Positions 1 to 48,100 of a stretch of DNA of 48,100 nucleotides are shown here, piece by piece. Position 1 is the first letter of the stretch. Every line of letters starts with the position of its first letter. The position numbers were made by a program, and so were the translations under genes. The notes below the pieces were generated by a model. That model worked only from the letters and a program-made list of their open reading frames with translations, had not been told where the DNA came from and did not search any database. Location of the stretch: NCBI GenBank assembly GCA_028716165.1, contig JAQUQI010000012.1, positions 1 to 48,100 on the forward strand. Direction: 5' to 3'. The DNA is from Candidatus Omnitrophota bacterium. Its GTDB lineage: Bacteria > Omnitrophota > Gorgyraeia > JABMRG01.

Positions 1-185
1 TCGGTTATCTCATAGGCAAGCTTGATCAAATCATCAGTCGTATCGCCAAGCGCCGATACCACCACAACCATTTTGTTGCCGCTTTTTTCGCCTTTGGCGA
101 CCCTTAGGGCCACCTGCTTGATCTTGACAATATCGGCCACACTGCTTCCGCCGTATTTTTGAACAATAACCCTATTTATTGACAT
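1..185 (-). CDS. lysC: Aspartate kinase, N-terminal fragment (cut by window edge)
   Basis: The first 61 codons of an aspartate kinase, which phosphorylates aspartate at the start of the lysine, threonine and methionine pathways. The translated start [19 protein letters not shown] carries the family's KYGGSSV substrate/nucleotide motif, followed by a [15 protein letters not shown] stretch typical of the amino-acid-kinase fold. The ATG lies inside the end of cstA (14-base overlap, different frame), so the gene is the last visible member of the hom-thrC-kinase-cstA-lysC operon. The catalytic rest and any regulatory ACT domains lie off the left edge, so feedback class cannot be judged. Family assignment is secure from the motif; the position agrees with it. 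Confidence 0.93.
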
Positions 186-1803
186 TACGCTTTCTCCTGC
201 GGTTTCGTATCCACACTGCCATTGCCTGATAAAAAACAACAAAAGCCAAAACAAATAGCACCAGGGCTATCATGACCAATAGGTAATCACCGTTTTTAAA
301 ATGCTCTATTATTTTTAAAAACAACGCGGCCGTTGATGTCGCCAGCATAAACACCGCGGGCGCCAGCGTGTATATAACAGGTTTTTTTAAAGAAAGCAAA
401 TAACCTGTAATTGCTATTAACGTAAAAGCGGCTATAAGCTGATTGGCGGCTCCGAACACAGGCCATATGCTGTTCCATTCGCCGCTTATGCCCAGCCATC
501 CGCTTAATGCTACTACAAGCAAAGTTGCCAGGTATCGGTTATCTAAAGAAAAAAGTTCTTGAGTCAAATATCTGGCTATCCTGGTTGCCGTATCAAGAGT
601 GGTAAATATAAAAGCATTCAATATCAAAACCGCGAACGCGGCTCCATAAGAGCCGAGAAAGCTCTCGGTTATCTTACCGTAAGCTGTGCTAAAGGCGTGG
701 ATAGGACCGCCGGGGCCGTTGACAATACCGGAGAGCCCTGCTGATTCACGATAAACACTGGCAACAATCAAAAGCGCCAGGACTGCCAGGACACCTTCGG
801 CTATCATCCCGCCATAACCTATCTTCTTCGCGTTAACTTCATTATCAAGCTGTTTTGAGGTCGTGCCGCTTGCCACAAGAGAGTGAAAACCGCTTATAGC
901 GCCGCAGGCAACGGTCACAAAAAGGACCGGCCAAAGCATATCTGTCGTTGAGACCTTAAAACCCGTAAAAGCCGGAAATACTATATCAGGAGCACGCGTA
1001 ATCAAGCCAATATAGCCGATCAGCAGGCCTGCCAGCAATAAAAAAGCCGATAGATAGTCACGGGGCTGAAGCAATATCTGGACCGGCATAATGCTGGAAC
1101 AATAAGCGTAAATAAGCAGTATTACGCTCCAGATATGAACAGGATTGCCAAAGTTTAACGATATTGGCAGTTCAAAGCCCAATACCATAAGAACTGCAAG
1201 ACCCGCAAGGCCAAAGATGGTAATACCCGCCAGGCCTAACCTGTTTACGAACCTCTTTGAATACAGCAAAAAACCCGTAAGCATGGACAAGGGTATAAGC
1301 CCTATTGACGGCAAAACTATCGCGGGAGACAGCGTCAGGGTCTTAGCGCATAAATGGACAAAAACGGATATAACCAAAATAAGCGTGACCCAGGCAAACG
1401 AGAGAAAAATCAATTTCGCGTTTCGCGATGTGACCTGCCCTGACAGGTCCGCGATAGAACGGCCTTCATGCCTTACAGATATCATTAAACTGCAGTAATC
1501 GTGTATACCGCCGGCAAAAATGCTTCCAAGAACAATCCACAGTAATGCCGGTGCCCAGCCCCATATGGAAACGGCCAGGACAGGCCCGATAATCGGCGCG
1601 GCCCCCGCGATTGATGAAAAGTGATGGCCAAAAAGCACAGTCCAGTGTTTCGCCGGCACATAATCAACCCCGTCATATTTGGCAGATGCCGGAGTTGTCC
1701 TGTCTTTATCAGGCAAGAACACGGATGCAATTTTTTGCGCGTAGAAATGATAACCTGCCCAAAACAGCAGGCCCGAGCCTAAAACAAGTATAAGGGAATT
1801 CAT
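172..1803 (-). CDS. cstA: CstA-family carbon starvation / pyruvate-type transporter
   Basis: A 543-residue polytopic inner-membrane protein of the CstA/BtsT family, whose studied members take up pyruvate or are linked to peptide use in starvation. Residues about 44-50 (DGVDYVP), 59-77 ([20 protein letters not shown]) and 97-104 (AGGIHDYC) are family signatures, and [10 protein letters not shown] occurs near the C-terminal third. It has well over ten hydrophobic segments and ends in a basic tail. It is shorter than the roughly 700-residue E. coli protein, as many CstA homologs are. Its ATG overlaps the stop of the upstream kinase-like gene (ATGA), and its end overlaps lysC, so it is translated within the aspartate-family operon. 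The substrate is not known; the setting hints at an amino-acid-related or pyruvate role, which is inference. Confidence 0.93.
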
Positions 1804-3008
1804 TTATTTAACAAAAGCTCCATTATCCTGAATCCGTCTTTTATAAATAAACGCGATGCCCTGGCAGATTGTTCATTATAGGTTTCTATACCGCCTCTCT
1901 CTACCCCACTGCCGCATATGGCAAAAGGTATGGGCTCGCGGGTATGCGTGCGGACAGACAATGGAGTAGCGTGATCAGGCAGGACTATTATTCTGAAGTC
2001 TTTGGATTTGCTTAAGGCATTCAAGATAGTGCCTACAACAAATTTGTCAAAATTTTCTATCGCGGCAATCTTCTGTTGCAAATCACCGTTATGTCCCGCC
2101 TCATCGGGAGCTTCCACATGAACAAAAACAAAATCTCCGCTCTCAAGCGATTTAAGCGCGCACCTGCCTTTTGCAAGATAATCCGTATCATAATAACCTG
2201 TAGCGCCGGGAACATTCACGGGTTCTAAACCTATAATTTTACCAAGGCCTTTGATCAGGTCAACCGCTGATATGATAGAACCCGATATTCCGAATTTATC
2301 TTTAAAAACAGGCATAACGGGTTTTACGCCCTGGCCCCAAAGCCATATCATGTTCGCCGGGTTTTCCTTAAGGTCAATACGGACTTTATTTATATCGTGT
2401 TTTTCAAGTATGTTCTTTGACTTAATCATTATATCCGCGAGGAAATCTCCGCCCGGGCCATGGGGCAGATAACGCGAAATGTGCTTGTCCAGTATATCGT
2501 GCGGCGGGGTGCAGACTGTTTTTACAAGGGCTTCTTTTTCAAGCCCCGCTTGATCGCAATTTATTATAGCCAGATGCCTGTAGCTTATTCCCGGATAAAA
2601 TTTAACAGTCTTTGAATGCATCTGCCTGTCTAAAACAGATATTATCTTTTGGGACTCTTTTGTGGTGATATGCCCGGCCGAATAATCCGCCATCTTGTCG
2701 TCGGAAATAGTCACCGTATTGCATCTAAAGGCAACCTCATTGTCCTGTATCTCAATACCCATATTGGCGGCCTCAAGGGGACCTCTTCCGCAATAGTATT
2801 TAACAGGGTCATAGCCCAAAAGAGCGGTATTTGCCACATCGCTTGCCGCCTGCAACCCCTCGGGGACGGTGACAGCATTGCCAACCATACCGTTTTTGGC
2901 AATATAGTCCATATTCGGGGTCCGGGCAACCGCGAGCGGGGTAAGATTGTCCAGCTCCTTTACAGGCCTGTCGGCCATACCATCGCCAACCAACATTATG
3001 TATTTCAT
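1800..3008 (-). CDS. Phosphoglycerate-mutase-like protein, probable homoserine kinase
   Basis: A 402-residue member of the alkaline-phosphatase superfamily, closest in layout to archaeal-type cofactor-independent phosphoglycerate mutase (ApgM). Metal-site residues are visible: VGDGMAD at 7-13, the catalytic serine in AASDVANT (S56), HVEAPDEAGHNGD, and LPDHATP in the C-terminal half. A branch of this family found beside hom and thrC is annotated as proposed homoserine kinase. Here it sits directly between thrC and cstA in an operon with hom and lysC, and no GHMP-type thrB is visible in the window. I therefore infer that it makes O-phosphohomoserine for ThrC. A glycolytic mutase is the alternative. 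The start is preceded by an AAGG-type ribosome site 37 bases after thrC. Confidence 0.82.
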   Translation of the reverse strand: MKYIMLVGDGMADRPVKELDNLTPLAVARTPNMDYIAKNGMVGNAVTVPEGLQAASDVANTALLGYDPVKYYCGRGPLEAANMGIEIQDNEVAFRCNTVTISDDKMADYSAGHITTKESQKIISVLDRQMHSKTVKFYPGISYRHLAIINCDQAGLEKEALVKTVCTPPHDILDKHISRYLPHGPGGDFLADIMIKSKNILEKHDINKVRIDLKENPANMIWLWGQGVKPVMPVFKDKFGISGSIISAVDLIKGLGKIIGLEPVNVPGATGYYDTDYLAKGRCALKSLESGDFVFVHVEAPDEAGHNGDLQQKIAAIENFDKFVVGTILNALSKSKDFRIIVLPDHATPLSVRTHTREPIPFAICGSGVERGGIETYNEQSARASRLFIKDGFRIMELLLNK

Positions 3009-3045
3009 GTATCGCGCGCCTTTTTTTAAAAAAATATTTTATACC

Positions 3046-4128
3046 TTATAAACCGATATCTTCTAACACAGCCTCTATCCTGGCCGGGACAGGCGACGGT
3101 TCGCGGACGGATTTTATCGCTCTGTCGGGGTCTTTGAGGCCATGCCCGGTCAATACGCAAACCACGCGGGCCTTTCCGCCTTCCGCCCCTTTACAACAGG
3201 CCTTGGAAAAAAATCCCTTCTTTTGCATCTTAATCAGGCCCGCGACAGATGCCGCTGATGCCGGCTCGGCAAATACGCCTTCTTTTTGGGCCAAAAACTT
3301 ATAGGCATATAGTATCTCTTCGTCTGTTACCATATCAATCAGGCCGCCTGACTCGTCACGGGCAAACTCCGCCTGCTTCCAGCTGGCAGGATTACCTATC
3401 CTTATCGCTGTGGCTATAGTTTCAGGATCTTTAACAGGCCTGCCGCGAACAATAGGCGCCGCGCCCTCGGCCTGAAAACCGCACATCTTTGGAAGCCTGT
3501 TTATTTTGCCTGCCTGTTTATATTCCTTATATCCCTTCCAATAAGCGGTAATATTACCCGCGTTGCCTACAGGTATAAAATGATAATCAGGGGCTTGAGA
3601 CAGGCAATCGCATATTTCAAATGATGCTGATTTTTGGCCTTCTATCCTGAAGGGATTGAGCGAATTGACAAGGGTTATCGGATATCTGTCGGTAATCTGT
3701 TTTACGATATCCAAAGCGTCATCAAAATTACCGTCTATGGCAACGACATGGGCATTATGGATAAGCGCCTGTGCCAGCTTTCCCAGCGCAATCGCGCCTT
3801 TGGGGATAATAACCACGCATTTTATGCCTGCCCTGGCGGCATATGCCGCGGCAGAAGCCGAGGTATTACCGGTTGAGGCGCACATAACAGCCCTTGAGCC
3901 CTGTTCAAGAGCCTTGGAAACAGCCATTGTCATGCCCCTGTCTTTGAAAGAACCCGTAGGATTTAAACCTTCGTATTTTAAAAAAACTTCATAATCATCG
4001 CCGAGCAACCGGCTCAAATGGCCGGAATAGATAAGCGGCGTTTGGCCTTCAAGCAATGTTATAACGGGCGTTTTGGCGCTGACGGGAAGATATTGCCGGT
4101 AATTTTCTATAATACCCTTATTTTTCAT
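3046..4128 (-). CDS. thrC: Threonine synthase
   Basis: PLP enzyme converting O-phosphohomoserine to threonine. The 360-residue protein carries the PLP-lysine motif [10 protein letters not shown] at 56-65 (K62), the [16 protein letters not shown] segment that contacts the cofactor phosphate, and a [15 protein letters not shown] region in the second half. It is the short form of the family, without the long N-terminal extension of the E. coli/yeast type. The ATG overlaps the end of hom by 11 bases and is preceded by GAGGAG at good spacing, pointing to coupled translation with hom. Downstream comes the kinase-like gene that would supply its substrate. Confidence 0.95.
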
Positions 4129-5425
4129 TTAACGACTCCTCGGCCCGTATAACGACCGATTTCTTTTTTATAAAAGTCAGGCTGTCTATTTCGGCAAGCG
4201 CTTTCGCGAAATCTCTTTCTTTGGCTATATGAGTCATCATTACGATAGGAACTATCCTCTCCTGCCGCCGCGCCTCCTGGCTTACAAAGGCAATACTTAT
4301 TTTGTATTCAGAAAAAATCCTGGATATCCTGGCAAGCACGCCCGGTTTGTCAATGGCTGAAAAACGCACGTAATAGCTGGATGAAAAATCGTCTTTTTTC
4401 TTGACGCGGCTGACATAGTTATCATATACGATACCGCAGCCGCGGCATGATGAGGCGCAGATAATGTCCTTTGAGATATCCGCTATGTCACTAAGAACAG
4501 CGCTGGCGGTAGGCACAGAGCCCGCCCCTTTACCGTAAAAAAGCGAATCTCCGAGCATATCGGTATTAATAAATATGGCATTGAAGTTTTTACCAACAGA
4601 GGCAAGGGGATGTTTATTAGGCACAAGGGTAGGGTGGACCCTTGCCTCCAGCCCTCCGGAGGTTGCTTTGGCTATACCCAAGAGCTTTATTACATAGCCC
4701 CACTCTGCCGCGTATTTAATATCAGCATCCGTTATGGAAGATATGCCCTCAATAAGCATGTCTGAAAGCCTGACATTTAAACCAAAACCCAATGAGGCTA
4801 AAATAGCCAGCTTATGCGCCGAATCAAGGCCGCTGATATCCATAACAGGGGATTTTTCAGCATAACCTTTTTTCTGGGCATTTGCCAGCGCTTCGTCAAA
4901 ACCTATCCCAAAATTTGTCATTCCGCTTAAAATATAATTGCATGTCCCGTTAATAATACCGTATATAGAATTGACTTTGTTTGAAACCAGGCCTTCCTTC
5001 AGCGCCTTTATTATCGGCACCCCTCCCGCCACGCTTGCCTCAAACTTAAGCTGGACATTATTGTCAAAAGCAAGCTTAAGAAGGGCCTCTTTTTTCAAAG
5101 CAAGCAAAGCCTTGTTGGCTGTGACCACGTGTTTTTTGCTTTTCAGGGCGCGGCAGATAATTTCATAGGCAGGGTGTATGCCTCCTATCAATTCAATAAC
5201 TATATCCACCCTGGGGTCATTTAGTATATCATCGGCATCCCGCGTAAGAAGCGACTTGTCAATACTAATACAACGCTTTCTACCAAGGTCTTTATCACAG
5301 ATCTTTACGATATTTATTGCCGAACCGATCCGCCGGCTAAGATGGCTTCGTTTTTTTATCAATGCCTCAACAACACCGCTTCCGACGGTGCCAAATCCTA
5401 TTACACCCACATTTATATGCCGCAT
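4118..5425 (-). CDS. hom: Homoserine dehydrogenase with C-terminal ACT domain
   Basis: Reduces aspartate semialdehyde to homoserine. The 435 residues show an N-terminal Rossmann motif (GFGTVGSG, 10-17), the central catalytic part with [11 protein letters not shown] and [13 protein letters not shown], and a C-terminal ACT domain from about 353 ([16 protein letters not shown]), the usual site of threonine feedback. It is monofunctional, not fused to aspartate kinase. It is the first protein gene of the aspartate-family operon. The start has a strong GGAGG site nine bases upstream. No terminator is seen between the tRNA-Pro gene and hom, so read-through from the tRNA promoter is possible. Confidence 0.96.
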
Positions 5426-5526
5426 ACCGCCTCCGGGACAATATATTGACTATCTGTAAAACCATATTCTTCTGTAAAACAAAAAAACCTAATGAAAAAA
5501 TCTTTTGACACAAACCATAAAAACAC

Positions 5527-5604
5527 TGGTCGGGACGGCCGGATTTGAACCGGCGACCCCTTGAACCCCATTCAAGTGCGCTAGCCAAGCTGCGCTACGT
5601 CCCG
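5527..5604 (-). tRNA. tRNA-Pro (anticodon GGG)
   Basis: A full cloverleaf reads on the minus strand: acceptor CGGGACG/CGTCCCG (C1-G72 as in proline tRNAs), D stem GCGC/GCGC, anticodon stem CTTGA/TCAAG around the loop ATGGGGT, giving anticodon GGG, and T arm GCCGG-TTCAAAT-CCGGC. The CCA end is encoded (bases 5529-5527). The anticodon reads CCC and CCU codons. It lies about 100 bases upstream of hom and about 100 bases downstream of a consensus promoter at 5714-5742. Confidence 0.97.
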
Positions 5605-5713
5605 ACAGTAAATTTCAAAATATACCCGCAAAATAATTCAAAAAAATAAGGCCTTACCGCGAATCGTCACCTTTATGGACATGCTATTAAAAACCTTAAA
5701 TTATATGAGCATA

Positions 5714-5742
5714 AGTATAACAAATAGTAAATATATAGTCAA
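5714..5742 (-). promoter_or_regulatory. Housekeeping promoter of tRNA-Pro
   Basis: On the minus strand TTGACT (5742-5737), a 17-base spacer and TATACT (5719-5714) form a near-consensus promoter with an extended -10 TG (TGTTATACT). It points at tRNA-Pro, with predicted start near 5707, about 100 bases before the mature tRNA. The -35 context and 15 bases at the -10 end are identical to the gpsA promoter at 6918-6946. Confidence 0.8.
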
Positions 5743-5871
5743 GAGAAATGGCGGGAGAAATCCTGACGAATGACCGGCAGAAAAACGGCAAGCGGGAATT
5801 TTACCTGGCAGAATTCTGGCTGAAGGCAGGCGGTATATTGAAGGCTTAAAAAATGGCATAAATCGCGCCTG

Positions 5872-5894
5872 GCCGCGGACAATAACGCCGCGGC
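5872..5894 (-). terminator. GC stem-loop after gpsA, possible terminator
   Basis: A perfect 7-base stem GCCGCGG/CCGCGGC closes a 9-base loop, starting 10 bases after the gpsA stop. There is no T-run directly after the stem; a six-T run follows about 15 bases later. It may weaken transcription or protect the gpsA mRNA 3' end. Confidence 0.4.
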
Positions 5895-5903
5895 GGGCAG
5901 GGT

Positions 5904-6908
5904 TCATTCGGGTTTACTCTCGCGCAGCATAAGATCAATAACCGCCTTATAAGGCGGCTTATCCTCAAAAAGGACCTTGTAAACCTGCTCGGTAATAGGC
6001 ATTTCAATTCCTAATTTTGCTGAATAGTTATAAACAGACCTGGTAGTTTCAACACCTTCGGCAACCATGCTCATGCCTTGCAGTATCAGAGAAAGCGTCT
6101 TGCCTTTTGCTATATCCTCACCAAGCTTTCTATTCCTGCTAAAAGAGCTGACACATGTGGTCACCAGGTCTCCCATACCGCTTAACCCGTTAAAGGTGGC
6201 TTCTTGAGCACCTAAGGCAAGGCCTAATCTCTTCATCTCCACCAAGCCCCTTGTAAATAATGCCGCCTTGGCATTGGAACCTAAACCTAATCCATCAGAG
6301 ATACCGGAGGCAATGGCCATGATATTCTTCAAAGCGCCCGCGGTTTCAACGCCTGCTACATCTGTTGAGGTATAAACCCTGAATCTATCGGTTGTAAACA
6401 CAGATTGTATCACGCCAGCAATGTAAAGATCCCTGCAGGCAGACACACAGCTTGCGGGCAAGCCCTTGGCAATCTCTATAGCTATAGTTGGCCCTGAAAG
6501 CACGCCTATTTCCAGCCCGCCCAATTCAAGGCGGATAATCTCCGAGGGCCTGTGAAATGTATTATTTTCAATGCCTTTGACAACACTGACAAGGGTTTTG
6601 CCTGACAGGTCAAAACCTTTCAGCCGCTGGATTGTCTGTCTTAAAAATTGCGATGGTATAGCAATAACGACCATATCCGTATCCGCGACAGCAAGGCCTG
6701 TGTCGGATACTACGGTTATATTTTCCGGTAGGATAATACCGGGTAAAAAAACCCGGTTTTCGCGATTTTTATTAATCCGCGCCGCATTGTCCTTAAAAGC
6801 GCTCCACAGGCAAATCTCAAAGCCTTTACCGGCGAGCAAAACAGCCAGCGCGGTGCCCCATCCGCCGTCGCCTAATACGGTTATCTTTTTAATATCCCTG
6901 TTTTTCAT
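5904..6908 (-). CDS. gpsA: Glycerol-3-phosphate dehydrogenase [NAD(P)+]
   Basis: Makes sn-glycerol 3-phosphate from dihydroxyacetone phosphate for phospholipid synthesis, in the cytoplasm. The 334 residues include the dinucleotide loop GDGGWGTA (13-20), SGPTIAIEIAKGLP (138-151), the catalytic lysine in GALKNIMAIASG (K194) and NGLSGMGDLVTTC. Length is normal for the family. PlsY, which uses its product, is encoded 2.4 kb away at 9326-9946. Its own promoter lies at 6918-6946, only 9 bases before the ATG, and no Shine-Dalgarno site is present, so the mRNA is probably leaderless. Transcription seems to end at or after the GC stem-loop downstream. Confidence 0.96.
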   Translation of the reverse strand: MKNRDIKKITVLGDGGWGTALAVLLAGKGFEICLWSAFKDNAARINKNRENRVFLPGIILPENITVVSDTGLAVADTDMVVIAIPSQFLRQTIQRLKGFDLSGKTLVSVVKGIENNTFHRPSEIIRLELGGLEIGVLSGPTIAIEIAKGLPASCVSACRDLYIAGVIQSVFTTDRFRVYTSTDVAGVETAGALKNIMAIASGISDGLGLGSNAKAALFTRGLVEMKRLGLALGAQEATFNGLSGMGDLVTTCVSSFSRNRKLGEDIAKGKTLSLILQGMSMVAEGVETTRSVYNYSAKLGIEMPITEQVYKVLFEDKPPYKAVIDLMLRESKPE

Positions 6909-6917
6909 AATGCCTAA

Positions 6918-6946
6918 AGTATAACAAATAGGGCATTCTTAGTCAA
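6918..6946 (-). promoter_or_regulatory. gpsA promoter, positioned for a leaderless transcript
   Basis: TTGACT (6946-6941), a 17-base spacer and TATACT (6923-6918), with the extended -10 TG. The conventional start, seven bases beyond the -10 box, falls near 6911, three bases before the gpsA ATG at 6908. Spacing and both hexamers are close to the housekeeping sigma consensus. Confidence 0.82.
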
Positions 6947-7039
6947 GATAATTGGGCCGGGATTGCGTGCCGACAGATATGGACTTAAAAGGAAACAAAT
7001 CTGTTTCGCGGCTTCTTGTTAGAAAAACCGATAGATAAT

Positions 7040-7090
7040 AAAAAAAGGGCTTGATATCAGCTAATGGATGACAGCATCTCCGACGCCCTT
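7040..7090 (-). terminator. Terminator of the sigma/anti-sigma operon
   Basis: On the minus strand AAGGGC (7090-7085) and GCCCTT (7050-7045) can pair, with an inner GATG/CATC stem and ACAG-type loop between them, followed by a seven-T run (7046-7040). The stem overlaps the last codons of the anti-sigma gene. The loop is long, so this is likely but not certain. Confidence 0.5.
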
Positions 7091-8511
7091 ATGGCCTCGG
7101 AACTGTCCGGATAATTATATATCAGATCAGCATAAATCTTTTTGGCCGTTGATATATCGTTTAAATCATGCTGGTAGATAGATGCCGCGCCCGACCAGGC
7201 AACGCCTGCCATTTCCGAGCCGGGATAGCCGTAAGCTACCTGCTCAAGAATGTCCAGAGCCAGCCTGTGATCACCGGCTTTGTATAGATTAGAGGCAATA
7301 AACATGAGTATTTCGGCCTTATAGCGAAAATCCGGATAATACTCAAGTTCCTGTAAAAGCTCTTTTATCCTGCCGGCAAAAAGAACCGGGTCAGAGCTTT
7401 GTTCCGTGCTGGAAACGGCATTGATTAAACGGAATAATGCCTGCGGTATAGAGCGCTTTACTGAATCTGGGATATACACTGGAGCATGCCCGCCAAGAAG
7501 ATCATCCACTCTGTCAACACCGGTTCCGATAAGTAAAATAACCTGCGGATTTTCTACCAGTTGATAAAGTTCAAGCATAGACTTCCACTGGTGTCTTGAA
7601 CACAATTCAGGCGCGGATGGCGAAGCGTACTGTTTCACAAAGGCCTTTTGGCCTGAATTGACATACACTTCGGCAGGATATTGCCTGTCTGCTTTTAAAG
7701 GGTGCGGCCTTGAAACGAGTTTTACACTACCCTCAAGCACCCCAAGCAAGGTATTATTTTCCGAAACCTCTATCATAAAAGCTGTTCCTACTATCTCGGC
7801 TTGGCAGGCCGGAGTAAAAACCTTCATATTAGAACCCTTGAATTTATCAGTCGTATTAACCAAGAGTTTTCCATAAGAAAGGCTGAAATCCGTGTCAAGC
7901 CTGCCAAATCTCGCGCCAAGCCGCGATATGACAATAAGGGAATTGTCTTTAACCCTTGCTTTATATTTTCCTTTAACTACAAGATTTATCAGGGCCCCGT
8001 CTTTGAGCTCTATCTTATCAGACTGCCTTAAACGGAAATTCGGATACGGACGCGCCCAAGCGCCTTCCGACTGCCTGTATATCCTGACATCACCGGCGCT
8101 AAACTCAACAAAGGGCATGGATTGCAGATAATTATACCTTAACCCTGCCACAAGAAACACTACGGTTGATAAAGATACCGCGGCCTTGGCCGCTAAGGGC
8201 ATGGGAATTATCAATGAATGGATAAAAGCCGATATTTTAGACCGGACTACGGCTTGCAAAGACCGGCCCTTCAGAGCCTCTATTCTTTCGTCAAGCAGTC
8301 TGTTAAATTCAAAATCAAAGCCCGCCGATTCGCGCACTTGGGTCATATTTAAAAGGGAGGCCTTTAAAGACTCGGCCTGTTCCAGGCTCTTTTTGCAGTG
8401 GGGGCAACTGTCAAAATGAGCCTTCAAGGCCTCTCTCTTTTTTTGGCTATGGGCATTATCAACATATAAAGATATGTCGTTGAATGAAATCCGGCATTTA
8501 TTTTTTTTCAT
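7057..8511 (-). CDS. Anti-sigma factor: zinc finger, membrane segment, FecR domain and TPR tail
   Basis: A 484-residue protein that probably holds the ECF sigma factor encoded just upstream. Residues 32-39 give the H-x3-C-x2-C zinc-finger pattern of anti-sigma factors (H32, C36, C39) in the cytoplasmic part. One membrane segment follows at about 105-124. Residues about 136-275 look like a FecR domain (SAGDVRIYR, LRQSDKIELKDGA, IVGTAFMIEV, GVLEGSVKL). From about 390 to the end the protein shows tetratricopeptide-type helices with paired YPDF/YPGS/YPDS motifs. Thus the sensor part would be extracytoplasmic. The ATG overlaps the sigma stop by four bases. The signal sensed is unknown; no TonB receptor or secretin is adjacent. 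Confidence 0.85.
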   Translation of the reverse strand: MKKNKCRISFNDISLYVDNAHSQKKREALKAHFDSCPHCKKSLEQAESLKASLLNMTQVRESAGFDFEFNRLLDERIEALKGRSLQAVVRSKISAFIHSLIIPMPLAAKAAVSLSTVVFLVAGLRYNYLQSMPFVEFSAGDVRIYRQSEGAWARPYPNFRLRQSDKIELKDGALINLVVKGKYKARVKDNSLIVISRLGARFGRLDTDFSLSYGKLLVNTTDKFKGSNMKVFTPACQAEIVGTAFMIEVSENNTLLGVLEGSVKLVSRPHPLKADRQYPAEVYVNSGQKAFVKQYASPSAPELCSRHQWKSMLELYQLVENPQVILLIGTGVDRVDDLLGGHAPVYIPDSVKRSIPQALFRLINAVSSTEQSSDPVLFAGRIKELLQELEYYPDFRYKAEILMFIASNLYKAGDHRLALDILEQVAYGYPGSEMAGVAWSGAASIYQHDLNDISTAKKIYADLIYNYPDSSEAIRASEMLSSIS

Positions 8512-9092
8512 TGTCCGTCCCCTGTGTAACGCAACAATTTAGCCAGCTTCTGCCGGCCGCGCGAAAGGCGCGAGCCTACCGTCATCGGCCTGCATCTCAT
8601 AATATCGGAAGCTTCATCATATGAAAAACCTTCAATATCACACAATATGACCGCCTCCTTAAGGTGCTCTGGCAACTGGTCTATGGCTTTTTGTACCAGG
8701 CTTTGCTCTTCTTTGGACTGGGCCTGCTTGTCGGGCCGTCCGGTATTATCAGCGATATTTTCCGCCACCGAGATATGCTGTTGCTCGCCTGATTTAGCGG
8801 GCTCTGTAAAAACCGGCATCCTTTTGTCGTATGAAGCGTGCCTTAAAAAATTCCTCGCTAAATTACCGGCTATCCTATAAAGCCATGACGAAAATTTTGC
8901 CTTTGGTTCATATTTATGTATATTTACATAAACCCTTACAAATGCCTCCTGTGTAAGTTCTTCGGCAGAATGGAGACTGCCGATGAACCTGTATATATAA
9001 TTTAATATAGGCCTTTTATATTTCTGATATATCTCGTCAAAGGCCTGCCTGTCTCCTTGTTTTATCCTTAAAACTAAACTTTCATCTTCCAT
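8508..9092 (-). CDS. ECF-type RNA polymerase sigma factor
   Basis: A 194-residue sigma-70 family protein with only regions 2 and 4, as in ECF sigmas. Region 2 is visible at about 8-95 (QAFDEIYQKYKRPILNYIYR, SAEELTQEAFVRVY, FSSWLYRIAGNLARNFLR). Region 4 is at about 133-187 (AIDQLPEHLKEAVILCDIEG, then a helix-turn-helix through MTVGSRLSRGRQKL). It directs polymerase to a small regulon and is held by the overlapping downstream anti-sigma gene. The start has AAGGG nine bases upstream. The 233-base region in front of it contains an inverted repeat (9248-9278), which may serve its own control. No GGAAC-type ECF promoter was recognised. Confidence 0.93.
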   Translation of the reverse strand: MEDESLVLRIKQGDRQAFDEIYQKYKRPILNYIYRFIGSLHSAEELTQEAFVRVYVNIHKYEPKAKFSSWLYRIAGNLARNFLRHASYDKRMPVFTEPAKSGEQQHISVAENIADNTGRPDKQAQSKEEQSLVQKAIDQLPEHLKEAVILCDIEGFSYDEASDIMRCRPMTVGSRLSRGRQKLAKLLRYTGDGQ

Positions 9093-9247
9093 ACATTAAA
9101 ACCCTTAATTATCGGATTTATTCCCATATTTTTTTACTTTATAAAGAAAAATATGCCATACCGTGTAATTTTAAGACCCGTATTCTAAAACAAATACCGC
9201 TTTTAGAGCATGCTTTTAAAAAGTTATTGGCATAAACAGGTTTATTT

Positions 9248-9278
9248 TTATAACACATTTATTCTAAACATGTTATAA
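9248..9278. repeat. Inverted repeat between plsY and the sigma gene
   Basis: Arms TTATAACA and TGTTATAA (8 bases each) flank 15 AT-rich bases. Read outward, each arm resembles an extended -10 box (TGTTATAA). It could be an operator or promoter element for the sigma gene, about 155 bases upstream of its ATG, or a weak end signal for plsY. The rest of the 233-base gap is AT-rich with no gene visible. Confidence 0.4.
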
Positions 9279-9325
9279 CAATAACAAAAAAATATGCGCA
9301 CCTGCCATAATCAGGACTATTGGGG

Positions 9326-9946
9326 CTATTGGGCCTTTTGGCCAACCTTATATTCAGTGCCTTTGATGAGCCTGGCGATATTGCCGCGATGCCTGCATAT
9401 TATCAAAACACACAAGCCCACCGACAAAAGCGTATATTCCGCAGGCTGGCCTGATAAATACGTGAACACAGGTAGGCATAGAGCCATCACAATTGAACTT
9501 AATGAGACATACTTGCTTACCAATAATATTGCCAGCCAGACAAGGCCGGAGTAGATTACAACAAACGGTGAAAGGCCTGCTAAAACCCCTATCGCGGTAG
9601 CGACACCCTTACCTCCTCTGAACTTAAGCATTACTGTCCATATATGGCCTATCACGGCCAAAAGCCCAAGAATTATCTTAAACAAAGACAAGCCCAAGGG
9701 CATGCTGCTGCTGTAAAATATGTCTGCTATAACAGTTACGGCAAGCGTTCCTTTGGACATATCAAGAACAAGCGCGGTAATGCCTATAGGCTTTCCGGCA
9801 CAGCGCATAAGATTTGTAGCGCCAATATTACCGCTGCCCATATGCCTGATATCAATCCCCTTCAACAGTTTTCCTAATAAAAAACTAAACGGTATAGCGC
9901 CCAAAAGGTAAGACAAGAAAACCGCGGTAATAATATTAATCATCAT
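9326..9946 (-). CDS. plsY: Acyl-phosphate glycerol-3-phosphate acyltransferase
   Basis: Inner-membrane enzyme that transfers an acyl group from acyl-phosphate to glycerol 3-phosphate, the first acylation of phospholipid synthesis. The 206 residues form several membrane segments and carry the three PlsY motifs: HMGSGNIGATNLMR (about 35-48), KFRGGKGVATAIG, and the C-terminal RHRGNIARLIKGTEYKVG. Length is normal. It overlaps the end of der by 11 bases, so the two are coupled. Its substrate comes from GpsA, encoded 2.4 kb downstream in a separate unit. Confidence 0.96.
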   Translation of the reverse strand: MMINIITAVFLSYLLGAIPFSFLLGKLLKGIDIRHMGSGNIGATNLMRCAGKPIGITALVLDMSKGTLAVTVIADIFYSSSMPLGLSLFKIILGLLAVIGHIWTVMLKFRGGKGVATAIGVLAGLSPFVVIYSGLVWLAILLVSKYVSLSSIVMALCLPVFTYLSGQPAEYTLLSVGLCVLIICRHRGNIARLIKGTEYKVGQKAQ

Positions 9947-11309
9947 CTTTACTCTTTTGCCCCCTTGAGCGAAGCTGAAAACTTATAGGGACAGCTTCCA
10001 ATCCAAAATAACTTCTTAATCGTTTTTCAATAAACCTCAAGTATTCCTTTTTTATAAGCTGTGCTTTGGTGCAAAACAACAAAAACCTCTGCGGCATACT
10101 GCTTATCTGGGTCGCGTAAAGTATCTTTGGCCTGGCGCCCATATAAGATACATGCGGGTTTGTCTTCTGGACATCAACAAGGAATTTATTAAGTTCGGCC
10201 GTCGGTATAGTTTTCTTAGACCTTTCATAAATATCCCGTGCCATATCCAGTGTTTTTTCAATATTTTTTTTATCTTTACACGATGTAAAAACAACGGGTA
10301 TCCATTCAATAGGGCTGAATTTGCGGGTAAGGTTTTTTTTATATTCCTGCAAATCAAATCCTTTTATCAGGTCCGACTTATTTACAAGCAGGGCTGACGG
10401 CTTGCCTTCCTTGATTACATAATCAAAAACAGACAGATCGTCCCTGTCAAGGCCCTCGGCGGCATCAATCATGATAAAAACAACGTTACATCGTTTTATC
10501 GCCGCCCTTGTCCTGGAAAGGCTGAAAACCTCAATGACATCGCGAAATTTCTTTTTATGCTTGACTCCGGCCGTGTCCACAAGAGTAACTACTCCTCCGG
10601 CGCGTTTTATAGACACGTCAACGGAATCCCTCGTCGTGCCGGGTATATCATTGACAATAAGCCTTTGCTTTTCAAGCAGTGTGTTGATAAAAGACGACTT
10701 GCCCACATTGGGCTTACCGGCCAAGGCTATATTTAAACCACCGGATAAATCATCGCCGCCGCCTCTCGCGGAGCGCCTGTCCTTACCTAAACTTAAAACA
10801 AAAGACGCTATGCCCGCGATAAGATTATCTATACCTTTATTATTCAGGACGGAGACAATATAAGGCTGGCCTAAACCAAGGTTCATAAAAACGTATGATT
10901 CGTTCTCCGAAATTTTATCATCCGCTTTATTTACAGCAAGAAAAACCTTAGCGCCCCTTTTTTTTAAAAGATCGGCTATATGCTGGTCAGGATAAGTAAT
11001 CCCTGTCCTCACATCGCAGACAAGTACAACGGCATCCGACTCGTCTATGGCGTTAATGCTCTGGCCGCATACCAAAGACTCCATGACTTTTGAGGCGCCG
11101 GGTAGTATCCCGCCGGTATCAACCAGTATGAATTCAGCGCCGCGCGCTTTGACATCAGCATAGAGGCGGTCTCTGGTAACTCCGGCAACTGCCTGGACTA
11201 TGGCCTTTCTCTTTTTAATTATCCTGTTAAAAAGAGAGCTCTTGCCGACATTGGGCCTGCCTATGATCGCTATCTTAGCCCGGTTTTTTGACAATTCAAT
11301 GTGACTCAT
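9936..11309 (-). CDS. der: Ribosome assembly GTPase Der (EngA)
   Basis: Double GTPase needed for 50S subunit maturation. The first G domain has GRPNVGKS (17-24), DTGG (64-67) and NKAD (127-130). The second has GKPNVGKS (198-205), DTAG (245-248) and NKSD (310-313). A KH-like C-terminal domain follows and ends in a basic tail. The 457-residue length is typical. It overlaps the phosphatidyltransferase gene upstream by 14 bases and plsY downstream by 11, a tightly packed operon. Confidence 0.97.
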   Translation of the reverse strand: MSHIELSKNRAKIAIIGRPNVGKSSLFNRIIKKRKAIVQAVAGVTRDRLYADVKARGAEFILVDTGGILPGASKVMESLVCGQSINAIDESDAVVLVCDVRTGITYPDQHIADLLKKRGAKVFLAVNKADDKISENESYVFMNLGLGQPYIVSVLNNKGIDNLIAGIASFVLSLGKDRRSARGGGDDLSGGLNIALAGKPNVGKSSFINTLLEKQRLIVNDIPGTTRDSVDVSIKRAGGVVTLVDTAGVKHKKKFRDVIEVFSLSRTRAAIKRCNVVFIMIDAAEGLDRDDLSVFDYVIKEGKPSALLVNKSDLIKGFDLQEYKKNLTRKFSPIEWIPVVFTSCKDKKNIEKTLDMARDIYERSKKTIPTAELNKFLVDVQKTNPHVSYMGARPKILYATQISSMPQRFLLFCTKAQLIKKEYLRFIEKRLRSYFGLEAVPISFQLRSRGQKSKDDD

Positions 11310-11847
11310 TTAACACCTTACTGCCCAGCCATACATAATCAAGACAGGATATCAAAGTAAAAAACGCCGCTGTATACCAAAACACGTAAATTATACCGAC
11401 CTGTAAAAGCGAGGCCACAACGGTTGACATCTGAAAAAATGTCGTAATCTTACCTAAAAGAGAGGGCTTGACATTGATGTTCTTCAGCATCATAAAAATA
11501 ATCATTGATCCCAGCAATATGATGGCATCCCTGCTTAAAACAATTATAGTAAGCCAGGACGGTATCCTTGATGAAGCGGGAATATCTTTTAGCACGGAAA
11601 GGCATAAAAAAGAAGTTAATATAAGAAGTTTATCCGCCAGAGGGTCAAGTATCCTGCCGAGTTCCGTTTTCTGATAAAATCTTCTTGCCACATAACCATC
11701 TACAGCGTCTGTTACCGCGCATACAAAAAATATGGCTAAAGCAATAAAACGCAAAAAATCATATTCAGGCCTGTAATAGAACAAAGCGGCCATTAAAAAA
11801 GGTACCAAAAGTATCCTTATAATTGTTATCTTGTTTGCTAATCCCAT
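11296..11847 (-). CDS. CDP-alcohol phosphatidyltransferase (PgsA-like, first of two)
   Basis: A 183-residue membrane protein with the CDP-alcohol phosphatidyltransferase motif D-G-x2-A-R-x8-G-x3-D-x3-D, seen as DGYVARRFYQKTELGRILDP continuing to LAD at roughly residues 49-72. The start MGLANKITIIRILLVPFLM is typical of phosphatidylglycerophosphate synthases. A second PgsA-like protein is encoded at 39469-40041 next to pgpA, so one of the two may use a different alcohol acceptor. Which one makes phosphatidylglycerophosphate cannot be settled here; the pgpA neighbour favours the other copy. Confidence 0.88.
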   Translation of the reverse strand: MGLANKITIIRILLVPFLMAALFYYRPEYDFLRFIALAIFFVCAVTDAVDGYVARRFYQKTELGRILDPLADKLLILTSFLCLSVLKDIPASSRIPSWLTIIVLSRDAIILLGSMIIFMMLKNINVKPSLLGKITTFFQMSTVVASLLQVGIIYVFWYTAAFFTLISCLDYVWLGSKVLNESH

Positions 11848-11891
11848 ACAATGAACGCCTTTTTTTAAGCTGGCTATCCCCTGCCGTTAAG

Positions 11892-11913
11892 GCCGGTATT
11901 TTTAACAACCGGC
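11892..11913. repeat. Short inverted repeat in the gap before the PgsA-like gene
   Basis: Arms GCCGGT and ACCGGC separated by 10 bases, 45 bases upstream of the phosphatidyltransferase start on the minus strand. No T-run follows, so it is not a clear terminator. Role unknown. Confidence 0.3.
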
Positions 11914-11947
11914 ATTATCAAGCCCAAAAACAAGCCGCGTAGGCAAG

Positions 11948-11984
11948 AAAAAAAACCGGTAATAATCCTTATCAGGGATGGATT
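11948..11984 (-). terminator. Weak terminator-like element after the CsgG-like gene
   Basis: Directly after the stop, AATCC (11984-11980) can pair with GGATT (11968-11964) and an eight-T run (11955-11948) follows nine bases later. The stem is short and the T-run is offset, so termination would be partial at best. Confidence 0.28.
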
Positions 11985-12833
11985 CTACTGTTGAGAAGAT
12001 TGGACTCTTGTACCGCAGTCCTGGCAAAAATTAGTGCCAGGGCTAAGCTCCCTGCCGCATTTGGGGCATATCAGGCCCTCCAATTGCAGTCCGCAATGGG
12101 CGCAGAATTTCGCGCCGTTATCAATGTCATTCCCGCATTTGGGGCATACCGATAAACCGCTGCTCTCTTCCTGCGTCGGCGGGCACGACGGAATTTTTTC
12201 AGATATAAAGCCTGTCATATCCGCGATAGCCATATTCGTAGCTTTGCCAAGAGGCGTTTGTTTAAAACCCGCCAGATTTCCGCCTATACCGCTTTGCTGA
12301 TACCCTATGGTCAATCCTGTGGCAGGCACTTTTCTCTCAAACCTTTTTGACCCGCAGATCTCGCCTGTCGTTGAATCAAATATCCTGATAGTTCCGGCTA
12401 TATGGGCCTCGGAAGAGGTCCCTCCAAGATTAAAACCTTTAATATTAAGCCCCAGGCCCCCGCCCGATTCCTTATAGCTGAATTCGGTTATTGTCCCGCG
12501 CACTATATATTCCGCTCCCTTAAGCTCGGCTGTTTTAGCGCCTGTCTTTTTTGATACCCTTCCTTTTGTCACAAGATCCTGCTCCGTGGTGATATCGCTT
12601 AGATTGAGCCTTTCAACAACATTGAATTTATCGGTATTGACAAGCGCGTCTATAAGCATTTCGCCCATGCCTGAACCGATATCCCATTTGGCATCATGCC
12701 AAAAACCGCTTGAGGCCTTGACCTCAAAACCATAAACAGTGACCGTCGGTTTGTATTCGCCGGCGCGGCATAAATTTGCGGAAAATAAAAAAACACAAAG
12801 TGTAAAAACCGTCAATATACTTTTCATTGCCAT
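11985..12833 (-). CDS. Secreted CsgG-like protein with two C-terminal zinc ribbons
   Basis: From the chosen ATG at 12833 the protein has 282 residues. The start MAMKSILTVFTLCVFLFSA looks like a signal peptide with cleavage after CRA. The middle part resembles the CsgG/HfaB fold: TVTVYGFEVKA, MGEMLIDALVNTDKFNVVER, GAEYIVRGTITEF, AHIAGTIRIFDSTTGEI. The C-terminus has two four-cysteine ribbons: CPKCG...FCAHCG and CPKCG...FCQDCG. Zinc ribbons are usually cytoplasmic, so their presence behind a signal peptide is odd. A longer frame to 12920 exists, but the start at 12833 has AGGAG at ideal spacing and begins with the signal peptide. It follows lepB by 10 bases. Function unknown; assembly or outer-membrane lipoprotein-type roles are guesses. 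Confidence 0.8.
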   Translation of the reverse strand: MAMKSILTVFTLCVFLFSANLCRAGEYKPTVTVYGFEVKASSGFWHDAKWDIGSGMGEMLIDALVNTDKFNVVERLNLSDITTEQDLVTKGRVSKKTGAKTAELKGAEYIVRGTITEFSYKESGGGLGLNIKGFNLGGTSSEAHIAGTIRIFDSTTGEICGSKRFERKVPATGLTIGYQQSGIGGNLAGFKQTPLGKATNMAIADMTGFISEKIPSCPPTQEESSGLSVCPKCGNDIDNGAKFCAHCGLQLEGLICPKCGRELSPGTNFCQDCGTRVQSSQQ

Positions 12834-12843
12834 ACTCCTTTCC

Positions 12844-13413
12844 TTATTCCAGCAATCGTATCCTGTTAAGCGGCCAATACGTGACAAACGCCTTGCCGAC
12901 CATATATTTGGCGGGCACAAACCCCCAATACCTGCTGTCCCTTGATGAGGCGCTGTTGTCTCCTAAGACAAAATATGAATCCCGGGGGACCTTTATTGAT
13001 ATTGAATTCTCCCCGTATGGAGTGCCGGGCTTATTATAATAATATATCTGTTTGATCTTTTGCGGGGACTCTACGAGAACATCATCTATATATATATCGC
13101 CGTCAACGATACGGACAGTTTCACCCTGGACAGCGATAAGCCTTTTGATGAAATCCTTCTTTTTATCTTCCGGGTATTTGAAGACCACGATGTCTCCGCG
13201 CTTAGGGTTTGTAAACTTATATATAAATTTATTCACAAGTATCCTGTCTCCTTCAATAAGCGTAGGCCTCATGGAACCGGTCGGTATCTTAAAAGCCTGC
13301 ACCACGAATGTCCTGATGATAAGAGCAAGGATGACCGCCGTAACTACGACTTCCACATTCTCCCTGTTAAAAACCGAACTCCAGACATGCTTTATGTAAT
13401 GTTTGATATTCAA
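12844..13413 (-). CDS. lepB: Signal peptidase I
   Basis: Membrane-bound serine-lysine protease that removes signal peptides from exported proteins. The 189 residues show an N-terminal membrane segment (about 21-40), the catalytic serine in PTGSMRPTL (S47), the general-base lysine in FIKRLIAVQGE (K90) and the C-terminal GDNSASSRDSRYWG motif. Translation starts at TTG (13413), preceded by GGGAGGG at seven bases, a strong site compensating for the weak start codon. It lies 22 bases after lepA, the classic lepA-lepB arrangement. Confidence 0.96.
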   Translation of the reverse strand: MNIKHYIKHVWSSVFNRENVEVVVTAVILALIIRTFVVQAFKIPTGSMRPTLIEGDRILVNKFIYKFTNPKRGDIVVFKYPEDKKKDFIKRLIAVQGETVRIVDGDIYIDDVLVESPQKIKQIYYYNKPGTPYGENSISIKVPRDSYFVLGDNSASSRDSRYWGFVPAKYMVGKAFVTYWPLNRIRLLE

Positions 13414-13435
13414 GACTTTGCCCTCCCGTGAAATA

Positions 13436-15235
13436 TCATATCTGTATCTTCATCACCGATAAAAACGCCTCTTGCGGCACCTCCACTTTGCCAAAGGCTT
13501 TCAGGCGTTTCTTACCCTCCTTTTGCTTTGCCCACAGCTTTCGCTTACGGGTGATATCCCCTCCGTAACATTTACCGGTCACGTTCTTTTTTAAGGCGCT
13601 AACCGTCTCGCGCGCTATCACCTGATTGCCCACCGCGGCCTGTATGGCAACCTGAAAAAGTTGTTTGGGTATGAGTTCTTTTAATTTTAAAGCAATGGCC
13701 CTGCCTTTTGCCTGCGCCTTTTCTTTATATATAATGGATGAAAGAGCGTCGCAGGGCTCGCCGTTTAGAAGTATATCAAGCTTGACCAGGTCATTGGCCT
13801 GATAGTCAATAAATTCATAATCAAGCGAACCATAACCTTGTGTCAGGGATTTCAACTTATCATGAAAATCAACCACGATTTCGGAAAGCGGAAAAAAATA
13901 AGTAAGATTGGCCCTCTCCGTGCTTATGTATTCAGTGCCTATATAAATGCCCCTCCTCTGCCTTGACAATTCCATAATATTTCCAAGGCTTTCGGCCGGT
14001 ATTATCATCTTTGCCTCAACAAAAGGCTCCGATATCTCTTCAATCTCGTTTAAAGCGGGTAATTTCGCGGGATTTTCTATCTCCAGAATTTCGCCGTTAG
14101 ACTTTTTGACCTTGTAAACAACGCCCGGTGTTGTCAATACAAGATCCAGGCCGTATTCTCTTTCCAGCCTTTCCTGTATAATCTGCATGTGTAAAAGGCC
14201 CAAAAACCCGCAGCGAAACCCATAACCCATGGATGTAGAGCTTTCCTGGACAGCATCAAACGAGCTGTCCGATAATTGTAATTTTTCAATAGCATCGCGC
14301 AGGGCCTCAAAATCATTTGTGTCAATAGGGTATATGCCGCAATAAACCATAGGCCTCATTCTCTTATAGCCGGGCAAAGGCCTCGCGGCAGGCTCCAGCG
14401 CGTCGGTAACGGTATCGCCGGCCATAACATGCTTAGGGTTTCTTATATTAGCGGCAAAATATCCCACCATGCCGCAGCCAAGCGAAGCTGTCTTACACAT
14501 GCCTGGTTTGAACACCCCTAATTCCAAGAGTTCATACTCTCGTCCTGCCTGCATAAGTTTAATCTTTGAGCCTGTTTTTATCCCGCCGTTTACCACCTTT
14601 ATATAGACAAGAACACCCTTATAGGAATCATACTGCGAATCAAATATAAGCGCCTGCAGGGGCTTTGAGGGATCGCCCGACGGAGGAGGGACATGGCTGA
14701 TTATACTTTCAAGTATCTCTTCGGTACCGATATTTTCCCTCGCGCTGGCCAAGATGATCTCGTCTTCATTGATATTAAGCATATTCCCCAATTGATTTTT
14801 TACCTTGGCAACATCAGCGCTTATCAGGTCTATTTTATTTATGACAGGTATAACAACCAGGCCGCTCTCTTTGGCAAGGTAAAGATTGGCAACAGTCTGG
14901 GCCTGCACCCCCTGCCCCGCGTCTACGAGAAGAACGGCGCCTTCACAGGCCCTAATTGATTTTGAAACCTCATACGTAAAGTCCACATGCCCGGGTGTAT
15001 CAATAAGGTTTAAAAGATACTCATTGGAATCTTTGGCCCTGTAATGAATGCCTACTGCCGAGGCCTTGATAGTAATACCATGTTCCCTTTCAAGGTCCAT
15101 ACTGTCCAGGAGCTGGTCCTTGAACTCCCTCTCGGTAATGGTGCCCGTAAACTGTAGTATCCTGTCAGCCAGCGTTGACTTGCCATGATCTACATGGGCT
15201 ATTATGCAAAAGTTCCTGATATATTTGGTTTTCAT
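13436..15235 (-). CDS. lepA: Elongation factor 4 (LepA)
   Basis: Ribosome-bound GTPase that acts in translation or initiation quality. From ATG 15235 the protein has 599 residues, the usual LepA length. G-domain motifs AHVDHGKST (13-21), DTPGHVDF and NKIDL are present. The LepA-specific C-terminal domain ends KLWAKQKEGKKRLKAFGKVE, continuing to VPQEAF. The frame extends to a TTG at 15280, but that would begin inside the T-run of the upstream terminator and gives an atypical extension, so I take the ATG. A GGCGGC/GCCGCC stem-loop (15246-15268) lies in the leader and the ribosome site is weak. Confidence 0.97.
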   Translation of the reverse strand: MKTKYIRNFCIIAHVDHGKSTLADRILQFTGTITEREFKDQLLDSMDLEREHGITIKASAVGIHYRAKDSNEYLLNLIDTPGHVDFTYEVSKSIRACEGAVLLVDAGQGVQAQTVANLYLAKESGLVVIPVINKIDLISADVAKVKNQLGNMLNINEDEIILASARENIGTEEILESIISHVPPPSGDPSKPLQALIFDSQYDSYKGVLVYIKVVNGGIKTGSKIKLMQAGREYELLELGVFKPGMCKTASLGCGMVGYFAANIRNPKHVMAGDTVTDALEPAARPLPGYKRMRPMVYCGIYPIDTNDFEALRDAIEKLQLSDSSFDAVQESSTSMGYGFRCGFLGLLHMQIIQERLEREYGLDLVLTTPGVVYKVKKSNGEILEIENPAKLPALNEIEEISEPFVEAKMIIPAESLGNIMELSRQRRGIYIGTEYISTERANLTYFFPLSEIVVDFHDKLKSLTQGYGSLDYEFIDYQANDLVKLDILLNGEPCDALSSIIYKEKAQAKGRAIALKLKELIPKQLFQVAIQAAVGNQVIARETVSALKKNVTGKCYGGDITRKRKLWAKQKEGKKRLKAFGKVEVPQEAFLSVMKIQI

Positions 15236-15245
15236 TTGTCTTATC

Positions 15246-15268
15246 GGCGGCTGACAAAGCCTGCCGCC
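15246..15268 (-). promoter_or_regulatory. Stem-loop in the lepA leader
   Basis: A perfect 6-base stem GGCGGC/GCCGCC with an 11-base loop ends 10 bases before the lepA ATG. No T-run follows it. It might tune initiation of lepA, whose Shine-Dalgarno is weak, but no known motif was recognised. Confidence 0.35.
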
Positions 15269-15285
15269 TTGGCATATCAAACTTT

Positions 15286-15331
15286 AAAAAAACAGGGCAT
15301 AAACCGCGCCGTAAAAGCCCGTTTTGCCCTG
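15286..15331 (-). terminator. Rho-independent terminator after the hexose mutase gene
   Basis: On the minus strand CAGGGCA (15331-15325) pairs with TGCCCTG (15299-15293), and seven Ts follow at once (15292-15286). The 25-base loop allows a further weak pairing. It starts a few bases after the mutase stop and would end the long his-trp-man transcription unit before lepA. Confidence 0.75.
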
Positions 15332-15335
15332 CCGG

Positions 15336-16757
15336 TTATTTTGTAATATCCCTGCCGGCTGATAATAATCTCTCCACCTTCTTATCCGAATCGGCTTCCG
15401 CGTATATTCTGATAAGAGGTTCTGTGCCTGAAAACCTTAGCAAAAGCCAGCTGGAATCCTCAAGTATAAATTTAATACCGTCATAAGTCTTTACCTTAAG
15501 CACCTTTTTACCCGCTATTTTTTTGGGGGGAGTTTTTTTAAGTTTTGCGGTAAGGGCCTGGGCCTTCTCAAAAGGATATTGCATGTCTATACGGTTATAA
15601 CAAAATACTCCGTATTCTTTTTCCATCCCCGCTATTACTTCGTCAATCTTTTTACCCCTGTAAGCAAGCATCTCCAGCAATAAAAGAGACGATAATATAC
15701 CGTCTCTTTCAGGTATATAACCGCAAAAACCAATACCGCCCGATTCCTCGCCTCCTATAAGAATATTTTCCTTAAGCATCAAAGCTGAAATATATTTAAA
15801 ACCCACCGGCGTCTCAAACATGGTAAGCCCATACCTGGCGCAAATCTTCTCTATCAAGGTAGTGCCTGATATGGTCTTGACAACAGCGCCTGTAAGCTTT
15901 CTGTTCTGGAGAAAATGCAGTAATATGAGAGCAACTATCTGGCCGCTTGTGATAAACCGCCCGCCGGGGCCCAAGGCGCCTATCCTGTCCGCATCCCCGT
16001 CAAGCGCCAGACAAAGGTCAAAATTATTTTCCCTCATATAGGACGCGGGATAGCGCATGTTCTTCAATATCGGCTCGGGATTAACGCCGCCGAATAAGGG
16101 ATCATTCTGACAGCGCAGGGCAAGCATATTGGCAGGGCTTCCTAAAACAGCCTCCATATATCCTATGCCGGCGCCATGCATATAATCAATAAGCACTTTT
16201 GATTTAAGATTTTTAACGCGTTTTATATCCACGTATCTTTGGAGAAAACTGATATAATCAATGCCCGCGTCAATTGTTTCTTGCCTGTTGGCGGCGGTTT
16301 GCCTGCCGATAACGGCCGAACGCGGCTTTGCGCGCTTTTTGAGAAAAGATTCAATCGCGCCGGTTACTTTTTCATCCGCGGAATTGGCAAGATGCGTCTT
16401 GAACTTTATGCCGTTAAAGACAGGCGGATTATGGCTTGCCGTCACAACTATGCCCCCGTCCAGCTGGCGGGTTTTTATGGCGAACGAAACGGCCGGCGTA
16501 GGCGTAGGGGCAAGAGTAAGATACACTTTTACGCGGTTGGCCGTTAAAACATCGGCAATCAATTTCGCGTATACATCAGACATGAACCTTCGGTCATAGC
16601 CTACTATCAGGCGTTTAAGGCCCTTGCGGCGCGGATAAAGTATACGGCTATTAACATAATCAGCTACAGCCTGGGCAACGATACGCACATTGTCAAAAGT
16701 AAATTCTTTGGCTATTACAGCCCGCCAGCCGTCGGTACCGAATTTGATATTCGCCAT
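15336..16757 (-). CDS. Phosphoglucomutase/phosphomannomutase family protein
   Basis: A 473-residue alpha-D-phosphohexomutase. The phosphoserine loop TASHNP is at 106-111 (S108), the metal loop DGDADR at 253-258, the sugar-binding loop GGEESGG at 335-341, and the phosphate-binding RFSGTEP near 443-449. It interconverts hexose 6- and 1-phosphates. With manC five genes upstream in the same run, a mannose 6-phosphate to mannose 1-phosphate step for GDP-mannose is likely, but glucose activity cannot be excluded. A 112-base gap separates it from rpe, and AAGGCGG lies upstream of the ATG. A strong terminator follows. Confidence 0.92.
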   Translation of the reverse strand: MANIKFGTDGWRAVIAKEFTFDNVRIVAQAVADYVNSRILYPRRKGLKRLIVGYDRRFMSDVYAKLIADVLTANRVKVYLTLAPTPTPAVSFAIKTRQLDGGIVVTASHNPPVFNGIKFKTHLANSADEKVTGAIESFLKKRAKPRSAVIGRQTAANRQETIDAGIDYISFLQRYVDIKRVKNLKSKVLIDYMHGAGIGYMEAVLGSPANMLALRCQNDPLFGGVNPEPILKNMRYPASYMRENNFDLCLALDGDADRIGALGPGGRFITSGQIVALILLHFLQNRKLTGAVVKTISGTTLIEKICARYGLTMFETPVGFKYISALMLKENILIGGEESGGIGFCGYIPERDGILSSLLLLEMLAYRGKKIDEVIAGMEKEYGVFCYNRIDMQYPFEKAQALTAKLKKTPPKKIAGKKVLKVKTYDGIKFILEDSSWLLLRFSGTEPLIRIYAEADSDKKVERLLSAGRDITK

Positions 16758-16869
16758 AAAGTAATTCCGCCTTTATATCTGTTAATAATCCTAATAGCCG
16801 TTAGATACCAGGCCTCGGGGCCGGTTCGCGCGGCTTTAAACAAAATCAATATTTTTTAAAAAAAGTTCT

Positions 16870-17526
16870 CTATTGCCTCAAGCCCTGTATGGCTGACTTC
16901 ATGTTTTTTGCCGCAAATATATATGTCCCCGCCACAAGGACATTAGCGCCGGCGGCTTTGGCCTTGCGCGCCGTTTCAGCATTGATGCCTCCATCAACCT
17001 GTATGTAGCCTTTAAAAAGTTTTCTTATCTTCTCTATCTTAGGCAGCATGCCCGCCATGAAACTTTGTCCGCCAAAACCGGGTTCAACGGTCATCACAAG
17101 AACCATGTCAACAATATCCAGGACATCAAATACTGCCGACGCCGGGGTTTTTGGTTTTATTGAAACGCCGGCTTTAACGCCTAATGCCTTGATACTTGCG
17201 ATCAGCTTGCTCATCCCGCGGCAGGCTTCCGCATGAACGGTAATCATACTGCTTCCGGCAGAGGCAAAATCGCTTATGTATCTGGCCGGATCATCTATCA
17301 TCAGGTGGCTGTCAATAAAAAGCCTTGTTTTGGCGCTTATGGCCTTTACGACAGGAGCGCCTATTGTAATATTGGGGACAAAGCGGCCGTCCATTACATC
17401 AACGTGTATCCAATCAGCCCCGGCCGACTCGGCCCGCGCGATCTCCTTAGTCAAACTGCCGAAATCAGCCGCTAATATTGACGGGGCTATGATAATCCTA
17501 TTTTTGGAGCAGGATTTGGTTTTCAT
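16870..17526 (-). CDS. rpe: Ribulose-phosphate 3-epimerase
   Basis: Interconverts ribulose 5-phosphate and xylulose 5-phosphate in the pentose phosphate pathway. The 218-residue TIM barrel shows IAPSILAADFGSL (about 12-24), HVDVMDGRFVPNI with the catalytic Asp, DSHLMIDDP, VMTVEPGFGGQSF and QVDGGIN. Length and motifs are standard. It has AAAGGTG before the ATG and follows the M16 peptidase gene by 41 bases; that gap contains the palindrome GACGCGCGTC (17556-17565). Confidence 0.96.
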   Translation of the reverse strand: MKTKSCSKNRIIIAPSILAADFGSLTKEIARAESAGADWIHVDVMDGRFVPNITIGAPVVKAISAKTRLFIDSHLMIDDPARYISDFASAGSSMITVHAEACRGMSKLIASIKALGVKAGVSIKPKTPASAVFDVLDIVDMVLVMTVEPGFGGQSFMAGMLPKIEKIRKLFKGYIQVDGGINAETARKAKAAGANVLVAGTYIFAAKNMKSAIQGLRQ

Positions 17527-17567
17527 AATATCACACCTTTTAAAATAACACGATAGACGCGCGTCAA

Positions 17568-18830
17568 TTAAAACAGAGACTGCACCCTGGCAATCTCATC
17601 ATCACTCTGCGGCCCAATCACCGCAAGCCTTAAAGCCGGCCCGACAAATATCTTTTTGGCTATATTCTGTAAATCGGAAGGGGCGACCAGGTCAACGGCC
17701 TTTAATATTTCCTCTTTGGCCTGTATCCTTCCAATGCTGGTAATCTGTTCTCCAAAAAACATCATATTTGACATGGTGCTTTCCATGGCCATCAATAGCC
17801 CGCTTTTAAAATATTCCTTTGCCATGCTAAATTCCCTGCCCGTGACAGGGGCTTTGCGTATCTTTGAAAGCTCGTCAATTATCACGGACACGGCATCTTT
17901 AAGTTTTTTATTGTCAATACCCGCGTGAACGAAAAAAGAACCCGTATCCCTGTAGGCCTTCATTGAAGCGCCTATCTCATAAGCGAGCGAACGCTTTTCT
18001 CTGATCTCATTAAATAACCTGCTTGACATGTTACCGCCGAGAATTATGCCAAGCAAAGAAAGGGCATACCTTTGGGGATCATTACCGCTTACTCCCTTCA
18101 CGCCAAGGCATATATGGGTCTGTTCCGTGTCTTTTCTCATGAATTTCAAAGATGATTTTCCAGAACACGAGCCGGCCGGAACGCATCTGGCAACCTTTGC
18201 GCGGCTGTATCCGCTAAATAATGTCTTCATCAATTTTACAAATCGGCCATGATCAATATTTCCGCAACAGACTGCCGCCATATTATTTGGGGCGTAAAAT
18301 ACGTCTTTCTGCCTGACAAGGTCGGCGCGGGATATATTCTTAACCGTCTCATATGTTCCTACCAGCGGCAGGCCCAGCGGATGGCCCGGCCATATCAGGC
18401 CGTCCAGAAGATCGTAGACATAATGCATAGGCAGGTCAAGATACATCCTTATCTCTTCAAAAATAACCTTCTTTTCTTTTTCAATATCCGTTTCTTTTAA
18501 CGACGGGCTCAAAACCATATCCGATAAGACTTCCGCCGCGAGTTCTAAACGGGAGGATAATATTTTTATATAATAACAGACATTTTCTTCTGAAGTAAAA
18601 GCATTGAAGGCGCCGCCCTTTGATTCAATGGATCTCTTGAGGGCCTGGCAGGATCGTTTTTTTGTCCCCTTAAACAGCATATGCTCCATCAGATGAGATA
18701 TGCCCTGGTTTGCCTTATTTTCGTATCTGCCGCCGGCCTTTATCCATATACCTATGGTGATTGAATTAACATCGCTTAATCTGCTTGAGATGACCTTAAA
18801 ACCATTATCTAAAACCGTTAGATTGTGCAC
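17568..18830 (-). CDS. M16-family zinc peptidase
   Basis: A 420-residue pitrilysin/processing-peptidase-type protein. The inverted zinc motif HLMEH lies at 46-50 (H46, E49, H50), with the third ligand glutamate expected at E126 in IFEEIRMY. The second half is the inactive-type M16 domain (RLFNEIREKRSLAYEIGAS). It resembles the single-chain bacterial family of mitochondrial processing peptidase relatives (YmxG/PqqF-like). It starts at GTG with GAGGAG just upstream. It follows ruvX by 28 bases. Substrate unknown. Confidence 0.9.
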   Translation of the reverse strand: MHNLTVLDNGFKVISSRLSDVNSITIGIWIKAGGRYENKANQGISHLMEHMLFKGTKKRSCQALKRSIESKGGAFNAFTSEENVCYYIKILSSRLELAAEVLSDMVLSPSLKETDIEKEKKVIFEEIRMYLDLPMHYVYDLLDGLIWPGHPLGLPLVGTYETVKNISRADLVRQKDVFYAPNNMAAVCCGNIDHGRFVKLMKTLFSGYSRAKVARCVPAGSCSGKSSLKFMRKDTEQTHICLGVKGVSGNDPQRYALSLLGIILGGNMSSRLFNEIREKRSLAYEIGASMKAYRDTGSFFVHAGIDNKKLKDAVSVIIDELSKIRKAPVTGREFSMAKEYFKSGLLMAMESTMSNMMFFGEQITSIGRIQAKEEILKAVDLVAPSDLQNIAKKIFVGPALRLAVIGPQSDDEIARVQSLF

Positions 18831-18858
18831 TTTCTCCTCTTTCCTTGCGATTACGCCT

Positions 18859-19287
18859 TTAAAAATACTTGTTCTTTTTATAATCCAGATACGCTTGAAG
18901 CATGATCTGCGCGGCCAGTTTGTCTATATTCATCCTCCTTTTTTTTCTGCTCATGCCAGCTGATATGAGGATCGCCGAACCTTGCGATGTCGTAAGCCGT
19001 TCGTCAAAAGTCAGTACCTGGCAGGAAACGCATGCCGCTCTTATTTTTTGGGCAAATTTTTCAACCTTATCGGCCTGCGGCCCGCGCGTACCGTTCATGT
19101 TAAGCGGCAGGCCGACCACGATCTCCAAAGCCTGGTAAAACACGGCCAGATCGCGGATCTTTTTGACCGAATCCCTGGCATTGGAAACGGCTATGGTATC
19201 CGCGGCAGAACTGATAGTCATGGTCTCGTCGCTGACTGCCACGCCTATCCTTTTTTCGCCCAGGTCCAGGCCTATAATACGCGGCAT
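18859..19287 (-). CDS. ruvX: Holliday junction resolvase-like RNase H fold protein (YqgF/RuvX)
   Basis: A 142-residue RNase H-like nuclease, essential in many bacteria, linked to Holliday junction resolution and pre-16S rRNA processing. The start MPRIIGLDLGEKRIGVAVSD is diagnostic, with later EIVVGLPLNMNGTRGP and VLTFDERLTTSQGSAIL matching the family's second and third acidic blocks. The ATG follows the manC stop with no gap, so translation is coupled. Confidence 0.93.
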   Translation of the reverse strand: MPRIIGLDLGEKRIGVAVSDETMTISSAADTIAVSNARDSVKKIRDLAVFYQALEIVVGLPLNMNGTRGPQADKVEKFAQKIRAACVSCQVLTFDERLTTSQGSAILISAGMSRKKRRMNIDKLAAQIMLQAYLDYKKNKYF

Positions 19288-20370
19288 TTACAAATATTCC
19301 TTTAGGCCTTTTTTTTCCATAAGCCCTACAAGTTTTTTGACATTCTCGGAATCGGACTTGCGGCATACCAGAGTCGCTTTAGGCGTATGGACAATCACAA
19401 GGCCTTTTATGCCGCAGGTAGCCACAAGATGGCCTTTCTCGGCGACAATAACCGAATCGGCCGTATCAAGACCGATATGCCCGGCACCCAAAGCATTACT
19501 GCCGTCATGGCTTAGAAAACCGCTGATTGCGGACCATGAACCTATGTCCGACCATCCGGGATCAGCCCGGACAACCATGGCCTTGCCCGTTTTTTCCATA
19601 ATAGCATAATCAATGGATATATCAGGAAAATCCTTATAATGAAGCTTGACGGCTTTTTTAATTTTTGTAAGGCCTTTTTCAAGCATTATCTTATCCGTAA
19701 TACCGGCCGCCGCGGGACAATATTTTTTGAATTCTTTAAGAAAAATCTCTGGCCTGGCGATAAATATACCGCTGTTCCATAAATACCTGTTCGTTTTTAC
19801 AAAGGCCTTCGCGCGCCGGGCATCGGGCTTTTCGGTAAATCTTTTGACCTTGAATACATCGTTAGCGTGTTCTGATGCCGGGCTTTTATATGATTGGGCG
19901 GTCTCTATATAGCCATAACCTGTGGAAGCAAAAATGGGTTTTATACCTATAGTAACAATGATGTCGTTTAAGCGCGAGACAAGCGCGCACAACCTGAATA
20001 CCCGTTTTATTGCGGACTTATCTTCAATTATTTGGTCGGCCGGCATAACATACATAATGCTGTCAGCATCCTTAGCCTGGATTATAGCGGCTGCCAGGCA
20101 TATTGCCGGCGCGGTATTCCTTGAAACAGGCTCGGATATGATATTCCGTTTAGGAAACCCGGGCAGGGCCTTTTTTATCAGGCCCGCGTGGAGCTCATTG
20201 GTAAATATTAGAATATTTTCAAGGGGCATTATGGCCGCGGCCCTTTCAACGGCCAGCTGGAGCAGGGTCTTTGCGCCCTTGACCTTAAGCAGGAATTTCG
20301 GGCTCTGACGCCTTGATTTAGGCCATAGCCTCTTGCCGGAGCCTCCGGCGATAATAAGGGCATGCAACAT
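19288..20370 (-). CDS. manC: Mannose-1-phosphate guanylyltransferase
   Basis: Forms GDP-mannose from mannose 1-phosphate and GTP. The 360 residues begin with the nucleotidyltransferase loop IAGGSGKRLWPKSRR (7-21) and QSPKFLL, and contain ISEPVSRNTAPAICLAA, MPADQII, FTEKPD, WNSGIFIARPEIFL and WSDIGSWSAI, all typical of the family. It lacks the isomerase domain of two-domain ManC proteins. It follows trpA by two bases and pairs functionally with the hexose mutase further down the same run. Confidence 0.93.
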   Translation of the reverse strand: MLHALIIAGGSGKRLWPKSRRQSPKFLLKVKGAKTLLQLAVERAAAIMPLENILIFTNELHAGLIKKALPGFPKRNIISEPVSRNTAPAICLAAAIIQAKDADSIMYVMPADQIIEDKSAIKRVFRLCALVSRLNDIIVTIGIKPIFASTGYGYIETAQSYKSPASEHANDVFKVKRFTEKPDARRAKAFVKTNRYLWNSGIFIARPEIFLKEFKKYCPAAAGITDKIMLEKGLTKIKKAVKLHYKDFPDISIDYAIMEKTGKAMVVRADPGWSDIGSWSAISGFLSHDGSNALGAGHIGLDTADSVIVAEKGHLVATCGIKGLVIVHTPKATLVCRKSDSENVKKLVGLMEKKGLKEYL

Positions 20371-20372
20371 GA

Positions 20373-21167
20373 TTACAAAGCCTTTCTTAATTTTTTAACA
20401 AATGACACCACGCCCGGAATAATATCTGAATCGTGTTTCAGGCTGTTTTCAATAATCTTTATAATAGCACTGCCTACAATAACACCGTCCGAAAAAGCGC
20501 AGATCCTCTTTGCCTGCCGCGGTGTTGACACGCCAAAACCGACACAGACAGGCTTGCTGGAAACATTCTTGATATCCATGACATGACGGCGCATATCCTT
20601 TGGCAGAGATTTTCTGGCGCCTGTTACTCCTGCCAGCGAGACATAATATATAAAACCTGTTGATTTAGATGAAATAAGCTTAAGCCTTTCCCTGCCGCTC
20701 GTCGGAGAGGCCAAAAAAACAGTGCTAAAATCATGGCGCCTGGCCGCCAAAACAAGCTCGTCAGACTCTTCGGGAATAAGGTCGGGTATTATAATACCGT
20801 CAATGCCCGCGGCCTTTGCATTAGCGACAAAGCGCGCTATACCATAGCGGTAAACTGGATTATAATAACCCATAAGCAATAACGGCGTATCCTGCCTGCT
20901 CCTTACAGACATTACCATGTCAAAAATCATATCACAATTTACATTGTTTTTTAACGCCCTTTGAGACGCCATCTGTATCGTAGGCCCGTCTGCCATCGGG
21001 TCTGAAAACGGCATGCCTATCTCAATTATATCAGCTCCCGCTTCAGCAAGAGCGGGAAGCAGGCGGCGAGTTGTTTTTATATCGGGGTCTCCGGCGCATA
21101 TATAAGTAATCAGCGCCGGCCTTCCCGCGCCCTTTAAAGCTTTGAATTTTGCCTCTATTCTATTCAT
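20373..21167 (-). CDS. trpA: Tryptophan synthase alpha chain
   Basis: Splits indole-3-glycerol phosphate and passes indole to TrpB. Using the ATG at 21167 the protein is 264 residues and the catalytic residues fall at E49 and D60 (DIIEIGMPFSDPMADGP), matching the E. coli numbering. Other signatures are GYYNPVYRYG, GIIIPDLIPEE and GFIYYVSLAGVTGAR. A longer frame begins at TTG 21197, but it would add a non-conserved stretch. It lies close behind trpB, with manC two bases downstream. Confidence 0.96.
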   Translation of the reverse strand: MNRIEAKFKALKGAGRPALITYICAGDPDIKTTRRLLPALAEAGADIIEIGMPFSDPMADGPTIQMASQRALKNNVNCDMIFDMVMSVRSRQDTPLLLMGYYNPVYRYGIARFVANAKAAGIDGIIIPDLIPEESDELVLAARRHDFSTVFLASPTSGRERLKLISSKSTGFIYYVSLAGVTGARKSLPKDMRRHVMDIKNVSSKPVCVGFGVSTPRQAKRICAFSDGVIVGSAIIKIIENSLKHDSDIIPGVVSFVKKLRKAL

Positions 21168-21208
21168 CGCATACCCGCTTCTTGCCGATTGATCCAAAAC
21201 ATCTGGCC

Positions 21209-22396
21209 TTAAAATTCTATTTTATTCCTTATTATGTCAATGTCTTTATCGCCTCTGCCGGACAGGCAAAGGACGCATACGTCCCTTGATCTCATCTTTA
21301 ATTTTCTTAAGTAGGCGACGGCATGCGCGCTCTCAAGGGCCGGTATAATGCCTTCTGTCTCGGATAAAAACCGCATACCTTCAACAGCCTCTCTGTCATT
21401 AACAGATACATAGCCCGCCCTGCGGATTTTTTTATAAAAAGAATGTTCAGGGCCCACGCCGGGATAATCAAGGCCGGCCGATACCGAATGAGCTATCTTG
21501 ATCTGGCCAAAGTCATCTTGCAATAAATAACTCTTTGAACCATGCAATACGCCAATACTGCCTCTTGAAAGCGTGGCGGCATGCTTTTTAGTGTTGACGC
21601 CCATGCCGCCTGCCTCAACACCAATAAACCTTGCCCTTGAATTAAAAAACGGATAAAAAAGCCCCATGGAATTTGAGCCGCCTCCGACACAAGCAATCAG
21701 GTAATCCGGCTCCTTTTCGCCTATCTGCTTAAGCTGGCCCTTGAGCTCATTGCCGATAACCGACTGGAAATCCCTTACCATCATTGGATATGGATGAGGC
21801 CCTACAACCGAACCGATAATATAATGCGTGTATCCGGAGCTTGCCACCCAATCACGCATTGCCTCATTGGTGGCATCCTTAAGCGTCATACTGCCGCTTA
21901 AAACAGGTATAACATTAGCCCCCAGAAGCTTCATCCTGATTACATTTAAGGCCTGCCTGTCTATGTCCTCCTGGCCCATATAAACATCGCATTTGAAATT
22001 AAAAAGCGCGGCAACTGTCGCGGTCGCCACACCGTGCTGTCCGGCGCCTGTTTCCGCTATAAGCCTGCGTTTTTTCATCCTTTTGGCCAATAGCGCCTGG
22101 CCCATTGTATTGTTTATCTTATGCGATCCCGTATGGCAGAGGTCTTCTCTTTTTAAGTATATCCTGCCTTTGCCGCAGGCCTTGCTAAGATTTTTGGCAA
22201 AATATAAAGGCGTGGGCCTTCCCGCGTATTGCCTCAAGTAATATTCAAAATCCGATTTAAAATGCTTATCCTTTTTGGCTTTGGCATATTCCGCCCCAAG
22301 CGCCTCTATAGCCGATACAAGCGTTTCCGGCACATAACGGCCCCCGAACGGGCCAAAATATCCTCTGCTGTCAGGCAGCATGTTCTTCTCTTTCAT
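21209..22396 (-). CDS. trpB: Tryptophan synthase beta chain
   Basis: PLP enzyme joining indole and serine into tryptophan. In 395 residues it shows [15 protein letters not shown] (12-26), the PLP lysine in HTGSHKINN (K93), [12 protein letters not shown] and the glycine-rich phosphate loop [10 protein letters not shown]. It is the TrpB1 type by these motifs and by adjacency to trpA. A second in-frame ATG six codons in is possible. It follows the M20 peptidase gene by 7 bases. Confidence 0.97.
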
Positions 22397-22403
22397 GTTA
22401 ATG

Positions 22404-23624
22404 CTATTTTAGATTATATATTATATCAGCAAAAATCTTAGTTGTATCCACCAAACTTTTTACATAGATAAATTCATTATCGCAATGGGCGGTATGCGCC
22501 CCGTAAACCGAATAACCCAAACAGGGCACCCCTTTTCTAATCAAAAATCTTATGTCCGTAGCGCCGGCCATAAGAACGCACCTGGCCTTTTTCTTAAGTA
22601 CCCGGTTAATAGAGCTTTTAAATTCTTTAAAAAGCGCGTTCTTTTCATCAGAAACAACAGAATCTTCCTCGCTAAGCATAGTGATCCTAAATTTAAACTG
22701 TTTGTCTTTCTTCGCCAGGGTTTTAAAAACACCCGTTATTTCATCTTTGACATCATCAAGATTTTCTTCAGGCAAAAACCTGCGGTCTATCATAAAACTG
22801 CATGAGTCGCAAACAATGTTTGCCTTTGCCCCGCCGGCTATTTCTCCGCCCAGGACCATGGTGGAATACCTATTTCTGGCGTCCTTTACCTTATAACGGG
22901 TTTTCCTGGACGATATTTTTTTATTCAACTGCCGTAAGGTTTTGACGGCATCGGCCATTTTTTCAAAGGCATTTATCCCGTTATAGGGTTCACTGCTATG
23001 GCATGCCCGTCCGATTATATCTATTTTAAACCAGGCCAGGCCCTTATTGCCATAGGATATGAATTCGTTATTATACCCTTCGGATATGGCATAATCAGGA
23101 GCTACAATACCTTTATCAACAAGATAGCCAAAACCTGTCCTTCCGCCTATTTCCTCATCAGGGGTAAAAGAAAGCTCAATATTGCATCCGGGGCCAATAC
23201 CGCATTGCTTAAGGGCTTTTATCGCAAATAATACTGCGGCGATATTTGACTTCATGTCCTCGCTTCCGCGGCCGTAAATTTTATTATTTTTAATAACAGC
23301 CTTAAACGGGTCACTCGCCCATGATGAACCGGCAGGAACTACATCATAATGGCCGTTTATATGTAATGTTTTCTTAGCGCCCGCGTCCCAAAAGGCTATG
23401 AGGTTTATCCTCTTTGAGCCGCCTGATATATTATATTTTTTTAAACGGGCGGCAGGGACCTCATATCTTGATGTCCTAAGGCCAAGACTGCGGCAATACT
23501 GCTCAATGAAGTCAACCATTTTTTCATAATTAACACCCGGAGGGTTAAAGGTCGGTATCTCTATAAGCCGGCTCGTAAGCTTTATAAGCTCGGCCTTTTC
23601 CTTTTTTATATAAGCAAAATACAT
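22404..23624 (-). CDS. M20-family metallopeptidase/deacylase inside the trp run
   Basis: A 406-residue dinuclear zinc hydrolase of the ArgE/DapE/ACY1 group. Ligand motifs are [12 protein letters not shown] (H92, D94), [13 protein letters not shown] (D123) and FTPDEEIGG (E157/E158). These enzymes remove acyl groups from amino acids or cut dipeptides. It lies between trpF and trpB with 23- and 7-base gaps, so it is transcribed with the tryptophan genes. A role in arginine or lysine synthesis (ArgE/DapE) or in clearing an N-acyl amino acid is possible; nothing here decides it. Confidence 0.87.
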
Positions 23625-23647
23625 GCTATTTCCTTTTCATTGCCAAG

Positions 23648-24283
23648 TCAGGTTAAACAGCTCCTGGCATTTTGAATAAACAAGCGTATCAAACCATGGT
23701 CTTTCTTACCCGCGGACTTTTCAACCCCGCTTGATACGTCCACGCAAAAGGGTTTCACCAAATTGACCACGCGCTTTACATTTTGAGGATTAAGGCCCCC
23801 GGCGATAAATAACGGTATGCCAAAACGCTTTGCCGAAACGGCAAGGCCTAAGTCAAAGCCTTTGCCTGTGCCGCCTTTGGCTTTATCACTATAACCGTCA
23901 AGAAGGGCAAAATCCATAGCGGTATAGTCTTTTATCGCGCCTATGGAATTTTCATCTTTAATCCGGAATGCCTTGATAATACGCCTGGGCGCAAAAGAAG
24001 CGCAAAATCCCGGGGTTTCGCGGCCGTGTAACTGCAGGGCGTCAACCCTGCCCAGCTCTTCAATGACCCGCAGGATAAATTTCTCTTTTTGATCGGCAAA
24101 GAGAGCCACTATTTTTATCTTCGGCGAAAGCCTCTCTATTATCCGCGCCGCAATCCCGGGTTTTATCATCCGCGGGCTTTCGGCAAACACAAATCCGATA
24201 AAATTCGCGCCGCAGGCCTGGGCACAAAGCGCGTCTTCTAAATTTGTTATGCCGCAAATCTTTACCTTGGTCACAGGTATCAA
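23648..24283 (-). CDS. trpF: Phosphoribosylanthranilate isomerase
   Basis: Isomerises phosphoribosylanthranilate in tryptophan synthesis. The 211-residue barrel has VKICGITNLEDAL with the catalytic cysteine, GFVFAESPRMI, LQLHGRE, LLDGYSDKAKGGTGKGFD and VDVSSGVEKSAGKKD. The start is either TTG 24283, five bases after trpC, or GTG 24274; an AGGA site is close to the first and far from the second, so the choice is open. Monofunctional, not fused to trpC. Confidence 0.95.
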   Translation of the reverse strand: MIPVTKVKICGITNLEDALCAQACGANFIGFVFAESPRMIKPGIAARIIERLSPKIKIVALFADQKEKFILRVIEELGRVDALQLHGRETPGFCASFAPRRIIKAFRIKDENSIGAIKDYTAMDFALLDGYSDKAKGGTGKGFDLGLAVSAKRFGIPLFIAGGLNPQNVKRVVNLVKPFCVDVSSGVEKSAGKKDHGLIRLFIQNARSCLT

Positions 24284-24288
24284 CCGTC

Positions 24289-25068
24289 CTATTTACCCGT
24301 TAATTCCTTAAGCTTTTGACCCACATCATCGGAGTCCATAAGCGCCTCTCCCACAAGCACGGCATGGACGCCTATGCTTTTTAAAAACATTATGTCCGAG
24401 CGCGACCGTATACCGCTTTCGCTGACAATAATCTTGCCCGGCGGTATTAAGCCTATCAAGTTCTGCGTGGTATCAAGGCTAAGCTTGAAGGTATCTAAAT
24501 CCCTGTTATTAATACCGATAATGTCCTGCCTGGCGCTCACGGCCTTTTCAACCTCGGATTCGCTGTGCGCCTCACACAGGACATCCATGCCTAAAGACCT
24601 GGCAACAGATGAAAACCTCACTATCTCTTCTCTGGACAATAAATCGGTGATCAATAATATCGCGTCAGCGCCGCCTATAGCCGATTCATACACCTGGTAT
24701 TCATCTATTATAAAATCTTTTCTCAAAACCGGCAGGCTCGTAACAGACTTTACCTCATTAATATATTCAAGCCTGCCTTTAAAAAACTGTTCATCGGTAA
24801 GAACGGATATGGCCGCGGCGCCGTTTATCTGATATTGGACCGCTATCGCCCTTGGGTTAAAATCCTGCCGTATAATACCTCTTGACGGCGAGGCTTGTTT
24901 TATTTCCGCGATTACCGCCACGTCCTTACAGCGGGCGATTGCCGATTTAAAATTCCTTGTTTTAATGTTCTTTCTTAGGCTACGGTGCTTGAGATATTCA
25001 AATGACGTAGTTTTTTTAGCCTGCTCAATATAAAGCCTCTTTGCCTTTATTATCTCTGATAATATCAT
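24289..25068 (-). CDS. trpC: Indole-3-glycerol phosphate synthase
   Basis: Closes the indole ring. The 259-residue barrel shows VIAEIKQASPSRGII with the catalytic Lys/Glu, SVLTDEQFFKG, LPVLRKDFIIDEYQVYES, IIGINNRDLDTFKL and IVSESGIRS. Length is standard. Its ATG overlaps the trpD stop by four bases, indicating coupled translation. Confidence 0.96.
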   Translation of the reverse strand: MILSEIIKAKRLYIEQAKKTTSFEYLKHRSLRKNIKTRNFKSAIARCKDVAVIAEIKQASPSRGIIRQDFNPRAIAVQYQINGAAAISVLTDEQFFKGRLEYINEVKSVTSLPVLRKDFIIDEYQVYESAIGGADAILLITDLLSREEIVRFSSVARSLGMDVLCEAHSESEVEKAVSARQDIIGINNRDLDTFKLSLDTTQNLIGLIPPGKIIVSESGIRSRSDIMFLKSIGVHAVLVGEALMDSDDVGQKLKELTGK

Positions 25069-26114
25069 AAACGGGCAAAGTCCTTTAATTGCCTTAGTTT
25101 ATCCATAGCCCTTCCCGAATCAATAGATTGGGCGGCGGCACTGACAGCCTTTCTGACGTCCTTTTGGGCCCTTGCCGCGACAAGGGCATAGGCAGCGTTA
25201 AGCAAAACTATATCACGCCTCGGCCCGCGGGCGCCGCTTAAAACAGAAAGTATTATTTTGGCATTCTGGCCCGCGTCTCCGCCTTCAATAGATTTAAGCC
25301 TGGCCCTTTTCATGCCAAACTGTTCCGGTTCTATCATATATGTCCTGACCTTGCCCGAATTGAGTTCAGAGACCTGCGTGGGCCCTGTTATTGATATCTC
25401 ATCAAGGGTATCAAGCCCGTGGACAACAAAAGCCCTTTTTGACCCAAGCTTGCATAGGACATTGGCAATTATACGGGTCAAGCTTCTGTCGTATACGCCC
25501 AATAATTGGCATGTAGCGCCGGCAGGATTGCATAAAGGCCCCAGGAGATTAAAAATCGTCCTTATGCCTATGGCCTTTCTTACAGGCAAGGCGTGCTTCA
25601 TCGCCCGGTGGAACACCGGAGCATACATAAAGCCTATGCCTATCCTGCGTATGCATTCTTTTACCTGCGCGGGTTTGAGATCCAGCCTTATACCTAATTT
25701 GTCAAGGACATCGGCTGAACCGCAGGCGCTTGAGGCAGAGCGGTTGCCGTGCTTGGCTACCTTGATGCCGCAGGCAGAAACCACAAATGCCGATGTCGTT
25801 GATATGTTGAAGGTGTTTGTGCCTGTTCCTCCAGTGCCGCATGTATCAAGCACAGTCTCTTCTTCAACATTAATCTCATCCCTATCCATGTCAACGCATG
25901 AACGAACATCTATTTTTACCGCGAACTTTCTCATAACCCTGGCGGCCGCGGTTATCTCATCAACCGTTTCACCCTTTATGCGTAAAGCGGTCAAGAAAGC
26001 CGCTACCTGGGCAGGCTGCGCTGAAGCCGACATTATCATGGAAAAAATTTTCCCCATCCGCGCGCAAGACAGGTCTTTTCCTTCCGTAAGACTTATTATC
26101 GCCTCTTTCATCAT
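25065..26114 (-). CDS. trpD: Anthranilate phosphoribosyltransferase
   Basis: Transfers phosphoribosyl to anthranilate. The 349 residues contain the PRPP loop DTCGTGGTGTNTFNIST, the KHGNRSASSACGSADVLD stretch that binds anthranilate and metal, and FNLLGPLCNPAGA. It is monofunctional (not fused to trpG). It follows trpG by 24 bases and overlaps trpC by four. Confidence 0.96.
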   Translation of the reverse strand: MMKEAIISLTEGKDLSCARMGKIFSMIMSASAQPAQVAAFLTALRIKGETVDEITAAARVMRKFAVKIDVRSCVDMDRDEINVEEETVLDTCGTGGTGTNTFNISTTSAFVVSACGIKVAKHGNRSASSACGSADVLDKLGIRLDLKPAQVKECIRRIGIGFMYAPVFHRAMKHALPVRKAIGIRTIFNLLGPLCNPAGATCQLLGVYDRSLTRIIANVLCKLGSKRAFVVHGLDTLDEISITGPTQVSELNSGKVRTYMIEPEQFGMKRARLKSIEGGDAGQNAKIILSVLSGARGPRRDIVLLNAAYALVAARAQKDVRKAVSAAAQSIDSGRAMDKLRQLKDFARL

Positions 26115-26138
26115 AAAACCGCCTGACTCCTTATTAGC

Positions 26139-26702
26139 TTACATGCCGATAAAATTTTTAAGCAGGCGTTTGCCGTCCGTAGTAAGTATTGATTCCGGAT
26201 GAAACTGCACGCCCCATACGGGATATTGCCTGTGTTTAACGGCCATTATTTCTTTTTGCCTTGTCTGGGCAATGATCTCAAGGCATTGCGGCAGGTTTTC
26301 CCTTTTTACGATAAGAGAATGGTATCTTGTAGCCTGGAACGGGCTCTTTATATTTTTGAATATTGATTTTTTGTTATGATATACAAGCGAAGTTTTTCCG
26401 TGCATTAACCTCTTCGCCCGGACAATACTGGCTCCAAATACCTCGCCAACGCATTGATGCCCCAGGCAGACTCCAAGGATAGGAAGATCGGCTTTAAAAT
26501 CGTTTATTACCGATTTGGATATTCCGGCATCATCGGGCCTGCCCGGGCCCGGAGATATTACAATATGGCTGGGCCTAAGCTTGCGTATTCCATTAGGCGT
26601 TATTTCATCATTTCTAAAAACCTTTACCCCTAAACCTAATTCTCCAAAATATTGGACAAGATTATAGGTAAAAGAATCATAATTGTCTATGAGTACTATC
26701 AT
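26139..26702 (-). CDS. trpG: Anthranilate synthase component II (glutamine amidotransferase)
   Basis: Supplies ammonia from glutamine to TrpE. A 187-residue class I amidotransferase with nucleophile C79 in LGVCLGHQ, catalytic H168 and E170 in VQFHPES, and the TrpG-type start IDNYDSFTYNLVQYFGELG. PabA activity for folate is possible, as only one such gene is seen in this window. The Shine-Dalgarno AAGGGG lies within a 12-base palindrome. Confidence 0.94.
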   Translation of the reverse strand: MIVLIDNYDSFTYNLVQYFGELGLGVKVFRNDEITPNGIRKLRPSHIVISPGPGRPDDAGISKSVINDFKADLPILGVCLGHQCVGEVFGASIVRAKRLMHGKTSLVYHNKKSIFKNIKSPFQATRYHSLIVKRENLPQCLEIIAQTRQKEIMAVKHRQYPVWGVQFHPESILTTDGKRLLKNFIGM

Positions 26703-26707
26703 GCGGC

Positions 26708-26719
26708 ACCCCTTGGGGT
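26708..26719. repeat. Palindrome over the trpG ribosome-binding site
   Basis: ACCCCTTGGGGT is a perfect 12-base palindrome. On the mRNA it reads ACCCCAAGGGGT, so the AAGGGG ribosome site five to ten bases before trpG could pair with ACCCC in front of it. The hairpin would be small, so any translational effect is uncertain. Confidence 0.35.
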
Positions 26720-26738
26720 AAACGTTATTTTTTACGGC

Positions 26739-28217
26739 TTATGTATTAGCCATTGATATAGCCTTAAACATGGCCTTAGCCTTATTAACAGTCTCCTGGT
26801 ATTCTTTTTCCGGAATAGAATCAGCAACAATACCGGCCCCGACTTGAACATAGGCCTTTGAGCCCTGAAGCAAAATAGTCCGTATTGTAATGCAAACATC
26901 AAGATTTCCGGAAAACGAAAGATAGCCGACACAGCCGGCATAAGGGCCTCTCTTTGCCCCTTCAAGCTCATTAATAATCTGCATGGCGCGTATTTTTGGC
27001 GCGCCCGTCACCGTGCCTGCCGGAAATGAAGCCCTTAAAAGCCGTGTCATATCGGCGGGCGGCAATAATACGCCCGAGCAGTCGCTTACTATATGCATTA
27101 CATGGGAATATTTTTCAATTACCATAAAATCATTTACCCGCACACTGCCCGGCCGGCATACGCGGCCTAAATCATTCCTGCCCAGGTCAACAAGCATAAG
27201 GTGTTCGGCATTCTCTTTCTTGTCACGCAACAGGCTTTTTTCAAATTCGGCATCCTGCTTTTCATCCCTGCCCCTGGGCCGTGTCCCGGCTATAGGCCGC
27301 ACCCGCGCGATGGCGTTTTCTTTGCGCACCATTATCTCCGGGGATGAACCTATAAGCTTGAAGTCCTTAAAAGACAGATAGAACATATAAGGCGACGGAT
27401 TAATAGACCTCAATGCCCTATAAAGGTTTATAGGATTTTTGTCGTACTCGGCCTGAAACCTCTGCGATAACACAACCTGTATGATATCTCCTGAACGTAT
27501 ATATTCTTTTGCCTTTAATACGCTCTTTTTAAAATCAGACTTTGATATATTTGAGCTGATTTCTGCCGCGGGAGCGGGTTTGTCCATAGAGCTAAAATTA
27601 TTCTTAAAAGGCGCGCGCAATCTGCGCGCCAAAACTTCTATCTTTGAAACCGATTTATCATAAAAATCCGAAGCCGGAGCCTTAGAAGATGCCGGAATAA
27701 AGGCGTTGGAGACGATTTTTATCGTATGCCTTATATGGTCAAACACGAGCAGTGTATCGGTAAGCATAAGCCTAAGGTCAGGGACATGAAGATCATCCTT
27801 GCGCGGTAAGGGTAATTTTTCTATAAACCTGACAATATCATATCCGATATAACCTACAAGGCCTCCGCAAAATCTCGGCAGGCCCTTGACCTCAACAAAG
27901 CTAAATTGTTTCATAAACCCGGCTATCTCATCAAGAGGATTAGAGCTTTTGATAATAGTGGTTCCATTTTTTTTCTTTATCCTGACCGTGCCGCCTTTCG
28001 CCTCAATAACCGCGGCAGGATCACTGCTTAAAAAAGAATACCTGCTTATCTTTTCCGCGCCTTCAACAGATTCAAGCAGAAAAGAATGCCTCTTATCGTC
28101 TATTTTCATAAACGCCGAAAGCGGAGTATCAAAATCGGCAAAGATCTCCTTATAAACGGGAATGACATTTCCCTTGCTTGATAATTTTATGAATTCTTTC
28201 TTATCAGGATAATACAC
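26739..28217 (-). CDS. trpE: Anthranilate synthase component I
   Basis: Makes anthranilate from chorismate. The 492 residues have the N-terminal FLLESVEGAEKISRYSFL segment that forms the tryptophan feedback site, and the chorismate-binding half with VRPIAGTRPRGRD, ENAEHLMLVDLGRNDLGRVC, VMHIVSDCSGVL and PAGTVTGAPKIRAMQII. Presence of the LLES motif suggests end-product inhibition. Translation starts at GTG 28217, directly after the hisI stop. No trp leader peptide or T-box separates hisI and trpE, so no attenuation system is visible here. Confidence 0.96.
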   Translation of the reverse strand: MYYPDKKEFIKLSSKGNVIPVYKEIFADFDTPLSAFMKIDDKRHSFLLESVEGAEKISRYSFLSSDPAAVIEAKGGTVRIKKKNGTTIIKSSNPLDEIAGFMKQFSFVEVKGLPRFCGGLVGYIGYDIVRFIEKLPLPRKDDLHVPDLRLMLTDTLLVFDHIRHTIKIVSNAFIPASSKAPASDFYDKSVSKIEVLARRLRAPFKNNFSSMDKPAPAAEISSNISKSDFKKSVLKAKEYIRSGDIIQVVLSQRFQAEYDKNPINLYRALRSINPSPYMFYLSFKDFKLIGSSPEIMVRKENAIARVRPIAGTRPRGRDEKQDAEFEKSLLRDKKENAEHLMLVDLGRNDLGRVCRPGSVRVNDFMVIEKYSHVMHIVSDCSGVLLPPADMTRLLRASFPAGTVTGAPKIRAMQIINELEGAKRGPYAGCVGYLSFSGNLDVCITIRTILLQGSKAYVQVGAGIVADSIPEKEYQETVNKAKAMFKAISMANT

Positions 28218-28589
28218 TTAATACACCTTTTTTGGGTCAAAGACCCTCTTTTCCGTAAAGCACAACCGCGCGCCCCTTGCCTTCCTGTAAAAACAACTCA
28301 TATGCCCCGTATGGCACGCCCCGCCTGTTTGTTCTACTTTTATAAGCAAGCAGTCCATGTCGCAGTCAGGCATAATTGACCTGACCTTCTGGATATGGCC
28401 TGAAGATTCCCCTTTGAACCAAAGTTTTTTTCTTGAGCGGCTGTAATAATGGCACTTTTTTGTCTTTAAGGTTTTTAAAAGCGCCTGCCTATTCATATAT
28501 GCCAGCATCAGCACCTGGCCTGTAGTATTGTCCTGTGTTATAACAGGGATCAATCCATCCTTAAATTTCAACCTGCCTGTCCAATTCAT
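28218..28589 (-). CDS. hisI: Phosphoribosyl-AMP cyclohydrolase
   Basis: Opens the adenine ring in histidine synthesis. A 123-residue monofunctional HisI with the zinc/magnesium motif [20 protein letters not shown] and [19 protein letters not shown]. There is no HisE (pyrophosphohydrolase) domain, so that step must be encoded elsewhere. Overlaps hisF by four bases and abuts trpE. Confidence 0.95.
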
Positions 28590-29341
28590 AGCCTTACACT
28601 CACTCCTTTTTCGCTCAAATACCGTTTAGCCTGCATAATGGTAAATTCCTTGAAATGAAAAATGCTTGCCGCCAATACCGCGTCAGCTTTGCCCTTTGCC
28701 AGGGCCTCGTATAAATGTTGGAGCTTTCCGGCACCGCCTGAAGCTATAACGGGTATGCTCACCGCTTCGGAAACCGACCTTGTAAGATCAATATCATAAC
28801 CGTTTTTCATGCCGTCGCAATCCATGCTCGTAAGAAGAATTTCTCCCGCGCCCATTTTCTGGACATCTCTGGCCCACTGAAGAACGTCTTTTCGCGCCGG
28901 CGTTCTTCCTCCATGCGTATACACCTGCCAGCCGCCTCCGTCTCTTTTGGCGTCAATAGCGACAACAATGCACTGACTGCCAAAGCGCTTTGCCGCGCGC
29001 GTGACAAAGTCAGGCTCTTTTACGGCCATGGTGTTTATTGATACCTTATCGGCGCCCGCCTTTAAAAGCCTTTCTATGGTATCAAGGTCATTTATGCCGC
29101 CGCCAACAGTCAATGGCATAAAAACATCCCTTGCCGTGCGCCGGACCACATCAATAATAATAGGCCTCTGTTCGTAACTGGCGGTTATGTCAAGAAAAAC
29201 GATCTCATCAGCGCCTTCTTTATCATATGCTAAGGCAATTTCAGCCGGATCACCGGCGTCTTTTAAGCCCACAAATTTCACACCCTTTACAACCCGGCCG
29301 TCTTTTACGTCAAGGCAGGGTATGATCCTTTTAGTCAGCAT
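28586..29341 (-). CDS. hisF: Imidazole glycerol phosphate synthase, cyclase subunit
   Basis: Barrel subunit that, with HisH, makes imidazole glycerol phosphate and AICAR. The 251 residues have the catalytic aspartates D11 ([13 protein letters not shown]) and D130 ([11 protein letters not shown]), plus PLTVGGGIN and [12 protein letters not shown]. Overlaps the end of hisA's frame start by 11 bases and hisI by four. Confidence 0.97.
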
Positions 29342-30086
29342 TTTTATCTTCCTCTGCTAATCTGACGGCCTGGGCCAGGTCAAGCCTCGCCTCATAAACA
29401 GCCTTGCCGGTAATTACGCCTCGTAAATTTGCCTGATAATGAGAGAACTCTATAAGCATCTTAATATCATCAAGGCATGAAACTCCTCCGGCAAGGATAA
29501 CATCAGAGGGCGCGGCCGATTGGACCAGGCCGCTAAACCAGCCTTTGTCCATACCCTGTAATGTTCCGTCAGCCTTTATGTTTGTAAAGATTATAGTCAT
29601 TGCTCCCATAGCGGCCATCTCCCTGCCGAGCTCAAAAGGAGTCTTTGAAACTCCTTCAACCCAGCCTGAAGCCATCACATCCGGGCCGAGAGAATCAATG
29701 CTTATGGCAATACGCCTGCCATATTCACGAATAATACCTTCCGTAAAGCTTAAATCAAGAGCGGCCTTGGTGCCGAGGATAACCCTTGATACACCCATAT
29801 CAAGGAGCCTGGCAATATCATCACGGCTTCTTATCCCGCCGCCAAATTGCAGGGGCAGGTTGATATCTTTATCGTCTAGTATAGATTTTACAACAGCAAG
29901 GTTAATCGGCCGGCCTTCCCGGGCGCCGTCTAAATCCACAATATGGATCATCCCTGCTCCCGCAAGCTTGAAACTTCTGGCTGTCTTTACAGGATCGCTT
30001 GAATAATACGTGCGCCTTTTATAATCACCTTGCGTCAGCCTCACAACCTGACCGCTTATTATATCAATAGCCGGTATTATCAGCAT
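29331..30086 (-). CDS. hisA: ProFAR isomerase
   Basis: 1-(5-phosphoribosyl)-5-[(5-phosphoribosylamino)methylideneamino]imidazole-4-carboxamide isomerase of histidine synthesis. The 251-residue barrel has D8 ([13 protein letters not shown]), [19 protein letters not shown] and D131 (AISIDSLG), and [12 protein letters not shown] near the end. One base separates it from hisH. Confidence 0.96.
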
Positions 30087-30087
30087 T

Positions 30088-30699
30088 TCACAATCTCACA
30101 AAATTCTCAATTATTTTTAAACCTTGCCCCTGGCTTTTTTCAGGGTGAAATTGCACGGCGTATATATTTTCTTTACATACCATTGAACAAAATTTTCCGC
30201 CGTAATCCGTAAATCCGGCGCAAAATCTGCCGTCTTCGGGCACGGCATAATATGAATGCACAAAATACATATAGGCATTATTGGGTACGCCTTTAAACAA
30301 AGGGCATTCGGCCAATCCCGGGCCGCTTACCCTGTTCCAGCCCATATGCGGTATTTTCAACCCGAAAGAAGGGGTAAACGGCAGGACATCACCTTTTATT
30401 ATATCAAGGCCAGGGTGATTACCGCCCTCGCAGCTTCTTGTAAAAAGAAGCTGCATACCCAGGCATATACCCAGAAAAGGCCTTCCTGAAGCGGCAAATT
30501 TCAGAATATTTGACCGCTGGCCTCTGGCCTCTATTTCACGCAAGGCATCCTCAAAAGCGCCTACGCCCGGCAGTATAAGCTTGTCCGCCTTGATTATATC
30601 ATCAGGGTCACTGCTTATTAAAACATCCCGTGTATAACGCCAAACCGCGTTGACGACAGAGGCAAGATTACCCATACCGTAATCAATGACAATGACCAT
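30088..30699 (-). CDS. hisH: Imidazole glycerol phosphate synthase, glutaminase subunit
   Basis: Class I amidotransferase supplying ammonia to HisF. In 203 residues: IDYGMGNLASV, LPGVGAFEDAL, nucleophile C79 in LGICLGMQ, and the catalytic VQFHPEKSQ near the end. Start and hisB stop share one base (TAATG). Confidence 0.97.
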   Translation of the reverse strand: MVIVIDYGMGNLASVVNAVWRYTRDVLISSDPDDIIKADKLILPGVGAFEDALREIEARGQRSNILKFAASGRPFLGICLGMQLLFTRSCEGGNHPGLDIIKGDVLPFTPSFGLKIPHMGWNRVSGPGLAECPLFKGVPNNAYMYFVHSYYAVPEDGRFCAGFTDYGGKFCSMVCKENIYAVQFHPEKSQGQGLKIIENFVRL

Positions 30700-31307
30700 T
30701 AGTCTATTATCCCTTTTGTGGAGGGTATGCCTTTTTTACGCGCGTCTATCTGGGTCGCCTGATCTAACGCCACGCCCAGCGCCTTAAACACAGGCTCTAA
30801 TGTCGCGTGCAGATCCCGCGCCATCGGTTCAATGCTTATAATAAGGTTAACGCCCATGTGGCCGGCAAAACTCTCAAAAAAATGATCAGCGTCTTTAAGC
30901 GAATAGCCTCTTTCATCCTCCGGACAAGGGCCCGCGCCGGCATTTTCTTTGCGCTCGTATAATCCCCTTCCGCTGATATCAACAGTAACATTAGCCAGGA
31001 CTTTTTCCATGGGAACAGAAGCAAAACCAAACCTGCGTATACCCTTCATGTCTAAAAGGGCTTTTTTAAAGGCCTTGCCTAATTCAATGCCTATGTCCTC
31101 ATTGGTGTGGTGCATATCAATATGCAAGTCCCCCTTCGCCTTGATCTCCAGATCAAATAACCCATGAAAGGCAAAGAGCTCAAGCATGTGATCCAGAAGG
31201 CCGATGCCTGTGCTGATAGAAGCCTTGCCAACACCGTCTATATTTAAACTACCGGTGATATTTGTTTCCGTGGTATTACGGTTTAATAAAGCTGTTCTTT
31301 TTTTCAT
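30699..31307 (-). CDS. hisB: Imidazoleglycerol-phosphate dehydratase
   Basis: Manganese enzyme dehydrating imidazole glycerol phosphate. The 202-residue monofunctional form carries the metal motifs HHTNEDIGIELG and HFFESFAGHMG, and LEPVFKALGVALDQAT. It lacks the phosphatase domain found in enterobacterial HisB. It is the first gene of the compact hisB-H-A-F-I block, preceded by GGAG and by three palindromes in the 130-base gap after hisD. Confidence 0.97.
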   Translation of the reverse strand: MKKRTALLNRNTTETNITGSLNIDGVGKASISTGIGLLDHMLELFAFHGLFDLEIKAKGDLHIDMHHTNEDIGIELGKAFKKALLDMKGIRRFGFASVPMEKVLANVTVDISGRGLYERKENAGAGPCPEDERGYSLKDADHFFESFAGHMGVNLIISIEPMARDLHATLEPVFKALGVALDQATQIDARKKGIPSTKGIID

Positions 31308-31320
31308 AAGTATACGCTCC

Positions 31321-31374
31321 TGTCAATTGACATTGATCCGGTACCGGCTATCCGTTCTTACCGCCATTATGGCG
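31321..31374. promoter_or_regulatory. Three palindromes upstream of hisB, candidate operators
   Basis: Perfect TGTCAATTGACA (31321-31332) touches the hisB ribosome site, perfect CCGGTACCGG (31338-31347) follows after five bases, and CGCCAT-T-ATGGCG (31362-31374) follows after 14 more. No known his regulator motif was recognised. A weak promoter (TTGTTT, 18 bases, GATACT) lies upstream on the minus strand. The remainder of the gap holds a T-run after the hisD stop without a clear stem. Confidence 0.45.
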
Positions 31375-31437
31375 CAGTATCAGAATCCGCGCGCGCATAA
31401 AACAATATATGGTATCTAAAAAAAATCTTGTCAGGCA

Positions 31438-32658
31438 TCAGGCAAATCTTTTCTGTATGGATTCTATATGCCTGTTCAGGCCTTCAAGCGAGGCTATCTT
31501 TTCTATATCAGGTTTAACGAGTTCAAGGGCTTTTTTTGAATAAGAGACTACATGGATACCCTTGATAAAGTCCCATATGCTAAGACCTGAAAAAAACTTA
31601 GCGCTGCCGCCTGTAGGCAAGACGTGGCTGGGCCCTGCTATGTAATCGCTTAAAGCAGTGGGGGAATATTCCCCCAACAAGACACAGCCGGCATTAGTGA
31701 CAAGCTTGAGAAGCTTGGCCGGGTCTTTTACCATAAGCTGTAGATGCTCCGGCGCTATTCTGTTTGAGATCTCGGCCGCCTGCTTTAAATTTTTCACGGC
31801 AATTATATAACCCTTGGACTGCTGCTGCCTCATGAGATTGACGAGTTTTTTTGATTTTGTTATCAGTATAGACATCCCCATAAAATGTTCTGCCTGGGCC
31901 GCCATGTCCGCGGCGATATGTTCAGGGCAGGCGCTGTCATCGGCGATTATCACAACCTCGCTGGGGCCGGCAAGCATATCAATATCAACATAACCGAATA
32001 CCTGCCTCTTCGCCTCACTGACATAAAGATTACCCGGGCCTACTATCTTATCCACCTTTGGTATGGTTTTGGTGCCAAAGGCAAGTGCCGCGATAGCCTG
32101 GGCGCCGCCTACCTTATAAACTTCATTTACTCCTAACAAATTTGCCATTACAAGTATAAACGGATGCACGCTGGCATGCTGGTTCGGCGGAGTAACAATA
32201 ACTATCCTTTTGACCCCGGCTATCCTGGCAGGAATAACCGTCATATAAACAGTGGATATAAGAGGCGCTGTGCCTGCCGGTATATATATGCCTACATTTT
32301 CAAGCGGCGTAATCTTTTCGCCGAGCATTATTCCGTCCTGATGCTTGATCTTCCAGGATTTTTTAATCTGCCTTTTATAGAACTGGTTGATGTTTTCAAT
32401 AGCGACCTTAAAACTGCTCACCAAGGCGGGGTCCATATCCTGATAGGCGCCATTCGTCTCGCCCGGGCCGACCTTAAGCTGTCGGGAATTAAGCTTAACG
32501 CCGTCAAAACGCTTCGTATACTTGACGAGAGAATCGTCTCCGCCGAGCCTGACATCCTCTATGATGTTCGCGACCTTTCTGCGCACATTTTGCCTGATAT
32601 CAAGGCCCCTGCCGTATATTTTTAAAAGCTCTTTGCTGTTAGGCTTTAAAACCCTCAT
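31438..32658 (-). CDS. hisD: Histidinol dehydrogenase
   Basis: Zinc enzyme oxidising histidinol to histidine in two steps. The 406 residues include VGIYIPAGTAPLISTVYMTV, VNEVYKVGGAQAIAALAFG, KIVGPGNLYVSEAKRQVFG, MLAGPSEVVIIAD and YIAGPSHVLPTGGSA. It is slightly shorter than the usual 430 or so. Its ATG overlaps alaS by four bases, an unusual tie between a tRNA synthetase gene and the histidine genes. A 130-base gap separates it from hisB. Confidence 0.96.
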   Translation of the reverse strand: MRVLKPNSKELLKIYGRGLDIRQNVRRKVANIIEDVRLGGDDSLVKYTKRFDGVKLNSRQLKVGPGETNGAYQDMDPALVSSFKVAIENINQFYKRQIKKSWKIKHQDGIMLGEKITPLENVGIYIPAGTAPLISTVYMTVIPARIAGVKRIVIVTPPNQHASVHPFILVMANLLGVNEVYKVGGAQAIAALAFGTKTIPKVDKIVGPGNLYVSEAKRQVFGYVDIDMLAGPSEVVIIADDSACPEHIAADMAAQAEHFMGMSILITKSKKLVNLMRQQQSKGYIIAVKNLKQAAEISNRIAPEHLQLMVKDPAKLLKLVTNAGCVLLGEYSPTALSDYIAGPSHVLPTGGSAKFFSGLSIWDFIKGIHVVSYSKKALELVKPDIEKIASLEGLNRHIESIQKRFA

Positions 32659-35243
32659 ACTGTTTCCCCTAATTGTTTAGCAAGCACCTCTTTCGCTCTG
32701 GATAGAAGCATACCGGCATCTTTCAAGCCTTTAACCCCTCCCTGGGCCGCTTCCTGCCTGCCGCCGCCTGAACCTGAAAAAGAAACCAATATTGTATTAA
32801 GAATGTTTGAGGCATCAAATCCTTTTGCCGCGAGGTCTTTGCTTATACAAAGATATACCGGTATCTTCAAATCATCCGGCGCGGCAAGAAATATAATATA
32901 GCCTTTCTCAAGCCTGTTTCTTATTATATCAGAAATCCTTTTTAAAGCATCCATATTGCGGCCATTCAGGCACTTAATAATAACTCTGATACCCTTCATC
33001 TCTTCGGCAGATTCAATAATAAGATCAACTTCGCCTTCGGATTTTTTCAACATGTCTTTTTCAAGCTTTTTTTTCTCTTGCTTATCCTGAAACGCCTTCT
33101 GCTGTACGGCCAGGCCGCGAGCCTGGTCTTCCTGCCACCGCATGGCATACTGCGCGGTCACAGCTTCTATCCTCCTTATGCCTGAAGCGGCAGAGCCTTC
33201 TTTTACTATCCTGAACAAGGCGATATCGGAAGTATTGCCAAGATGCGTGCCCGCGCAAAACTCAAGGCTTGCATTCCCTGCCTTAACTACTCTTACTTTT
33301 TGGCCATATTTATCGCCAAAAAAAGCCAATGCGCCAGTGGCCCTGGCCTGTTCAATCGTCATCTCTTCAACCGCCACAGCGTTTGCGCCGTTAATGTATT
33401 CATTGACCATGGCCTCCGCTTTTTGTAATTCGCCGGGCGTCATGGCCTTGAAATGAGTAAAATCAAACCTTAACCTGTCGGCATCCACCATAGACCCTTG
33501 CTGCTGGACGTGAGAACCAAGCACACAACGCAAAGCGGCCTGCAGTAAATGTGTCGCCGTATGATTTCTGGCAATATCCATACGCCTTTCAACATTGACT
33601 TCAGATTCAACAATATCAGCCCGGCTTACACGGCCGGACAGGACCTTTATATCAAGGACGATATAACCTTGTACTTTTCTGGCAAAAAAAACTTCGGCTT
33701 CAAAAGCCTTTGAAAAAAGCCTGCCTTTATCAGGCTCCTGGCCTCCCTGTTGAGGATAAAAAACCGATTGGTCTAATATGACCTGCGCCTTAGATAAACT
33801 GCTGTCGGCAGAATGAATCTCGTCGCCGTCGGGCGACATAATACGCAAGACCTTAGCCTTTGAGCGGCATTTATCATAACCGATAAATTCTGTTTTTTCC
33901 TTTATACCAGTGTCTAAAAAAACCGAACTGCTGATATTGCTGTGCTGTCTGGACTGCTCTCTTTGGACGCGCATTAAGCCGTTGAAGGCGTCCTCATCAA
34001 CGCTAAAGCCCCGGCCATGGCAAAGCTGTTTGGTAACCGCGAAAGGCAGGCCATGGGTATCAAACAGGCGAAAAGCATCTTCGCCCGAAAGCATTGCCCT
34101 GCCGGATTCTTGCGCCTCTTTTATCATGGCATCCAGGACCGATCTGCCTTTTTTTAATGTGCTAAAAAATTTTTCCTCCTCAAGCCTCACGATGCCGGCA
34201 ATATCCTGGTGTTTTTTTGACAACTCAGGATAGGGCTCTTGCATGACCTTTGAAACGGAATAAATAAGTTTATATAAAACAGGCTCCTTCGCGCCTAATT
34301 CAATAGCGTGCAATAAAGCCCTGCGCAGTATATTTCTTATAACATAACCTCTATCTTCATTAGAAGGCGTTATCCCGTCCGCAATGGCAAAAACCGCCGC
34401 GCGCGCGTGATCGGCAACAGCATGTATCCTGGAAACACTGCCTCCTGCGGGCGCTATATCAAGCTCTTTTTTTATCGCTTCTATGATGGGAACAAACAGG
34501 TCTGTTTCAAAATTATTTTTTACGCCCTGCATCACCGCGCAGAGGCGCTCCAGGCCCATGCCTGTGTCAATGTTTTTATTAGGCAAAGGCTCCAATAAAC
34601 CTGAATCCTTTCTGTTATATTGGGTAAACACTAAATTCCATATCTCCACAAAACGCCCGCAAGAGCATGCGGGGGTGCAATCAGGCCTGCCGCAGCCGGA
34701 ACGCGGGCCATAATCATAATAAATTTCCGAACAGGGCCCGCAGGGGCCGTTAGGCCCTTTATCTTTGGCCTCTGAAGGCCAGAAATTATCTTTCTGACCG
34801 AGCTTGACAATCCGCTCGCCGGGAATCTTAATCATATCCTGCCATATAAAATAAGACTCTTCATCTTCTTCGTAAACAGAGGCCCAGAGACTGGCCGGAT
34901 CAAGGCGTAAATTAACCGTAAGAAATTCCCATGCCCAGGCAATGGCCTCTTTTTTAAAGTAATCCCCGAAAGAAAAATTGCCAAGCATCTCAAAAAAACT
35001 ATGATGATAACAGGTCCTGCCCACATTATCAAGGTCGGCGGTACGCATACATTTTTGACAACTTGCGGCACGGGTAAAATCCTTTACATTACCCATGAAC
35101 TCGTTTTTAAACTGCGTCATGCCCGCGCTTGTAAAAAGCAGGCTTGGGTCTCCGGCAGGGACAAGGGAATCGCTGGGGACTATCCTGTGCCCTTTGCCCT
35201 TAAAAAAATCCAAGTATTCACCGCGTATCCGGGTATGCTTCAT
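32655..35243 (-). CDS. alaS: Alanyl-tRNA synthetase
   Basis: Class II synthetase charging tRNA-Ala, with editing. The 862 residues begin with the catalytic domain (FTSAGMTQFKNEF, CYHHSFFEMLGNFSFGDYFK), then the editing domain with HTATHLLQAALR and FCAGTHLGNTSDI zinc-site residues, and a C-terminal C-Ala domain with GSGGGRQEAAQGG. Length and domain order are standard. It overlaps recX upstream by 26 bases, following the recA-recX-alaS order known from many bacteria. Confidence 0.97.
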   Translation of the reverse strand: MKHTRIRGEYLDFFKGKGHRIVPSDSLVPAGDPSLLFTSAGMTQFKNEFMGNVKDFTRAASCQKCMRTADLDNVGRTCYHHSFFEMLGNFSFGDYFKKEAIAWAWEFLTVNLRLDPASLWASVYEEDEESYFIWQDMIKIPGERIVKLGQKDNFWPSEAKDKGPNGPCGPCSEIYYDYGPRSGCGRPDCTPACSCGRFVEIWNLVFTQYNRKDSGLLEPLPNKNIDTGMGLERLCAVMQGVKNNFETDLFVPIIEAIKKELDIAPAGGSVSRIHAVADHARAAVFAIADGITPSNEDRGYVIRNILRRALLHAIELGAKEPVLYKLIYSVSKVMQEPYPELSKKHQDIAGIVRLEEEKFFSTLKKGRSVLDAMIKEAQESGRAMLSGEDAFRLFDTHGLPFAVTKQLCHGRGFSVDEDAFNGLMRVQREQSRQHSNISSSVFLDTGIKEKTEFIGYDKCRSKAKVLRIMSPDGDEIHSADSSLSKAQVILDQSVFYPQQGGQEPDKGRLFSKAFEAEVFFARKVQGYIVLDIKVLSGRVSRADIVESEVNVERRMDIARNHTATHLLQAALRCVLGSHVQQQGSMVDADRLRFDFTHFKAMTPGELQKAEAMVNEYINGANAVAVEEMTIEQARATGALAFFGDKYGQKVRVVKAGNASLEFCAGTHLGNTSDIALFRIVKEGSAASGIRRIEAVTAQYAMRWQEDQARGLAVQQKAFQDKQEKKKLEKDMLKKSEGEVDLIIESAEEMKGIRVIIKCLNGRNMDALKRISDIIRNRLEKGYIIFLAAPDDLKIPVYLCISKDLAAKGFDASNILNTILVSFSGSGGGRQEAAQGGVKGLKDAGMLLSRAKEVLAKQLGETV

Positions 35244-35694
35244 TTATAACCTCAAAAACAATACTGTTTGAAAAACCGCGCCTCATAAGATAAGAATACA
35301 GGCGCCTTTTTGCTTTACCGGCATCTATACCTTTAAAACTAGCCATTCTATTCGCCGAAAGTTTAAGCGCTATCTCCATTTCGCTAAACTCCTGCTTAAG
35401 GCCTACAGCCGTATTGTCAATTAGCTGCCTGTCAACCCCCTTCAACAAAAGCTCTCTTTTAATTTTACGAAAACTATGCCCCTGGCCCTGGAGCCTTGAC
35501 CGTGTCCATAGCATAGAAAATTTTTTATCGTCTATCAGAGATTTTTCCTTAAAATCCGCGACAAGGCTGTTTATCACATGCGCGGGAAAACCCTTTTTCT
35601 TAAGCTTTTGCCTGATCTCCGCTTCGGTGCGAGGCCGATAATTCAGAAGGCTTACAGCATAAAGCCTTGCCCTGTCAAAAACATCTATCTTCAT
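35218..35694 (-). CDS. recX: RecA regulator RecX
   Basis: Small helical protein that modulates RecA filaments. The 158 residues show tandem three-helix repeats: YRPRTEAEIRQKLKKKGF, DDKKFSMLWTRSRLQGQG, and KIKRELLLKGVDRQLID, as in RecX. It starts about 188 bases after recA and overlaps alaS by 26 bases in another frame. A good AAAGGAG site lies about 13 bases before the ATG, longer than usual. Confidence 0.92.
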   Translation of the reverse strand: MKIDVFDRARLYAVSLLNYRPRTEAEIRQKLKKKGFPAHVINSLVADFKEKSLIDDKKFSMLWTRSRLQGQGHSFRKIKRELLLKGVDRQLIDNTAVGLKQEFSEMEIALKLSANRMASFKGIDAGKAKRRLYSYLMRRGFSNSIVFEVINEAYPDTR

Positions 35695-35782
35695 CGGGCT
35701 GTAAAAATCACTCCTTTGCCGAAAAATACGGTAATCCTGTTATCCTATCCTTAAAAAACTCTCAACCGGTACACAAGGGCGT

Positions 35783-35799
35783 GCCGCGGATAACGCGGC
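35783..35799 (-). terminator. Stem-loop between recA and recX
   Basis: A perfect 6-base stem GCCGCG/CGCGGC with a 5-base loop lies in the 188-base recA-recX gap. A six-T run follows about 24 bases later, not directly, so it may lower rather than stop read-through into recX. No gene is visible in the gap. Confidence 0.35.
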
Positions 35800-35882
35800 G
35801 AGGCTTCCATAAAAATGCCGGTATCGCCATGGTAAGCGTGTCCGGTAAAGAACTCTGCTTGATATTCGTCCAGGCTTTCTTA

Positions 35883-36932
35883 TCAGGATTTTGCGGCCGA
35901 TTCCCTGACTCTCTTTTCTATCTCGGAAACAATTTTGGGATTTTCTTTTAAATACAGGCGCGCGCTTTCCCGGCCCTGGCCTATCTTTGTGTCGTTAAAA
36001 GAAAACCATGCGCCCTGCTTTTTTATAATATCAAAAGACACGCCCACATCCAAAAGGCTTGCCTCTTTTGATATGCCTTCGGTGTATATAATATCAAACT
36101 CGGCGCTTCTAAAAGGAGCGGCTACTTTGTTCTTAACAACCTTGGCCTTTACAAGGCTTCCGGTAACTACATCACCCGTCTTGATATATTCTTTCCTCCG
36201 GACATCTATCCTAACCGAGGCATAGAACTTCAATGCCCTGCCCCCGGGTGTTGTCTCCGGGTTCCCAAACATAACGCCTATCTTTTCCCTTATCTGATTG
36301 ATAAATATAACACAGGTCTTTGATTTATTAATAGCGCCCGACAATTTACGCAAGGCCTGGCTCATCAATCTTGCCTGTAAGCCCACCTGCGCCTGGCCCA
36401 TGGCGCCTTCTATCTCCGCGCGGGGAACAAGAGCGGCAACAGAATCAATGACTATCACGTCTACGGCATTGGAACGGACAAGCGTTTCGGTAATTTCAAG
36501 CGCCTGCTCACCGTCATCCGGCTGTGATATGAGAAGGTCGTCAAGGTTAACGCCGATCTTTGAGGCATAACTTGAGTCAAAGGCGTTTTCAGCGTCAATA
36601 AATGCCGCGACACCCGCTCTTTTCTGGACCTGCGCTATAATACTTAAGGTAAGTGTTGTCTTGCCGCTTGATTCAGGGCCGAATATTTCTATCACCCTTC
36701 CTCTGGGCACCCCGCCCACGCCAAGGGCTATGTCAAGAGATACGGCTCCGGTAGGTATAACCTGGACTGCCGCTTTAATGTTTTTATCAAGCTTCATAAT
36801 AGAACCCTTGCCAAATTGCTTTTCAATCTGTGATACCGCAAGCTCAAGGGCTTTAGCCCGCTCTTTTTCAGTGTTTTGACTGCCTTCTTCAGCGGGCGCT
36901 TGAGCACTTTTCTGCTTCTCTACCTTCACCAT
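35883..36932 (-). CDS. recA: Recombinase RecA
   Basis: ATP-dependent strand-exchange protein and SOS coprotease. The 349 residues have Walker A GPESSGKT (85-92), [20 protein letters not shown] (Walker B region), the L2-region segment ending [21 protein letters not shown], and a short C-terminal domain. The N-terminus has a 30-residue hydrophilic lead before the conserved [26 protein letters not shown] lies six bases before the ATG. A near-consensus promoter is at 36970-36998. I find no recognisable SOS box in front of it. Confidence 0.98.
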
Positions 36933-36969
36933 AAAAGCCTCCTTTTATATACAATAAATATTAGTCTAA

Positions 36970-36998
36970 ATTATACCCTTTCCGATTAACCTTGTAAA
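36970..36998 (-). promoter_or_regulatory. recA promoter
   Basis: TTTACA (36998-36993), a 17-base spacer and a perfect TATAAT (36975-36970) face recA. Predicted start near 36963 leaves a leader of about 31 bases with AGGAGG. No CTGT-N8-ACAG or GAAC-N4-GTTC LexA-type box overlaps it. Confidence 0.8.
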
Positions 36999-37229
36999 GA
37001 AAAATTACTCTTCGGCTTCACGATGTGTCAAAGGGACATATAATTTTTACCTCTGCCATAGGCCTCCAATTTTTTAGCGCAATGGATTCTGCTATATATG
37101 ACGCATATTTAGGCTGTTTTCTTTCAAAAGCCGGTAAAGCTTTTTTGCCCGCGAAAAAAGGAAAAACTGTTTCTAATACCATTACTTTTTAAGAATATTT
37201 TAAAAAAATTCTAAAAAATACGCAATATG

Positions 37230-37238
37230 TGATATAAT
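37230..37238 (+). promoter_or_regulatory. cinA extended -10 promoter, positioned for a leaderless transcript
   Basis: TGATATAAT (37230-37238) is an extended -10 element with perfect TATAAT. Only a weak -35 (TTCTAA at 37209-37214) is present. The conventional start would be near 37245, two bases before the cinA ATG at 37247. Confidence 0.65.
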
Positions 37239-37246
37239 AAACAGTT

Positions 37247-38491
37247 ATGAAAGCGGAAATAATAAGCATAGGCACGGAGTTACTGCTTGGCCAGTCTATA
37301 GATACCAATTCGGCGTATATTTCAAGGGAATTGGCCCGCATAGGCATAGACGTATATTACCACACTACGGTAGGTGATAATAATACCAGGCTCTATGAAA
37401 CAATAAAAACCGCGATGAAAAGATCAGACATAGTCATAACTACAGGCGGATTGGGGCCTACCATTGATGACGTAACTCTTGACGCGGCGGCCAGAATATC
37501 GGACAGGAGTCTTATTCTCAACGCAAATATACTTTGCCTTATAAAAAAACATTTCTCCGCAAGGCATATAAAAATGCCGAAAATCAATATCCGCCAGGCC
37601 TATATACCCAAAGGCGCTGTATGGCTTAAAAATAATTCCGGCACCGCGCCGGGATTGATAATCAAAAAATATAAAAAAACCCTGATCTGTCTTCCCGGGC
37701 CTGATTCTGAAATGATACCCATGTTAGAAAAAAAAGTCCTGATGTTTTTAAAAAAAATCTCGCCTTTTCGCGGCGTTATATTAACAAGGACAATAAAAAC
37801 AACAGGCTTAAGCGAGTCTCAAGTGCACCAAAAAGTCAAAGGTTTTTTAAAACTATCAGGCCATACCACTATGGGTATATACGTCAAACCCGGACAGGTT
37901 GAGCTCAAGATAACCTCAAAGGCGGAAAACGCCATTATTGCAAATAAGCATATTGACGCGATAGAACAAAAACTGCGTAAAAGGCTGGGTAATTTGATAT
38001 GCGGCATTGATCATCAAGGCCTTGAAGAAACAGTATTACGCCTGCTCAAATCAAGGACTATAGCGGTAGCCGAATCGTGCACCGGCGGACTCATAAGCGA
38101 CAGGATAACCAATGTCCCCGGAGCGTCCAAAAACCTTATCCTCTCTGTTGTCGCTTATTCAAACGAATCAAAGATTAATTTGCTTAGAGTCTCCGCTGTT
38201 ATATTAAACCGCTACGGGGCCGTAAGCGCCCAAACAGCCAGGGCTATGGCAAAAAACATAAGAATCATTTCAGGCGCGGACATAGGCCTTTCCGTAACCG
38301 GTATAGCCGGGCCGGGCGGCGGAAAAGGCGCCAAGCCGGTAGGCCTTGTGTATACGGCCATTTCCGATAAAGAAAAAACGTATTCAAAAAGGCACTTTTT
38401 CATCGGCTCAAGAAAACACATCAAATTCCGTTACAGCCAGGCGGCTCTTGACATGGCGAGGACTCATATCATTCAATGCGCGGATTCATAG
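37247..38491 (+). CDS. cinA: CinA: nucleotide pyrophosphatase plus NMN deamidase
   Basis: A 414-residue two-domain protein. The N-terminal MoCF-like half (MKAEIISIGTELLLGQ, TVGDNNTRL, VITTGGLGPTIDDVT) belongs to the COG1058 ADP-ribose/CoA pyrophosphatase group. The C-terminal CinA (PncC-type) half, from about 263, has AVAESCTGGLISDRIT, VVAYSNESKINLL, YGAVSAQTARAMA and VTGIAGPGGGKGAKPVGLV; it deamidates nicotinamide mononucleotide for NAD recycling. The start is fixed by the conserved N-terminus, yet no Shine-Dalgarno precedes it. It is one of only two plus-strand genes and runs divergently from recA. In many bacteria cinA is upstream of thpR and recA; here cinA-thpR points away from recA. Confidence 0.96.
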   Translation: MKAEIISIGTELLLGQSIDTNSAYISRELARIGIDVYYHTTVGDNNTRLYETIKTAMKRSDIVITTGGLGPTIDDVTLDAAARISDRSLILNANILCLIKKHFSARHIKMPKINIRQAYIPKGAVWLKNNSGTAPGLIIKKYKKTLICLPGPDSEMIPMLEKKVLMFLKKISPFRGVILTRTIKTTGLSESQVHQKVKGFLKLSGHTTMGIYVKPGQVELKITSKAENAIIANKHIDAIEQKLRKRLGNLICGIDHQGLEETVLRLLKSRTIAVAESCTGGLISDRITNVPGASKNLILSVVAYSNESKINLLRVSAVILNRYGAVSAQTARAMAKNIRIISGADIGLSVTGIAGPGGGKGAKPVGLVYTAISDKEKTYSKRHFFIGSRKHIKFRYSQAALDMARTHIIQCADS

Positions 38492-38547
38492 CGATATGAT
38501 TAACGGAAAAAATAAAAGCGTCATTATCGTCCCTGCAGTGCAGGCTT
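38476..38547 (+). other. Original 5' end of thpR, with in-frame UGA at codon 8
   Basis: From ATG 38476, overlapping the cinA end by 16 bases, the frame reads MRGFIAI, a UGA at 38497-38499, then LTEKIKASLSSLQCRL, and continues without shift into the thpR frame at 38548. MRxFIAI[D]L is the first beta strand of ThpR proteins, so this is the true N-terminus. The UGA sits where relatives have an acidic residue. Only this one stop interrupts the gene. It could be a nonsense mutation, an assembly error, or a recoding site. Confidence 0.75.
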
Positions 38548-38561
38548 ATGCGCTATGACGC
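38518..38561 (+). promoter_or_regulatory. Two-part stem-loop downstream of the thpR UGA
   Basis: Outer arms GCGTCAT (38518-38524) and ATGACGC (38555-38561) pair perfectly over 7 bases. An apical stem CCTGC/GCAGG (38532-38536, 38540-38544) closes an AGU loop. It begins 18 bases after the in-frame UGA and encloses the internal ATG 38548. The layout recalls bacterial recoding elements, but no selenocysteine-specific motif was verified. Confidence 0.45.
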
Positions 38562-39066
38562 AGACATAAAATGGGTCAAGCCCTGCCATATGCATATCAG
38601 CATAAAATTTTTAGGCAATATAAACGATTATACCGTCAACCGCCTAAAAAACGCTGTTTTAAAAATTACAGAATCCTGCCCTGTTATTAAAATTAACATA
38701 TCGGGCGTTGGAATTCTTTCCGATTCACTTCAACCGCGCGTAATCCGGGCTGGCGTAGATAATCCCCCAAAAGAATTGGCGAACCTATACCGGCACATAA
38801 GCTGTGCCTGTGAAAATGAAGGCCTTCCCGTAGACAAGAGGCCTTTTTTACCTCATATAAGCCTTGGCAGGATAAGAAAGCACGGGATAAGCCCGGAGTT
38901 GGCCAAAGCAATAGAGAATGAATCGGGTTTTACAGCGGAAGAAAAAATAACCGTAAAAAAAATAGGCCTTTTTTCAAGCCTGCTTACGCAGGCCGGGCCC
39001 CAATACTTACTGCTGGAAGAATTCCGGCTTGCTGGAGCCGGTAAACCAGCAAGACCAATAATATAG
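38548..39066 (+). CDS. thpR: RNA 2',3'-cyclic phosphodiesterase (2'-5' RNA ligase family), from internal start
   Basis: A member of the 2H phosphoesterase family. The first catalytic motif is HISIKFLG (H-x-S, about residues 17-24) and the second HISLGRIRK (about 103-111). From ATG 38548 the product has 172 residues and lacks the first beta strand, which is encoded upstream before the in-frame UGA (38497-38499). Both histidine motifs and the rest of the fold are intact, with no further lesion. Whether the short form is made by re-initiation (weak AGG site) or the full form by UGA read-through is unknown. The 3' end overlaps convergent pgpA by 83 bases. Confidence 0.85.
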   Translation: MRYDADIKWVKPCHMHISIKFLGNINDYTVNRLKNAVLKITESCPVIKINISGVGILSDSLQPRVIRAGVDNPPKELANLYRHISCACENEGLPVDKRPFLPHISLGRIRKHGISPELAKAIENESGFTAEEKITVKKIGLFSSLLTQAGPQYLLLEEFRLAGAGKPARPII

Positions 39067-39472
39067 CGTATAAAGCGGCCGCGATATCGTCAAGCATAAC
39101 AGCCTTTGGGCCTGATATTTTTTCTATTCTTTTTATGGGGGGCGGTTTTATTATGTCAAAAAACCTGAAAAATAAAAAACCGCATGCCAGGAGCAGGTAA
39201 TCCCCCTTCGTGAACATGCACACCAATGACATTGATGCCGCCTCATCTATGACTATCTTTTCTGAATCCTTTTTCTGAAACAATACCTGCGCCCTGCCTG
39301 AAAAGGCAAAACCCGACAAAAATAAAAAAAATACGAACGGCAGGTACACAAACGGGCTCATACGCAAATAATAATAAATTATGACCGATAGCAAACTGGC
39401 CGCTGTCCCGCTTGCCGCTGGAAAATAACCTGTGAAAAAAAAGCTCGCGATAAGTTTTATGATAAAATTCAA
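38984..39472 (-). CDS. pgpA: Phosphatidylglycerophosphatase A
   Basis: Membrane phosphatase making phosphatidylglycerol. The 162 residues contain the PgpA signatures GYFPAASGTAASLL, KIVIDEAASM, and FRFFDIIKPPPIKRIEKI followed by VMLDDIAAALYA. Four hydrophobic segments are visible. Its ATG overlaps the pgsA stop by four bases, so the synthase and phosphatase are made together. Its last 83 bases overlap the convergent end of thpR; the last 15 or so residues are not conserved-looking. Confidence 0.94.
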   Translation of the reverse strand: MNFIIKLIASFFFTGYFPAASGTAASLLSVIIYYYLRMSPFVYLPFVFFLFLSGFAFSGRAQVLFQKKDSEKIVIDEAASMSLVCMFTKGDYLLLACGFLFFRFFDIIKPPPIKRIEKISGPKAVMLDDIAAALYAILLVLLVYRLQQAGILPAVSIGARPA

Positions 39473-40041
39473 CGAAACAATCTCCTGTTTTTAGAGATAT
39501 ACGAAGCGCCCGATATAAGCGTCAAAGTAACGGCAACAAGCATAAGGAAAAAAATCAAAAAGCATGACACGCTTTCGGCCTTTTGCGTCCAGAAACCGAT
39601 TTTTATGGCGTGCTCTTTTATCAATAAATAAACGAGAATAAAAAATACGGCCACTATCTGCGAGACCGTTTTATGCTTTCCGGCGCGCGAAGCAGACACG
39701 ATACTGCCTTTGATGATACCCAGTATCCTTAGCCCCAATATAATAAATTCACGAAATATAATGATAAGGACCATCCATGCCGGCACGATCCCCATCTCTA
39801 CAAAAGCTAAAAATGCCGCCAGTATCAATACCTTGTCCGCAATGGGGTCCATAAACTTGCCGAAATCAGATACCAGGCCCCTTCTCTTGGCGATCATTCC
39901 GTCAAGGTAGTCGGTAAAAGAAGCCAGGGCAAAGACCGCTATTGCCATGGCCTTTCCATAATGCCATTTGGTAAATAAAAAAAACATGAACACAAATGTA
40001 AGCCCTATGCGTGACAATGTCAGCTTATTCGGTAAATTCAT
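39469..40041 (-). CDS. pgsA: CDP-diacylglycerol-glycerol-3-phosphate phosphatidyltransferase
   Basis: A 190-residue membrane enzyme producing phosphatidylglycerophosphate. The CDP-alcohol motif appears as DYLDGMIAKRRGLVSDFGKF followed by MDPIADKV at about 43-70. The start MNLPNKLTLSRIGLTFVFM is typical. Overlap with pgpA (ATGA) supports assignment as the phosphatidylglycerophosphate synthase, leaving the acceptor of the other family member at 11296-11847 open. Confidence 0.93.
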   Translation of the reverse strand: MNLPNKLTLSRIGLTFVFMFFLFTKWHYGKAMAIAVFALASFTDYLDGMIAKRRGLVSDFGKFMDPIADKVLILAAFLAFVEMGIVPAWMVLIIIFREFIILGLRILGIIKGSIVSASRAGKHKTVSQIVAVFFILVYLLIKEHAIKIGFWTQKAESVSCFLIFFLMLVAVTLTLISGASYISKNRRLFR

Positions 40042-40075
40042 TTTCGCGCCCTTGCATTATTTTTTACCGTTTCGC

Positions 40076-41401
40076 TTAAAAAACCGCGTTTCCGGTTATG
40101 TCATATTCAAGCGTATCGTTTATATCAACCTGGACAAACTGCCCCGGCCTAAGTAAGACCTTTGATTTAATATACACCATTCCGTCAACCTCGGGGGCGT
40201 CATACTCCGAACGGCCTTCATAGTTTGTGGCATCAATCTGTCTTTCCACAAGCACCTCAATGCGCCTGCCCAGGAAACGCTTATTGACCGATTCAGAAAC
40301 CACCTGTTGCAGTTTCATGATCCTGTCAAAACGATCTGTCTTTACCGGACGGCTTATATGCCCTTTGAACCCAAACGCCGGGGTATTCTCCTCTTTTGAA
40401 TAGACAAAAGCCCCGAGCCTTTCAAACTGCGTATCTCTTATAAAATCAAGCAGCTGCCTGAAATCCGATTCAGTCTCCGACGGAAAACCGGTAATGACCG
40501 ATGTCCTTATGGCCGCCTGCGGTATTCTGCGCCTTATTTTTTTTATCAGGGCCTCTATCTGGGCGCGCGACGTGCGCCTGTTCATGGCAGAGAGGATTTT
40601 ATCGCTTATGTGCTGAATCGGAAGGTCAATATATTTACAAATACAAGGCTGATCCGCGATGATATCTATAAGCTCATCGCTAAAACGGCCTGGATGAGTA
40701 TACAAAAGCCTTATCCAGTGGGCCTTATTAAGCTTGCATATCTTTTCAAGCAGACGGACAAGAGAAGGCTTTTTATATTTGTCTATACCATATGATGTGC
40801 TGTCTTGCGCTATGATATTCAACTCACCTATAGCCCCTCGTGACGCCAGAACGCCTATTTCGGATAAGACGGAAGCCATGGGCCTGCTCCTGATGTCGCC
40901 TCGTATCTTATATATGGCGCAATAACTGCAGCGGTTGCGGCAGCCTTCAGCGATCTTAATATACGCGTAATGGGCAGGGGTCATAAGAACGCGGCATGCA
41001 TTATCGGGATATGCCGTATCGGGAGGGTTTATTTCCAGATAACGCCGGCCCTTCGCGGCCGCTTTAAGGGCCCTGGCCACCGTGTTAAAACCGTCCACCC
41101 CAAGAATAGCGTCTACTTCGGTTATATCAGAGCTGACCTGTCTGCCGTATCGCTGGCCGAGACATCCGCACACAATTACTTTTTTAACACTGCCTTCTTT
41201 TTTCAGCTCTACCGCCTTTAATATGGTCTCTATTGCCTCCTTCTTTGATTCTTCTATAAAAGCGCATGTATTTATAATGACAATATCGCTGCCTTGAGCT
41301 TCTTCGGCAATCCCGAAACCCAGGGCCTTAAGCCTGCCCGCCAAAAGCTCGGAGTCAACAAGATTTCGCGCACAACCTAAACTTATTATGCTTGCTTTCA
41401 T
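40076..41401 (-). CDS. rimO: Ribosomal protein S12 methylthiotransferase RimO
   Basis: Radical-SAM enzyme that methylthiolates an aspartate of ribosomal protein S12. The 441 residues show the N-terminal MTTase cluster ligands C10 (SLGCARNLVDSE), C46 (INTCAFI) and C80 (VCGCLG), the radical-SAM triad C154, C158, C161 (GCRNRCSYC) and a C-terminal TRAM domain. ISLGCARN and the length favour RimO over MiaB. Its ATG lies 12 bases after the stem of the rodZ terminator and has no Shine-Dalgarno. pgsA follows after 34 bases. Confidence 0.95.
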   Translation of the reverse strand: MKASIISLGCARNLVDSELLAGRLKALGFGIAEEAQGSDIVIINTCAFIEESKKEAIETILKAVELKKEGSVKKVIVCGCLGQRYGRQVSSDITEVDAILGVDGFNTVARALKAAAKGRRYLEINPPDTAYPDNACRVLMTPAHYAYIKIAEGCRNRCSYCAIYKIRGDIRSRPMASVLSEIGVLASRGAIGELNIIAQDSTSYGIDKYKKPSLVRLLEKICKLNKAHWIRLLYTHPGRFSDELIDIIADQPCICKYIDLPIQHISDKILSAMNRRTSRAQIEALIKKIRRRIPQAAIRTSVITGFPSETESDFRQLLDFIRDTQFERLGAFVYSKEENTPAFGFKGHISRPVKTDRFDRIMKLQQVVSESVNKRFLGRRIEVLVERQIDATNYEGRSEYDAPEVDGMVYIKSKVLLRPGQFVQVDINDTLEYDITGNAVF

Positions 41402-41403
41402 AT

Positions 41404-41432
41404 CAAATAAAAAATCGGAATTATATTCCGAT
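41404..41432 (-). terminator. Rho-independent terminator after rodZ
   Basis: On the minus strand ATCGGAAT (41432-41425), loop ATA, ATTCCGAT (41421-41414), then TTTTTATTT. The 8-base stem is perfect. It lies between rodZ and rimO and also contains a TATAAT (41425-41420) that could serve rimO as a -10 box. Confidence 0.7.
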
Positions 41433-41465
41433 GTTTGAAAGATTTATAATAGCGGCTGATAAAGG

Positions 41466-42263
41466 CTACCCGCGTATTCCGCTTCTGTCAATAATAATAC
41501 CCTTTTTAACGCCCCTGCCAAGGCTTCCCATATCATGGCCATTAAGGGTAAGCTCCATAGCAAAAGCATTACCTGTCCAGAGTTCAAAATGATCATCAGC
41601 CTGCCACTGCTTAAGAGTCCCATTTTTCAATATCCCTTTGAATACAATTTCCCCGTCTCTTTTTACTTCAGCCCACACATCATCATTCAATTTAATCACG
41701 AGACAAAGCTTTTCATTCTTGGGAATAGAGATCACATTCTCCTTGAGGGCCGCCGCTTCCGGCTGCCTGGAGGAAACCGGCAAAGACGCTTTAGCGGGCG
41801 GCGGAGCCTGGCGTTTTACAGCCAGCTTTAACTGGCGTGTAGACTTAAAACGCGCAAAAGAGGCCTTTACAAAACCCGCTGTTTTGAATATAAACATCGC
41901 GGCAAATATAATAAAAACTATATATAAAAGTCGGCTGAAGACAAGCCTTGTTTGTATCCTTCCGGTGCCGGCCCGGGCGCGCGGACGGGCAGTGCCGGCG
42001 TTTACGTTCTGCGCACAGTTAGGGGATGCCTGGCAGAGCGCGTTAGAATACTGCTCTAATATGGCTTTGTCATCAAGGCCTAAATATAAAGCATATTTTT
42101 TTAAAAAACTTTTAATATACAGCGGATTAGCCTTGAGGATCATGGCATCATCTTCAAGGGTTAAAAGCGTATCAGGGGATATCTTGGTCTTAAGATAAAC
42201 ATCGTTTATCGTAAGCTGGGCCTGCTGTCTGGCTTTTTTGAACTGGCTGGCTATTGTCGTCAT
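41466..42263 (-). CDS. rodZ: RodZ-like cytoskeletal/cell-shape protein
   Basis: A 265-residue protein with an N-terminal helix-turn-helix of the RodZ type (SQFKKARQQAQLTINDVYLK; LKANPLYIKSFLKKYALYLG), a proline/basic linker, one membrane segment at about 111-131, and a C-terminal DUF4115-like beta domain (LNDDVWAEVKRDGEIVFKG; LWTGNAFAMELTLNG). RodZ links MreB to the inner membrane. MreB is not in the window. It follows ftsK by three bases and ends at a clear terminator. Confidence 0.88.
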   Translation of the reverse strand: MTTIASQFKKARQQAQLTINDVYLKTKISPDTLLTLEDDAMILKANPLYIKSFLKKYALYLGLDDKAILEQYSNALCQASPNCAQNVNAGTARPRARAGTGRIQTRLVFSRLLYIVFIIFAAMFIFKTAGFVKASFARFKSTRQLKLAVKRQAPPPAKASLPVSSRQPEAAALKENVISIPKNEKLCLVIKLNDDVWAEVKRDGEIVFKGILKNGTLKQWQADDHFELWTGNAFAMELTLNGHDMGSLGRGVKKGIIIDRSGIRG

Positions 42264-42266
42264 TTA

Positions 42267-44582
42267 TTATACCGCGTCCCCGGGCCGGTCATTTTCCTGG
42301 CCGGCAAGTTTGCCTGAAACACCCAGATATTGTTTTCTGTCAACAAGGATATCGCGCGGTTTTGACCCGCAATAAGGGCCTATCAGACCGTCTTCTTCCA
42401 TGCTATCAATAAGGCGTGCCGCGCGCGTATAGCTAAGACGCAGGCGCCTCTGCAATATAGATACCGATGCCTGTCCTGATTCCATCACGAGCTTTACCGC
42501 GTCGTCAAAAAGGTCGTCTTTTGCCGAACTTATGCCAAGGCCTTTTTTGCCCTGTTCCTTGATAATATTTTCCTCATAATCCGCTTCTCTCTGCCCGGAT
42601 ATAAAATTAATAACACGTTCAATCTCCTTATCAGAGACAAGACTTGACTGCGCCCTTACAGGTTTTGCCGCTCCGGGTTCCATGAACAACATATCGCCTC
42701 TGCCCAAAAGCTTGTCCGCGCCGTTCATATCAAGCACTGTGCGGGAGTCCACTTTTGACGCGACCTTAAAGGATATCCTTGCAGGAAAATTCGCCTTTAT
42801 CACGCCTGTTATAACGTCCACGGACGGCCTCTGTGTGGCCAGGATAATATGTATGCCTACCGCGCGCGATAACTGGGCCAGACGGGCTATAGCGCTTTCT
42901 ATTTCATTGGAAGCGACCGCCATCAAATCGGCGAGCTCATCTATCACTAAGACGATATAATACATAAAAGAAGGCACGTCGGGATAGTCCTTAAGCCCGC
43001 CCTCTTTCGCCTTTTGATTAAACATGGCTATATTACGGCATGATACCTTGGCAAGCAATTGATAACGCGATTCCATCTCATGGACCAGCCAGGCCAGGGC
43101 GCCGGACACCTTCTTGGCATTAGTCAAAACAGGGCATATGAGATGGGGCAGTTTATTGAACATCGCCATCTCAACCATTTTTGGATCAACAAGTATCAGC
43201 TTAAGCTCGTCCGGGGAGGCGTTAAATAACATACTAAGCACTATACTGTTAACGCAAACAGTCTTACCAGCGCCCGTAGTGCCGGCGATAAGAAGATGAG
43301 GCATCTTAGCAAGATCGCAGACAACAGGCAGGCCTGCCGTATCCTTGCCAAGAGCCAGCATAAGCTTTGATTGGGATTCCTGAAATTCCCTGGAGGCCAG
43401 GACCTCTTTTAGAAAAACCAATGAAGCGGTCGTGTTCGGCACCTCTATGCCGACCCTGGATTTTCCGGGTATAGGAGCTATGATCCTTACCGACTGCGCT
43501 TTCATTGCAAGCGCTATATCATCATTTAAAGCCGTTATCCTGTTTACCTTAACGCCGGGTGAAGGTTCAAGCTCATATCTGGTTATAACAGGGCCTTTCT
43601 CAACCTGGGCAACCTTTACGTCTATGCCAAAATCCCTAAGCGTGTCTTCAAGTATTGCTGACGACGCTGTCAGGTCTTCTTTTATCTGCCTTTCTTCCAC
43701 GGGAGGAGGCGAATCAAGCAGATCCATGGTGGGAAGATTATATTCGCCGGCCGCTGTCTTGGGTTTAGCCCCAAGGCCGTCTTTATCTTTATCGTGCGCC
43801 TTAGCAGTTATATGTTTCCTGTCTATTTTGATGTCCGGAACCGTCACCGCAAGACGGGTTTTTAACTCGGGCCGGGGAGACTCTACCCTCGCTTCAGTAA
43901 TAATCGGGGCTGTTTTCTCCGCAGTTTTTGGAACAAACCCTTTTATGGCAGGCCTCTTAACAAACCTTGGGGCAGTAGGCCTATTATTCGCCGCTGCAGG
44001 CCTTAACTGCCTCTTTGCGTCAGAAATTTCTTTCCGGCGTTGATACGCGCATTTAAGCTTGTCTATAAGGATAACGGTAAATGGTATAATGAGCAATTCC
44101 GTTGCCAGAAGAACGGCAAGGATTATAAGCGTTGATACGATAACATAAGAACCGACCACTCCAAAATATTTCTCAAGCATTAAGGACAGCATCATTCCGG
44201 AAAATCCGCCTGCCTGCATCCTGGATGTGTTTTCACCGTTAAACAACAAAGACATGAAGGCGCTGGAAGCTAAAAAGAGAACGGCAGTGCCTGAAAATTT
44301 TACAAGCGAACGCTGGGGTTGTTGAGATGTAAACCTGTCTATAGCCCAAATAAGGCACAATGCGGGTATCACGTAAGAACTGTATCCTATCAGAAAAAAC
44401 AAACCGGCTCCGATATAAGCTCCGATAATACCTATGAAATTATTTATACGCAGGTTTGGGGTGGAGGCAAAAAACTCTATATCCGCAGGGTCAAACGATA
44501 CAAGGCTTACAAAGACAAGTACTCCTACGGCCAGGTATGCAAATCCAACGATCTCATTAATGCGCTGTTGAGTCATTTTCAA
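42267..44582 (-). CDS. ftsK: DNA translocase FtsK/SpoIIIE
   Basis: Septal DNA pump. The 771 residues have four or so N-terminal membrane segments (about 11-30, 50-82, 97-115, 142-175), a basic/proline linker to about 300, then the motor with Walker A GTTGAGKT (434-441), IDELADLM, and QRPSVDVITG. A C-terminal winged helix (gamma domain; SILQRRLRLSYTRAARLIDS) reads orientation sequences. Length is short-linker type. Three bases separate it from uppP and from rodZ. Confidence 0.96.
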   Translation of the reverse strand: MKMTQQRINEIVGFAYLAVGVLVFVSLVSFDPADIEFFASTPNLRINNFIGIIGAYIGAGLFFLIGYSSYVIPALCLIWAIDRFTSQQPQRSLVKFSGTAVLFLASSAFMSLLFNGENTSRMQAGGFSGMMLSLMLEKYFGVVGSYVIVSTLIILAVLLATELLIIPFTVILIDKLKCAYQRRKEISDAKRQLRPAAANNRPTAPRFVKRPAIKGFVPKTAEKTAPIITEARVESPRPELKTRLAVTVPDIKIDRKHITAKAHDKDKDGLGAKPKTAAGEYNLPTMDLLDSPPPVEERQIKEDLTASSAILEDTLRDFGIDVKVAQVEKGPVITRYELEPSPGVKVNRITALNDDIALAMKAQSVRIIAPIPGKSRVGIEVPNTTASLVFLKEVLASREFQESQSKLMLALGKDTAGLPVVCDLAKMPHLLIAGTTGAGKTVCVNSIVLSMLFNASPDELKLILVDPKMVEMAMFNKLPHLICPVLTNAKKVSGALAWLVHEMESRYQLLAKVSCRNIAMFNQKAKEGGLKDYPDVPSFMYYIVLVIDELADLMAVASNEIESAIARLAQLSRAVGIHIILATQRPSVDVITGVIKANFPARISFKVASKVDSRTVLDMNGADKLLGRGDMLFMEPGAAKPVRAQSSLVSDKEIERVINFISGQREADYEENIIKEQGKKGLGISSAKDDLFDDAVKLVMESGQASVSILQRRLRLSYTRAARLIDSMEEDGLIGPYCGSKPRDILVDRKQYLGVSGKLAGQENDRPGDAV

Positions 44583-44585
44583 TAA

Positions 44586-45347
44586 TCACCTTATGGCTAT
44601 AGCCGCTGTTCCCAGTATAAAGCAATATACGGCAAACCATTTCAGCTTCCCGGTAATAACGGCTTTTTTTACCGCGTAGATTGACCCAAGCCCGAACAAA
44701 AAAGAAAAAAATAATCCTAAACCCATTTGCGGTAAAGAAGCCGATGAAACATCCCAATCGGGAAACTTTAAAATCAACGCCCCAAGGACAGCCGGGATTG
44801 AAGCCAAAAAAGAAAACCTTACCGCTGATTCTTTGTTAACCTTCAAAAATAACCCGCACGATATCGTAGCGCCGCTTCTGGATATACCGGGTATAATGGC
44901 TATGCCTTGCGCGATACCGATAATAAATGACTTTACTGGGCCGGGAGCCTTTAAAGGCCCGTCTTGGCGCCGGCTTTTTGACGCTATATGCGCCAGGCTA
45001 AGGAAAACAGCAGTCACATAAAGCATTATACCAATTAATTTCACGTTTGCGAATATTGATTCAAAAACGTCTTTAAAAAAAATACCTATTGCGGCCGTGG
45101 GCAGGCACGCTATAAAAACCGATAAAATATACCCCCTCTGCTTCGTCAGGATTTCAGCTATATCCCGCCGGAAATAGACAATGACCGCAAAAAGACTGCC
45201 TACATGCAAAACAATATCAAAGATGATATCCGGCTGGGCATAACCAAAACATCTATGCAGAATAGCCAGATGGCCGGACGAGCTGACCGGAAGGAATTCC
45301 GTCAACCCCTGTATGATACCCGAAACTATGGCATGAATATACGACAT
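44586..45347 (-). CDS. uppP: Undecaprenyl-diphosphatase (BacA/UppP)
   Basis: Membrane phosphatase recycling the lipid carrier for peptidoglycan. The 253 residues carry the two catalytic stretches IIQGLTEFLPVSSSGHL (11-27; E17) and AIIPGISRSGATISCG in mid-protein. Seven or so hydrophobic segments are visible. No Shine-Dalgarno is obvious before the ATG; a TATATT lies 14 bases upstream. Together with ftsK and rodZ it forms an envelope/division group. Confidence 0.95.
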   Translation of the reverse strand: MSYIHAIVSGIIQGLTEFLPVSSSGHLAILHRCFGYAQPDIIFDIVLHVGSLFAVIVYFRRDIAEILTKQRGYILSVFIACLPTAAIGIFFKDVFESIFANVKLIGIMLYVTAVFLSLAHIASKSRRQDGPLKAPGPVKSFIIGIAQGIAIIPGISRSGATISCGLFLKVNKESAVRFSFLASIPAVLGALILKFPDWDVSSASLPQMGLGLFFSFLFGLGSIYAVKKAVITGKLKWFAVYCFILGTAAIAIR

Positions 45348-45383
45348 AAATCAAAAACCGTAATATAAGTTCCTAACGCATAT

Positions 45384-45399
45384 AAAACGCGAAGCGCGC
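45384..45399 (-). terminator. Weak terminator-like hairpin after dut
   Basis: A GCGCG-CTT-CGCGT stem of five pairs including one G-T is followed by TTTATAT on the minus strand. It lies just after dut in the 60-base gap before uppP. Too short to be certain. Confidence 0.28.
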
Positions 45400-45407
45400 C
45401 CTTAGGC

Positions 45408-45866
45408 TCAAACCCCCGTATGGCCAAAACCGCCGTGCGAACGCATGGTATCATCAAGGTCGTCAACAACAGACATATCAGCCCTTACCACCCTGTGAAC
45501 AACAAGCTGGGCTATGCGGTCAGCCCTTTTTACCACAAAGGGCTGTTGGCCGTGATTTATCAATATAATCCCCACAAGCCCTCTGTAATCACTGTCTATG
45601 GTGCCGGGGCTGTTTACTATACCGATGCCGTGTTTTAGCGCAAGCCCGCTGCGGGGACGCACCTGAACTTCAAAACCTTCCGGGATACTCATATAAAAAC
45701 CCGCCGACACAAGCCTTATCTCTTTCGGCTGGATGGTAACACTGCCGTCAACATCCGCGTATACATCCATACCGCTTGCGCCTGTACTCATATAGCATGG
45801 GGTCGGCAGGTCCTGACAGCCCTGTTTCTTTTTAATTTTTATAACCGTCTTATCCATGCCCGGCAT
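45408..45866 (-). CDS. dut: dUTP diphosphatase
   Basis: Hydrolyses dUTP to dUMP, keeping uracil out of DNA. The 152-residue trimeric-type enzyme has all five motifs: ASGMDVYAD, RPRSGLALKHGI, NSPGTIDSDYRG, RIAQLVV and GGFGHTG at the end. ATG 45866 gives a GGAG only two bases away; ATG 45857, three codons later, has it at 11 bases, so the shorter form is possible. Lies 36 bases after pnp. Confidence 0.96.
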   Translation of the reverse strand: MPGMDKTVIKIKKKQGCQDLPTPCYMSTGASGMDVYADVDGSVTIQPKEIRLVSAGFYMSIPEGFEVQVRPRSGLALKHGIGIVNSPGTIDSDYRGLVGIILINHGQQPFVVKRADRIAQLVVHRVVRADMSVVDDLDDTMRSHGGFGHTGV

Positions 45867-45902
45867 ATCTCCGACATAAAATAAAGTCTATTAAGGCCGG
45901 TT

Positions 45903-48002
45903 TTAAGCATTCTTACCGGATTTTGGCATGGCTTTTTTCCTTGAGAGATTAAGCCTGCCCTGTTCGTCTATCTCAACAAGCTTTACTGTTATCTCATCCC
46001 CCAATTTAACAATACTTTCCACGTTTTTTACGTATTCGTCGGAAAGTTCCGAGACATGGCAAAGGCCTTCTTTGCCGGGTAATATCTCGCAAAAAGCCCC
46101 AAAGTTCATTATCCTCTTTACAGTTGCCTTGTATATCTTGCCCACTTCCGGCTCTTCAACTATTTTGGCGATAATATCCATCGCTTTTTTAAGCGCCTCC
46201 GGGTCATTTGAAGCCACATTGATGGTCCCGTCGTCATCAACATTTATATCAACACCCGTATCAGCAATGATCTTTTTGATCACTTTGCCGCCCGGGCCTA
46301 TCACATCTTTTATCTTGTCCGTGCTTATCTTGATAGTCTCTATCCTGGGGGCATATTGCGACAGGCTTGATTTCGGAACCGATATGGCTTTATTCATATT
46401 GTCCAGTATCTTAATCCTGGCTTTTTTAGCGGCATCTATGGCGTCTTTGACGATATCCATGGTAATGCCTGATTTCAATTTTACGTCAACCTGAAGGGCC
46501 GTTATGCCCTTGGACGTTCCAGCCACCTTAAAATCCATATCGCCGTAATGGTCCTCAAGCCCGGCTATATCCGTCAAAACAACGTAATTATCGCCTTCCT
46601 TGACAACGCCTATGGCTATGCCTGCCACAGCTCTTATTATTGGAACGCCGGCGTCCATTAGGGCAAGGGAGCCCGCGCAGACTGTCGCCATACTGGACGA
46701 ACCGTTGCTTTCAAGAACATCCGAGACAATGCGGACAGTATAAGGAAATTGCTCTTTTGAGGGTATAACAGGTTTAAGGGCCCTTTCGGCCAAGGCGCCA
46801 TGGCCTACTTCTCTTCTGCCAACACCCCTTACGGGCTTGGCTTCTCCAACGCTGAATGGAGGAAAATTGTAATGGAGCATAAACGTTTTTTTCCAATCGC
46901 CTTCAAGCGCCTCTATGGACTGCTCGTCAGAGCCTGTCCCAAGCGTTACTACCGAAAGGGATTGGGTCTGGCCTCTGGTAAACAAAGACGAACCGTGAGT
47001 GCGGGGAAGAACGCCCACCTCTGACTCTATGTTTCGTATACCATCAAAGCTTCTCTTGTCCACTCTTTTTTTCTGTAGTAATATCATATCGCGGACAATC
47101 TTTTTTTCTATGTCATTAAGCGCTGTCATAATGTCCGCGGCGTTAATCTCGCCGCCTTCGGTCACAAGCTGGCCTATAATCTCCTTGGACAGCGCCCCCA
47201 TCATTTCTATCCTCTCTTCTTTGACCGGAACGGAATTAATCTGCGCTATCCTGCTTGAGGCCATATTTTTTAACTTTTCAATAAGCGAGGCTTCGGGGAC
47301 TTTTATACTCGCTGTCAGTTCTTTCTTTTTAAGCCCCTTGGCAAGCTCATTCTGCAAGGCTATGCATTTTTGGCACTGCGCAAAACCCAAGTCAATGGCT
47401 TTTAAAAAAACATCCTCGGGCACTTCTTTGGAGCCTGATTCTATCATCAGGATGCCTTCTTTTCCGGCGCAAACCACAATATCAATATCAGATTCGCATA
47501 GTTCCGCGTATGTGGGGTTTACCACAAAATCCCCTTCAACGCGGGCAATCCTTACAGCGCCAAACGGCCCAAGATAGGGTATGCCTGATAATTGCACGGC
47601 ACTTGAAGCGCCTATAACAGATAATATATCGGGATCATTTTCGCCGTCGCTTGATACGACCATAGCCATGATCTGGACCTCATTAGACATGCCTTCAGGG
47701 AATAACGGCCTTATAGGCCTGTCTATCAGGCGTGCTGTCAATATTTCGCGCTCCGTGGGGCGGCCCTCTCTTTTAAAATATCCTCCGGGTATCCTGCCGG
47801 CGGCATATGTCCTTTCCCGGTAATCAACCATCAGAGGGAAAAAATCGGTGTCCTCTTTTGCCTGCCTTGACATAACAGCGGTGACAAGAACAACCGTGTC
47901 TCCGCATGAAACCGTAACTGCTCCGTCGGCCTGTTTGGCAAGCCTGCCTGTTTCAATAATAATCTCCTTATTGCCTATTACAGCTTTTGCGCTCGTCTTC
48001 AT
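45903..48002 (-). CDS. pnp: Polyribonucleotide nucleotidyltransferase (PNPase)
   Basis: Phosphorolytic 3'-5' exoribonuclease of the degradosome. The 699 residues contain two RNase PH domains (first with DYRERTYAAGRIPGGYFKRE; second with RTHGSSLFTRGQTQ and GHGALAERAL), a helical linker, a KH domain at about 553-610 (DVIGPGGKVIKKIIADTG) and an S1 domain from about 617 (VKRIMNFGAFCEILPGKEG, LCHVSEL). AGGAG precedes the ATG by five bases. Length is standard. Confidence 0.97.
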   Translation of the reverse strand: MKTSAKAVIGNKEIIIETGRLAKQADGAVTVSCGDTVVLVTAVMSRQAKEDTDFFPLMVDYRERTYAAGRIPGGYFKREGRPTEREILTARLIDRPIRPLFPEGMSNEVQIMAMVVSSDGENDPDILSVIGASSAVQLSGIPYLGPFGAVRIARVEGDFVVNPTYAELCESDIDIVVCAGKEGILMIESGSKEVPEDVFLKAIDLGFAQCQKCIALQNELAKGLKKKELTASIKVPEASLIEKLKNMASSRIAQINSVPVKEERIEMMGALSKEIIGQLVTEGGEINAADIMTALNDIEKKIVRDMILLQKKRVDKRSFDGIRNIESEVGVLPRTHGSSLFTRGQTQSLSVVTLGTGSDEQSIEALEGDWKKTFMLHYNFPPFSVGEAKPVRGVGRREVGHGALAERALKPVIPSKEQFPYTVRIVSDVLESNGSSSMATVCAGSLALMDAGVPIIRAVAGIAIGVVKEGDNYVVLTDIAGLEDHYGDMDFKVAGTSKGITALQVDVKLKSGITMDIVKDAIDAAKKARIKILDNMNKAISVPKSSLSQYAPRIETIKISTDKIKDVIGPGGKVIKKIIADTGVDINVDDDGTINVASNDPEALKKAMDIIAKIVEEPEVGKIYKATVKRIMNFGAFCEILPGKEGLCHVSELSDEYVKNVESIVKLGDEITVKLVEIDEQGRLNLSRKKAMPKSGKNA

Positions 48003-48046
48003 CCTGTCTCCTGACTTTAAAGTTGCGTAATGTTTATCCTGTCCGT

Positions 48047-48086
48047 AAAAAAATAACAGACAACGCCGTTGTTAACCGCCTTTATA
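48047..48086 (-). promoter_or_regulatory. Leader region of pnp: possible -10 box and 5' hairpin
   Basis: On the minus strand an extended -10-like TGTTATAAA ends at 48081, and its -35 would lie beyond the window. Directly after the predicted start a small stem ACAAC-GGC-GTTGT (48072-48060) is followed after five bases by a seven-T run (48053-48047). It is either a terminator of the gene upstream of the window or a hairpin in the pnp leader. Confidence 0.3.
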
Positions 48087-48100
48087 ACAAACACTCCCCT

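Follow-up and report, generated by a model that had tools for sequence, protein, structure and literature searches.

We asked whether the TGA at codon 8 of thpR in this Candidatus Omnitrophota genome is decoded, bypassed, erroneous, or the mark of a gene being lost. The window, meaning the whole stretch of DNA that was analysed, is 48,100 nucleotides long, and all coordinates refer to it. The thpR frame (RNA 2',3'-cyclic phosphodiesterase; 38476–39066, + strand) was identified by TIGR02258 and by alignment with relatives. It reads ATG at 38476, CGC GGA TTC ATA GCG ATA, and then TGA at 38497–38499, encoding MRGFIAI followed by a stop. Past this stop, 188 sense codons extend to the TAG at 39064–39066, and they include both HxT/S motifs of a functional ThpR (motif definition from PMC5283653): HIS at 38593–38601 in HISIKF (His at 38593), and HIS at 38854–38862 in HISLGR (His at 38854). 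The sequence-only reading had described MRGFIAI-UGA followed by a 2H phosphoesterase with both histidine motifs, and the sequence bears this out. The part of thpR after 38548 by itself scored 111.4 bits against the NCBIfam model TIGR02258 (cut-off 65.7). A functional ThpR has an uninterrupted frame that includes the N-terminal strand beta-1; here the TGA at 38497 interrupts it. A disrupting lesion is expected of a pseudogene, and the frame contains one, a number that would be expected if the pseudogene were young.

The gene order in the window is recA (−), cinA (+), thpR, and then pgpA, pgsA and rimO (−). Gene cinA (37247–38491, + strand) is intact (446.7 bits against NCBIfam PRK00549, cut-off 379) and overlaps the start of thpR by 16 nt. 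In two relatives of the same family, G001 and G002, the cinA–thpR pair likewise lies opposite pgpA and pgsA-like genes. The cinA overlap had been offered as proof that ATG 38476 is the ancestral start, but it is not universal: the overlap is 4 nt in G002, and G001 has a gap instead. The start is nonetheless very probably ancestral, because the N-terminus MR-F-I-A-I of a read-through ThpR can be aligned with its relatives from residue 1; solved 2H proteins are also matched from residue 1. A frameshift past the TGA was rejected by eye. That is, no single slip rescues ThpR, because the +1 frame meets TAA immediately (GAT TAA) and the −1 frame, from ATG 38496, is just 20 codons long. Searches of the genome with the PF13563 and TIGR02258 profiles found no other intact copy of thpR. 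At its 3' end thpR overlaps pgpA tail to tail by 83 nt (38984–39066), and the same overlap in G002 is 38 nt. Elsewhere in the window, the gene at 11988–12920 (−) adjoins signal peptidase and lepA genes; its product has a CsgG domain and, at the C-terminus, a double zinc ribbon.

A comparison of codon 8 among relatives showed that this position is less constrained than had been assumed. The residues at 78 scored loci were Glu (42), Lys (12), Asp (8), Pro (4), Gln (4), Ala (2), Asn (2), Gly (2), Arg (1) and Ile (1). Pro is found in two same-family relatives (CCG, CCA) and Ala in two same-order ones. The statement that UGA stands where ThpR proteins have Asp or Glu therefore holds as a majority rule, with exceptions: Pro in family members, Ala in order members, and Lys and others elsewhere. 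That UGA lies more than one substitution away from any Asp or Glu codon is a weak argument here, since the nearest relatives have Pro or Ala and the thpR branch is very long. Reaching UGA in two steps along so long a branch, or in a single step from a Gly or Arg codon, would be unremarkable. None of 80 loci in genome_contigs, and none of 29 other Omnitrophota thpR loci, had a stop at codon 8; a script flag at locus L147 was a pattern artefact (its N-terminus is intact), and two loci without the search pattern have an open frame. UGA, Cys and Trp were all absent from codon 8 in the relatives examined, so the homologous position lacks the Cys or UGA expected of a selenoprotein.

Divergence of thpR was compared with that of its neighbor cinA. 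The present ThpR is 34–38% identical to those of same-order relatives, which are 40–67% identical among themselves (46–67% among G001, G004, G005, G018 and G019), and 28–33% identical to the more distant relatives compared. The cinA gene on the same contig is 58–60% identical to those of other order members, which are 61–66% identical among themselves. The thpR branch is approximately three times the cinA branch (1.51–1.58 vs 0.50), measuring 1.58 on the cinA topology and 1.51 in a free thpR tree, which was also used because node support within the cinA tree was low. The ratio of thpR to cinA branches is ~0.8 to 1.2 in G001, G004, G005, G012, G018 and G019; among the genomes compared, only same-family G002 is similarly raised (thpR 0.97 vs cinA 0.30). 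The G002 gene (L009:1501–2061) is intact but accelerated, and this second such genome in the same family hints that thpR may be relaxed in more than one of its members. A cinA search of genome_contigs found no congeners, and a search there with the ThpR alignment found relatives at ≤36% identity only. Assemblies labelled Candidatus Omnitrophota are numerous among the top thpR matches in named records, which places the genome in the Omnitrophota as far as its nearest relatives can tell.

Substitutions in the protein pointed the same way. Mean identity was lowest for the present ThpR among 30 Omnitrophota ThpR proteins, and of 41 conserved residues it has changed 10 (including F81L, P82S and W91R), second only to G056. 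In the alignment, CGG (Arg) at 38746–38748 (+ strand) replaces a Trp conserved in nearly all relatives (PRVIW). Judged by the RV-W motif rather than by alignment, the lost residue probably corresponds to Trp82 of LigT, which is well placed for stacking against an RNA base (PMC5283653). Together these comparisons show relaxed constraint on thpR relative to cinA, in the sense of acceleration rather than of demonstrated neutrality. Acceleration alone does not prove decay, because the ThpR proteins of G056 and G002 evolve fast and are intact. Had the thpR frame been neutral, ~5 stops would be expected in it at 0.2 substitutions per site. The one stop seen indicates that most of the divergence accrued while the frame was kept under some selection; thus, the UGA must be a recent change, a harmless one, or an error.

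Three observations show that the loss of thpR is tolerated. There was no thpR match in 42 of 238 genomes of the class (18%), all of them at least 90% complete. In same-family G003 (93% complete) neither cinA nor thpR was detectable, which would fit joint loss of the two genes or their location in a gap. Knockout of LigT in E. coli had no obvious effect on growth (PMC5283653).

The reading that we favor, with some reserve, is a real and recent nonsense mutation that hit codon 8 when thpR was already under relaxed constraint, making the gene a nascent pseudogene in a lineage that can dispense with it. It draws on the observed stop, on the missing decoding machinery described below, on the accelerated divergence, and on the absence of thpR from other genomes of the class. 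ThpR would have become dispensable in the lineage and constraint on its gene would have relaxed before the stop arose; the nonsense mutation would then have appeared recently. That the lesion must be recent follows from the frame having been kept through most of the divergence. Translation from ATG 38476 would end after seven residues via RF2, so that little or no ThpR would be produced, and we infer that no functional product is made. Counting against gene loss are the 188 open codons and the retention of both HxS motifs and the HISLGR arginine. Among the possibilities listed in the sequence-only reading, a young pseudogene is thus the best supported and UGA recoding is contradicted; an assembly error and then a restart are the residual rivals, in that order, and the case is an ordinary one.

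In the case of a base-call or assembly error, the true sequence at 38497–38499 would be a sense codon, and the organism's ThpR would be intact and fast-evolving. We regard this as possible but rather unlikely. In a draft assembly a lone stop and an error look alike, and that the TGA base is real is therefore our inference. An error would fit the openness of the rest of the frame with its catalytic motifs, and the absence of an N-terminal stop from all other Omnitrophota thpR loci read; moreover, the codons for Gly and Arg, residues seen at codon 8 in a few loci, include some that lie a single base away from TGA. On the other hand, ten other proteins of the window, picked mainly for unusual starts or overlaps, show Pfam domains without visible interruption, and the signs of relaxed constraint in thpR are independent of the stop.

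If the UGA were harmless, translation would have to restart at ATG 38548–38550 (+ strand), the first in-frame ATG downstream. Such re-initiation, perhaps coupled to termination at 38497, would yield an N-truncated but useful ThpR and would keep the downstream frame under selection; we consider it unlikely. It accords with the intact frame after 38548, a part sufficient to pass the TIGR02258 cut-off, and with the bulk of the divergence having occurred while the frame was open. An out-of-frame ORF of 20 codons (38496–38558), whose ATG overlaps the TGA (ATGA) and whose own TGA at 38556–38558 lies near ATG 38548, could couple termination to re-initiation, but it is probably there by chance. The Shine-Dalgarno sequence at ATG 38548 is weak, with a duplex energy of −2.1 kcal/mol vs −6.1 kcal/mol at ATG 38476 (E. 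coli-like anti-Shine-Dalgarno); among the 35 other starts in the window, just 2 have a weaker one. Both this ATG and its Shine-Dalgarno-like CAGG are paired inside a hairpin. Truncation would also cost the protein strand beta-1. This strand, the site of the phosphate-binding Arg6 in E. coli LigT, where the nearby Phe8 touches ribose (PMC5283653), is kept in frame across the loci surveyed. A regulated scheme, in which the stop at 38499 is coupled through the mini-ORF at ATG 38496 to a restart at 38548, giving a ThpR without beta-1 and with altered substrate choice, strikes us as extremely improbable.

Read-through of UGA at a low level is general in bacteria, and the genome has an ordinary tRNA-Trp with anticodon CCA that could in this way give traces of full-length ThpR. 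We consider this very unlikely to matter here. RF2 is present (496.8 bits), the base after the UGA is U, which makes a strong terminator context, and no relative has Trp at codon 8.

Dedicated decoding of the UGA is unsupported, within a genome 95.7% complete, a figure that bounds every absence of sel genes and tRNAs. No UCA anticodon occurs among all 47 tRNAs, and a UGA-decoding or suppressor tRNA was rejected on that ground. A changed genetic code was rejected because RF2 is present and TGA terminates 17 of 43 ORFs in the window; that is, the genome shows neither the loss of RF2, nor the UCA tRNA, nor the disuse of TGA as a stop that would mark a reassigned code. The selenocysteine genes had been named as a check, and the search for them went against recoding. 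There was no match to selA in this genome and nine relatives (a control genome scored over the cut-off), and matches to selB across 39 genomes were all below the cut-off, as expected from general elongation factors. The best tRNA-Sec score in this genome was 42.3 (gathering cut-off 47), and four above-cut-off matches examined in relatives were identified by ARAGORN as tRNA-Ser or tRNA-Leu. The genome thus lacks a detectable set of the SelA, SelB and tRNA-Sec that a selenoprotein needs. A literature search on selenocysteine in Omnitrophota turned up nothing useful.

We also examined the hairpin that had been proposed, as 7+5 base pairs in two parts, to begin 18 bases after the UGA. Folding of 38497–38565 confirmed that it exists, at 38518–38561 (+ strand), with 7 outer and 5 inner pairs and 3 more between them, and spanning ATG 38548. 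Its stability is ordinary. The fold had a z-score of −1.70, 12 of 200 shuffles were at least equally stable, and of 1100 coding 69-mers taken from the window, 25% folded at least as well; the hairpin is therefore no evidence of recoding and was rejected as a recoding signal. The SECIS element that should stand right after a selenocysteine UGA was not found either, as the Rfam SECIS families gave no match at E-values up to 10. Selenocysteine at codon 8 directed by this hairpin has the position of the hairpin as the sole point in its favor, and we give it virtually no credence, since selA, a selB above the cut-off and tRNA-Sec were not found (with ~4% of the genome missing), no SECIS matched, the hairpin is not unusual, and relatives lack Cys at codon 8.

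The closest known system is ThpR/LigT of the 2H phosphoesterase superfamily (TIGR02258, Pfam PF02834; E. coli LigT). The present gene resembles it in both HxS/T motifs, the HISLGR arginine and family scores over the cut-off, and resembles other ThpR loci in its conserved neighbors, with cinA upstream and pgpA and pgsA facing; it differs in the stop at codon 8 and in the loss of the conserved Phe-Pro and Trp. In contrast, its likeness to bacterial selenoproteins such as FdhF with its SECIS ends at an in-frame UGA followed by a hairpin: the Sec machinery, a SECIS match and Cys homologues are lacking, and the hairpin is no stronger than typical coding sequence. The gene shares with nascent bacterial pseudogenes a single premature stop in a frame that is otherwise almost whole, a rate of evolution above that of the adjoining gene, and absence from part of the clade, although it has no second lesion and is known here from one draft genome.

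These results remove one candidate for UGA recoding, and they illustrate why a UGA followed by a hairpin is by itself weak evidence for it. If the stop is real, this locus would be one more case of the conserved gene thpR being lost in Omnitrophota.
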